Made by a program: the position numbers and the translations under genes. A model generated the notes under the pieces. It had not been told where the DNA came from, searched no databases, and worked only from the letters and a program-made list of their open reading frames with translations. Shown in pieces: positions 1 to 44,682 of a stretch of 44,682 nucleotides of DNA. The first letter of the stretch is position 1, and each line of letters starts with the position of its first letter. This stretch comes from Bacteroidia bacterium (GTDB taxonomy: Bacteria; Bacteroidota; Bacteroidia; CAIKAF01): the NCBI GenBank assembly GCA_030427255.1, contig JAUHWY010000027.1, positions 1-44,682 of the forward strand. Direction: 5' to 3'.

Positions 1-108
1 GGGTCAACATCTGCCGGAATGGCAGGTCCTAAGCCCAGTAAAAGCGTTGCTACAGACTTAGTTTTTCCGCCGGATTGGAGGGGTCAGCATGCTCCGGAAT
101 ATCCAGCA
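1..108. mobile_element. IS21-like element, one terminal end (partial)
   Basis: The first bases carry two related direct motifs, GGGTCAACATCTGCCGGAAT at 1-20 and GGGTCAGCATGCTCCGGAAT at 81-100 (16/20 identical). Short repeats of this kind, ending in CA, are characteristic of IS21-family termini. The outer boundary is placed at the CA at 107-108 because homology of the downstream protein to type III restriction subunits begins immediately after it. No transposase can be seen because the element runs off the left edge. The element interrupts the Res gene that follows. Family assignment rests on the terminal repeat style only. Confidence 0.45.
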
Positions 109-1505
109 ATACAAAAACCAATTTAGAGGGCATTGAAGCACCTAGTTCAATGACCGATGTATTGCTCTTTAAACAAGCGATTGCTTTAGGTTGGGATTGT
201 CCTAGAGCTGCTGTACTTCTCATATTTAGAGAAATCAGACAGGCGCATTTTGGTATACAAACCGTAGGTAGAATTTTGAGGATGCCTGAGCAAAAGCACT
301 ATCCCAACCCATTACTTAACAATGGTTATGTATACACTAACTTGAGCAAAGATGTAATACATATTGTTCAAGAGGATATGGATTACATCGTTCAAAACAA
401 GGCCAATCGCATAGAGCAATATCAGAAAATTGCCCTTCAATCCGCCTTCATTAACACGAGGTTGGACCGAAACCGTTTAGGTTCCAAATTCAGAAAATGC
501 CTATATGAAGCTGCTGAAGAATATTTTGGCGTTACTAAAGATTTAAGTCAAACAGATGGTAACACCCTTGTAGAGTTTAACAAGGAAAGGTTAGAAGCAA
601 CCTTTGTCCAAATGGATGTGGATCAAATTGAAATCCCAATTCCAAAAGATTTAGAGTTGGCGATTGTTGAAGGAGCTACACCAGTAGGAAAGAAAGAAAA
701 GTTTGCCAAAACATCAAATGAGCTAAATACACTTTTCCGGCAATTCTGCAGAGACCATGTAGGTGGTTATGCCAAGGTAGACTCTACCCCGGTGTTGGAA
801 TTGGCTTTAAAGATGTTCTTTGAAGAGTACCTCATTATGGATGAGTTCAAAGCAATCAAATTGGTTTTGTTCGAGCAAAACAAACCTAAGTTCATTGAAT
901 TGATTGATCAGGCGTTAGTCAGACATGAGCAACTACAAAAAGAAAAGGCCGCACAGGCTACTAAAAAAGTGGAGCATAGTCAATGGGATGTGCCTAGCGA
1001 GCGAATATTCAATGAAAACTATGAGCAGAAAGACGCAGATAACCATGCATTAGAACCATTTTTCGAATACAGAGGTGCCAGTAATCCTGAAAAGCATTTT
1101 GTTGAGTTTCTCGAAAACAACAAGCAACACATAGATTGGTGGTACAAAAACGGAGCCAATAACAAAGAAGACTTTGCTGTAACCTATGAAGATGTAAACG
1201 GCATCACCAGAGGTTTCTATGTGGATTTTGTTATTCGTTTAAAAAATGGAACGGTCGCTCTATTTGATACAAAAACATTAGATTCTGATCCCAATTTCGT
1301 TAGTAAACACAATGCACTCTACAAATACGTGCAAGAGAAATCAACGGCAGAAAAGCCATTGATTGGTGGTGTCATTGTACCAAGAAGTAATTCAGATTTT
1401 AGCGTATGGAAATACCCTGACAACCTGATTGACAAAGCCAACGACCATACAGGATGGGTTGCTTTTGACCCAGCCATAGCCAATACTAAAACCCATGCAT
1501 CATGA
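109..1505 (+). pseudogene. Type III restriction endonuclease Res subunit, C-terminal part only
   Basis: About 465 residues remain of a type III restriction-modification Res protein (helicase-nuclease that cleaves unmodified DNA with its Mod partner). Near the start are superfamily-2 helicase motif V (LGWDCPRA) and motif VI (QTVGRILRMP). Near the C-terminus, around residues 385-410, FYVDFVIRLKNG followed by ALFDTKT has the D...DxK layout of the PD-(D/E)xK nuclease of this family. The Walker A and B motifs and the rest of the N-terminal motor are missing, replaced by the IS21-like end. The only in-frame start (TTG at 75) lies inside the IS end, so the gene is best read as a 5'-truncated remnant. 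The mod gene is not in the window. A helicase-nuclease of another defence system with the same fold cannot be excluded. Confidence 0.85.
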
Positions 1506-1630
1506 ATAAGAAAGGACTAGACTCGTTATTCGTGCATTATGGCATTCGTAAAGACGACATGACCATAATTGAGCAATTATGCGAAAGGCATGATATTGTG
1601 GTGGTCGGCGAAAACTGCTGTTGTGGATGA
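1502..1630 (+). pseudogene. Small restriction-modification-associated protein, truncated
   Basis: A 42-codon frame starts at an ATG overlapping the Res stop codon (ATGA, 4 bp), so it belonged to the same operon. The first ~32 residues (MNKKGLDSLFVHYGIRKDD, then MTIIEQLCERHDI) resemble the start of the short proteins annotated as 'DNA modification system-associated small protein', usually 60-80 residues. After ERHDI at about 1597 the resemblance stops and the frame reads VVVGENCCCG, encoded by a 20-nt sequence that also breaks the HsdR-like gene near 7961. The gene is therefore probably a fragment. The family match is from memory, not from a search. Confidence 0.5.
1598..1617 (+). repeat. Breakpoint repeat, copy A
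   Basis: GTGGTGGTCGGCGAAAACTG marks the point where the small restriction-associated protein stops matching its family. Copy B at 7961-7980 differs at 2 of 20 positions and cuts an HsdR-like gene. TTAACGG follows 30 nt later (1648-1654); in copy B the same heptamer follows 19 nt later. It may be the end of a mobile element or a recombination site; its nature is unknown. Confidence 0.5.
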
Positions 1631-1733
1631 AATTTCATTAAACATACTTAACGGCAATAGGTCTATGAAATGTCTTAAACTCCCGCACTACGCATAGTCT
1701 AGACCGTTTGAATAGGATATCCTCTTTTTGCCC

Positions 1734-2085
1734 AATGCATTACCCTAGCGAGGGATATGCTATCCATGTATTAGGCAATGCATTCCCTGAATTTTGGATA
1801 TGCTATCCATTTTTGGACCAATGCATTATCTAAATTCCAATTATGCTATCCACTTTTAGACCAATGCATTACCCAAGCGAGGTATATCCTATACATGCAT
1901 TGAACAATGCATTATCTGAATTCCGGATATGCTATCCACTTTTTGGCCAATGCATTACCCAAGCGAGGAATATGCTATACATGTATTAGGCAATGCATTA
2001 TCTGAATTCCGGATATGCTATCCATTTTTGGACCCTTAATATACCCAAACGAGGAAAATTCTATCCATTTTTTGACCCCCGATAT
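1734..2085. repeat. Tandem array with exact 43-bp period, AATGCATT units
   Basis: AATGCATT begins at 1734, 1777, 1820, 1863, 1906, 1949 and 1992, exactly 43 bp apart each time; two further units (near 2035 and 2078) are degenerate. Two unit types alternate. Type A has ACCC(A/T)AGCGAGG then an ATATGCTAT-like core (1734, 1863, 1949, ~2035). Type B has CTGAATTCCGGATATGCTATCC (1777, 1820, 1906, 1992; the 1820 unit is diverged). Each unit carries a self-complementary ATGCAT, and most have a GGATA-TGC-TATCC hairpin. There are no spacers, so it is not CRISPR. No credible gene crosses it. Confidence 0.9.
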
Positions 2086-2453
2086 ACCTGAAAAAGGTAT
2101 ATGGCCCCCCCCTTTACCCCCCCCCTTTATTTGCCGCCCATCAGTTGGAGCACGGCAGCGATTTGCGGCACATACAAGCATCGCCTAGACCCAATTCCAG
2201 CAGAACCACCAATCCTTTACATACACAATTCCCATAGGGTTTAACCTCAAAAAAACTCCTTTAGGTGAATTAGATAAATGAAAAAAAATAGTATTTTTCG
2301 TCAACCCTAATGAAACCAACAATTGCTAAAATCAAAAGGAATTGACTTTGGGTACATCAAAAGTAATCGTAAGATCTTTTGCACGTTGAGAGGGTTGGGG
2401 ATATACAGATGTTATCGGTTAACAAAAAAGCAAAGTAAACAACAAATTGAGAC
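2086..2453. other. Non-coding stretch with duplicated poly-C tract
   Basis: No credible gene is visible. Two units of C8 and C9, each followed by TTTA, lie at 2105-2129 in otherwise AT-rich DNA. The remainder is AT-rich and includes poly-A and poly-T runs around 2250-2305, where a short A-rich/T-rich imperfect hairpin (AAAAAAATAGTATTTTTC) occurs. No promoter or terminator could be assigned. Confidence 0.6.
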
Positions 2454-2879
2454 TTGGAAATAATTGGACAATATAACATCATTCAGGAGCTACAAAAACT
2501 TAATGACAACCTTACTTTTTGGTTGACAGAGAATCACGACGGACAGAATTTTGAAGTGCTGAGTATTGCTAAAAACCCTAAATACGATAGACTTATTGGC
2601 CGTCTGATTTTAAACGAAATTAGGCCATTACTGGAAAGAGACCTTACTGGTTTTCAAAATGTCGTTGAAACGGGTTTTGACACTGAAAACCAAGTTTACT
2701 TTGTTGTTTATGAAGATTGTGGCGGACAACCGCTAAACGAAGTTTACGATTGTGCAGACATTCTTAGTCTAAAAGAAATTGCAAAAGACTTAGACGGACA
2801 AAAAAGGGAAACCCAACAAACTTACCTTATAAAGGCGCTTGCGAAAAGACTTGCTAATAGGACCAAAAAATGGATTGAG
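2454..2879 (+). pseudogene. Orphan N-terminal gene fragment, possibly kinase-like N-lobe
   Basis: Reading from a TTG at 2454, 142 codons run in the same frame as the outer-membrane protein that follows, with no stop between. The pattern at residues 3-40 (IIGQYNIIQELQKLND, then WLTENHDGQNFEVLSIAK) and the later VYFVVYEDCGGQPLNEVY are reminiscent of the N-lobe and hinge of serine/threonine-kinase-like proteins, but no glycine loop or catalytic residues are present. The segment ends in a basic stretch (KALAKRLANRTKKWIE) directly before the signal peptide of the next protein. The most economical reading is a fragment of an unrelated gene left beside the next gene. Family identity is uncertain. 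Confidence 0.4.
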
Positions 2880-3629
2880 ATGAAGAAATGTTTAGCATTA
2901 CTTTTTTTTGCATTATTCACAACTGTGTTATTCGGACAAAGTAACTATCAAGATGTAGTTTACCTTAAAAATGGAAGCATTATTCGGGGAATGATTATTG
3001 AACAAGTACCAAACAAGTCCATTAAAATCGAAACAGCTGACAAAAGTGTTTTCGTTTTTCAAATGGATGAAATTGAGAAAATAACGAAGGAGGCACCTCC
3101 CGATACCAAGCAATTAAAAAATAAATCAGTTAGAAGAAAGGGTTATATCGGTTTTTCCATTGGTCCTTCATTTCCTATTAGTGACTTTGCGCAGGGTTAT
3201 GCAGAAACAGGCATACAATTGAACTTAGTTAATTTTGGATATCGCTTCACTGACAATTTTGGGATAGCAGCAACTTGGCTTGGAGCGGTAAATCCAATTG
3301 AAATTGACGGAATTGATCCTTGGGCTTATGGTGGGCTAATGGCAGGGCCATTGCTATCAATCCCATTATCTGAAAAAGCCGAATTGGATTTTCGGCCAAC
3401 GATTGGCTATGCACTGACAATTGTTCCAGACCTAGGATTCGGATCAGAGCAACCTTCGTCTTTTGCATTTAGCATTGGGACTGTTTTTAGAATAAATGTT
3501 GGTGAAAAAGTAGCACTTTTACTAAACGCAGATTATTTTTCAACAAAGGCAGAAAGTAAAAAATTTAATGTTAAACAACAAATTACAACAATATCATTTG
3601 GCCTAGGTGTCGCATACCGATTAAAATAA
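2880..3629 (+). CDS. Outer-membrane beta-barrel protein
   Basis: The 249-residue protein starts with MKKCLALLFFALFTTVLFGQ, a standard Bacteroidota signal peptide, which fixes the start at 2880 despite the open frame extending upstream. Residues 22-70 (VVYLKNGSIIRGMIIEQ, PNKSIKIET, FVFQMDEIEKITKE) match a short beta-rich domain often found ahead of barrels in this phylum. From about residue 88 (KGYIGFSIGPSFPISDFA) to the end, alternating amphipathic strands finish in ISFGLGVAYRLK, typical of a small porin-like barrel. It lies in the accessory island between non-coding stretches. Substrate and role are unknown. Confidence 0.8.
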   Translation: MKKCLALLFFALFTTVLFGQSNYQDVVYLKNGSIIRGMIIEQVPNKSIKIETADKSVFVFQMDEIEKITKEAPPDTKQLKNKSVRRKGYIGFSIGPSFPISDFAQGYAETGIQLNLVNFGYRFTDNFGIAATWLGAVNPIEIDGIDPWAYGGLMAGPLLSIPLSEKAELDFRPTIGYALTIVPDLGFGSEQPSSFAFSIGTVFRINVGEKVALLLNADYFSTKAESKKFNVKQQITTISFGLGVAYRLK

Positions 3630-4151
3630 GCTTCCTATAACAGCAATTAAGAAAATTTGCTGCGGATAGGTTTATGGAAGGTTCGCACTTCATGGCTAAA
3701 TTTGTTTAGCGCGAATAGGAAAAGGGGGCGAAATGCCCCACATTTTTTAGCTGCAGACCGTCAGGTTGTCTTATAACCTGTCTTTTATACTTTTGGTAGT
3801 GAGCAGCTAACCCTGGATAACAAAATCCAATTGCTTAAAATATGTTTAAGTAAGCATCCAGGTAATCCCATATTCCCCACCTCCAAAACTCCCCTCAATT
3901 TCGGGCAAACATTAAGTCATTTCCGCGAAGGCATAAAAAGGAGAGGCCATGCCTGATCCGGCAGAGAAATGGGACCGGGGCGGAGAAGAACATGCTCATT
4001 TTGTTGGCAGGTTTAGGGAAGGCCGCAATTTAAGTCGCTTAAATTGCTATTTTAACTAGCCCATTGGATTTAATTTGGGGCTGTTTGAAGAATAACCGTT
4101 CCTAAAAGCATTCAATGGCGGACATAATCTTAACCCATGGATAGTTAATTT
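3630..4151. other. Non-coding stretch with one terminator-like hairpin
   Basis: No gene was recognised in these 522 bases. A hairpin GGGGC-GAAAT-GCCCC at 3725-3739, followed after three bases by six T (3743-3748), could end transcription of the outer-membrane protein gene. The section 3640-3785 (starting TATAACAGC, ending CTTATAACCTG) looks like a spacer sequence that recurs near accessory genes in Bacteroidota; that is recollection only. The rest shows nothing assignable. Confidence 0.4.
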
Positions 4152-4478
4152 ATGCCCTTTCTCATTACTCTTATCATTTGTTGTTTTCTCGGAATAGTAA
4201 GTAATATTTATTTTTATAGGCTTCGTAAAAAGCGAAAAGCAGCCTATCCATACCTATGGGAACAATTTGAATTGCTTGTAAAAACCAATGCCGATCGGGA
4301 AATTATTGAATTGGGCAACAAGATCATCTACAACAAATTTGTACAAACCAAACATCTTGAAGAGATTCAAAGGATTGCCAAAAAATTGGAATTAAGAAAT
4401 CAGGAGTTTAAAAAATTGGGCATGAATGCCTACGACAGATGGATTCATCGCACCAAGGGACAAGGTATCCATTGGTAA
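4152..4478 (+). CDS. Small single-pass membrane protein, unknown function
   Basis: A 108-residue protein starts with a hydrophobic segment (residues 2-22, LITLIICCFLGIVSNIYFY) followed by a strongly basic stretch (RLRKKRKAAY), implying an N-out, C-in membrane anchor. The rest is predicted helical and charged (EQFELLVKTNADREIIELGNK). No family was recognised. It stands alone between non-coding DNA and an IS remnant. Its composition is protein-like and no competing frame is better. Confidence 0.5.
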   Translation: MPFLITLIICCFLGIVSNIYFYRLRKKRKAAYPYLWEQFELLVKTNADREIIELGNKIIYNKFVQTKHLEEIQRIAKKLELRNQEFKKLGMNAYDRWIHRTKGQGIHW

Positions 4479-4547
4479 GGATCCTTTAGCCGGAAGCGCT
4501 TCTAAACCTACTTAAGTATTCTGCCAACCCATTTTCCTCATGCATAC

Positions 4548-4680
4548 TTCGGTTCGTTTTGTGCCACCCATTTCGGAGTTATAGTGCTAGGCATTTCGGT
4601 TTTATCTGTGCCACCTTTGGCGTGCGGCCCAATCTGTTTCGGTTCGTTTTGTGCCAGTGATGTCGGTTCGATTTGTGCCA
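4548..4680. mobile_element. IS21-like terminal fragment with four internal repeats
   Basis: Four copies of a 19-bp motif, TTCGGTTCGTTTTGTGCCA and variants, lie at 4548-4566, 4595-4613, 4638-4656 and 4662-4680. Multiple short direct repeats at an element end are typical of the IS21 family. On the minus strand the outermost copy begins with TGG at 4680, exactly where the IS256-type transposase reading frame is broken, so this is the outer end of an element inserted in that gene. No transposase or helper gene accompanies it, and the other end is not seen. Confidence 0.6.
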
Positions 4681-5396
4681 CTAAATTCTGCGGCTACTGC
4701 ATTTTCTATGCCTTTTAAGCCATCGCTAACCACCAAGCCTATTTCAGTTAAACCACGCTGCTTTAAATCCGAAAATATGTTTCGCCAGCCCGTGGCGCTT
4801 TCTGTTGGATAAGCCACCACGCCAAGAACCTCTCGGGTCCGGTCCGGTAGAACCCCCAAAAGACTGTAAAACGCTTCTTTGCGAAACGCTCCATCCCTTC
4901 TCACCGGAACAAAGGTACAGTCAATGTAAACGATGGGATAGTACGCTTCTAAGGGGCGATCAAGCCAGTCCAGCACTTCTTCACGTGCCATGTCAGCCAT
5001 GCGGCTTATACTTTGCTTGCTGTACGACCGACCATAAATCTCTCCAAATACCTCACCTACGTCTTCGGTGGTAAGTCCTTTTTGATAAAGCAAAAAACCT
5101 AGCCTATCCATCTCGGATCGCTGGTCCTTAAGTATGCTCAGTAATACCGGGTAAAAATTACCTTGACGGGTTCTTGGAACCTGAAGTTCCAATACCCGAC
5201 CTTGACCAAAAGCACGACGAGGCCGATAACCATTACTTGAGTCCTGGTGCTCCAACTTATACTCTTCTCGTTCTGCACGCATCATAGCCTCTAAAAACAC
5301 CTTCATAAGTGCCGTGCTGTCCTCACCGGAATTCTTTAAATTACACACAATTTGTGTAACTTGTTCCTTAGAAAAAGAAAGGGATTTTGTCTTCAT
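4681..5396 (-). pseudogene. IS256-family transposase, 3' end lost
   Basis: This is the N-terminal ~238 residues of a Mutator/IS256-type DDE transposase (normally ~400 residues). The N-terminal domain includes GYRPRRAFGQGRVLELQVPR. The first catalytic Asp lies in IVYIDCTFVPVRR and the second in GLVVSDGLKGIENAV. Coding homology ends at AAEFS, at 4681, where the IS21-like end begins; the catalytic Glu and C-terminus are absent, so it cannot transpose itself. Upstream of the start, 5429-5453 reads as an AT-rich tract (GATAAACCC on the plus strand) that could be the element's outer inverted repeat, but its partner is lost. Confidence 0.88.
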
Positions 5397-5518
5397 TTTT
5401 GAGCTTATTAGTTGTTCGCTCTAAAAAGATAAACCCTTTCTTTTTTTTACACATTTTTTTGGGAAAGTATCAAATCGTGTTGCAAGTTCGGTTGGGGTAA
5501 TTGCAAATTAGAATAAAT

Positions 5519-6514
5519 ATGGACAGCGACATCCTCATATACCAGAACCAAGAAGGCAACATCAAAATAGATGTTCGCTTGCAGAAGGAAACGGTATGGT
5601 TGACCCAGGCACAGATGGCTGCGCTGTTTGGCAAGGACAAACGCACCATCAGCGAGCATATCGGCCATATTTTCAGTGAAGGCGAATTGGAAAAAAATTC
5701 AGTTGTCCGGAATTTCCGGACAACTGCTTCAGACGGTAAAAGCTATGCCACCAACCACTACAATTTAGATGTTATCATTTCGGTTGGGTATCGGGTAAAG
5801 TCGGTGCAAGGCACGTAGTTCCGTATTTGGGCAACGCAGCGCTTAAAGGAATACATCATCAAAGGCTTTGCGCTCAATGACGACCGTTTTAAGTCGGGCA
5901 GCTCAATGAACTATTTCAACGAACTGCAAGAGCGGATTCGTGAGATACGCCTTTCGGAGAAATTCTTCTACCAAAAAATCAAAGACATCTACGCCACCAG
6001 TATCGACTATGACCCGCAAGACGAAAAAACCATTGAGTTTTTCAAAGTCGTACAAAATAAACTGCTTTGGGCAATCAGCGAGCAAACCGCGGCAGAATTG
6101 GTATACAGACGCGTAGATGCCCGCCTGCCTTTGATGGGAATGCTTTCTTACGATAAGAAACAAGTGGCTTCTATTAAAAAGGCGGAAGTAAGCATTGCCA
6201 AAAATTACCTGAATGAAGATGAAATGAAGCTTTTGGGCTTGTTGGTGGAGCAATATTTGGCATTTGCGGAGGCAATGGCACAGCAGCAAACCCCAATGTA
6301 TATAAAAGATTGGATGGAGCGGTTGGACACCATTTTGCAATTAAACGGCCGAGAGTTGCTGACCCACGCAGGAAAAATTTCGCATAAAATGGCATTAGAG
6401 AAACCAGGTGAAGAATATGAGAAGTTCAAACAACAGCAAAAAGCCATTGAAAAAGAAGCCAGCCTGAAAGCGTTGGAGGAGGACATTAAAAATTTGAAGC
6501 GCCCGAAAAAGTGA
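5519..6514 (+). pseudogene. rhuM: RhuM-family protein with an in-frame TAG
   Basis: The frame encodes a full-length 331-codon RhuM-like protein, a family common inside type I restriction-modification operons. It starts at ATG 5519 (MDSDILIYQNQEGNIKIDVR) and contains the family features WLTQAQMAALFGKDKRTISEHI (residues 22-43), YNLDVIISVGYRV and RIWATQRLKEYIIKGFALND. A single TAG at 5816-5818 falls where the family normally has glutamine (GT-Q-FRIW), so one C-to-T change explains it. The frame is otherwise open to TGA at 6512-6514, which overlaps the GTG start of the next reading frame (GTGA). It is probably a recent nonsense pseudogene; readthrough or a sequencing error remain possible. Confidence 0.85.
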
Positions 6515-6549
6515 AATTTACAGAGGCGAAATTAGAGCAAACACAATGA
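6511..6549 (+). pseudogene. HsdR-like gene start, copy 1 (12 codons)
   Basis: GTG at 6511 overlaps the RhuM stop and opens VKFTEAKLEQTQ, then TGA. The first ten codons are the same as those of the HsdR-like fragment at 7901. The TGA overlaps the ATG of the AlbA_2 gene (ATGA at 6546). It is a scar showing that RhuM was once directly followed by an HsdR-like gene. Confidence 0.7.
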
Positions 6550-7904
6550 GCGAGCGCCAAAATATAGAATGGAAGCAAAGCTGGCACGATGACTACCTGA
6601 AGTGGGTATGCGGCTTTGCCAACGCCGTAGGCGGCACCATCTATATTGGTAAAGATGATGATGGCAATGTGGTGGGTTTGCCAGACTATCGTAATCTGGT
6701 TGAGAGCATTCCGCAGAAAATCCGCAATATGATGGGCATTATCTGCGACATTAATTTGCAGGAAGAAGCGGGAAAGAAGTTTATCGAAATCAAAGTCAAT
6801 CCATATTCGGTTCCTGTATCTCTAAGAGGCAGATACTATTATCGTTCGGGCAGTACTAAAATGGAATTGACCGGAGTAGAGCTCAATGAATTCTTACTCA
6901 AAAAAGCTGGTAAAACTTGGGATGACGTAATTGAAGAAGGAGCTTCAATTGCAGATATTGATGAGCTGAGCATTAATAAATTCATAGAAGACGGTAAAGA
7001 ACAGGGCAGATTGCCCGATACAACAGGTTTATCCACCCTTCAAATTCTGGATAAGCTTCGGTTGGTTGAAGATGAAAAACTAAAACGTGCAGCCGTCATT
7101 CTTTTCGGCAAAGACCCAAGTCGGTTTTTCCCAAATGTCACGGTAAAAATTGGTCGTTTCGGTACGGATGGTTCGGATTTGAAATTTCAGGAAATCTTAG
7201 AGGGAAACTTAGTGCATCTGCTCAATGAAATTCAAGTACAGCTCAATTACAAATTTCTAACTCGCCCTGTGAATTTTGCAGGAATGCACCGCATTGAAAA
7301 AGGTGCATATCCTGTTGCCGCCATTCGGGAAATGCTACTAAATGCCTTAGTCCATAAAACCTATATGGGTGCCGCCATACAAATAAGGGTATTTGATAAC
7401 AAGCTTTCTATTTGGAATGAGGGACTTCTTCCTCAAGGTATGGATATCAACAGCTTGAAGGCTGATCATAATTCAAGACCAAGAAACCCAATAATTGCCG
7501 ATGCTTGTTTTAAGGCAGGATATATCGATACTTGGGGTCGAGGCACCTTGAAGATTATCAATGCGTGTAAAGAAGCTGAACTTCCTGAACCTGAAATTAT
7601 TGAAAAAGATGGCGGTGTTCAGGTTACAATTTATAAAGTTCCTGATGGTGGTCAAGATGGTGGTCAAGATGGTGGTCAAGATGGTGGTCAAGATGGTGGT
7701 CAAGTGGCTAATCTAACTGACAGACAAAAAGAAGTTTATAATCTTATTGTTGCTAATCCTAAGGTTTCAAGAAAAGGACTTGCTGAACAACTTGGTATAA
7801 ATGAATCTGCAGTTCAAAAACATACTGATGCCCTAAAGAAGAAAAAAGTGATTGAAAGAGAAGGTGAAACAACTGGGCAGTGGAAAATAATTGGTAAGGG
7901 GTGA
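6546..7904 (+). CDS. AlbA_2/Schlafen-domain ATPase-like transcriptional regulator
   Basis: A 452-residue protein of the RecG-like/AlbA_2 regulator group. Residues 1-120 form the AlbA_2 (Schlafen-type) domain, starting SERQNIEWKQSW with FANAVGGTIYIGKDDDGNVVG. The middle (residues ~150-360) contains YPVAAIREMLLNALVHKTY and DTWGRGTLKIINAC, the signature of the associated HATPase-like domain. A linker of five GGQD-type repeats leads to a C-terminal winged helix (ANLTDRQKEVYNLIVANP, then SRKGLAEQLGINESAVQKHTDAL). Such genes often sit between hsdS and hsdR in type I restriction operons, which fits RhuM upstream and an HsdR-like start downstream. The start overlaps a 12-codon scar by 4 bp and its stop overlaps a GTG (GTGA). 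It is the only intact defence-linked gene in the island. DNA target unknown. Confidence 0.88.
   Translation: MSERQNIEWKQSWHDDYLKWVCGFANAVGGTIYIGKDDDGNVVGLPDYRNLVESIPQKIRNMMGIICDINLQEEAGKKFIEIKVNPYSVPVSLRGRYYYRSGSTKMELTGVELNEFLLKKAGKTWDDVIEEGASIADIDELSINKFIEDGKEQGRLPDTTGLSTLQILDKLRLVEDEKLKRAAVILFGKDPSRFFPNVTVKIGRFGTDGSDLKFQEILEGNLVHLLNEIQVQLNYKFLTRPVNFAGMHRIEKGAYPVAAIREMLLNALVHKTYMGAAIQIRVFDNKLSIWNEGLLPQGMDINSLKADHNSRPRNPIIADACFKAGYIDTWGRGTLKIINACKEAELPEPEIIEKDGGVQVTIYKVPDGGQDGGQDGGQDGGQDGGQVANLTDRQKEVYNLIVANPKVSRKGLAEQLGINESAVQKHTDALKKKKVIEREGETTGQWKIIGKG
7644..7703 (+). repeat. Five perfect 12-nt repeats encoding GGQD
   Basis: GATGGTGGTCAA is repeated five times without mismatch, encoding DGGQ units in the linker of the AlbA_2 protein. 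Unit gain or loss would keep frame and only change linker length. Gly-Gly-Gln linkers at this place are common in the family. Confidence 0.95.
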
Positions 7905-7960
7905 AATTCACTGAGGCAAAATTAGAACAGGCATTTATTGAGCTTTTAGAAAATGAAGGT
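7901..7960 (+). pseudogene. Type I restriction HsdR-like gene, first 20 codons only
   Basis: GTG at 7901 overlaps the AlbA_2 stop and opens VKFTEAKLEQAFIELLENEG, which is how many type I restriction R (HsdR) subunits begin; the family is usually around 1,000 residues. After ENEG at 7960 the sequence switches to the shared 20-nt breakpoint repeat and then to unrelated GC-rich DNA. The frame continues open to 8266 but without any resemblance to HsdR. The gene is dead. Confidence 0.65.
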
Positions 7961-7980
7961 GTAGTGGTCGGCCAAAACTG
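7961..7980 (+). repeat. Breakpoint repeat, copy B
   Basis: GTAGTGGTCGGCCAAAACTG directly follows the last HsdR-like codon. It matches copy A (1598-1617) at 18 of 20 positions, and TTAACGG follows at 8000-8006. Confidence 0.5.
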
Positions 7981-8071
7981 GACAACAAAACACAACGCGT
8001 TAACGGTCTCGGTTTGCCTAAACCGGCATAAGATCGCGATCTCCGCCAGGGACCGGCACGGATGCCCCACA

Positions 8072-8154
8072 GCTGGGCTGCTTAGGGCCGGGTGGCGGGG
8101 CGGGGTGGAGCTTTGTGGAACCACCGCGCCGCCCCCGGCCCTTGGCAGCCCAGC
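8072..8154. repeat. GC-rich long hairpin H1
   Basis: An imperfect inverted repeat with ~31-nt arms: 8072-8103 (GCTGGGCTGC, TTAGGGCCGGG...) pairs with 8124-8154 (...CCCGGCCCTT, GGCAGCCCAGC) around a 20-nt loop. It is far more GC-rich than its surroundings and lies between the HsdR-like fragment and the first glycine-rich protein gene. The remaining DNA between 7981 and 8275 holds no gene. A T-rich stretch at 8198-8220 may belong to the next gene's promoter. Confidence 0.8.
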
Positions 8155-8275
8155 GAGGAGCAGCAGGGAGGGCCCGGCCGGCGGCACCCAACACAAATTA
8201 CTTTTTTATAACCTTTTTTGCTTTGCTATAATCTTAGAAGGATGCTCCTTATCTTTCCGCTCTTAAACCAACGAT

Positions 8276-9601
8276 ATGAAGCTTCGTTTCCATTTGTTTT
8301 TTGTGGCTATTGTTTTGTCCGGACTGCTTGGTGCGCAAGGGGTGCGCATTGCCGATACGCCCGGGCAGCCTGACCCCAGCGCGGGTTTGGAGGTCGATTA
8401 TACCGACCGTGGGTTTTTGCCGCCGCGCATGACGGCTGTGCAACGCAATGCCATTGCTAATCCTGCGCAAGGCTTGGTTTTGTACAATACTACAAGCAAT
8501 TGCCTGGAAATTCGCCATGGAAACGGTTGGCAAACCTTGTCGTGTCAATGTCCGCAGCCGCCTTCGGCGCAGTTTAGCTTTAGTCCCGGTCAACCCGGAA
8601 CGGGTCAATCGGTGCAGTTTAATGCCGGGTCGGGTGGTCTAAGCTATGCCTGGCAATTTGCCAGTGGTACGCCTGCCAGCTCGGTGAGTCCATCGCCTTC
8701 GGTCACTTGGTCTCAAGCAGGTACCTATTCGGTGGTATTGCAGGTGACCGACAACAATGGCTGTACGGCAAGCGATACGCAGTCGGTAACGGTAACGTCT
8801 TGTGGGGTGGTGACGGGTAGTGTGACCTTTAATTATACGGGATCTGCCCAAACTTGGGTGGTGCCCACTTGCGTTACTTCCATTACGGTGGAAATGTGGG
8901 GTGCTTCCGGCGGCGGCAGCAGTACGGGTGGCAGCGGCCAGTCCGGTCGTGGCGGCTATGTAACCGGAGATCTTTCGGTAAGTCCCGGCGAAACCTATTA
9001 TGTGTATGTGGGTCAACAAGGCGGGGTGAGCTATTCCAATGGCGGTCCTACCAGTGCTGCGTTTAACGGGGGCGGATATGGCAATGCACATGGCTACCCC
9101 ACGCCCAGTGGAGCGGCCGGAGGCGGTGGCGCCAGCGATTTGCGCTTTAATGGTCAAAATTTAAGCGACCGCATTATGGTGGCCGGCGGTGGCGGCGGTG
9201 GTCATATTAACTACGACAACAACCGCAGGGGCGGTCCCGGAGGAAATTTAACGGCAGGAAATGGAGGCTCCAACAACGGCATTACGGCCGGAGGAACCGG
9301 CGGTAGCCAAACGTCGGGTGGCGTTGGTGGTCAATACAACGGTGCTGCGGGTAGCTTGGGCCAAGGAGGGCATGGTGTTGGTGATCCGTCGGGCGGAGGT
9401 CCATGCTGTGCTGCCGGAGGCGGTGGCGGTTACTATGGCGGTGGCGGAGGCAATCACTCCGGAGCCGGTGGTGGATCGTCGTACATTAGCGGTTACGCAG
9501 GTTGCATACCCCAAAACCATGCGTCGGGCAAGATATTTAGCAACAGCAGCATGCAGCAGGGGCAGCGCCATGGCAATGGTCAGGTGATTATAAGCTGGTA
9601 A
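8276..9601 (+). CDS. Secreted PKD plus glycine-rich (ALK-like) protein, copy 1
   Basis: A 441-residue exported protein with a signal peptide at residues 1-20 (ending LLGAQG). Residues 24-93 form a module (QPDPSAGLEVDYTDRGFLPP, QRNAIANPAQGLVLYNT) seen at the N-terminus of many Bacteroidota surface and fibre-like proteins. A PKD domain follows at ~97-175 (SYAWQFASG, AGTYSVVLQVTDNNGC). From ~184 (FNYTGSAQTWVVPTCV) to the end is a very glycine-rich domain with YYVYVGQQGG, GGGGASDLRFNG, DRIMVAGGGGGG and a final NGQVIISW, the layout of the glycine-rich domain of ALK/LTK receptors. No T9SS sorting signal is visible. A paralogue lies at 24442. It probably acts at the cell surface; ligand unknown. Confidence 0.8.
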   Translation: MKLRFHLFFVAIVLSGLLGAQGVRIADTPGQPDPSAGLEVDYTDRGFLPPRMTAVQRNAIANPAQGLVLYNTTSNCLEIRHGNGWQTLSCQCPQPPSAQFSFSPGQPGTGQSVQFNAGSGGLSYAWQFASGTPASSVSPSPSVTWSQAGTYSVVLQVTDNNGCTASDTQSVTVTSCGVVTGSVTFNYTGSAQTWVVPTCVTSITVEMWGASGGGSSTGGSGQSGRGGYVTGDLSVSPGETYYVYVGQQGGVSYSNGGPTSAAFNGGGYGNAHGYPTPSGAAGGGGASDLRFNGQNLSDRIMVAGGGGGGHINYDNNRRGGPGGNLTAGNGGSNNGITAGGTGGSQTSGGVGGQYNGAAGSLGQGGHGVGDPSGGGPCCAAGGGGGYYGGGGGNHSGAGGGSSYISGYAGCIPQNHASGKIFSNSSMQQGQRHGNGQVIISW

Positions 9602-9700
9602 AACCAAGGATAAATGGGCAAAGAAGCCCGGATTTGTAGGGTATTTTTCATTTGGAATAAAAAAAGAAGAAACCGGGTTTCATTCTGAGGCTTTTATTCC

Positions 9701-9708
9701 TACTTTTG
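9701..9708 (+). promoter_or_regulatory. -7 promoter box for the atp operon
   Basis: TACTTTTG matches the Bacteroidota -7 consensus TAnnTTTG exactly and lies 24 nt ahead of the GTG start of atpB. No clear -33 TTG is seen. Confidence 0.55.
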
Positions 9709-9732
9709 CCCCCGGAAAAACCGGAACAAGTT

Positions 9733-11159
<1,427 letters not shown>

Positions 11160-11167
11160 ACAGCAAT

Positions 11168-11210
11168 GGAAAAGGCCGCCGGCGGTTGGCCGGCGTTGCC
11201 TTTCCTTTTT
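11168..11210 (+). terminator. Hairpin with T-run between atpE and atpF
   Basis: GGAAAAGGC...GCCGGC pairs with GCCGGC...GCCTTTCC (11168-11205, loop GGTTG, one internal bulge) and is followed by five T and then A-rich DNA. It could be a partial terminator or an mRNA-stabilising 3' end giving extra atpE transcript, in line with the high copy number of subunit c. No measurement supports this yet. Confidence 0.5.
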
Positions 11211-11234
11211 AAAAAAACTTTATTCCATTAAGCC

Positions 11235-11729
11235 ATGGATCTGTTAAACCCCAGCATTGGACTAGTCGTATGGATGACCATCAGTTTTGTCATCCTTATG
11301 TTTTTGTTGCGCAAATTCGCTTGGAAGCCTATTCTTACGGGAATTAAAAGCCGTGAGGACCGCATTGAGCAGGCTTTAGCTTCGGCCAAAGAAGCCGAGG
11401 AGCGCATGGCTCAATTGCAGTCTGACAACGAGAAATTGTTGGTAGAAGCACGCAAAGAGCGCGATCAAATGCTCAAGGATGCCCGCGATGCCCGCGAACG
11501 TTTGATTGCCGAGGCCAAAGGAGAGGCCAAAGAAGAGGCAGGTCGTATGATTCAGCAGGCCAGGGAAGCCATTAAGAACGAACAGGCGCGTGTAATGACC
11601 GACCTGCGCAACGAGGTGGCTCGTTTGTCTGTGGATATTGCAGAAAAAATTCTTCGCGAGAAATTGGAAGAGGGCGGCAAGCACGAGGCCATCGTGGAGC
11701 GCTCGCTTCAGGAAATCCGCATGAACTAA
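11235..11729 (+). CDS. atpF: ATP synthase Fo subunit b
   Basis: The 164-residue stator stalk protein. One N-terminal membrane helix (residues ~9-27, GLVVWMTISFVILMFLL) with the family's KPIL motif is followed by a long charged coiled coil (SREDRIEQALASAKEAEERM onwards) reaching to the C-terminus, where it would contact delta. The stop is six nucleotides before the atpH start. Confidence 0.96.
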   Translation: MDLLNPSIGLVVWMTISFVILMFLLRKFAWKPILTGIKSREDRIEQALASAKEAEERMAQLQSDNEKLLVEARKERDQMLKDARDARERLIAEAKGEAKEEAGRMIQQAREAIKNEQARVMTDLRNEVARLSVDIAEKILREKLEEGGKHEAIVERSLQEIRMN

Positions 11730-11735
11730 TATCCA

Positions 11736-12308
11736 ATGAAAGGTTTTTCTACGGTAGCTAACCGATACGCAGGTGCCTTGCTGAGTTTGTCTAATGAGGC
11801 CAATTCCAGTCAGGTTATTGCTCAAGATTTCGCCTCCTTTTTGGACGTGTGGAATCAGAGCAGCGAAGTACGTAGCTTTTTAAAGAATCCTGTACTTCAG
11901 CCCGGGCTCAAAATTCCTTTTATTCAAGAGGCGTTTGGTAAGTCTTTTCAGGACTTGACCCTACGTTTTATGATAAAGATGGTCAGGGCTCGTAGGGCTT
12001 CCTTGTTGGGAGAAGTGGCCGAGTCTTTTGCCGCTCAATACCGCCGCCAGCAAAAGGTGTTGGAAGTGCAAGTGAAGTCTGCTGTGCCCCTTAGCGACAG
12101 CACTAGAAAAGCGATTCAAGATTGGGTGATGGGTCGTCCTGAATTCAGTGGATGGACATCCATTGCTCTGCATGAACAAGTACAAAGCGACCTTATTGGG
12201 GGGTTGGTGCTTCAGGTAGAAGGCCAGGAATTGGACCTTAGCTTGGAAAGAAAGCTGGAAGACTTTAGAAAGCAATTCAGCAAGAACCTTTACGTGGCAG
12301 ACTTTTAA
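11736..12308 (+). CDS. atpH: ATP synthase F1 subunit delta
   Basis: The 190-residue delta subunit that ties the b stalk to the top of the F1 head. The N-terminal helical domain begins STVANRYAGALLSLS. The C-terminal part has the family pattern VQSDLIGGLVLQVEGQELDLSLERKL. Normal length. It follows atpF by six nucleotides; 113 nt separate it from the next gene, unlike the tight spacing elsewhere in the operon. Confidence 0.94.
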   Translation: MKGFSTVANRYAGALLSLSNEANSSQVIAQDFASFLDVWNQSSEVRSFLKNPVLQPGLKIPFIQEAFGKSFQDLTLRFMIKMVRARRASLLGEVAESFAAQYRRQQKVLEVQVKSAVPLSDSTRKAIQDWVMGRPEFSGWTSIALHEQVQSDLIGGLVLQVEGQELDLSLERKLEDFRKQFSKNLYVADF

Positions 12309-12369
12309 TTGGTAAACTGGACTAAATAGCTTATATTCCGATGATAACCCAGCACAATACGTCAAGGTC

Positions 12370-12389
12370 CACTTTTCCTAGGAAAAGTG
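12370..12389. promoter_or_regulatory. Perfect 20-bp palindrome upstream of the inserted atp-operon gene
   Basis: CACTTTTCCTAGGAAAAGTG reads the same on both strands, 32 bp before the ATG of the exported-protein gene. There is no T-run, so it is not a standard terminator. It could be an operator or an RNA-processing hairpin. Confidence 0.5.
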
Positions 12390-12421
12390 CATTTGGCCTG
12401 TGCTCCAAAAAATCAATAGGA

Positions 12422-12928
12422 ATGATGCGAACTGTTTGTGTAAGCCTTTTTACTGTTTTGTTGAGCTTTGCTTTTAGCAAGCAAAGTTTTGCCCAATTGA
12501 CTGCCGATGTTAAAATCAAAAAGAACACGGTAATTATAGACGAAGTTCCGGCCTTTGAGATTTTTCCGGATGCCGATGGCAATGGTTTTGATTTGCTCAC
12601 GCTCAAAGGCGACACTTTAATGAAGGTGCGTCACCGAGCCTATAAAAATCCGGACAACTATACGCCACAGAACCCAACGGGTCAAGTAGATTATTACGAG
12701 CTTATTTTCCCCACCTTGGGCAATAAATCTTGCGAATTGCCTTATCCTATGGCACCGAGCAAGCGCGTAGTGGTTAACGAAATTGTAGTTCCCAACGATG
12801 TGATTTGGGACAACGAAGTGGATGATGGCGCTGCAGACATCATGGTAAACACTTACGGTAAAGACTTTTCTGCAGCACGCGACACCGTGGTGCGCAAATA
12901 CGGAAGTAAAAAAATCATCATCAAATAA
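12422..12928 (+). CDS. Exported protein of unknown function inside the ATP synthase operon
   Basis: A 168-residue protein starting [25 protein letters not shown], a clear signal peptide with cleavage after FAQ; an upstream ATG at 12341 would bury this signal, so 12422 (or 12425) is preferred. The mature part is beta-rich and polar ([55 protein letters not shown]) and ends KKIIIK. No family was recognised. It lies in the same orientation between atpH and atpA, 11 nt before atpA, so it must be co-transcribed with the complex, although a periplasmic or outer-membrane protein has no known role in F1Fo. A 20-bp perfect palindrome precedes it. Confidence 0.75.
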
Positions 12929-12939
12929 CCTTTAGAGGT

Positions 12940-14526
12940 ATGGCAGAAATAAAGCCCGCAGAAGTAACCGCAATCCTACGTCAGCAATTATCAGGCATGG
13001 CGCAGGAAACCCAACTCGAAGAAGTGGGAACCGTGCTCCAAGTAGGTGACGGTGTAGCGCGGATTTATGGCTTGAACAACGTAGAAGCCGGTGAGCTCAT
13101 TGAGTTTTCCAATGGTTTGCGTGCCATTGTACTTAACTTGGAAGAAGACAATGTTGGAGCCGTATTGTTGGGCGAGTCCAAAGGCGTTAAAGAGGGCGAT
13201 ACCGTGCGCCGAACCAACCGCATTGCGTCTATCAATGTAGGCGAAGGCATGCTCGGAAGGGTAATCAATACCTTGGGTGACCCGATTGACGGCAAAGGCC
13301 CCATTCAAGGCGAGGTTTACGAAATGCCTTTGGAGCGCAAAGCTCCCGGAGTTATTTTCCGCCAACCTGTGAACGAACCTCTACAAACCGGTATCAAGGC
13401 CATCGATGCTATGATTCCTATCGGTAGAGGACAAAGGGAATTGATTATTGGTGACCGCCAAACCGGTAAAACTGCCGTGGCCATCGATACCATTATTAAT
13501 CAAAAGGAATTCTTTGACCGCGGAGAACCTGTTTTCTGTATTTACGTAGCGATTGGGCAAAAGTCCAGCACCGTGGCCGGAATCGCTAAGGTGCTTGAGG
13601 AAAAAGGTGCCTTGGATTATACTGTAATCGTGTCTTCTTCGGCTTCTGATCCTGCGCCTATGCAGTTTTATGCTCCCTTTGCCGGAGCTGCCATTGGCGA
13701 ATTTTTCCGCGATACAGGTCGTCCCGCATTGATTGTATACGATGACTTGTCTAAACAAGCCGTAGCTTACCGTGAGGTGTCTTTGTTGCTTCGTCGTCCT
13801 CCGGGCCGTGAAGCTTATCCCGGTGACGTATTCTATTTGCACTCCCGCTTGCTTGAGCGTGCCGCCAAGGTCATCAGCAACGATGAAATTGCCAAAGGCA
13901 TGAACGATTTGCCTGCATCGCTAAAAGATGTGGTAAAAGGTGGCGGAAGCTTAACGGCTCTTCCTATTATTGAAACTCAAGCGGGCGACGTTTCGGCCTA
14001 TATTCCTACCAATGTAATTTCAATTACCGACGGTCAGATTTTCTTGGAGTCCAACCTGTTTAACTCCGGGGTACGTCCTGCCATTAACGTGGGTATTTCC
14101 GTTAGCCGGGTAGGTGGTTCTGCTCAAATTAAGCCCATGAAGAAGGTGGCCGGTACGCTAAAGCTTGACCAAGCTCAGTACCGCGAATTGGAAGCGTTTT
14201 CTAAGTTTGGTTCAGACCTTGACGCCTCTACCAAATCGGTGTTGGACAAAGGGGCCCGCAACGTGGAAATCCTTAAACAAGGGCAGTTCCGTCCTATGGC
14301 CGTTGAAAAGCAAGTAGCTATGATTTTTGCCGGTACCCGCAACCTGTTGCGCGAGGTGCCTGTGAAAAAAGTAAAGGAGTACCAAGATGCTTATTTGGCT
14401 GCCTTAGAAGCTTCGCACCAAGATATTTTGGACCGCATCCGCAAGGGTGAATACAGCGATGAAATCACGGGTGTACTTGAAAAAGTAGCCAAAGGAGTAG
14501 CAAAAACTTTCGCAACCGAAGCTTAA
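12940..14526 (+). CDS. atpA: ATP synthase F1 subunit alpha
   Basis: The 528-residue regulatory nucleotide-binding subunit of the F1 head. Walker A is [11 protein letters not shown] (residues ~172-182), the Walker B region is [16 protein letters not shown], and the conserved [27 protein letters not shown] segment carrying the arginine finger is intact (broken here as [10 protein letters not shown], then GVRPAINVG). Normal length and unbroken. The start lies 11 nt after the inserted exported-protein gene and the stop 9 nt before atpG. Confidence 0.98.
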
Positions 14527-14535
14527 TTTAAGGCC

Positions 14536-15414
14536 ATGCCGAACTTAAAAGAAGTCCGAAATCGAATTACTTCGGTCAATTCGACCCGACAAATTACCAG
14601 TGCTATGAAGCTGGTGTCGGCAGCAAAGCTTCGTCGTGCACAAGACGCCATTACCAATATGCGTCCTTACGCCGAAAAGCTAAGCGAGGTTATGGGTAAT
14701 TTGAGTCAAGCCGCCGAAGGAAGCGATAGCCCCTATATGGAGCAGCGCGAGGTGGAACACATTACCTTGGTTTTGGTAACGTCTAACCGTGGTCTTTGTG
14801 GTGCCTTCAACGCCCAAATCATTCGCCGTGCTAAAGTCTTGGTTTCTACTACCTATGCTGATTACGCCAAAAGCGGCAAGTTGAGCTTGGTTACGGTTGG
14901 GAAAAAGGCATCGTCTTGGGCGGCGCAAAGTGGTTTAAACCACCAAGCCTCTTACGATGAGCTTTACACCGATTTGAGCTTCCCCAATGTGGTACCTGCT
15001 GCGGAATCATTGATGCAGCAGTTTGCTTTGGGCGAAACAGATAAGGTGGTCCTTATTTACAACCGTTTTGTAACCGCTGCCGCTCAATTGGTAACCGAAG
15101 AGCAAATGCTTCCTGTTATGCCTCCCCAAAGCACGGAGGCTAAAGGAAATGGGGTAGAGTATATTTACGAGCCCGACAAGGCCAGTATTTTGGAAAACTT
15201 GATTCCCATTAGCCTTAAAACACAATTTTTTAAGGTGTTGCTTGACAGTCATGCTTCGGAACACGGAGCACGGATGACGGCTATGCATAAGGCAACCGAT
15301 AATGCGGGAGAATTGCTCAAAAGCCTTAAACTTAGCTACAACAAAGCGAGGCAAGCGGCCATTACCAACGAAATTTTGGAAATTGTGGCCGGTGCGGAAG
15401 CCTTGGAGAGCTAA
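14536..15414 (+). CDS. atpG: ATP synthase F1 subunit gamma
   Basis: The 292-residue central rotor shaft. The N-terminal helix has the family signature NSTRQITSAMKLVSAAKLRRAQ, the middle has TSNRGLCGAFN, and the C-terminal helix ends KARQAAITNEILEIVAGAEAL. It is the last gene of this cluster and is closed by a strong terminator. atpD and atpC do not follow; in Bacteroidota they commonly form a separate locus. Confidence 0.97.
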   Translation: MPNLKEVRNRITSVNSTRQITSAMKLVSAAKLRRAQDAITNMRPYAEKLSEVMGNLSQAAEGSDSPYMEQREVEHITLVLVTSNRGLCGAFNAQIIRRAKVLVSTTYADYAKSGKLSLVTVGKKASSWAAQSGLNHQASYDELYTDLSFPNVVPAAESLMQQFALGETDKVVLIYNRFVTAAAQLVTEEQMLPVMPPQSTEAKGNGVEYIYEPDKASILENLIPISLKTQFFKVLLDSHASEHGARMTAMHKATDNAGELLKSLKLSYNKARQAAITNEILEIVAGAEALES

Positions 15415-15435
15415 GGCCAAACTATACCATAAAAG

Positions 15436-15459
15436 ACCTGCTTTGGCAGGTTTTTTTTT
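15436..15459 (+). terminator. Intrinsic terminator of the atp operon
   Basis: A perfect 6-bp stem ACCTGC / GCAGGT with loop TTTG is followed by a run of nine T, 22 bp after atpG. Confidence 0.9.
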
Positions 15460-15588
15460 GCTTTAAACCTAGGTAGGATGGAGCCGGTAACTTTTAAAAA
15501 AACAAAACAAAAGCTTAATTTTCATTAAGCATCAAAAGTCAAATCGGCTGCTTGACTTATCTTCACCCTACTTTTTAATCGATTTGCT

Positions 15589-17196
15589 ATGTTAAACCGT
15601 TTCTTTATCAATCGTATCTCCGGCCTCCTTATGGCGTGGGTGCTGGTGCTTCCCCTGTTTTCACAAGACGACACGCCCCCCAAAGATTGGTTCCATCGTG
15701 ATTTGGCCAGCCAACAATATGCGGGAGTCTCTTCCTTCCAAGCTTATGAATTACTTAAAGGACGTCAATCGCGCACCGTTGTGGTAGCGGTTATTGACTC
15801 TGGAGTAGATATCGAGCACGAAGACCTTAAAGAGGTTATTTGGGTAAACGAAGACGAAATCCCCAACAATGGTATTGACGATGATAACAACGGTTATGTA
15901 GACGATATTCACGGTTGGAACTTTATTGGTGGTAAAGACGGAAGCCACATCAACCAAGATGCTTTGGAAATGACCCGCATTGTAGCGGCTTGGAGTACTA
16001 AGTTTCAAAATGCCGATCCAAAACAACTCAGTAAAGAAGACCGCAAGCGTTATGAGATTTTCCAAGCAGCCCGCAAAGAGTTGATGGAAAAACGTGAGGA
16101 AGCCGAGAAGAACTTAGCCACCTATTCCACCATTGATGAAAAACTGAAATTGGTCATTGAGGCAGGCAAAAAGGAAGGTCTTAGCGAAGTTACCGGCAAA
16201 AACATGTCTCAAATCAATGCGGCCGGAAACGAGGAGCTTACGGCAGCCATAGAAATGGTTAAAATGATTACTGCCGATGACCCGGAAGTGGAACTCAGCA
16301 GCATCCGTGAGGAGCTTAAAGGAGCGTTGGATTACTTCAACAACTCTCTGAACTACCACCTCAATACGGCTTTTGATCCCCGTTCTATTGTTGGCGACGA
16401 TTATGCCAACTCCAACGAACGCATTTATGGCAACAACGACGTTATTGGCCCTGATGCCACCCACGGCACGCACGTAGCCGGTATCATTGCCGCTCAGCGG
16501 GGCAACGGCATTGGAATGGATGGCATTGCCGACAATGTGCGCATTATGGTACTTCGTTGCGTACCCGACGGAGACGAGCGCGACAAAGACGTTGCCAACT
16601 CTATCCGCTATGCTGCCGACAACGGGGCACATATTATTAATATGAGCTTTGGAAAAGGCTACGCCTGGGACAAAGAAGCCGTGGACGAGGCCGTAAAATA
16701 TGCCGAAGCCAAAGGAGTTTTGTTGATTCATGCCGCAGGCAATGAATCGCAAGATGTGGACGAAGAAGTGCGCTACCCAACCCGCTATTACGATCGCGGT
16801 GGAAAAGCCAAAACCTGGATGGAAATTGGCGCCCTTTCCTGGAGATCGGCTCCCCGTCAGGTAGGTAGCTTTAGCAATTACGGCAAAAAGACCGTGGACT
16901 TGTTCTCTCCCGGGGTTGCTATTTACAGCACCGTTCCCGGTAGCGAATACGAATCGCTCCAAGGCACCTCGATGGCTGCTCCTGCCGCCGCCGGTGTAGC
17001 AGCAGTTATTATGAGCTATTTCCCCGATTTTAGCGCCAAGGATGTGCGCAAAATCCTCGAGAAATCTGCCATTACTACCAAAGAGGAAGTACAAATTCCG
17101 GGATCCAAAGAGAAGACCACCTTCGATAAGCTGTCCAGAACCGGAGGCCGAATCAACCTTTTGGAAGCCGTTAAGTTGGCTTTAAAAAAGTCCTAA
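15589..17196 (+). CDS. Secreted subtilisin-like serine protease (S8 family)
   Basis: A 535-residue exported protease with an N-terminal signal (LLMAWVLVLPLFSQ, ending near residue 26). The catalytic triad is complete: Asp70 in VVAVIDSGVD, His292 in ATHGTHVAGI, Ser461 in GTSMAAPAA. Between Asp and His lies an insertion of about 170 residues (roughly 110-275), charged and helical (KELMEKREEAEKN), longer than in classical subtilisins but typical of Bacteroidota S8 proteins. No T9SS sorting domain is present, so it is probably periplasmic or membrane-associated. TTGACTT at 15552 and TACTTTTT at 15569-15576 could form an imperfect promoter. It is a single-gene unit between two terminators. Confidence 0.93.
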   Translation: MLNRFFINRISGLLMAWVLVLPLFSQDDTPPKDWFHRDLASQQYAGVSSFQAYELLKGRQSRTVVVAVIDSGVDIEHEDLKEVIWVNEDEIPNNGIDDDNNGYVDDIHGWNFIGGKDGSHINQDALEMTRIVAAWSTKFQNADPKQLSKEDRKRYEIFQAARKELMEKREEAEKNLATYSTIDEKLKLVIEAGKKEGLSEVTGKNMSQINAAGNEELTAAIEMVKMITADDPEVELSSIREELKGALDYFNNSLNYHLNTAFDPRSIVGDDYANSNERIYGNNDVIGPDATHGTHVAGIIAAQRGNGIGMDGIADNVRIMVLRCVPDGDERDKDVANSIRYAADNGAHIINMSFGKGYAWDKEAVDEAVKYAEAKGVLLIHAAGNESQDVDEEVRYPTRYYDRGGKAKTWMEIGALSWRSAPRQVGSFSNYGKKTVDLFSPGVAIYSTVPGSEYESLQGTSMAAPAAAGVAAVIMSYFPDFSAKDVRKILEKSAITTKEEVQIPGSKEKTTFDKLSRTGGRINLLEAVKLALKKS

Positions 17197-17264
17197 GCAA
17201 TAGCCGGGTGCCAAGCTACCCTAAAGCTTAAGATGAGAATCATAAAAGGCACATTTTTTGTTGC

Positions 17265-17294
17265 AAAAGGGCAAGAGTTTTCTTGCCCTTTTTT
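17265..17294 (+). terminator. Intrinsic terminator after the S8 protease gene
   Basis: A perfect 12-bp stem AAAAGGGCAAGA / TCTTGCCCTTTT with loop GTTT ends in a T-run. It is symmetric enough to work in either direction and lies just ahead of the next start codon at 17310. Confidence 0.9.
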
Positions 17295-17309
17295 AAAACC
17301 TTCGGGAAA

Positions 17310-19706
17310 ATGAATTTGCTGCGTTTTTTAAGTGTTCTGTTCCTCCCCCTATCCATTCATGCTCAGGTTGTAATCCAAGGGCAGGTGAGGGATAGAGACA
17401 GCCGACAAGCTTTGCCTTTTGCCTCTGTGGTAGATGCTCAAACGGGCCTAGGCACCATGACCGATATCGATGGAAATTTTAGGCTGCGGGTAAAAAATGT
17501 CCCGGCTACTATTTCCATTACCTATGTTGGATATGAACCCCATGAATGGCAAGTTATAGACCTAAAACCGGTTGATATTAGCCTAAAACCTCTTGCGGTA
17601 AAACTTCAGGAAGTCACGTTTAGGCCGGGAGAATCTCCTGCGGATTTGCTTATGAAACGATTGGTAGGTCGGAAGGATACCCTCAATCCCAAAAGCCTCC
17701 CGGAGTGGCAATGCAAAGTGTACCAGCGCATGGTTATGGGGGTTACTCAGGACAGTTTTGATGTTCGAATAGACACCAATGCATTAGGGGAGATTGATTC
17801 TTCCGGGATTGAAGCCAAGGAGTTTTTGGAGCGTTCCCATTTGTTTCTAAACGAATCGGTGACCGAGCGCAGCTATAAAAAGCCGGGAAAATATTTCGAT
17901 GAGGTGCAAGCCAGCAGAACTTCCGGCCTTAAAAACCCAATCCTAAGCAGTCTGTCTACCCAACTTCAAAGCCTTAGCTTTTACGAAGACGACTTTCAAA
18001 TCTTTGGCATTGAGTACATCAATCCGGTAAGCCGTAAGGGACTCAAAGCCTATATGTTCGATATTGAAGATACCACTTTTAGTGGCTCTGATACCGTACT
18101 TATTCTAAGTTTTCGCCCATGGTCGCAAGATGCCGATGGCATGTTGCAAGGACAAATGAGGCTCAACAAAAAGCACATGGCTTTGGAATCGGTCATTGCC
18201 GAGCCCTTCAAAAACGACGGAAACCGAATTACCATTCGTCAAATGTACGAGCGGGTGGATTCTCAGCATTGGTTTCCTACCCAACAACACGCCGATATCG
18301 TTTTTGATATGGCTACGTTCGATGGCATTCCCATGGTGATGGAAAGCCGAAGCTATACCCGAGACTTTGATCTGAACCCACAACTTCGAAACCGCGACTT
18401 CGGTGCCATGAAGGTGGATGTCGCTCGGGATTTCGAAAAACAAACCGATACGCTCCTTGCCCTCTACAGAGAGCGGCCCATAGATAGAAAAGACTCCACT
18501 ACCTACAGGGTGATTGACAGTATAGGCAAAGAACTCAAACTGGACAGGCGCATCAAGGGCTTGGAAGCTCTAGTGACCGGAAAATGGCGGATTGGTAAGT
18601 TCGATTTTGACCTCAACCGCCTAATGGCCGCAAACCAATACGAGGGTTTTCGTCTTGGGCTTGGCTTGCAAACCAACGAGCAGCTGGTACGGTGGTGGCA
18701 AATCGGAGGCTATGCCGCTTGGGGCTTTAAAGATGCAGCCTTTAAGTTTCAGGTGTTTCAGGATTTTGTGTTTCACCAAAAGTCCAAAACCAAGCTGCGC
18801 CTCTCCTATACCCAAGATATTGCCGAGGTGGGCGGCACCCATTTTGAGCTGGACCCTCCCCTCAGACGAAACGACATGTACCGTAACTTTGCGGTTTCTC
18901 TATTCGATAGCATTCAAGACATCCGCTTTCTTATTTCCGGCAACCCGGTGCCCAACCTAAGTTTATGGGCAAGTGCCGCCAACCGCTGGGTCAATCCAAC
19001 GACCAACTATCGCTACACCGATATGCCCGACGGGAGCCCCGCTTACACCTTATCTGAGCTAACCCTTGGTTTGCGTTGGGGCATTGGAGAAAAGTTTATG
19101 GCCTTTGGCCAAACCCGTCTAAGCCTAGGTTCCAAATTGCCTGTGGTTTGGCTCCAAGTAACCCGAGGAGTGGATGTACTCAACGGCGATTTTAGCTACA
19201 CTCGAATGATGGCACAAGTAGAGGAGCGCTACAACTGGAAACGCATTGGAACTTCACGAATTATGGCCATGGCCGGCTGGATTCCCGAAGACGCACCTTT
19301 AACCCTTATGTTCAACGGAAGGGGCAGCTATACCGACTTTTCTATTGTAAGCCGCTATGCCTTTGAAACCATGTTGCCCATGGAATTTGTGGGCGACCGT
19401 TTTGTCTATGGGTTCTTTAACCACAGTTTCCCTCGATTGTATCAATACAAAAGGCTTTCAGCCCCATACATAACCGTTTTTCAAAACCTTGGATGGAGCG
19501 ACATGCGCAGGCCGGACCGTCACCAAGGCATTAGTCGGCCTTCCATGCGCCATGGCTTTTTTGAATCCGGCCTTGCCGTAGAAGACCTCATAACCTTAAA
19601 CTTATCCGGATTTGGGGTGGGTGTTTTTTATCGTTATGGAGCCTATGCTTCCCCCCAGGTAGGCAATAATTTTTACCTCAAAATGGCCATTAGCTTTCGC
19701 CTGTAA
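17310..19706 (+). CDS. DUF5686 family outer-membrane protein with CarboxypepD-like N-domain
   Basis: A 798-residue protein. ATG 17310 gives the signal peptide MNLLRFLSVLFLPLSIHAQ; an upstream TTG would start inside the terminator. Residues 20-105 are a carboxypeptidase-regulatory-like beta sandwich (VIQGQVRDRDSRQALPFASV, GTMTDIDGNFRL, ISITYVGYEPHEW) as in TonB-linked proteins. The rest matches the DUF5686 pattern: RPGESPADLLMKRLV, then SLSFYEDDFQIFG, and a long C-terminal series of beta strands ending VGNNFYLKMAISFRL that should form an outer-membrane barrel. No TonB box or plug was seen. Function unknown. It is transcribed alone, convergent with the T9SS cargo gene. Confidence 0.85.
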   Translation: MNLLRFLSVLFLPLSIHAQVVIQGQVRDRDSRQALPFASVVDAQTGLGTMTDIDGNFRLRVKNVPATISITYVGYEPHEWQVIDLKPVDISLKPLAVKLQEVTFRPGESPADLLMKRLVGRKDTLNPKSLPEWQCKVYQRMVMGVTQDSFDVRIDTNALGEIDSSGIEAKEFLERSHLFLNESVTERSYKKPGKYFDEVQASRTSGLKNPILSSLSTQLQSLSFYEDDFQIFGIEYINPVSRKGLKAYMFDIEDTTFSGSDTVLILSFRPWSQDADGMLQGQMRLNKKHMALESVIAEPFKNDGNRITIRQMYERVDSQHWFPTQQHADIVFDMATFDGIPMVMESRSYTRDFDLNPQLRNRDFGAMKVDVARDFEKQTDTLLALYRERPIDRKDSTTYRVIDSIGKELKLDRRIKGLEALVTGKWRIGKFDFDLNRLMAANQYEGFRLGLGLQTNEQLVRWWQIGGYAAWGFKDAAFKFQVFQDFVFHQKSKTKLRLSYTQDIAEVGGTHFELDPPLRRNDMYRNFAVSLFDSIQDIRFLISGNPVPNLSLWASAANRWVNPTTNYRYTDMPDGSPAYTLSELTLGLRWGIGEKFMAFGQTRLSLGSKLPVVWLQVTRGVDVLNGDFSYTRMMAQVEERYNWKRIGTSRIMAMAGWIPEDAPLTLMFNGRGSYTDFSIVSRYAFETMLPMEFVGDRFVYGFFNHSFPRLYQYKRLSAPYITVFQNLGWSDMRRPDRHQGISRPSMRHGFFESGLAVEDLITLNLSGFGVGVFYRYGAYASPQVGNNFYLKMAISFRL

Positions 19707-19759
19707 AAGAAAAGGCCACCCCCTTTCGGAAGCAGCCCTCTCAGGGAACGAAGTTGTAC

Positions 19760-20476
19760 TTATGGCTTCACCACGCGGGTAATGTGCTCTCCGCGGGCAT
19801 CTTTCACCACCAAAATGTAGGTGCCGGAAGCCAAACTGCGCATATCTATGGCTTGGTTTAAGCCCATTGGGTTGTATCTGGTCCACACACGCTTTCCATT
19901 CATGGCATACAATACCAATTGCTCGGCCTTCTCTTGCAGCTCCACATGCAATACATCCACGGCAGGGTTTGGATAGGCTTTAAACCGCTTACCGTTGGCA
20001 TCGCCCAATGAGCTGCTGTTAGGTGTAAATACAAAGGTGTCGTTGGCATCCGTGGCCAAGAACAACGCGTTGTCGTTTTCGTTGGTCTCCGAAATATCGT
20101 CGTCGGTATCTACCACTACGGTTACGTAGTAATTGCCCCCGGCAATACCGGCCTGATTCAAATCTTGGGCAGACCAGTTGTTTACCGTTATGGCGTTAAA
20201 TGCCGGCAGACCTTGAGTAACGGTTTGGCGTGCAAGCTCGGTGTAGGAGCTTGGATCGTTGGCATCGCTTTGAACGCCCCAGCTAACCACAAAATTGTCG
20301 GTAATGTCCACGCCATCGCCCTCGGCCGGCTTAAACAGTACGTTCGAAATCACTCCGGTGGAACTGTTGTAGTCAAAGCTCCAATTCGAACTTAGGTTTT
20401 GGATCTGTAAATTTTGAGCGGCAAGTGACCCGGCAGTAGCCAGCACAATGCCTCCGATCAAAGTAGAAGTACGCAT
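19760..20476 (-). CDS. T9SS type-A cargo protein with CARDB-like domain
   Basis: A 238-residue secreted protein with a signal peptide (MRTSTLIGGIVLATAGSLAAQ). Residues ~22-145 resemble a CARDB-type beta sandwich (LQIQNLSSNWSFDYNS, NNWSAQDLNQAG, YYVTVVVDTDDDISETNEND). Residues ~163-238 are a type A T9SS C-terminal sorting domain: FKAYPNPAVDVLHVEL, a central LYAMNGKRV, and a final SGTYILVVKDARG...VVKP. It should be exported through PorV/SprA-type machinery and anchored or released at the surface. CARDB domains are usually adhesive; the target is unknown. It is convergent with the DUF5686 gene; structured non-coding DNA lies upstream. Confidence 0.88.
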   Translation of the reverse strand: MRTSTLIGGIVLATAGSLAAQNLQIQNLSSNWSFDYNSSTGVISNVLFKPAEGDGVDITDNFVVSWGVQSDANDPSSYTELARQTVTQGLPAFNAITVNNWSAQDLNQAGIAGGNYYVTVVVDTDDDISETNENDNALFLATDANDTFVFTPNSSSLGDANGKRFKAYPNPAVDVLHVELQEKAEQLVLYAMNGKRVWTRYNPMGLNQAIDMRSLASGTYILVVKDARGEHITRVVKP

Positions 20477-20730
20477 AAACGTGTTGTTTTGATTATGTGG
20501 ACAAATTTGGAACGGAATGGTAGCCGAAACAAGATTTTCACCCCTACTTGACCCCTACATAAGGGAAGGATTTGGCAAAAAAAATCTCTACATCAAAAAG
20601 ATTATATTATTGAAAATCAGCAATATAATTTTTCAAAAATCTCTACATGGCCCTCTTTTTCGAAAGAGGGTTTTGGAGGCTACACTTTTTGGTTTTTGGG
20701 AGCCATTTCCGGTGCGCACTGCTACTCCTC
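20477..20730. other. Structured non-coding DNA upstream of the T9SS cargo gene
   Basis: No gene is seen. AAAAATCTCTACAT occurs twice (20580-20593 and 20635-20648, 55 bp apart) around an AT-rich inverted repeat (ATTATATT...AATATAAT). Next is a perfect 8-bp hairpin with a TTCG tetraloop, CCCTCTTT-TTCG-AAAGAGGG (20651-20670), followed by TTTT. The promoter of the cargo gene should lie near 20490-20520 on the minus strand; no exact consensus box is found. Confidence 0.6.
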
Positions 20731-20813
20731 GGAGCCCACTTAAGCCGGCCTAAGCAGTGCGTGGGCTTGCTGCGCGCCGCCTCCGCCTGCTAAGTCCGGC
20801 TAAAGTGGGCTCC
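20731..20813. repeat. GC-rich long hairpin H2
   Basis: The 27-nt arms 20731-20757 (GGAGCCCACTTAAGCC...) and 20787-20813 pair at 24 of 27 positions around a 29-nt GC-rich loop. An alternative pairing joins GCGCACTGCT at 20714 with AGCAGTGCG at 20754. It lies 33 bp from the end of the RAYT-like element. Confidence 0.85.
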
Positions 20814-20845
20814 TGTGGGGTATCCGCTTGCCCCGGGGCAGAACT

Positions 20846-21391
20846 AAGATGTCGCCTCCTTTGGAGGCTAAACTAGGGCTTAATTTGGAGGAGGTAGAAT
20901 CCAATCAAATATTTGCTCTTGGTAGGGGTTTAGGTTCAGTTTTTGGGTTTTGTCCAGATATTCTTGTTGGAAGCTGTACTTTTTATGGTAGTTCTCTTGG
21001 GTCTGAATCGCAGCTATATCCTTATCTATACTGTATCTGCCGGATGAAAATGCAAGGTAACCTTTTTGCCATGAGAATTTGTTTTGGGTAAACGCTCTTT
21101 CATTGATCCACTTGGAGGTGTTGGCTTTGATAATTCTTACCAGATCTGCTAAAACGATGTTTGGTTTTATACTTACGATTAGGTGCACATGGTCAGCAGC
21201 ACCCCCGACGGCATAGACTTTTTGATTCTTTGCGCGAACTACTCCGCAGATGTATTTGTGGAGCTCCTCTTTCCAGGGTGCTGCAATTAGGCAGTCTTTG
21301 GATTGAACAGCAAAAATCAATTCTATATAAATTATCGAAAAGCACTTTTCCATAACTTAATTGAGGTGTCGTCCCCTCTAGAGGATTAAAG
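20846..21391 (-). mobile_element. IS200/RAYT-like element with direct hairpin ends
   Basis: Two related segments in the same orientation bracket the transposase-like gene: 20846-20873 (TGTCG then CCTCC-TTT-GGAGG then CTAAA) and 21363-21391 (TGTCG then TCCCCTC-TA-GAGG then ATTAAA). Each holds a short hairpin followed by a TAAA/TTAAA tail. Same-strand hairpins at both ends, rather than inverted repeats, are the hallmark of HUH single-strand transposition units. Outer limits are approximate. Confidence 0.6.
20880..21353 (-). CDS. IS200/RAYT-like HUH transposase, catalytic tyrosine missing
   Basis: A 157-residue protein of normal length for the IS200/REP-associated Y1 transposase family. The family start is present (IIYIELIFAVQSK), the metal-binding HUH motif is His55-Val-His57 (GGAADHVHLIVS), and LADLVRIIKANTSKWINE follows. 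In relatives the nucleophilic tyrosine sits in a YIxxQ motif ahead of an HHKK segment; here the matching positions read DIAAIQTQENYHKK, with Ala115 where Tyr is expected. Tyr107 or Tyr122 might substitute, or the enzyme may be inactive for strand transfer but still bind hairpins. It lies on the same strand as the TPR-LuxR gene, 122 bp after it, within its own hairpin ends. Confidence 0.85.
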   Translation of the reverse strand: MEKCFSIIYIELIFAVQSKDCLIAAPWKEELHKYICGVVRAKNQKVYAVGGAADHVHLIVSIKPNIVLADLVRIIKANTSKWINERAFTQNKFSWQKGYLAFSSGRYSIDKDIAAIQTQENYHKKYSFQQEYLDKTQKLNLNPYQEQIFDWILPPPN

Positions 21392-21475
21392 GTAAGAAAA
21401 TTCCAATTATACAACTATTGGTTTTGATATTGTGCTTTTGGTTGTCCATGGCTATCCTTTAGGTTGCGAAGGGGC

Positions 21476-23368
21476 TTACAGGCTTTCGAGCAGTTCTTCC
21501 AGGTCCTCGTAGGCATCCACTTGCAGCTTTTTGCGCAATCTGTAACGCGCCATATCCACACTTTTTGGACTGATGTTAAGGGTGGCCGCCATTTCTTTGG
21601 AGCTTAGGCCTAAGCGAATAAGCACGCACAATCGTACTTCCCTGTCGGTTAAATCGGGCCAGCGTTTCAATAGCTCCTCTCTAAAACTGCGGTACGATTC
21701 GTCCAATTGCTGATTGAGCACCTCGCGTTCGGGTTCAATTTGAAGGGCTTGTAAAATGCTGCCTTTGGCACGGGCAATGGCGCTTTTATCGGCTCCCTTT
21801 CCTAAAATGGTAGGCAGTTCGTCGTAGAGCTTTTGCAAGTAGTCGTTTTTCTCCGCCAAAAACATGGCGAGTTGGCTTAGTCGGCTGTTGCTTTCGCTAT
21901 GTTTTGCTTCGAGTTCTACCAACCTTTCTTGTTTTTCTTCGAGGGCACGCTGGGCCATGGTTTGCCTAAAAACCATAAGTTCTTGCTTAAGCCGCGCTTG
22001 CCTGCGGTATTGCCTGAGCAATATGGAGAGCATAATGGCCGTGAACCCTAAAAACAGCATACCTGCCCCAAACCAAAGGTTGCGGGTTTCGGCTTGGCGC
22101 TTTTGGGCCTTAAGCTCCATATTGTCGCGTTCTCTGGCCAGAATTTCTTTTTCTTGGGCTTCAAAAAAGTATTTGCGTTGTGCTTCTTGGGCCCTTTGTC
22201 TAACCAGTGGATTTACCAAAGAGTCGCGCCACACCCAGGCTTTACGCAAACTGGCAAGCGCTGCCTCGGGTCTATGTAAGGCTTGATAGGCCTGAGACAT
22301 AGCCAAAAAGATATCCAACTGCAAATCGGAGACCTCATAGCTCCGGGCATAGTTTTCGGCCTCTTTGAGCATTTCGAGGGCCAGGTTCCATTGGTTTAAG
22401 TCGCCATAGGCACCGGCTAATCGCAAACGGGTTTCGGCAGCGTCGCGTTGTGCACCCAGGGCATCCAAGCTTTGCAAAGCCTCCAAAAAGGAGTCGCGGG
22501 CTGCGGTATGGTTGCCTGCATGTTGTTGCCAAAGCCCACGATTGGATTGAAGCAGGGCTAAGCCTACCTGGTCGCCGCTGTTGCGCATAAAGGGAAAGGC
22601 CCTTTGGAATCGTTCCTCGGCTTCGGCATAGGCTTGTTTGCCCATCCAGGCTGTTCCTTCGTTCATGTAAATGCTTCCTAGAACGTAAGGGTAGGCGGTA
22701 TCGCCCAGCAATTGGCGTGCGGCTTTGTATTGAACCAAGGCTTCGTCCCAAAATTCTTGGCCGGAAAGGCTGGTACCCAAATTCATGCGGGTTACCGATT
22801 CTCGAAAGGCATCGCCCACTTGATGGAAGAGGGTAATGGCTTGCAGGTAGTAACGAGTGGCCTCTACCAAATCGCCTTTTCGGTGGGCCAAATTGGCCAA
22901 ATTCACCAGGCCAATGCCGGTTTCGGTATGCAGGCCCAGTTTCCGTTTGATGTGCAGGGAGGCTTCGTAATAGCTTTGGGCAGAATCGAGCATGCCCAAG
23001 GAGGAGTATAAGGCTCCAATATTGTTCAGCGCCTTGGAAACCGATAGGGTGTCGTAGGTGGTTTGAGCCAACACATGAACCCTCCGGAAATCGCTTAAAG
23101 CCAAATCCATTTGGCCGGTAAGGCTGTGCACTCGGCCGCGCTCCATAACCCACTCCATTTCGCGCTCCGGGTTTGGGCTAAACCACTTTTTTTGCTCTGC
23201 ATCATCGAACAGAGAATCAGCAATGGAGGGATTTACTTCACTCCAATGGCGAATGGTATCTAAACGGATGGCCATGGAGTCTTTTTGGCCAAAAAGCTTG
23301 GGAGCCCCAATCCCTTGGGCAAAGCAAATGGCCAACAGCCAAAGCGCTATGTTGGGCGGATTGCTCAT
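21476..23368 (-). CDS. TPR-transmembrane-LuxR type regulator
   Basis: About 630 residues. ATG 23368 is preferred because it overlaps the upstream stop as TAATG; a second ATG at 23380 would add four residues. After an N-terminal hydrophobic signal (IALWLLAICFAQGIG), residues ~75-380 hold TPR repeats (SKALNNIGALYSSLGMLDSA, GLVNLANLAHRKGDLVEA and similar). A coiled coil, a single membrane segment (LWFGAGMLFLGFTAIMLSIL, near 432-452), a second coiled coil, and a C-terminal LuxR/GerE helix-turn-helix (LTDREVRLCVLIRLGLSSKE, then MAATLNISPKSVDMARYRLR) follow. Sensing would be periplasmic and DNA binding cytoplasmic. Common in Bacteroidota; the signal is unknown. It is coupled to the Lcl-type gene and is probably co-expressed with it. 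Confidence 0.92.
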   Translation of the reverse strand: MSNPPNIALWLLAICFAQGIGAPKLFGQKDSMAIRLDTIRHWSEVNPSIADSLFDDAEQKKWFSPNPEREMEWVMERGRVHSLTGQMDLALSDFRRVHVLAQTTYDTLSVSKALNNIGALYSSLGMLDSAQSYYEASLHIKRKLGLHTETGIGLVNLANLAHRKGDLVEATRYYLQAITLFHQVGDAFRESVTRMNLGTSLSGQEFWDEALVQYKAARQLLGDTAYPYVLGSIYMNEGTAWMGKQAYAEAEERFQRAFPFMRNSGDQVGLALLQSNRGLWQQHAGNHTAARDSFLEALQSLDALGAQRDAAETRLRLAGAYGDLNQWNLALEMLKEAENYARSYEVSDLQLDIFLAMSQAYQALHRPEAALASLRKAWVWRDSLVNPLVRQRAQEAQRKYFFEAQEKEILARERDNMELKAQKRQAETRNLWFGAGMLFLGFTAIMLSILLRQYRRQARLKQELMVFRQTMAQRALEEKQERLVELEAKHSESNSRLSQLAMFLAEKNDYLQKLYDELPTILGKGADKSAIARAKGSILQALQIEPEREVLNQQLDESYRSFREELLKRWPDLTDREVRLCVLIRLGLSSKEMAATLNISPKSVDMARYRLRKKLQVDAYEDLEELLESL

Positions 23369-24153
23369 TAGCGTACGCAAATGGCGTAAGGAGTGGAAGA
23401 TGTGGTGGAATACTGCGCGTAATAGCTGTCCGATAAATTGTTATTTACAAAAAAATAGGTGTATTTGAATTGGCTTGCCCCATTGGAACTTGAAGAGTAG
23501 GTAGATTCGAAATTGAGCCAATAGTGGAGGTTGTTGGGAGAGGTGGGCAGCACCACGGCATCGTCTTGAAGCATGTGCTCAAAATCGTCTTGAGTGGGCA
23601 TGCGCCAATCGGTATGCCCGCCTTCGGTGAGGTTTCTGCAATAGATAAGCGCTCCAATAAACCGCATGCCGGAAGAGGAGGGAGCACTGAATTCGGTGGG
23701 AGCAGGATAGCTGATTTGGCTACCGCCGCCTCCGCCGCCGCTTCCGGAAACCAGGTTGTCTACATAGGCCTTGTTTACCGCATCGCCGGGTTGCACCGGA
23801 GCCGGTAAATCGGTGATGCGTTGTTGGGCCATAACCAGGCTGTCTACTGCCGGATTGGCAAAGAGCTGATGCCATTGCGGATTTTGTGCCGTTCCAAGAT
23901 TGATGCAATAGCCTGCAGGTCCCCAGCTTTGTCCGTCGTTGAATACGACCAGGCCATGGGCCGGGGCAGGAATAGAAAGCGCATCTTGGGCGCCGGTGAG
24001 GCTAAGCTGAGGAATGAGCAAGCCTTTGTTTCCCGAGCGAATTTCGAGTTGGGCGGATGGGTCGGGCTGTCCGGAACCTGAAGAGATAAGCACGGATTGG
24101 GCATTCATGGAAAGGATAGAAAACCACAGGAATAGGCCAAAGAAGCGTTTCAT
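23368..24153 (-). CDS. Secreted DUF1566/Lcl-type protein
   Basis: A 261-residue exported protein. The start at 24153 gives MKRFFGLFLWFSILSMNAQS; the open frame upstream is GC-rich hairpin sequence. Residues ~20-95 are the same N-terminal module as in the two glycine-rich proteins (GQPDPSAQLEIRSGNKGLL, HGLVVFNDGQSW). A short Gly stretch (SGSGGGGGGS) leads to a C-terminal DUF1566/Lcl-like domain: GALIYCRNLTEGGHTDWRMP, TQDDFEHML, ending STTSSTPYAICVR. Such domains occur in bacterial surface lectin-like proteins. It is translationally coupled to the TPR-LuxR gene (TAATG), an arrangement that suggests linked function or simple co-transcription. Confidence 0.8.
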   Translation of the reverse strand: MKRFFGLFLWFSILSMNAQSVLISSGSGQPDPSAQLEIRSGNKGLLIPQLSLTGAQDALSIPAPAHGLVVFNDGQSWGPAGYCINLGTAQNPQWHQLFANPAVDSLVMAQQRITDLPAPVQPGDAVNKAYVDNLVSGSGGGGGGSQISYPAPTEFSAPSSSGMRFIGALIYCRNLTEGGHTDWRMPTQDDFEHMLQDDAVVLPTSPNNLHYWLNFESTYSSSSNGASQFKYTYFFVNNNLSDSYYAQYSTTSSTPYAICVR

Positions 24154-24260
24154 AATCGATAGTTTGTGTAAAAATAGGCTTTTGGGGCGTTCTTTTGGCA
24201 AGAAGGAGCAAGCGAAGCGGAACAGGGAGCCCCCGACCGGCACGGAGGGCCCGCAGAAGC

Positions 24261-24344
24261 CGCCTTTTGGTCAGGGCGTGGGCGAGGAGGCTTTCCCAAT
24301 GCTTCGGGAAAGCCCCCGCAGCACCGCCCTGCCTAAAGGGGGCG
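24261..24344. repeat. GC-rich long hairpin H3
   Basis: Arms 24261-24297 (CGCCTTTTGGTCAGGGCG..., ending GGCTTTCCC) and 24305-24344 (CGGGAAAGCC..., ending AAAGGGGGCG) form an imperfect stem of about 37 bp with the short loop AATGCTT. The flanking DNA 24180-24260 and 24345-24380 is also GC-rich. It lies between the divergent Lcl-type gene and the second glycine-rich gene. Confidence 0.85.
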
Positions 24345-24441
24345 AAGTGGACCGGAGGGAGGGCGGACACGGGCTATGTTAATTCATTGGAACCGGGCGC
24401 CCAAAAATTAAAAACCCGTAACTTGAGGCAAATTTTTTGCT

Positions 24442-25953
24442 ATGCGTTTATTGCCGGTTTTGTGTTTTGTTTTTTGTTGCTTGGGGCTTCACGGTCAGGG
24501 GATTACTATTGGTGACACGACCGGAGGTTTGCCGGCGTCGGTGTTGCTTCGGCTCAACGACACCACCAAAGGCTTTTTGGTGAATAAGCTGAGCACGGGT
24601 CAGAGAAATGCCATACAGAATCCGGAGGAAGGATTGCAGATTTACAATACGACGGAGCGTTGTTTGCAGGTGTATATTCCCAACAGTTGGCGCAATGTGG
24701 TCTGCGATTGCAGTCAGCCGCCGGGTCAGCCGGGGGCGATTTCGGGTCCTGCGTCGGTGTGTCCGGGCAGCACAGGTCAGGTGTTTTCGGTTTCTGCTGT
24801 GGCGGGTGCAAGCAGTTATCAATGGTCATTGCCGCCGGGGGCAAGCATTCAAGGAAACAGCAACGATACCAGTATAGTGGTCGATTTTGGCAATATCGGC
24901 GGAAGCATTACGGTTCAAGCCCAAAACGGTTGTGGGAGCTCGGCTACCCAAAGTTTTTCGGTGCAGGTGGCGGCTCCGGACAGTACTTTTTCGATTCAGC
25001 CGAACCCGACCGGCACCAATTTTGCTACTTCTTTTAATCCCAACTTGAGTGGTCAGGGCGTGAGTCATGCTTGGTTGTTTCAGAGCGGAACGCCGGCCAG
25101 TTCATCGGCTCAGAACCCAAGCGTTCAGTGGAGTAATGCTGGTAGTTATGCGGTGCAACTTACGGTAACCGATGCCCAGGGGTGTACTGCGTCGAGTACA
25201 GATACGGTGGTGGTGGCCAATTGCCAGCCCTTGGGAAACAATACCGTAACCTTCACTTATACGGGAAGTCCTCAAAGCTGGACTGTTCCTGCGGCAGTAT
25301 GTTCGGTTCGGATTGAATGTTGGGGAGCTCAAGGGGGCGACCCCAATACCGGACGAGCGGGGCAAGGAGGTTATTCCAGCGGATTTTTGAGTGTTAGTGC
25401 AGGGCAGGTGTTGCATATTTATGTGGGAGGTGCAGGAACTTTAAGTGCCGGAGGCTGGAATGGGGGCGGAGGTCCTACCGTTAGTACCAATGAGTTTGGC
25501 GGCGGCGGCGGTGGCACCGATGTGCGCGTAGGAGGAACCGGTTTAAACGATCGAGTGATTGTGGCCGGCGGTGGTGGTGGAGCCGGGAGTACCTGCCCCT
25601 CTTCTGCCAATACCTTTGGTGGAGATGGAGGTGGTTTGGTCGGTGGTAATCCTAGCGGTTCCTGCAATTCGGGAAGTCAACCTACGCCGGGTACGCAAAC
25701 GGCTGGAGGTCAGCCCGGAGGTTATTCTTGCAATTTTACCTGCGGCCCGGGAAGTTTTGGGCAAGGCGGCGTTGCCGGCGGGGAATGCGGTTGTGGTGCC
25801 ACGGGTGGCGGCGGCGGCGGCTGGTATGGCGGCGGCGGTTCGTGCCATTGCAAAGCCGGAGCCGGTGGTTCGGGCTATATTGGTGGGGTGACCAATGGCA
25901 CCATGCAGACCGGCGGTCGCAATGGAAATGGCCAGGTGGTAATCACCTACTAA
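24442..25953 (+). CDS. Secreted double-PKD plus glycine-rich (ALK-like) protein, copy 2
   Basis: A 503-residue paralogue of the protein at 8276. Signal peptide MRLLPVLCFVFCCLGLHGQG. The same N-terminal module spans residues ~20-92 (NDTTKGFLVNKLSTGQRNAI, GLQIYNTTERCLQVY). Two PKD/Ig-like domains follow, ~95-173 (ASSYQWSLPPGASIQG) and ~178-262 (SHAWLFQSGTPASS, GSYAVQLTVTDAQGC). The glycine-rich domain from ~268 starts FTYTGSPQSWTVPAAVCSVR, contains LHIYVGGAG, GGGGGTDVRVGG and RVIVAGGGGGAG, and ends NGQVVITY. Six or more cysteines in the glycine-rich part suggest disulfides. No sorting signal is visible. Divergent from the Lcl-type gene, which shares its N-terminal module. Confidence 0.8.
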   Translation: MRLLPVLCFVFCCLGLHGQGITIGDTTGGLPASVLLRLNDTTKGFLVNKLSTGQRNAIQNPEEGLQIYNTTERCLQVYIPNSWRNVVCDCSQPPGQPGAISGPASVCPGSTGQVFSVSAVAGASSYQWSLPPGASIQGNSNDTSIVVDFGNIGGSITVQAQNGCGSSATQSFSVQVAAPDSTFSIQPNPTGTNFATSFNPNLSGQGVSHAWLFQSGTPASSSAQNPSVQWSNAGSYAVQLTVTDAQGCTASSTDTVVVANCQPLGNNTVTFTYTGSPQSWTVPAAVCSVRIECWGAQGGDPNTGRAGQGGYSSGFLSVSAGQVLHIYVGGAGTLSAGGWNGGGGPTVSTNEFGGGGGGTDVRVGGTGLNDRVIVAGGGGGAGSTCPSSANTFGGDGGGLVGGNPSGSCNSGSQPTPGTQTAGGQPGGYSCNFTCGPGSFGQGGVAGGECGCGATGGGGGGWYGGGGSCHCKAGAGGSGYIGGVTNGTMQTGGRNGNGQVVITY

Positions 25954-25955
25954 GC

Positions 25956-26180
25956 TTAGCCCAGTTTTTCGTCTATATCGTCGTAGCGGTAGCCTTCGTC
26001 CCAGGTTTTGGTGGAGGGTTCTCCTTTGGTGAGGATGCGATAAACCATCCAGAACAACCCGACATTGGCCAAGAGAAATAGGAGAAAGACCAAAGAATAA
26101 CCGAGACCGAGGGCCGGGGCGGCCGCATAGAGCAGAACAAGCGCGCTGGATATACCAATGCTAAGAGCAACAGGTTTCAT
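25956..26180 (-). CDS. Small two-helix membrane protein
   Basis: A 74-residue protein with two hydrophobic helices (residues ~5-25, ISSALVLLYAAAPALGLGY, and ~28-48, LVFLLFLLANVGLFWMVY) and an acidic cytoplasmic tail (DEGYRYDDIDEKLG). Its stop is two bases from the stop of the convergent glycine-rich gene. No family name was recognised, but the layout matches small conserved inner-membrane proteins of the phylum. Confidence 0.65.
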   Translation of the reverse strand: MKPVALSIGISSALVLLYAAAPALGLGYSLVFLLFLLANVGLFWMVYRILTKGEPSTKTWDEGYRYDDIDEKLG

Positions 26181-26267
26181 GTAAGTAAAACGTAAGCTAT
26201 GGGCTCATTGTTTGGTAGGAGACGGTTTTTAAGGCTTGGGGCAAGGCTTGGGCGGCTGTTAATTTCC

Positions 26268-26275
26268 TAAATTTG
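26268..26275 (+). promoter_or_regulatory. Promoter: -7 box with matching -33 TTG
   Basis: TAAATTTG (exact TAnnTTTG) lies 15 bp before the ATG at 26291. A TTG at 26248-26250 precedes it with a 17-bp gap, within the spacing reported for flavobacterial promoters. Confidence 0.6.
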
Positions 26276-26290
26276 GAGAAATTTAGATTT

Positions 26291-26695
26291 ATGCGTGCCC
26301 TATTTTTGTTTTTTGCATTGATTTGCAGCGGTTTGAGTGCTCAGACATTACAATTCAGCCAGGTGAAAGTGGTAACGAACAGCGAAACCGTACCTGCTGG
26401 GAAAGTTTGGAAAGTTACCTCGGTATTTGCGTCTTCTGACCTAGGAACCACAGGAACCACAAGTACTACCTTGCTGAGCAAACGAGTGTTGATAAATGGT
26501 CAGGACGTTTTTGTGAGTGGACGTTCGTATAGATTTCAGGGGGCTACCAGTTCGTCTACCAGTGCTACGCGTACAAGCGATCAATCCTATGGGCTGTATA
26601 CGGAGTTGCCGATATGGTTGCCTGCGGGGAGCACCTTGGCCAGTTCGACGAACAGCAATGGGGTATCGGTGATAGAGTTTACGGTGGTGCCTTGA
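26291..26695 (+). CDS. Small exported beta-rich protein, unknown function
   Basis: A 134-residue protein. ATG 26291 gives the signal peptide MRALFLFFALICSGLSAQ; the in-frame ATG at 26273 lies inside the promoter box. The mature part is Ser/Thr-rich and beta-predicted (VVTNSETVPAGKVWKVTSVF, SKRVLINGQDVFVSG, LPIWLPAGSTLASST) with a final VIEFTVVP. The 'PAGKVWKV...LPIWLPAGSTL' pattern recalls small receptor-binding or fibre-tip sandwiches, but no family is claimed. It has its own promoter. Confidence 0.7.
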   Translation: MRALFLFFALICSGLSAQTLQFSQVKVVTNSETVPAGKVWKVTSVFASSDLGTTGTTSTTLLSKRVLINGQDVFVSGRSYRFQGATSSSTSATRTSDQSYGLYTELPIWLPAGSTLASSTNSNGVSVIEFTVVP

Positions 26696-26781
26696 GTTAG
26701 AGAAGTGAACCTGGGCTCATTAAATTTTAAGTCTTAGAGTTCCCGAAATTTGTTTAATTTGTTAGAAACGACACATTTCCT

Positions 26782-27171
26782 ATGAAAAGTATTGGCATTT
26801 GGATAGACTCAAAAGAAGCTTTAATTAGCGACGGAAAGGAAGTATTGCATCATATACACTCCGAAGTGGAAGGGCAAGAAAGAATTCCGGGAGAGGGAAA
26901 AGACGGTACGCGTTTTGGTACCCAGTTTGTAGATCCCCAAAAGAAACGTGATGCTCGTCGCGAGTCGGCAGAGCAAGCCTTTATTGAGGAGGTTTCGAGT
27001 TTGGTAGGAACTGCGGAGCAGGTAGTGGCCTTTGGGCCTGCGCATATGAAGCAGCAACTGGCCAAGGCTCTAGAATCGATGCACCATGGTCCCAAAGTAT
27101 TTGTAGAAACTGCCGACCAAATGACGGAGAACCAAAAAGTAGCTTGGGTTCGAAATTACTTTGAAGGCTAA
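26782..27171 (+). CDS. Putative bacterial eRF1/Dom34-like protein
   Basis: A 129-residue cytosolic protein. The start MKSIGIWIDSKEALISDG, the middle VSSLVGTAEQVVAFGPAHMK and the end VETADQMTENQKVAWVRNYF follow a pattern seen in small Bacteroidota proteins related to the second domain of eRF1/Dom34 (baeRF-like). In that family the proteins are thought to touch ribosome function or stress recovery; which applies here is unknown. The stop TAA is immediately followed by the ATG of the symporter gene (0-nt spacing), so translation is likely coupled. Family call from memory of the pattern. Confidence 0.55.
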   Translation: MKSIGIWIDSKEALISDGKEVLHHIHSEVEGQERIPGEGKDGTRFGTQFVDPQKKRDARRESAEQAFIEEVSSLVGTAEQVVAFGPAHMKQQLAKALESMHHGPKVFVETADQMTENQKVAWVRNYFEG

Positions 27172-28491
27172 ATGGCGGAAGCGGAAGTAGTATCGCTGAA
27201 CGAGCTCACGCGGTATTTGCGTCGGCTGGTAGAAAAGCGTCTTTGGCTTAAGGTTTTTATTTGTTTGGTGTTGGGTGCGGGTGTAGGCTTTGTTCTTGGG
27301 CCGGGCACCGACTGGCTTTCGGAGCAGCGGGCGGATGATTGGAGTGCTTGGTTGGCTTTGCCGGGCAATTTGTTTTTACGCTTGGTTCAGATGATAATGA
27401 TTCCGTTGATTTTTTCTTCGATAATCACAGGAATCATAAGTAACTCCTCGGATCAGTTGCGGCAAATGGGCTTAAAGTTATTGGCCTATTTTTTGACCAC
27501 TACCTTACTTTCCATAAGCATTGGGTCTGTATTGGCTTTATGGATTAAACCGGGGAGCCGAATTCAAGGCTTGGAAGCTCCTGCGGCCTCGGAACTGGGA
27601 GTAGATGCCAAGGGGAGCTTATTGCAGCGCCTGCCCGATAGCATTGGCAATTTATTGCCCAACAACCCTTTGGCCGCTATGGTGAGTGGAGAAATGCTGG
27701 GAGTGGTGATATTCTCTATAATTATTGGCATTGCGGTGATGCAACTGAAGGGAAGCAACAGGGAAGCCCTGATAAAATTATTGGAAGCAACTCAAGCGAT
27801 TTGCATGACGGTGGTGGGCTGGGCCATGCGTTTGGTGCCTTATGCCGTATTTGGAATGGTGGCCGCTTTGGTGCTTTCGGTAGGTTTGCAGAGCATGACC
27901 AGTTTGTTGGTGTATATGGGCGTGGTGGTTTTGGGTTTGCTGGTGCTTTTAATTGTTTATTTGTTGGCTGTAGCGCTTTTGGGCAGAAGGTCGCCATGGA
28001 AGTTTTTGGCTGCTGTGCGAGAAGCCCAGTTGCTTGCCTTTGCCACCACCAGTTCTGCGGCGGTTATGCCCTTATCTATGAAAACCGCAGACGAAAAGCT
28101 GGGCATATCCTCTAAGATAAGCGATTTTATTATTCCCATTGGGGCCACGATAAATATGGATGGAACGGCCATTTTTCAATGCGTTACCACGGTGTTTATT
28201 GCTCAAGCCTATGGCATGGAATTGCCCATAAGTCAATTGCTTTTGGTAATGGTTACCATTTTGGCGGCTTCCATTGGTACTCCTGCAGTGCCCGGAGGTG
28301 GGGTGGTGGTTATGGCTTCGGTGCTTCAGAGCGCCGGTATTCCGGCAGAAGGTTTGATGCTTATAATTGGGGTGGATAGGATTCTTGGAATGTTTCGCAC
28401 GGCCATAAACGTTACAGGGGATCTCGTGGCCTGCGTGCTGTTTCAACGTTGGCTTAAACCGGATCAGGCAAACCATTTGCAGGAAGCTTAA
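27172..28491 (+). CDS. Dicarboxylate/amino acid:cation symporter (SDF/DAACS family)
   Basis: A 439-residue polytopic transporter of the glutamate/dicarboxylate symporter family. After a short cytoplasmic N-terminus come about eight membrane helices. The hairpin and binding-site motifs are present: AFATTSSAAVMPLSM (serine-rich hairpin loop), IIPIGATINMDGTAIFQ (the NMDGT motif of TM7), IGTPAVPGGGVVVMA (second hairpin) and DRILGMFRTAINVTGD (TM8). It is expected to import glutamate, aspartate or C4-dicarboxylates with sodium or protons; the substrate cannot be chosen from sequence alone. First base directly follows the stop of the eRF1-like gene; the FkbM gene follows 7 nt later. Confidence 0.93.
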   Translation: MAEAEVVSLNELTRYLRRLVEKRLWLKVFICLVLGAGVGFVLGPGTDWLSEQRADDWSAWLALPGNLFLRLVQMIMIPLIFSSIITGIISNSSDQLRQMGLKLLAYFLTTTLLSISIGSVLALWIKPGSRIQGLEAPAASELGVDAKGSLLQRLPDSIGNLLPNNPLAAMVSGEMLGVVIFSIIIGIAVMQLKGSNREALIKLLEATQAICMTVVGWAMRLVPYAVFGMVAALVLSVGLQSMTSLLVYMGVVVLGLLVLLIVYLLAVALLGRRSPWKFLAAVREAQLLAFATTSSAAVMPLSMKTADEKLGISSKISDFIIPIGATINMDGTAIFQCVTTVFIAQAYGMELPISQLLLVMVTILAASIGTPAVPGGGVVVMASVLQSAGIPAEGLMLIIGVDRILGMFRTAINVTGDLVACVLFQRWLKPDQANHLQEA

Positions 28492-28498
28492 CTAAACC

Positions 28499-29281
28499 AT
28501 GGGAATAGGATTAAAGCACAGACTACGCCCTTTAGTAGCGCACATTAAATTGTGGGTTGTGAGCACTTTCCCTCGCGGGGTTGGTTTTTTTTACCAATTC
28601 TTTTGGAAGCCAAAGCGTGTGATTGACCAAGAGATTCATCAAAGGTCTAAGGGGCAAAGGTCGTTTACCTTTTTGCAAATTGGAGCCAACGATGGAAGAA
28701 TTAATGACCCCATTTTCCCCTTTATTTTTCGCGATAAGTGGAGGGGCCACCGCTTTGAACCCTTGGAAACCCCTTTTAACCAACTCAAAATCCTGCATAA
28801 GAATACGCCATGGGTGGTACCCGTAAAGGGGCTGCTCGGCACCAAAGAGGGGGCGGTGCCTTTGTATTGTTTGTCTTTTTCTACCAAACGTTGGGCCACC
28901 GGTCTAAGTTCCTTGAATAAGGCTCAATTGGAAACCCAAATAGCTTCCGGCTATGTGGCAAGACGTGCGCAAAAGTATAAAGACGTGCTTCCTTTGGATA
29001 AGGAGAGCTGGATAGAGGCCAAGGAAATGCCCATGCACGAGCTTAACGCCTGGATTTTAGAGCAGGCTCAAGGGCGTTTGGATTTGCTTCAAATAGATAC
29101 CGAAGGCTACGACCATATTTTGTTGGAAGCGTTGGATTTGGAAAAATTAAGGATAGGCATGATTTGCTTTGAAAAGCTCCACATTCCTAAATCCCCATTT
29201 TTGGCTTGTGCGGCTAAATTAGAAGCTGCGGGTTACCGTTTGGTGGAATCCGATTGCGATGTGTTGGCTTTGCGAGATTAG
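28499..29281 (+). CDS. FkbM family methyltransferase
   Basis: A 260-residue SAM-dependent methyltransferase. The cofactor motif is FLQIGANDGRINDP (residues ~59-72), followed by HRFEPLETPFNQLK and the family's LLQIDTEGYDHILLEAL segment near residue 200. FkbM enzymes usually O-methylate sugars or polyketides; the acceptor here is unknown and no glycan genes lie nearby. It is the last gene of the eRF1-like/symporter unit, 7 nt after the symporter. Confidence 0.88.
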   Translation: MGIGLKHRLRPLVAHIKLWVVSTFPRGVGFFYQFFWKPKRVIDQEIHQRSKGQRSFTFLQIGANDGRINDPIFPFIFRDKWRGHRFEPLETPFNQLKILHKNTPWVVPVKGLLGTKEGAVPLYCLSFSTKRWATGLSSLNKAQLETQIASGYVARRAQKYKDVLPLDKESWIEAKEMPMHELNAWILEQAQGRLDLLQIDTEGYDHILLEALDLEKLRIGMICFEKLHIPKSPFLACAAKLEAAGYRLVESDCDVLALRD

Positions 29282-29447
29282 ATAGGAACAAAATGCACTT
29301 GTTGATGCCAAGGTTTACCGGAAGCCATCTTCTTTTGACCTAAGCTTCAGGAACTTTGACTTGCAAAAGGCACCATGAGCCTCAAGGTGGTTTGTCCTAA
29401 GAAGTGGCAAAAAAAAGCCGGCTTTGAAGCCGGCTTTTCCTTTCTAT
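29282..29447. terminator. Bidirectional terminator between convergent genes
   Basis: A perfect 12-bp stem AAAAGCCGGCTT / AAGCCGGCTTTT at 29413-29438 with a 2-nt centre is flanked by A-runs on the left and T-rich DNA on the right. On the minus strand it ends in eight T and should stop the coiled-coil protein gene; on the plus strand it can stop the FkbM unit. The rest of this gap shows nothing else. Confidence 0.88.
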
Positions 29448-30413
29448 TTATCGACGGAACTTTGTTTTGGTGGTAAACACCAGCTTTTGGTCTATGTACA
29501 CCTCTGCGGTATACAGGCCTTCGGGCAATTCGTCCATGATTTCGTATTCGGCAATTACCATTTGCGGTTTGTTTTGGTAATTGAACATTTTTTTGGTGGT
29601 ATACAGCTTTTGCACCCCGTTGAATTCAAAGGTTTGTTTGGGGTTGTCGTTGAGAATGATTTTGCCTGGGGTATAAATAACCACATGCGCTTCCCGTTCG
29701 CCCGGTTCGGCAAGGTCGTTCTTTTGCACGTCGAACTCCACTTCAAGCCTGGCGCATTTTCTGAGTCGGTCTTCTACAAAAGCATCGCCGTTTCTGCGGA
29801 CTTTAACGCCAAAAAGTTCGGCACGGTAAACCGTTAGCTGTTTGGCTTTTTCGACTTGTTCGTTTAGGATAACGTTGGTGTCGGAGAGTGCTTGCCTGCG
29901 GTTTTCGGAGATGTCCAGATTAACCTTTATGGAATCTCTGGAGCTGGCCAATTGTTTATTGTCGCTTTCGAGACGTTCTACGCGGGCAAGCAATCGGTCT
30001 CGTTCTTCGCGGAGTTTGTTCAGCTCTTCGCTGTTCATATCTCCTTTGCGCAATTTGTAGTTGGCCGCACGGGCTCTGTCCAATTGCTTTTGAAGGTCTT
30101 CCAATTCTGCTTTTTTGGCTTCCAAGTCGGCTCTAAGACCTTCGTGCTCTTGCATGAGCTGATCGTAGGCCGCTTTGGTTTCGTCCAATTCTGCTTGGAG
30201 TTTGTCGTAGTCGGCTTGTAGTTTGTCGAGTTCAGCTTTTTGCGTAGCTATTTTCTCGGTATGGTCTAAATACACATAGCCCAAATAACCGGCAGCTCCT
30301 CCGAGCAATAAAAGCAGGAGTAGGAGCAAAAGCAGCAATACACGGTTGTTTTGCTTTTTTTCTTCTTTCCGGGGTTTGGGATTTCCGGCTGGAGTAGGAG
30401 TGGTTTCGCTCAT
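29448..30413 (-). CDS. Membrane-anchored coiled-coil protein
   Basis: A 321-residue protein. A short basic, proline-containing cytoplasmic N-terminus (NPKPRKEEKKQNNR) is followed by a very leucine-rich membrane helix (residues ~25-49) and then by about 150 residues of heptad-rich coiled coil (AELDKLQADYDKLQAELDE onwards). The C-terminal ~120 residues (VKVRRNGDAFVEDRLRKC, ARLEVEFDVQKNDLA, LYTAEVYIDQKLVFTTKTKF) form a beta-rich periplasmic domain that recurs in similar Bacteroidota proteins. It would reach into the periplasm. Function unknown. It has its own terminator and is divergent from comF. Confidence 0.75.
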   Translation of the reverse strand: MSETTPTPAGNPKPRKEEKKQNNRVLLLLLLLLLLLLGGAAGYLGYVYLDHTEKIATQKAELDKLQADYDKLQAELDETKAAYDQLMQEHEGLRADLEAKKAELEDLQKQLDRARAANYKLRKGDMNSEELNKLREERDRLLARVERLESDNKQLASSRDSIKVNLDISENRRQALSDTNVILNEQVEKAKQLTVYRAELFGVKVRRNGDAFVEDRLRKCARLEVEFDVQKNDLAEPGEREAHVVIYTPGKIILNDNPKQTFEFNGVQKLYTTKKMFNYQNKPQMVIAEYEIMDELPEGLYTAEVYIDQKLVFTTKTKFRR

Positions 30414-30504
30414 GGCAGTTTTTTCGGATTATAGAAAATCTATGTGAAAAAACGAAAAATTCTTAACTTTCAGAAACCTAGGCCCCCGCCACAAAAAAAA
30501 ATCT

Positions 30505-31197
30505 ATGATTTGGCGTGATTTTTTGGGCTTTCTTTTTCCTCCGGAATGTTTGGTTTGCCGCCAAGCCTTGCAGCTTGGAGAGCAACATGTATGTTTTACT
30601 TGTTTGGGTCAATTGCCCCGAACTTTTTTTTGGTCTTGGCCTCAGCATCCAATTCAAAAACCCTTAGGTGATACTCTGCCGGTGGCCGGAGTACACAGTT
30701 GGCTCTTTTTTTCGGAACACAATTCGGTGCGGCCTTTAGTTCACCATATAAAGTATGGGGGAGGAGCTGCTCTGGCTAGCTATTTAGCTTCCCAAGCTGC
30801 TTTGGAAATGGGCACAGGTTTAATAGGTGGTTCCCCTGTGTTTATTCCGGTTCCATTGCATCCGGCTAAATTGCGTCAAAGAGGCTACAACCAAAGCCTT
30901 TGCTTGGCTCGTGGGCTGCAACAGGTTTGGGGTGGAAGCATTGAGGAAGAGGCCCTGTGTAGGTTGAGGCATACCAAAACACAAACCGGAATGAACAAGG
31001 AGGAGCGGAAAAAGAACCTTTCCAATGCTATGGCCTGGAGCCAAATAGGGGAGTCGGCAGAGGCCGCTTCAGCCATAGTGCTGGTGGACGATGTTTTGAC
31101 CACCGGAGCCACCTTAGCGGCTTGTTGGGAAGTGGTGCCGGAGTCTCTAAAAGTCAAAACCCATGTTTGGACCTTAGCCGCCGCTTTTGGATCCTAG
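30505..31197 (+). CDS. comF: ComF family phosphoribosyltransferase-like protein
   Basis: The 230-residue protein has the ComF layout: an N-terminal zinc ribbon (CLVC at 15-18, CFTC at 30-33), the family block VRPLVHHIKYGGG, and a type I phosphoribosyltransferase domain with VDDVLTTGAT at 194-203 (PRPP-binding loop). ComF is associated with DNA uptake during competence, acting in the cytosol. A near-consensus -7 box, TAACTTTC, lies at 30464-30471. Convergent with arfB, 6 nt apart. Confidence 0.9.
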   Translation: MIWRDFLGFLFPPECLVCRQALQLGEQHVCFTCLGQLPRTFFWSWPQHPIQKPLGDTLPVAGVHSWLFFSEHNSVRPLVHHIKYGGGAALASYLASQAALEMGTGLIGGSPVFIPVPLHPAKLRQRGYNQSLCLARGLQQVWGGSIEEEALCRLRHTKTQTGMNKEERKKNLSNAMAWSQIGESAEAASAIVLVDDVLTTGATLAACWEVVPESLKVKTHVWTLAAAFGS

Positions 31198-31203
31198 GCA
31201 GTG

Positions 31204-31617
31204 TTATTCGTTAAGGTTGGGGGGACGCCTTAGTGACTTAATGGCACTGCGTTTGCTCTTTTTCTCTTTTCTTTCGGCCAAGGCTTGAGGCGGAGGTTGG
31301 GTAGCTTTGCGTTGCTTAGGCCTGCGTAGTGCATCCTTTAGTAGTTTGGCCAACTTTCGCAAGGCAAGTTTTCTGTTGAGGTATTGGGAGCGCTCGGACT
31401 CTTGGTCCAAAACCAATGCTCCTTCTGCATTGATTTTGGAGCCCAGTTTTTGAGCAATTCTGGTTTTTTGGTTCTCACTAAACAAAGCACTTTCGTGGAG
31501 TTTCCAGAAAAGGGTGACCTTGGTGCTGGTTTTGTTTACGTGCTGTCCTCCCTTGCCGGAGCTGCGCGAAAATTGCCATCGAACTTCTTTCGAAAGCTGT
31601 TCTTGGGTAAAAGACAT
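31204..31617 (-). CDS. arfB: Peptidyl-tRNA hydrolase ArfB (ribosome rescue)
   Basis: The 137-residue protein carries the release-factor GGQ motif at residues 23-25 in SRSSGKGGQHVNKTSTKV and a basic, lysine-rich C-terminal tail (KLLKDALRRPKQRKATQ, ERKEKKSKRSAIK) that in ArfB enters the empty mRNA channel. It hydrolyses peptidyl-tRNA on ribosomes stalled without a stop codon. The start overlaps the apaG stop (TGATG), so the two are translationally coupled. Confidence 0.93.
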   Translation of the reverse strand: MSFTQEQLSKEVRWQFSRSSGKGGQHVNKTSTKVTLFWKLHESALFSENQKTRIAQKLGSKINAEGALVLDQESERSQYLNRKLALRKLAKLLKDALRRPKQRKATQPPPQALAERKEKKSKRSAIKSLRRPPNLNE

Positions 31618-32009
31618 CAGTTGAGTCTAGCAGGAGTAACTAATACAAATTCAGGAATTTCTGCCGAAAAGGCTTCACGTGTAATTAGGTTTTCCATAAT
31701 GTACTGCCCTTTCATGGATCCTAACTCCGTAGCCAAATTGCATGCGGATTGGTAACTGAATTGCTCTCCGGGTTGAATGATGGGTTGCTGACCCACCACA
31801 CCGGCACCTTCTACTTGCCTGTGGTGGTTGTTGGCATCAAAAATCTCCCACTTTCTGCGAAGCAAACGCACCGGGTGTGGCCCTTGATTTTCTATGGTGA
31901 TGCGGTAGACAAATAAATAATAGGGCTCATTGGGGTCTGAGTCCTCTTCACGGAATCGGGTTTCGACCTGAATGGAAATGTTGTTGGTAACTTTTGCCGA
32001 CGATGCCAT
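31617..32009 (-). CDS. apaG: ApaG domain protein
   Basis: A 130-residue protein starting MASSAKVTNNISIQVETRF; this ATG at 32009 is chosen over 32072 because an exact promoter box lies between them and the family starts here. Conserved ApaG features: YLFVYRITIENQGPHPVRLL, RRKWEIFDANN, GAGVVGQQPIIQPGEQFSY and GSMKGQYIM. The fold is an immunoglobulin-like sandwich; the family is linked to cobalt/magnesium homeostasis in enterobacteria, but its reaction is unknown. In an operon with arfB. Confidence 0.93.
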   Translation of the reverse strand: MASSAKVTNNISIQVETRFREEDSDPNEPYYLFVYRITIENQGPHPVRLLRRKWEIFDANNHHRQVEGAGVVGQQPIIQPGEQFSYQSACNLATELGSMKGQYIMENLITREAFSAEIPEFVLVTPARLN

Positions 32010-32014
32010 CGCTA

Positions 32015-32022
32015 CAAAATTA
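32015..32022 (-). promoter_or_regulatory. -7 promoter box directly ahead of apaG
   Basis: On the minus strand TAATTTTG (exact TAnnTTTG) ends only six bases before the apaG ATG, so transcription would start at or next to the start codon, giving a leaderless or nearly leaderless mRNA. Confidence 0.5.
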
Positions 32023-32123
32023 CAAAAAACTTTGCGGTGGTATTGGGTCTTTTGGCCTTTTCCAATGGCCAATAAACCTTATGAGGAAATGGGTGTTTTT
32101 ACCTAAAGTGGTATATTGCAATT

Positions 32124-33221
32124 ATGGCATTTAACTCTTTTCCGCAAGTAAAACCGGGTATCGTTCAGCGTCTTTTTCCTGTTGCTGATAAACAGGGTGC
32201 CGCAAAAAGGTTGGAAGATTTTTTGGCAGGCTTTCCCCACGACCTTCAAGGCTTAGACCAATACCGGGCAGCAGAAGTAGTTCGCCCTTTCAGGGTGCGG
32301 TGGCGAAAGCACGGCAAAGCCCTAGCCGGACCTCTACTTAGCAAATACCTCAGGCATGTTTGGGGCTTGGAGCCTTTGCCCGAAGATTGGCCAAAACAAG
32401 TAGATCGGTTGGTGGTGTTTTTAGGTATGGACACACAGCAAGCCAAAAGGCTTATTTCCAAAGAGGCTCAGGGCACATACCAAAGGGTGGTAGAAGAATA
32501 CCTTTCGGACAACCAATTGAGCGAGGAAGAGAAGCAAAGCTTAGCGCGTTTGCTTCCTGAGTTGCGGATTGAGCCGGAGACTGCAAAAGACATAATGAGT
32601 AAGGCGGCAGAAGCACGGCTTGAGCAACGCCTACAAGACTTAACTCAAAACGAGCGATTGAGCCCTCAAGAAATTCAGGAACTCAAAGAACTGGCCGCCC
32701 ATTTTGGGGTGGAATTGCCGGAAGAAAGGCTCGAAAGCAAAGAGTTGCTTCGCTTTCAGTTTTATTGGTATTTGGAGTCGGGGCCATTGGCCGGTCTGGA
32801 TGTGGGCATTAACCTCCGCAAGGGTGAGGAGGCTTATTTAAGTCTCCCGGTTTCTTGGTATGAGTACCGGAGCAGAACCCGCAGAATTAACTATGGAGGA
32901 CCCACCGCCCGCATTCGCATTGCGCGCGGGATTTATTGGTCGGCAGGTTCTTTAGGCGTGGAAAGGGTTTCCGAAGATTATTTAAAAATGATTGATACCG
33001 GTTTGCTCTATATTACCAACAAACGCCTGCTTTTCATGGGTCAAAAAGGCAACAAGCAGTTGCCCTACTATAGAATCTTAAGCTATGAGCCATTCAGCAA
33101 TGGACTCACCCTGCAAAAGGATTCCGGGCCAACTCCTTTTTTGGAAATGGAGTCCCAGGTTGACTTTGCCACCATTTTGCTCGACCGCATGCTTTTTGGA
33201 GCGGGCGATGATAACAATTAA
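32124..33221 (+). CDS. Uncharacterised protein with helical body and PH-like C-terminal domain
   Basis: A 365-residue soluble protein without signal or membrane segment. Residues ~1-130 are helical and charged. Residues ~130-210 hold two acidic helical repeats (LSDNQLSEEEKQSLARLLPE and LSPQEIQELKELAAHFGVE) similar in style to TerB-type units. The C-terminal ~110 residues (ARIRIARGIYWSAGSLGVER, DTGLLYITNKRLLFMGQKGN, PYYRILSYEPFSNGLTLQ) look like a bacterial PH/GRAM-like domain, the 'xLYITNKRLLF' strand pair being its usual mark. No catalytic motif was seen. It is divergent from apaG and followed by nfu in the same direction. Confidence 0.65.
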   Translation: MAFNSFPQVKPGIVQRLFPVADKQGAAKRLEDFLAGFPHDLQGLDQYRAAEVVRPFRVRWRKHGKALAGPLLSKYLRHVWGLEPLPEDWPKQVDRLVVFLGMDTQQAKRLISKEAQGTYQRVVEEYLSDNQLSEEEKQSLARLLPELRIEPETAKDIMSKAAEARLEQRLQDLTQNERLSPQEIQELKELAAHFGVELPEERLESKELLRFQFYWYLESGPLAGLDVGINLRKGEEAYLSLPVSWYEYRSRTRRINYGGPTARIRIARGIYWSAGSLGVERVSEDYLKMIDTGLLYITNKRLLFMGQKGNKQLPYYRILSYEPFSNGLTLQKDSGPTPFLEMESQVDFATILLDRMLFGAGDDNN

Positions 33222-33223
33222 GC

Positions 33224-33231
33224 TACCTTTG
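33224..33231 (+). promoter_or_regulatory. -7 promoter box of the Nfu gene
   Basis: TACCTTTG (exact TAnnTTTG) ends 19 bases before the ATG at 33251 and starts just after the preceding stop codon. No TTG at the usual distance was found. Confidence 0.5.
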
Positions 33232-33250
33232 CATATAAAGACGGAATAGC

Positions 33251-33835
33251 ATGACCCCACTTGTTGTATACGCAGAAACTACACCGAATCCGGCTACCAT
33301 GAAGTTCGTGGTAAATCAGCCTTTGTTGCCCAACAAAAGTGCAGAGTTTACCGACGCGTCCATGGCGGCCAAGGACGATTTGCCCGGAGCCTTATTTCGC
33401 TTTCCTTTTGTTCAATCGGTTTATGTAGCCAGCAACTTTGTAACCATTACCAAAGTTGAGGGCATTGAATGGTATGAGGTAATGAATGAAATCCGCGACT
33501 ACATTCGCGATTTTTTGGAAGCAGGAAACCCGGCCATTACCAAGCTACCTGAGCCTCCTAAACCCAAATCAAAGGATTTGGAACCGCTAGAGCCGCATGA
33601 AGCCGATGCCCGCATTACCGAAATTTTAGACGAGTTTATTCGCCCGGCAGTGGAGCAAGACGGCGGCGAAATTGCCTTCCGTGGCTTTAAAGAAGGAACC
33701 GTGTATGTGGCCATGCGTGGGGCTTGCGCCGGCTGTCCTTCAAGCACCCTCACGCTCAAAGCAGGTATTGAGCAGCTGCTTAAACGCATGGTTCCCGGAG
33801 TGGAAGAGGTTGTGGCAGAAAATGACCTTGCTTAG
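33251..33835 (+). CDS. Nfu-type iron-sulfur cluster scaffold/carrier
   Basis: A 194-residue protein with the two-domain Nfu layout. The N-terminal domain (residues ~5-90) has TPNPATMKFVVNQPLL and the ALFRFPFVQSVYVASNFVTI segment. A proline-rich linker (~98-112) leads to the NifU C-terminal domain (~120-190), with IRPAVEQDGGEIAF and the cluster-binding Cys159 and Cys162 in ACAGCPSSTLTLK. It carries Fe-S clusters to target proteins in the cytosol. Its stop codon overlaps that of the convergent membrane protein gene. Confidence 0.93.
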   Translation: MTPLVVYAETTPNPATMKFVVNQPLLPNKSAEFTDASMAAKDDLPGALFRFPFVQSVYVASNFVTITKVEGIEWYEVMNEIRDYIRDFLEAGNPAITKLPEPPKPKSKDLEPLEPHEADARITEILDEFIRPAVEQDGGEIAFRGFKEGTVYVAMRGACAGCPSSTLTLKAGIEQLLKRMVPGVEEVVAENDLA

Positions 33836-34677
33836 CCAACTATTCCCAAAAAAGGGAGCAGTAAGCTAATTAAAAACACCCCCGCCCAAATCAGGAGCTT
33901 CAACTGAATACGAGTAAAGGCAGAGGGCAAGTATATCTTGTATTTGGTGGTTTGGGGGCGATGAATAAATAGCCACAGCAACATCCACAACAGCATTACC
34001 ATTTGAACCAATACCATCAATACAAAGCTATCTCCTAAGTCTCCTTTCCAAAGGCTTAAGCTTAGGAGCAAAAGAGCAAGCAAAGGAATACCCACGTATT
34101 TAAGCAAGAACCCTGCTGCTTTTTTTGGCGTTTTTATGGCCGAAATACTTCCTGAGTTTCTCAAAAAGGCATAAATCATAGGCTTTGAAAACATGCAAGC
34201 TAAGGCCACCGCACTTAAACCAATACCCATGCGCCAAGGAGGTCCTCCTCCAACCCATAAATAAATGGCATTCATTTCGGATCTGGGAAAAATTCCACTG
34301 AACAAAAATCCGGCAGCCCAAGCAATGCCTGACCATTGAAGCCAAGTCCCCAACAGCCGCCGAATGCTGTTTTCTCTTTTGAAATTGGTATACGATTCCA
34401 AGCCTGTTAAAAACACAAGGGCATAAAACAGAAATAAAAAGCCCACTACCAGTACCACCAAACGCCAACTCCAATTGCTTTGCTCCTCAACCGAAATTTT
34501 TTCCCAAGTAAACAAAGGACTTACCGAGCCAATTTTCATGGCCAACCAAGCCATAAGGTTGCTGCCCCAAGCCAATATGCTCCAAGCAATAAGTGCACAG
34601 CCAAGGCTGTTTAAATACGCAGCCATGGGGTGGGTTCCGATATGTTTTAATTGCTGTGTTTGTGCGGTGGTTGACAT
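33832..34677 (-). CDS. Multi-pass inner-membrane protein, unknown function
   Basis: A 281-residue hydrophobic protein with about seven to eight predicted membrane helices (for example CALIAWSILAWGSNLMAWLA, LVVLVVGFLFLFYALVFLTG, LLALLLLSLSLW, LIWAGVFLISLLLPFLGIVG). Polar loops carry EKISVEEQSNWSWR and a KTPKKAAG segment. No transporter or enzyme signature was recognised. Its stop overlaps the Nfu stop by a shared 4-base segment, and the outer-membrane protein gene is transcribed just upstream in the same direction, 10 nt away. Confidence 0.75.
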   Translation of the reverse strand: MSTTAQTQQLKHIGTHPMAAYLNSLGCALIAWSILAWGSNLMAWLAMKIGSVSPLFTWEKISVEEQSNWSWRLVVLVVGFLFLFYALVFLTGLESYTNFKRENSIRRLLGTWLQWSGIAWAAGFLFSGIFPRSEMNAIYLWVGGGPPWRMGIGLSAVALACMFSKPMIYAFLRNSGSISAIKTPKKAAGFLLKYVGIPLLALLLLSLSLWKGDLGDSFVLMVLVQMVMLLWMLLWLFIHRPQTTKYKIYLPSAFTRIQLKLLIWAGVFLISLLLPFLGIVG

Positions 34678-34687
34678 CTATAAATAT

Positions 34688-35356
34688 TTACAATTCAAAA
34701 TAGTAGCCTAGGCTTAGACCAAACAACTGATTTCTCTTGGTTTGGGTTTTTTCGGAGGCAATGTCCATCAAACCCTGCGAAAACTGCGCCCGAACAAAGA
34801 ACACATGCGCAGGCATAGGCTGAATTTCCAAGCCAATGGCCGCACGAACTCCGGCATCCCAAACTTCATATTTTTCGTACAAATTGCTTTCGTCCGGCGG
34901 ACTTTGGCTATCGGGCAAGCTACCCGGCGAAAACCGGCCTTTGGCCGTAGCCAGCACACCAAAATAGCCGCCCACATCAGCAAAAGCCCGGAAAATTTCG
35001 CCGCCCGACTTGGCACGAAACATCACAGGCACCTGAAAGTAATTTAGGTTTATTCGGTAATCGGCCAAGCCCATACTTTCGCCCATGTCATTAAACACCT
35101 CCACGGACTGCATTCCCCCTAGTCCGGCATAAGCCACTTCCGTAACAAAGCCAAAATTTTTGTCAAAGGTTACTTCATGAAAGATGCCGGCATACAAGCG
35201 CAGCCTCAAATCATAGCTTGGAGCATCGGTTCCAAAACTCTGAAGCTCAGTTACAATAGGCCCTAAGTGCAGGCCAAATCGATTGTTGGTCTGTGCCAAA
35301 CCAGGTAGGCTGCACCCTAAAAGTGCAAAAGCAAAAAATATCCGTGGCCATTTCAT
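34688..35356 (-). CDS. PorT-like outer-membrane beta-barrel protein
   Basis: A 222-residue protein; ATG 35356 gives the signal peptide MKWPRIFFAFALLGCSLPGLAQ. The rest alternates short beta strands and turns in the style of the porin family/PorT barrel: NNRFGLHLGPIVTELQSFG, FGFVTEVAYAGLGGMQSV, LNYFQVPVMFRAKSGG, RAFADVGGYFGVLATA, ending LFGLSLGYYFEL. It is predicted to be a small outer-membrane barrel without plug; function unknown. It is co-oriented with, and 10 nt ahead of, the membrane protein gene. A 14-bp palindrome lies directly before the start. Confidence 0.82.
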   Translation of the reverse strand: MKWPRIFFAFALLGCSLPGLAQTNNRFGLHLGPIVTELQSFGTDAPSYDLRLRLYAGIFHEVTFDKNFGFVTEVAYAGLGGMQSVEVFNDMGESMGLADYRINLNYFQVPVMFRAKSGGEIFRAFADVGGYFGVLATAKGRFSPGSLPDSQSPPDESNLYEKYEVWDAGVRAAIGLEIQPMPAHVFFVRAQFSQGLMDIASEKTQTKRNQLFGLSLGYYFEL

Positions 35357-35358
35357 TC

Positions 35359-35372
35359 CCCTAAATTTAGGG
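35359..35372. promoter_or_regulatory. 14-bp palindrome before the outer-membrane barrel gene
   Basis: CCCTAAATTTAGGG is perfectly symmetric and ends two bases from the ATG. Its core TAAATTTA is one base off the -7 consensus TAnnTTTG, so it may combine promoter and operator, or be chance. Confidence 0.35.
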
Positions 35373-35417
35373 AGAATTTTTTGGGGGCGTATTCCGGCCT
35401 TTGGCTTTACGTCCCTT

Positions 35418-35499
35418 TTTTTCTTTGGGCAGCCATAGCCTTTGGCGGGGCTCACCAAAGGTTCCGCCGCGCCAAAGGCTTGCCTGCCACAAAGAAAAA
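35418..35499. repeat. GC-rich long hairpin H4
   Basis: Arms 35418-35450 (TTTTTCTTTGGGCAGCC..., then AGCCTTTGGCG) and 35466-35499 (CGCCAAAGGCT..., ending CAAAGAAAAA) pair over about 32 bp with a few mismatches. The element abuts the typA stop region; its T-rich outer end could also serve as a terminator for typA (minus strand), which reads through it. Confidence 0.85.
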
Positions 35500-35529
35500 T
35501 TCGGCACGGTACCGCCGCAGTCCGGCGCC

Positions 35530-37344
35530 CTATGAAGCTTGTTGCGCTGTATTGGCAGCTCGCTTCCGGTCGTTTTCGTCCAAATGTATTTTACGTAAGC
35601 GCAAACTTTTGGGAGTAACTTCTACGTACTCATCGGCTTGGATATACTCCAAGGATTCTTCCAAAGAAAAGCGAATCGGCGGAGCCAAAGAGGCTTTATC
35701 GTCTGAGCCCGATGCTCTTACGTTACTTAGTTTTTTGCTCTTGGTTAAATTCACAACCAAGTCGTTGTCGCGGCTGTGTTCGCCAACCACTTGGCCCATG
35801 TATACTTCTTCGCCCGGAGCAACAAAAAAGCGACCTCGGTCTTGTAGTTTATCCAGGGCATAAGCAATGGCAGTGCCGGTTTCCATGCAAATAAGCGCTC
35901 CGTGGGCACGCGAAGGTGCGGTGCTTTTTAAAGGCATATATTCCATGAATCGGTGCGTAACGGTAGCTTCTCCTGCGGTTACGTTCAAGAGGGCGGTACG
36001 CAAACCCAAAAGAGAGCGCGAAGGAATTTCAAATTCCAGGTGCACCAAATCGCCTTTAGGGTTCATTACTTTCATTTCTCCTTTGCGCTGAGTTACTTGC
36101 TCAATGGCTTTCCCGGAATAAGATTCGGGCACATCAATGCTCAACAATTCCACAGGCTCGCAGACTTTGCCCTCTATTTCTTTTAGAATTACTTTGGGCT
36201 GACCCACCTGCAATTCGTAGCCTTCGCGGCGCATGGTTTCAATCAAAATAGACAAGTGAAGAATGCCCCTGCCAAATACGGTAAATGTATCTTGGCTGCC
36301 GGTTTCTTCTACTTTAAGTGCTAAATTTTTCTCTGTTTCTTTAAACAGACGGTCGCGAAGGTGCCGCGAAGTCACAAACTTACCTTCCTTACCATAAAAG
36401 GGACTGTTGTTGATGGTAAAGGTCATGCTCATGGTAGGCTCATCAATGCTGATGGGAGGCATGGCTTCGGGAGCTTCACCATCGGCAATGGTGTCTCCAA
36501 TTTCAAATCCTTCCACGCCAACCACTGCGCAAATATCACCGGCTACCACCTCTTCGGTTTTGATTTTACCTAAACCTTCGAACACATACAATTCCTTTAT
36601 ACGTGCTTTGGTGCTTCCACCGTCGCGGTGCATAAGGGTAATGGGCTGGTTCACGGCAATGGAACCTCTGTGCACTCGACCTACGGCGATTCTACCAATA
36701 TAATTGGAGTAATCAATGCTTGTAATTTGGAGTTGTAGGTTTCCTTGAGGGGGATTGGGTGCAGGAATCTCTTCTAAAATGCTGTCCAGCAAATAACCAA
36801 TATCCTCGGAGGGTTTTTGCCAATCGGGCCCCATCCAGTTTTGTTTTGCCGATCCGTAAACGGTTCTAAATTCCAGCTGGTCTTCGGAAGCATCCAGATT
36901 AAACATTAGGTCAAAAACGGCCTCCTGAACCTCGTCCGGGCGACAATTTTCCTTATCTACCTTATTCACCACTACAATGGGTTTTAAGCCCAAAGAAATG
37001 GCCTTACTCAATACGTAGCGGGTTTGCGGCATGGGCCCTTCAAAGGCGTCTACCAACAGCAATACTCCGTCGGCCATGTTCAATACCCGTTCTACTTCTC
37101 CTCCAAAGTCGGCGTGGCCCGGAGTGTCAATCAGGTTGATTTTTACGTCCTTATAACGAACAGATACATTTTTGGACAAAATGGTAATGCCACGCTCCCT
37201 TTCCAGGTCGTTGTTGTCCAAGATAAGTTCTCCTGTGGTTTCGTGGGCTTTGAATAGAGCACAATAGTGCATGATTTTGTCCACCAATGTGGTTTTGCCA
37301 TGATCGACGTGGGCGATGATGGCAACGTTTCGAATTGCTGTCAT
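35530..37344 (-). CDS. typA: Translational GTPase TypA/BipA
   Basis: A 604-residue ribosome-binding GTPase that helps 50S assembly and stress adaptation. G1 is [10 protein letters not shown] (residues 11-20), the switch I/G2 region is [10 protein letters not shown]3 is [12 protein letters not shown]4 is [10 protein letters not shown], followed by EF-G-like domains II, III and V and the BipA-specific C-terminal domain ([43 protein letters not shown]). Length and order are normal. Possible -7 box TATCTTCG (one mismatch) at 37355-37362 on the minus strand, 10 bases before the start. Transcribed alone. Confidence 0.97.
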
Positions 37345-37759
37345 AATTTGGCCGCGAAGATAGGGAGCTATATGGAAAGGATGGCCCTATTTGTAAAAAA
37401 CTTAGGTTAAGTCCCTGTATTTATCTGTTTAAACCGGGTTTTAAAGCATGGTTTTCGCCTTGGGAAATGCAGGGTTTAGCTTTGGGTAAAGAAGCTTCAA
37501 ATGATTCTGTGCACTGCGGCCCTGACCGACCGGCTACCCTGCAGGGATGCGGGTTCTTAGGGCTTGGCGGGCGGAGGCCCCGAACCTTTGGGGCGGGGAC
37601 CCCGTACCGCTTAGCCCTAAGTGCCCGGAGCCCGAAGCGTAGTAGGAAGGGCAGGATAAGCCGCCCAAAAAAACATTCCCAAAGCCCTAATCCATTTTTA
37701 TTTCCGAAAATTTAAGAAAAGCGCCTTGTTGTTTCCATTATTTTGTATCTTGTAATATT
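37345..37759. other. Divergent promoter region between typA and the T9SS type-B gene
   Basis: 415 bases without a gene. The left end should hold the typA promoter, the right end (TATTTTGTATCTTG at 37740-37753) that of the T9SS gene. The centre is occupied by GC-rich hairpin H5 (37551-37626) with further GC-rich inverted patches on both sides (37510-37550, 37627-37675). Confidence 0.6.
37551..37626. repeat. GC-rich long hairpin H5
   Basis: Arms 37551-37570 (GGGTTCTTAGGGCTTGGCGG) and 37607-37626 (CCGCTTAGCCCTAAGTGCCC) pair at 16 of 20 positions. Inside is a second small hairpin, GCCCC...GGGGC. The CTTAGGGC core also appears in H1 (8081-8088), hinting at a common origin. Confidence 0.75.
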
Positions 37760-40339
37760 GTGACCCTAAGAAAGTTCCTTTGTTTTTTGAGCCTGGCATT
37801 GCCGGCTTTGTTTGCAAGCCTTGCCGGGCAAACTACGGTATATAGCCACAACTGCGATAACTTGGGCGGTTGGGTGAATACCGGGTTGCGCTACCCAATT
37901 ATGCAGCCCGGCTTTGATTTTCAGGCGGTTGTGCCCATTGTTCCGGCCAACGATCATAGCCCCGGAGCCGGAGGCGGGGTGTTTTATAACGAAGGCAACA
38001 ATTTTTATCAGCAGGCTCAAGCGCTGCATTACATTTTATATCAAATTGAATCTCCGACCATTAACCTAACGGGTTTCGACGATACGCGCTTGGAGTTTTT
38101 TATGCAAATGCGTTCGGAAACCGGCAATTGGGACGGGGGCTATGTGGAATGGAGCATCGACGGCGGCAATACTTGGATTTTGCTGAATCAGGAGATTTGC
38201 CCCTCCGCAGCTTACGATGGCAATATGTCATTGAATCCCTCTTCTACGCCCTATTTTCAGCTGACGCATCCGGCTTGGTTTAATTTTAGAACCACTTGGA
38301 CTCGGGTGTTGATAGATGTTAGTGCGTACGACAATTTGCCGAATTGCAAAATTCGTTTCACGTTTCATAGCGATGAAGCAGCGAATGACCGCGGCTGGGC
38401 CATCGACGATATTGCGGTGGTTTCGGTTGCCGGCATTGAAGTGCATGGCAATAGCCTCAACATTCCGCACAATACGGTGCCCAATCCGGCCAACCTCACC
38501 GATTTTGGACAGGTGCTGATTGGCGCTTCTCAAACCCATACGTTTTGGATAGTGAATCCGGGAGAAAGCCCCTTGAATTTGACAGGAACTCCGGCGGTGC
38601 AAAGCAATAACCCGGTGTTTTCGGTGGTGCAACAGCCCAATCCCACCACGGTTCCACCCGGCGATTCTGTTTCCTTTCAAGTGCAATTCAGTCCCGCTGC
38701 GGCAGGCATTGTCAATGGTCAGTTGACCATAGCCCATTCCGATAGCTACAGCGTTTGTCAGCCCATAAATCCCTTGTTGATTAATGTGCGGGGCGAGGCT
38801 GCCAATACGCCACCATTTATGGTGCAAGCTCTGCAAGACACTTCGGTGTGCCTTAATGATCCGGGCTGGACCTGGAATTTTACGGTTCAGGACAACGAGC
38901 AGGCTGCCGCTGCGATACAAGCGACGGTAAGTTCTTCCAATCAAGCTTTGCTGCCCAACGGAAATTTGGTGCTTGGAGGTGCCGGTGCCAACCGAACCCT
39001 TCAGGCGACTCCGGTGGCCGGTCAGAGCGGTACGGCAGTTATCAGCTTGGTGCTGAACGATGGGCAGGCCCAGCATTTTGATTCGACCTTTACTTTTTTG
39101 GTTACGGTAAGCGATACGGTGGCGCCAACCGCTCTTTGTCAAGACATAAGCGTGACCTTGAATGCCCAAAATCAAGCTACGATACAAGCCTTGGCCATAG
39201 ATGCAGGGTCATTTGACCTGTGCGGCATTCAGTCCATTAGTCTAAGCCAGACGTCTTTTGACTGCAGCGACGTGCCACAGGCTACTGTAAGTTTAACGGT
39301 AACGGATTTTGCGGGGCAGTCGGACCAGTGCCAAGCTACGGTTACGGTAAATCCTACACCGATGCAGGTGCAGTACACTACCAGTCAGTATTTGCCCGGA
39401 GGAACGGAGGTTTCTTGTTTTGGAGCAAGCGACGGAGCCATTGGCCTTACGGTAAGTGGTGGTTGCGCACCGATTGCTTTTCAATGGCAGAATCCGGTAG
39501 GGAATACTTCGGACAGTTTGAGTGGATTATCTGCCGGCGCTTATGCGGTGCAGGTAAGTGACGCTGTTGGTCAAAGTCAGGTGCTTTCCATAAATTTGGA
39601 TGAGCCTCCGCCTTTAATAGACCAAACTGCCGTGGTTTCGGCTCGCTGTGCCGGTTCTGCGGATGGGGAGGCTGTTTTGAATGCCATGGGCGGCGTACCA
39701 CCTTATAGCTATTCTCTTGGCCCTGTGCTTACCGGCTTAAGTGCCGGTGTGCTAAATTACCAAATCGTAGATGCCCATAATTGCATACTTGACGGACAAT
39801 CTACCATTCAGGCGCCTGATAGTCTTAGCGTAAATCCGGTTCAAGAACGGTTTGAATTGGTTTGTGGGGAAGCGGCTCAGTTGTCGTTTAGTCCTTCCGG
39901 CGGGGTAGAGCCTTATCTGTTTGATTGGAGTTTTCCGGACGTGCTCAGTTGCTTGGATTGCACCGACCCGGAGGTTCGTCCCACCGACAACTTAAAGCTG
40001 GTCCTTGAAATTCGAGATGCCAACCAATGTGCCGTTGTTCAAGAATTTTTATTCGCCTTGGCTTGCAATGTGTATGTGCCGAATGCCTTTACGCCTAATG
40101 GAGACGGGGTAAATGAAATGTTTTTGGTGAGGGCCGGAGCAGCGCAGGAGTTTAACCTGCGCATTCACGACCGTTGGGGTAGGGCCTTGTTTGTTTCCAA
40201 TGATATAGAAAAGGGCTGGACCGGAAAAGACGAGGAAGGAAAGCTGTATCCTACCGGCGTGTATGTTTGGAGGCTTAGTTTGACCTTGCCCGGTGGAGAC
40301 GATGTGGATATGCATGGGAAGGTGCATTTGATTCGCTAA
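37760..40339 (+). CDS. Large T9SS type-B (gliding-associated CHU_C) surface protein
   Basis: An 859-residue secreted protein. GTG 37760 opens the signal peptide (LRKFLCFLSLALPALFASLAGQ). Residues ~25-220 resemble an immune-inhibitor-A/MAM-like sandwich (VYSHNCDNLGGWVNTG, WSIDGGNTW, RFTFHSDEAANDRGWAIDDI). An ASPM/HYDIN-type Ig domain follows (~225-345, DFGQVLIGASQTHTFWIVN), then cadherin/HYR-like repeats (DTVAPTALCQDISVTLN), SprB-like repeats (CFGASDGAIGLTVSGGCAP, CAGSADGEAVLNAMGGVPPY), and the C-terminal type B sorting domain (VYVPNAFTPNGDGVNEMFLV, IHDRWGRALF, ending YPTGVYVWRL). It should be an adhesin or gliding-related surface protein. Confidence 0.9.
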   Translation: MTLRKFLCFLSLALPALFASLAGQTTVYSHNCDNLGGWVNTGLRYPIMQPGFDFQAVVPIVPANDHSPGAGGGVFYNEGNNFYQQAQALHYILYQIESPTINLTGFDDTRLEFFMQMRSETGNWDGGYVEWSIDGGNTWILLNQEICPSAAYDGNMSLNPSSTPYFQLTHPAWFNFRTTWTRVLIDVSAYDNLPNCKIRFTFHSDEAANDRGWAIDDIAVVSVAGIEVHGNSLNIPHNTVPNPANLTDFGQVLIGASQTHTFWIVNPGESPLNLTGTPAVQSNNPVFSVVQQPNPTTVPPGDSVSFQVQFSPAAAGIVNGQLTIAHSDSYSVCQPINPLLINVRGEAANTPPFMVQALQDTSVCLNDPGWTWNFTVQDNEQAAAAIQATVSSSNQALLPNGNLVLGGAGANRTLQATPVAGQSGTAVISLVLNDGQAQHFDSTFTFLVTVSDTVAPTALCQDISVTLNAQNQATIQALAIDAGSFDLCGIQSISLSQTSFDCSDVPQATVSLTVTDFAGQSDQCQATVTVNPTPMQVQYTTSQYLPGGTEVSCFGASDGAIGLTVSGGCAPIAFQWQNPVGNTSDSLSGLSAGAYAVQVSDAVGQSQVLSINLDEPPPLIDQTAVVSARCAGSADGEAVLNAMGGVPPYSYSLGPVLTGLSAGVLNYQIVDAHNCILDGQSTIQAPDSLSVNPVQERFELVCGEAAQLSFSPSGGVEPYLFDWSFPDVLSCLDCTDPEVRPTDNLKLVLEIRDANQCAVVQEFLFALACNVYVPNAFTPNGDGVNEMFLVRAGAAQEFNLRIHDRWGRALFVSNDIEKGWTGKDEEGKLYPTGVYVWRLSLTLPGGDDVDMHGKVHLIR

Positions 40340-40372
40340 ACCTCGTTCCTTTTTCATTGCCGGGGCATTCTT

Positions 40373-40380
40373 TACCTTTG
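40373..40380 (+). promoter_or_regulatory. -7 promoter box of the tyrS operon
   Basis: TACCTTTG (exact TAnnTTTG) ends 18 bases before the tyrS ATG at 40399. A TTG at 40357 is closer than usual. Confidence 0.5.
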
Positions 40381-40398
40381 CTTACCATAAGCAAAAGC

Positions 40399-41673
40399 AT
40401 GAAATCATTCATTGACGAGTTAGAAAAACGGGGCCTAATCCAAGACATGGTTCCGGGAACCAAAGAATTGCTGGAAAAGAAGCAAGTTAGTGCCTATGTG
40501 GGTTTTGATCCTACGGCCGATTCTTTGCATGTAGGCCATTTGGTTCAGGTGATGCTTTTGGTGCATTTGCAGCGCTCAGGACACAAGCCCATTGCCTTAG
40601 TGGGTGGTGCTACAGGAATGGTTGGAGATCCTTCCGGCAAATCTCAGGAGCGCAATTTGCTTACCGAGGAAGCCGTTAGGCACAATGCTGCTTGTATTGA
40701 AGGGCAGTTGAGGAAATTTCTTGATTTCGATGGAAAAGATGGGGCTACTTTGGTGAATAATTTGGATTGGATTGGCCCCATGTCTTTTATCGACTTTATT
40801 CGTGATGTGGGAAAGCACATTCCTATAGGCTATATGTTGGCCAAGGAATCCGTTAAAAAACGAATGGATACGGGGCTTTCCTTTACTGAATTCACCTATC
40901 AGCTTTTGCAAGGTTACGATTTTTACCATTTGTATGCACACTTGGGTTGTGAGCTACAAATGGGAGGTTCTGACCAATGGGGCAATATGACCACCGGCAC
41001 CGAGTTTATTCGCCGCAAAGCCGGAGGGGAAGCTTTTGCCATAATTTCGCCTTTGCTTACCAAGGCCGACGGTACCAAGTTTGGAAAAACCGAATCGGGT
41101 GCGGTTTGGCTGGATCCTAAGAAAACCTCGCCTTACGATTTTTACCAGTTTTGGTTGAGGGCCAGCGATCAAGATGCTGCGCGCTATGTACATATTTTTA
41201 GCCTTGCCGAGGTGGAAGATATTCAGGCTTTGATAAAAGCCCACGAGCAAGAGCCGCACAAATTGGAGCTTCAGCGGTTCTTGGCAAGAGAGCTCACCGA
41301 ACGTGTGCATGGGGCAGAGGCACTTAGACTTGCTGAGCTTACCAGCGAACTTTTGTTTGGAAAAGGAACTACCGAACAATTGCAACAGCTTTCGGAAGGT
41401 GAAATTCGGGAAGTGTTTCAAGGAGTTCCTGTGCATGAAATCTCCGACCAAGCCTTCCGTTCGGCCACGAGCTTGGCAGATTTGCTTGCCGAGGAGGCTC
41501 CGGTGTTTCCAAGCAAGGGAGAGGCGCGAAGGAAAATTAAAAGTGGAGCTTTGGCGGTAAATAAGCAAAAAATTACCGAGGAAGTTGCCCCATCTTCTTT
41601 AGCTTTACTTCAGAACCGCTATTTGTTGGTTCAGAACGGAAAGAAAAACTATCATTTAATTGTGGTGTCATGA
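40399..41673 (+). CDS. tyrS: Tyrosyl-tRNA synthetase
   Basis: A 424-residue class I aminoacyl-tRNA synthetase that charges tRNA-Tyr. ATG 40399 is chosen because the upstream in-frame codons overlap the promoter box. The HIGH motif is HVGH (44-47) in FDPTADSLHVGH, tyrosine recognition is by GGSDQWGNMTTG, and the KMSKS-type loop is KFGKT (227-231). The C-terminal S4-like RNA-binding domain (FPSKGEARRKIKSGALAVN) is present. Its TGA overlaps the ATG of the next gene (ATGA). Confidence 0.97.
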   Translation: MKSFIDELEKRGLIQDMVPGTKELLEKKQVSAYVGFDPTADSLHVGHLVQVMLLVHLQRSGHKPIALVGGATGMVGDPSGKSQERNLLTEEAVRHNAACIEGQLRKFLDFDGKDGATLVNNLDWIGPMSFIDFIRDVGKHIPIGYMLAKESVKKRMDTGLSFTEFTYQLLQGYDFYHLYAHLGCELQMGGSDQWGNMTTGTEFIRRKAGGEAFAIISPLLTKADGTKFGKTESGAVWLDPKKTSPYDFYQFWLRASDQDAARYVHIFSLAEVEDIQALIKAHEQEPHKLELQRFLARELTERVHGAEALRLAELTSELLFGKGTTEQLQQLSEGEIREVFQGVPVHEISDQAFRSATSLADLLAEEAPVFPSKGEARRKIKSGALAVNKQKITEEVAPSSLALLQNRYLLVQNGKKNYHLIVVS

Positions 41674-43328
41674 GGTATATGTTTGCCGGACTTATTTTTC
41701 TTGGATTGGCCTCTTGTGGAGGTCCGGGCATGGATAAGCCCGAACCCATTGTACTTACGGAGGCTCAACAAGCGCATATTCAGCAGCGTTTGGCCATTTA
41801 TAAGGAAGTTGAATTAACGGCGGATATAAGTCATCTGGAGGCTCCATACCGAAAAATGTTGCCTTTGTTGATGGAGGCCGCAGCCATTATGGATACCCTT
41901 TTCTGGATGCAAGCCTATGGGGAACCGCATCTGTTGTTGGATCGAATTAGCGATCCTGCGGCCAAGCGTTTTACTCAAATCAATTATGGTCCTTGGGACA
42001 GGTTGGACAACAACAAGCCATTTTTACCGGGCTTCGGCGAGAAGCCTGCGGGAGCCAATCTGTATCCACAAGATGTGTCGGAGGAAGCCTTTGAATCTTG
42101 GCCGGATAGCTCCAAAAACAGCTTGTATACTTTGGTGCGCTACAGTTCTGAGCATACGCTAATGGCTGTTCCTTATTCCAAGGCCTTTGAAAAGGAATTG
42201 GGTAGAGCAGCAGCTTTGCTTGAGGAAGCAGCGGCCTTATCGCCGGATGCAGGACTGAAAACCTATTTGGAAGAGCGGGCCAAGGCCTTTACCAGCAACC
42301 GATATTACGAAAGCGACTTGGCTTGGATGGACATGAAAAGCAGTCCGTTAGATTTGGTTATTGGACCTATTGAGACTTACGAGGACAAGTGGTTTGGTCA
42401 AAAAGCGGCTTTTGAGGCCTATGTGCTTATTCGAGATCAAGAATGGAGCAAAAAGCTGGAGAAATTCACGGCCTACCTCCCCGAATTGCAGGCCGGACTT
42501 CCGGTTTCTGAGGAGTATAAGCCGGCGCTTGATGGCAGCGGCTCTGAAATTAATGCCTACGATGTAGTTTTTTATGCCGGCGATTGCAATGCAGGCAGCA
42601 AAACCATTGCCATAAATTTGCCCAACGACGAGCGGATTCAAGCCACCAAGGGCACCCGACGTTTGCAGCTGAAAAATGTAATGCGGGCCAAATACGAGCA
42701 TATTTTGGTGCCCATTGCCGAAGCACTTATGGTACCCGAGCAGGTAGAGCTCATCAATTTTGATGCATTTTTTAGTACCGTAATGTTTCACGAAGTGGCC
42801 CATGGTTTGGGCATTAAAGAGGTGGTAGGAAAACCCGGTCTTTTGGTTCGTGAAGCCTTAAAAGAGCACGCCTCGGCTTTGGAAGAAGGGAAAGCCGATA
42901 TTTTGGGGCTTTACATGATTCGCCAACTGCATGAAAAGGGCGAGTTGGAGAGTTCCATGGAGGCGTATTACGCCACCTTTATGGCCGGAATTTTTCGGTC
43001 GGTTCGTTTTGGTGCTGCCAGTGCACACGGTAAGGCAAATATGATGCGCTTCAACTATTTTATGGAGCATGGTGCATTTGCCAAGGACCCTGAATCAGGT
43101 AGGTATAGGGTCGATTTTTCGAAGATGGAAGAAGCCATGAAGGGTTTGTCGGAGCGTATCCTTACCATTCAAGGCAATGGCGATTATGAGGCAGCCACCG
43201 AGGAGTTGAATAAGCGCGGCAACATAAGTACCGAGTTGCAATCCGACTTAGATCGTTTGGCTGAGCTTGGGATTCCGGTGGACCTGGTGTTTAAGCAGGG
43301 TCCTGAGGTGTTGGGGCTCAACCCATGA
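41670..43328 (+). CDS. M49-like (dipeptidyl peptidase III-type) zinc lipoprotein
   Basis: A 552-residue protein with a lipobox (FLGLASCGG, lipidated Cys at residue 16), so probably tethered in the periplasm or outer membrane. Zinc ligands are visible as HEVAHGLG (His374, His378) and EEGKAD (Glu405/406), matching the HExxH...EExxAD layout of bacterial relatives of peptidase family M49; classical DPP III has the longer HExxGH. Other family traits are INLPNDERI and FDAFFSTVMFHE. The substrate is unknown; it may be a peptidase or a non-peptidase zinc hydrolase. It overlaps tyrS and the CPBP gene by 4 bp at each end, so the three are one transcript. Confidence 0.82.
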   Translation: MRYMFAGLIFLGLASCGGPGMDKPEPIVLTEAQQAHIQQRLAIYKEVELTADISHLEAPYRKMLPLLMEAAAIMDTLFWMQAYGEPHLLLDRISDPAAKRFTQINYGPWDRLDNNKPFLPGFGEKPAGANLYPQDVSEEAFESWPDSSKNSLYTLVRYSSEHTLMAVPYSKAFEKELGRAAALLEEAAALSPDAGLKTYLEERAKAFTSNRYYESDLAWMDMKSSPLDLVIGPIETYEDKWFGQKAAFEAYVLIRDQEWSKKLEKFTAYLPELQAGLPVSEEYKPALDGSGSEINAYDVVFYAGDCNAGSKTIAINLPNDERIQATKGTRRLQLKNVMRAKYEHILVPIAEALMVPEQVELINFDAFFSTVMFHEVAHGLGIKEVVGKPGLLVREALKEHASALEEGKADILGLYMIRQLHEKGELESSMEAYYATFMAGIFRSVRFGAASAHGKANMMRFNYFMEHGAFAKDPESGRYRVDFSKMEEAMKGLSERILTIQGNGDYEAATEELNKRGNISTELQSDLDRLAELGIPVDLVFKQGPEVLGLNP

Positions 43329-44068
43329 CACCGCTCCAGGAGCTTAAGCAAAACCTGACTAGCCAAAAGCAGGCGCTGCTGTTGCTTGGAATAGCGGCAT
43401 GCTGTTTGGTGGTTTTGGAGTATCAGGGCAATGCTTTTTTGGCTCCGTGGGGCTCCTTGTTGAAGTATTTTGGCTGGTATGAAGCCTTTAACCATTGGTT
43501 GTATTATCATGAAGAAGCAGGGCTGCATCAGAAGCTTTGGTGGGTGGCTTGGACAGGGATTTGCTATTTGGGGATTCCTTTGCTCAGCTGTGCCTTATTG
43601 GGCCTTTCTCCCTTAAATCTTGGTTTGCGTTGGCCGGGTCTGAAGGCGCTGGTGCCTTATCTTTTGTTGTATGTTTTGGTGTTGCCTTTGGTTTTTTGGG
43701 CGGCGCACCAACCCGGGTTTCAGGCCACCTATCCTTTTTTTACCAGCCCCTTAGGGCTGAACAGTTCGGATGGCATTCGCCAACAAATAAGCTGGGAGCT
43801 TGCCTATGCTTTTCAGTTTTTTGCTTTAGAATTCTTTTTTAGAGGGTTTATAACGCTTGGACTCAAACCGGCCTTTGGTATGGCTTCGATTTTTATTATG
43901 GTGTTGCCTTACGTAATGATCCATTTTGCCAAACCGCAACCAGAAGCCTTTGGCAGTTTGTTTGCGGGATTGATATTGGGCTACATGAGTTGGAAAAGCA
44001 ACAGCATATGGGGTGGTGTATTGTTGCATGTGGCAGTAGCTTGGACTATGGATGGTTTGGCGGTTTGA
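43325..44068 (+). CDS. CPBP-family intramembrane protease
   Basis: A 247-residue polytopic membrane protein. The CPBP/Abi signature region is LEFFFRGF (Glu169, Arg173), followed by MIHF (His200) and LLHVAVAWTMD (His235), all within the last membrane helices. The usual EExxxR motif has leucine (Leu168) in place of the first glutamate; activity may still be possible since the second glutamate remains. CPBP members cleave prenylated or membrane substrates and are often linked to bacteriocin immunity; no bacteriocin genes are near. Last gene of the tyrS operon. Confidence 0.83.
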   Translation: MTPLQELKQNLTSQKQALLLLGIAACCLVVLEYQGNAFLAPWGSLLKYFGWYEAFNHWLYYHEEAGLHQKLWWVAWTGICYLGIPLLSCALLGLSPLNLGLRWPGLKALVPYLLLYVLVLPLVFWAAHQPGFQATYPFFTSPLGLNSSDGIRQQISWELAYAFQFFALEFFFRGFITLGLKPAFGMASIFIMVLPYVMIHFAKPQPEAFGSLFAGLILGYMSWKSNSIWGGVLLHVAVAWTMDGLAV

Positions 44069-44145
44069 TGGGGTAGGATGTCAGAGGAAAGAGGAGATTC
44101 CTGGGTTTTAATGTATTATGTAATTATATGAAGACGGGACATGTA

Positions 44146-44682
44146 GAGACGGAAGGCATTCCGTCTTTACCTCCTCATGAGAGACTGGAGGCGTCCCGTC
44201 TTTACCGTGTCGTGAGAGACGGGAGGCATCCCGTTTTTACTGCATCAATCATCATTGTGAGACGGAAGGCATTCCGTTTTTACTGCATCAATCATCATTG
44301 TGAGACGGAAGGCATTCCGTCTTTACTGCATCAATCATCATTGTGAGAGGGAAGGCATTCCGTCTTTACTGCATCGTTCATCATTGTGAGAGGGAAGGCA
44401 TTTCGTCTTTACTGCATCGTTCATCATTGTGAGAGGGAAGGCATTCCGTCTTTACTGCATCGTTCATCATTGTGAGAGGGAAGGCATTCCGTCTTTACTG
44501 CATCATTCATCATTGTGAGACGGAAGGCATTCCGTTTTTACTGCATCAATCATCATTGTGAGAGGGAAGGCATTCCGTCTTTACTGCATCATTCATCATT
44601 GTGAGACGGAAGGCATTCCGTCTTTACTGCATCATTCATCATTGTGAGACGGAAGGCATTCCGTCTTTACTTCATCATTCAT
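44146..44682. repeat. Tandem hairpin array, 13 units, exact 43-bp period
   Basis: Units begin with GAGACGGAAGGCATTCCGTC or close variants at 44146, 44181 and 44216 (35-bp spacing), then at 44259, 44302, 44345, 44388, 44431, 44474, 44517, 44560, 44603 and 44646 (43-bp spacing throughout); the array continues past the window edge. Each unit is a hairpin AGACGGAA-GGCA-TTCCGTCT followed by TTACTGCATCA and TCATCATTGT. The first unit is extended (TGTAGAGACGG...CCGTCTTTACC). There are no spacers and no gene. Frames crossing it are repeat artefacts. Confidence 0.95.

Follow-up and report, generated by a model that had tools for sequence, protein, structure and literature searches.

Why should a gene for an exported protein stand in the middle of an ATP synthase operon? 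In the window, by which we mean the whole stretch of 44,682 nucleotides analysed here, and which is the entire contig C51 of the 3.2-Mb genome G000, such a gene, called X below, lies between atpH and atpA. An earlier note on this DNA had described X as coding for a 168-residue protein with a signal peptide and no recognised family, and the coordinates as well as searches of Pfam and NCBIfam agree with that description. The note had also placed X in the operon's direction, 11 nt ahead of atpA, and had pointed to a perfect 20-bp palindrome at 12370-12389 within the 113-nt gap that precedes it; on re-reading both statements are exact. What we ask is whether X has any business with the ATP synthase, and what the palindrome in front of it is for.

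The X gene and its surroundings

As read from the window sequence and the list of open reading frames, the stop codon of atpH (delta subunit, OSCP; 11736-12308, plus strand; Pfam OSCP, 2.8e-34) ends at 12308 and atpA (alpha subunit; 12940-14526, plus strand; Pfam ATP-synt_ab, 4e-76) starts at 12940. Between them an open reading frame of 195 codons (12341-12928) contains the 168-codon form of X, which begins at the ATG at 12422 (12422-12928, plus strand), ends 11 nt upstream of atpA and codes for a protein that belongs to an unnamed family and is predicted to be exported. The stretch from the atpH stop to this signal-peptide ATG is a leader of 113 nt (12309-12421, plus strand). Read by eye, the predicted signal peptide of X has 24 residues (12422-12493, plus strand) with cleavage after SFA, and in X as in the aligned family members it is clear and of the classical type. 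Downstream of atpA follows atpG (gamma subunit; 14536-15414, plus strand; Pfam ATP-synt, 1.3e-97), and directly 3' of atpG a terminator-like hairpin with a T run (15431-15456, plus strand) is likely to be the end of the atp operon. The names atpH, atpA and atpG come from Pfam, while atpB, atpE and atpF were assigned by reading the sequences. The position and orientation of X suggest that it is co-transcribed with atpA.

Two other genes of the window drew our attention by eye. AtpB (9706-10884) is long, 392 codons counted from the first possible start, and has a hydrophobic start followed by a His- and Asp-rich hydrophilic stretch ahead of the membrane part; this stretch is possibly a periplasmic domain. 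A 452-codon gene at 6546-7904 carries a five-fold in-frame repeat of GGQD type.

Conservation of X and selection on it

Is X found at the same place in relatives? The earlier note had proposed this check and would have taken absence from all close relatives as the sign of a chance insertion; in fact all six genomes of the genus (G000-G005) have X between atpH and atpA, and G008, from another genus of the same taxonomic family, carries it there too. A search with X alone over 60 relatives at E 0.01 matched ten genomes, the six of the genus among them, and a single-protein scan of genome contigs with X gave one locus, in G004. The G008 gene codes for a signal-peptide protein of 157 codons and begins 9 nt after atpH. 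A member of 179 codons lies 25 nt after atpH in G036, from a distant family, and the members of both G008 and G036 were found by profiles built without them.

Altogether we read the atpH-atpA region in 114 genomes (the window, 56 loci and a further 57 loci from the family of G036). An X-family member is present in eight of these regions, six of which belong to one genus. Other reading frames occupy the slot in two: a 99-codon frame with a signal-peptide-like start, unmatched by the X-family profiles, in G020 (locus L060), and a frame of about 85 codons, antitoxin-like by eye and with repeated sequence on its flanks, in the 848-nt gap of G397 (locus L217). A gap of 105-246 nt is free of such a frame in G007, G011, G022 and G428, and in 98 of the 114 regions the gap is shorter than 100 nt; the last two are G015, in which the atpH frame is broken, and G053, which has no nearby atpA. 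In the 60-genome sample G012, G046 and G050 gave no atpH match, and 19 of 113 atpA starts, which fell outside the start pattern, were taken from the sequence by reading. From these counts we conclude that the slot is normally empty and that X is a fixed feature of the genus, with two outliers beyond it. Among the 16 genomes of the taxonomic family, eight have any match (G006 becomes a ninth with a wider profile) and seven have it in the slot; besides G008, none of the other readable genera of this family has a member there.

Selection on X was measured in two close pairs. In its mature part dN/dS is 0.03 between G000 and G004, with 4 nonsynonymous and 27 synonymous differences, and 0.02 between G002 and G003, with about 1.5 and 22.5. 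Over the whole gene the value is 0.041 for X, to be set beside 0.011 for atpA, 0.037 for atpB, 0.023 for atpF, 0.029 for atpG and 0.059 for atpH, the last at a dS of 1.38, which is near saturation; atpE is without any protein change. Between G000 and G004 the X proteins are 97% identical and the AtpH proteins 87%. These identities together with the dN/dS values exclude a dead or very recent insertion, and on such comparative evidence X is a real, functional and strongly constrained gene.

The leader of X and the choice of start codon

The palindrome CACTTTTCCTAGGAAAAGTG (12370-12389), perfect over its 20 bp, makes up the inner helix and the loop of a predicted stem-loop in which three stacked helices comprise 20 pairs (12351-12404, plus strand). 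Single-base shuffling of the leader, done 20,000 times, yields a perfect palindrome of 20 bp in a fraction of 0.0002. The leader counterparts in G001-G005 measure 105, 101, 101, 113 and 105 nt, and a long stem-loop is predicted at about the same place in all six leaders (101-113 nt), which amount to four lineages and whose sequences and loops are largely different. Most relatives have just a short spacer where the genus has this long leader. Compared with shuffles, the leaders fold with p values of 0.11 (G000), 0.11 (G001), 0.004 (G002), 0.006 (G003), 0.066 (G004) and 0.012 (G005), the first two falling short of significance when taken singly; for a slightly longer stretch of G000 the figure is 2 of 200 shuffles.

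Pairs were counted between close leaders, and an alignment of all six made with MAFFT, which is not structure-aware, was kept out of the counts. Between G000 and G004, two of the 20 pairs have changed on both sides, one has changed on one side and none is broken; the two compensatory pairs lie side by side, and a single event could account for both. Slid versions of this pairing show no two-sided change, and 116 of 500 shuffles reach the value, a control by which two sequences cannot be separated. Between G002 and G003, three of 23 pairs have changed on one side and again none is broken. Given the substitutions in the stem, the chance of finding no broken pair is 0.046 for the first comparison and 0.044 for the second, and it rises to 0.15 and 0.16 when substitutions may fall anywhere in the leader. 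The earlier note had thought that the palindrome might regulate X or process its transcript. Since it is the pairing and not the sequence that is kept among the leaders, a conserved DNA operator is disfavoured, and the recurrent pairing lends moderate support, on modest statistics, to the palindrome being the inner part of an RNA hairpin.

Two other identities for this element were rejected. An intrinsic terminator would call for a T tail, which the leader hairpin does not have, and there is no plus-strand terminator site in 12200-13000. A dispersed palindromic repeat of REP or MITE type should have many copies, and with up to 2 mismatches allowed the 3.2-Mb genome has one site; at 3 mismatches the window gains a second, imperfect one at 26772-26791. 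Rfam at its gathering thresholds has no match in the window. The leaders of G008 and G036 are only 9 and 25 nt long, so that an X-type gene does not in general require the hairpin.

Could the leader itself be coding? It may be translated, because the frame upstream of X is open in all six genomes: an ATG at 12341, in frame and followed by 27 open codons (12341-12421, plus strand), would, if it were the real start, turn the hairpin region into coding sequence and place an extension of 27-29 residues before the hydrophobic part of the signal peptide. In every genome of the genus this upstream ATG is in frame and open (27-29 codons), with distances that differ by multiples of three, and the joint chance of an open frame over the four lineages, if these are independent, is 0.004. 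GAGG stands shortly ahead of the ATG in G001, G002, G003 and G005. However, dN/dS in the leader is 0.55 and 0.43 (few sites, two close pairs), compared with 0.03 and 0.02 for the mature protein, comparison by eye between the subclades finds no clear conserved residues in the extension, and the members of G008 and G036 begin directly at the signal peptide. We regard the upstream start as possible, if rather doubtful.

The family of X and where its members lie

X has no Pfam family at E 1 and no NCBIfam family at E 10. Weak Pfam and NCBIfam matches of its relatives fall short of the curated cut-offs, and a sequence search of the PDB returned nothing credible for the family, its one match being an antibody chain at E 0.19, which we discard. 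Profiles do find relatives. One of nine members matches at least 24 of 295 genomes of the class at E 0.001 and one of fifteen members at least 34 of 395 at E 1e-5, both lower bounds, since each survey scored 9-12 candidates per genome. With the first 18 residues removed, leave-out profiles detect members at E 1e-13 to 1e-31, while the best shuffled sequence reaches 0.03-0.28, from which we conclude that the family is real; when the genus members themselves are left out of the profile (family profile A7), it still detects them at 1.5e-17 to 2.7e-15. A few weak matches look driven by the signal peptide alone: that in G079 reads as a glutathione-peroxidase-like protein, and those in G146 and G397 cover the first part only.

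The members share what reads by eye as a signal peptide, then 'KIKxxxD.V.VDG...F.I' and a strand around 'L.G..L', and towards the C-terminus 'G.L......F....G', often with a final IIIx; a Tyr is invariant across the 15 rows of the alignment. Some frames, of 259-291 residues, consist of this domain and a long C-terminal part. An AlphaFold run with two sequences gave a pLDDT of 40, too low to inform on the fold. By these searches the X family is an unnamed family of putatively exported Bacteroidota proteins in the databases covered, and X, judged by its signal peptide, is probably a small envelope protein in the periplasm.

We inspected 58 loci of the family, some places having been fetched twice, and 15 of them adjoin atp genes, all in G000-G005, G008 and G036; five matches without a locus (G006, G033:C164, G146 and two in G255) are outside these 58. 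Other members lie after murI (by eye) or adjoin a superoxide dismutase gene, and further neighbours include an M48 peptidase, a metallo-beta-lactamase-fold gene and phosphatidylserine decarboxylase; 20 neighbour proteins were scanned, 6 of them without a Pfam family. In G321 a member of 278 codons (locus L163, 1111-1944, minus strand) is found between an accB-like biotin-carrier gene and an accC-like biotin-carboxylase gene, which shows that atpH and atpA are not the only pair of core genes between which the family has settled. Nor are all members in operons, since that of G010 is convergent with psd and that of G043 divergent from lepA.

How often, then, has the family entered the atpH-atpA slot? 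A tree of 26 members, among them five of the six from the genus, needs three changes for the atp-located genes. A topology that joins all atp-located members in a single clade is rejected (AU p 0.0023); the genus grouped with G036 is rejected weakly (0.04) and G008 grouped with G036 is rejected (0.007), while the genus grouped with G008 is not (0.18), and the placement of G008 is unsure because of long branches. In the family of G036, 5 of 60 genomes have any match, and G300 and G436, from the genus of G036, have no match and atpH-atpA gaps of 59 and 16 nt. Thus the slot has probably been filled at least twice, and the tree favours a separate arrival in G036. Under random placement one more landing in the same gap has a chance of about 1% (our own estimate, from 29 matches outside the taxonomic family and some 3000 gene gaps), a coincidence small enough to keep a connection with the ATP synthase alive.

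A second hairpin, between atpE and atpF

Among the gaps that served us as controls, the one from atpE to atpF (11160-11234) proved to have a strong hairpin at 11167-11205. Its pentaloop is GGTTG, and GATTG in G001, G002, G003 and G005. By automatic scan, G[GA]TTG stands in a stem in 31 of 51 atpE-atpF gaps, and in the family of G036 at 30 of 57 loci, three of which proved on reading to be misplaced; in many of the remaining gaps there is a hairpin whose loop is different, and G045 lacks any. The covariation alignment (A8) takes in 40 of 59 distinct hairpins, leaving out the three misplaced ones and 16 others. In these 40, all 12 pairs vary on both sides and 90.6% of cells pair, a figure inflated by the picking of rows for having the stem; the covariation score reaches 1.008, while shuffles give 0.249 and slid controls no more than 0.241.

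A covariance model run over 60 whole genomes at E 0.1 matched 33, several of which had supplied rows of the model, and missed 27. Judged by the positions of atpH, 30 of its 40 matches lie at the atp locus, and the best match lies there in 30 of the 33 genomes, the exceptions being G029, G045 and G057. In 873 kb of loci, partly redundant, there are 19 further hairpins with a GGTTG loop, all of them in the 2-kb fragments that precede atpA in genomes of the G036 family, and where, by distance, the atpE-atpF gap would be expected. Rfam has no match for this hairpin, and nothing on it appears in the titles and abstract openings of the papers that literature searches brought up. It may act in processing, stability or attenuation so as to favour the c subunit, may bear on the making of unequal subunit numbers, and may merit more attention than X.

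Discussion

We favour, with somewhat better than even confidence, the reading that X is an envelope protein that rides on a housekeeping operon and is independent of the ATP synthase, and that its leader is an mRNA stem-loop that separates X, atpA and atpG from what lies upstream. This reading starts from the position of X, its conservation in the genus, the purifying selection, the homology and the recurrent predicted stem-loop. The genes of the family are scattered over varied places, several of them within or directly after housekeeping genes, and one would have entered the atpH-atpA junction no later than the ancestor of the genus, in the operon's direction, and would then have been kept. 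X would be produced whenever the ATP synthase is, yet its work in the envelope would not depend on that enzyme. The stretch ahead of X would fold as a long mRNA stem-loop, its structure kept while its sequence changes, and as an element of processing, stability or translation spacing it would most likely set X, atpA and atpG apart from the cistrons before them, either in translation or in decay. What speaks against a mere passenger is that the same family is found in the same slot in two distant lineages, which hints at something more.

Could X instead be a periplasmic partner of the ATP synthase? It would then contact the periplasmic face of the enzyme, for instance at the N-terminal region of AtpB, would serve its assembly, stability or regulation, and would be co-expressed with it on that account. 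X is constrained much as a subunit is, its dN/dS falling within the range of the five atp genes compared with it (0.011-0.059), the family reached the slot in the genus and, apparently independently, in G036, and AtpB has by eye a long hydrophilic N-terminal stretch after its hydrophobic start. However, just half of the genomes of the taxonomic family have any match, seven of the 16 having it in the slot; the other inspected members, that of G036 excepted, are away from atp genes; the two congeners of G036 have short gaps and no match; and one member sits in the accB-accC pair. We consider a partner of this kind unlikely. As to a subunit of the F1Fo enzyme, X matches no known subunit family at E 1 in Pfam or E 10 in NCBIfam, its family occupies eight of 114 atpH-atpA regions, and we do not read it as one; a direct role at the enzyme is possible and is not the role that we favour. 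The idea in the earlier note of an exported protein tied to ATP synthase expression is thus retained in one half, co-transcription being suggested by position, and weakened in the other, the tie to the enzyme being weak because the members inspected, apart from those of the genus, G008 and G036, are found at other places, one of them between the accB-like and accC-like genes, and because the other readable genera of the taxonomic family have no member in the slot.

A bolder version would have the family recruited at least twice independently to the atpH-atpA junction in order to act on the ATP synthase from the periplasm, with the hairpin of the genus setting the dose of X relative to the alpha subunit; we think this quite unlikely. 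Less probable again is that the palindrome serves X as a DNA operator or promoter element. Its perfect two-fold symmetry would suit such a role, and 12200-13000 holds three sigma-70-like sites, among them 12309-12337, where shuffles give 1.0 (sd 1.0). However, the five other leaders keep the pairing and not the sequence of the palindrome, its genomic site is single at up to 2 mismatches, and the TAnnTTTG box, a promoter motif of Bacteroidota, is absent from all six leaders, so that we hold this role to be very improbable. That X is a chance insertion or a decaying gene without function, as its absence from the slot in most genomes read might suggest, is contradicted by dN/dS values of 0.02-0.04 and by its presence in every genus genome, and is almost certainly wrong.

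A gene that stands in one of the best conserved bacterial operons, is present in every examined genome of the genus and is strongly constrained must matter to these cells. Should X touch the ATP synthase, that enzyme would have a periplasmic factor in it; if it does not, it would be a case of exported proteins riding housekeeping operons.

Comparison with known systems

Among the papers that literature searches brought up, no title concerns a gene between atpH and atpA in Bacteroidota. Accessory genes are found in atp operons in the form of atpI (uncI) and atpZ, which code for small inner-membrane proteins and lie near atpB. X resembles them as a non-subunit gene among ATP synthase genes, its co-transcription being suggested by position, and differs from them in having a signal peptide, in lying between atpH and atpA, and in that most of its inspected relatives are elsewhere. 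The secretion-monitor genes secM, vemP and mifM offer a second comparison, for they too encode a small exported protein directly upstream of a core gene and in the same direction. Unlike in a SecM-type arrest peptide, however, the C-terminal strand of X is common to members located elsewhere, which counts against arrest; no atpA-linked arrest motif is apparent in X, because its C-terminal IIIK resembles the ends of members far from atpA.

Bacterial atp operons have intercistronic processing or stability hairpins, and the predicted hairpin in the leader of X is like these in being a stem-loop between atp cistrons. It is unlike them in that it has been seen only in the genus with the long leader and has no T tail. 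The GGUUG hairpin between atpE and atpF lies inside the same atp cluster as the hairpin between atpH and X, and yet the two differ: the former occurs in many families of the class with a nearly fixed loop, whereas the loops of the latter are variable.
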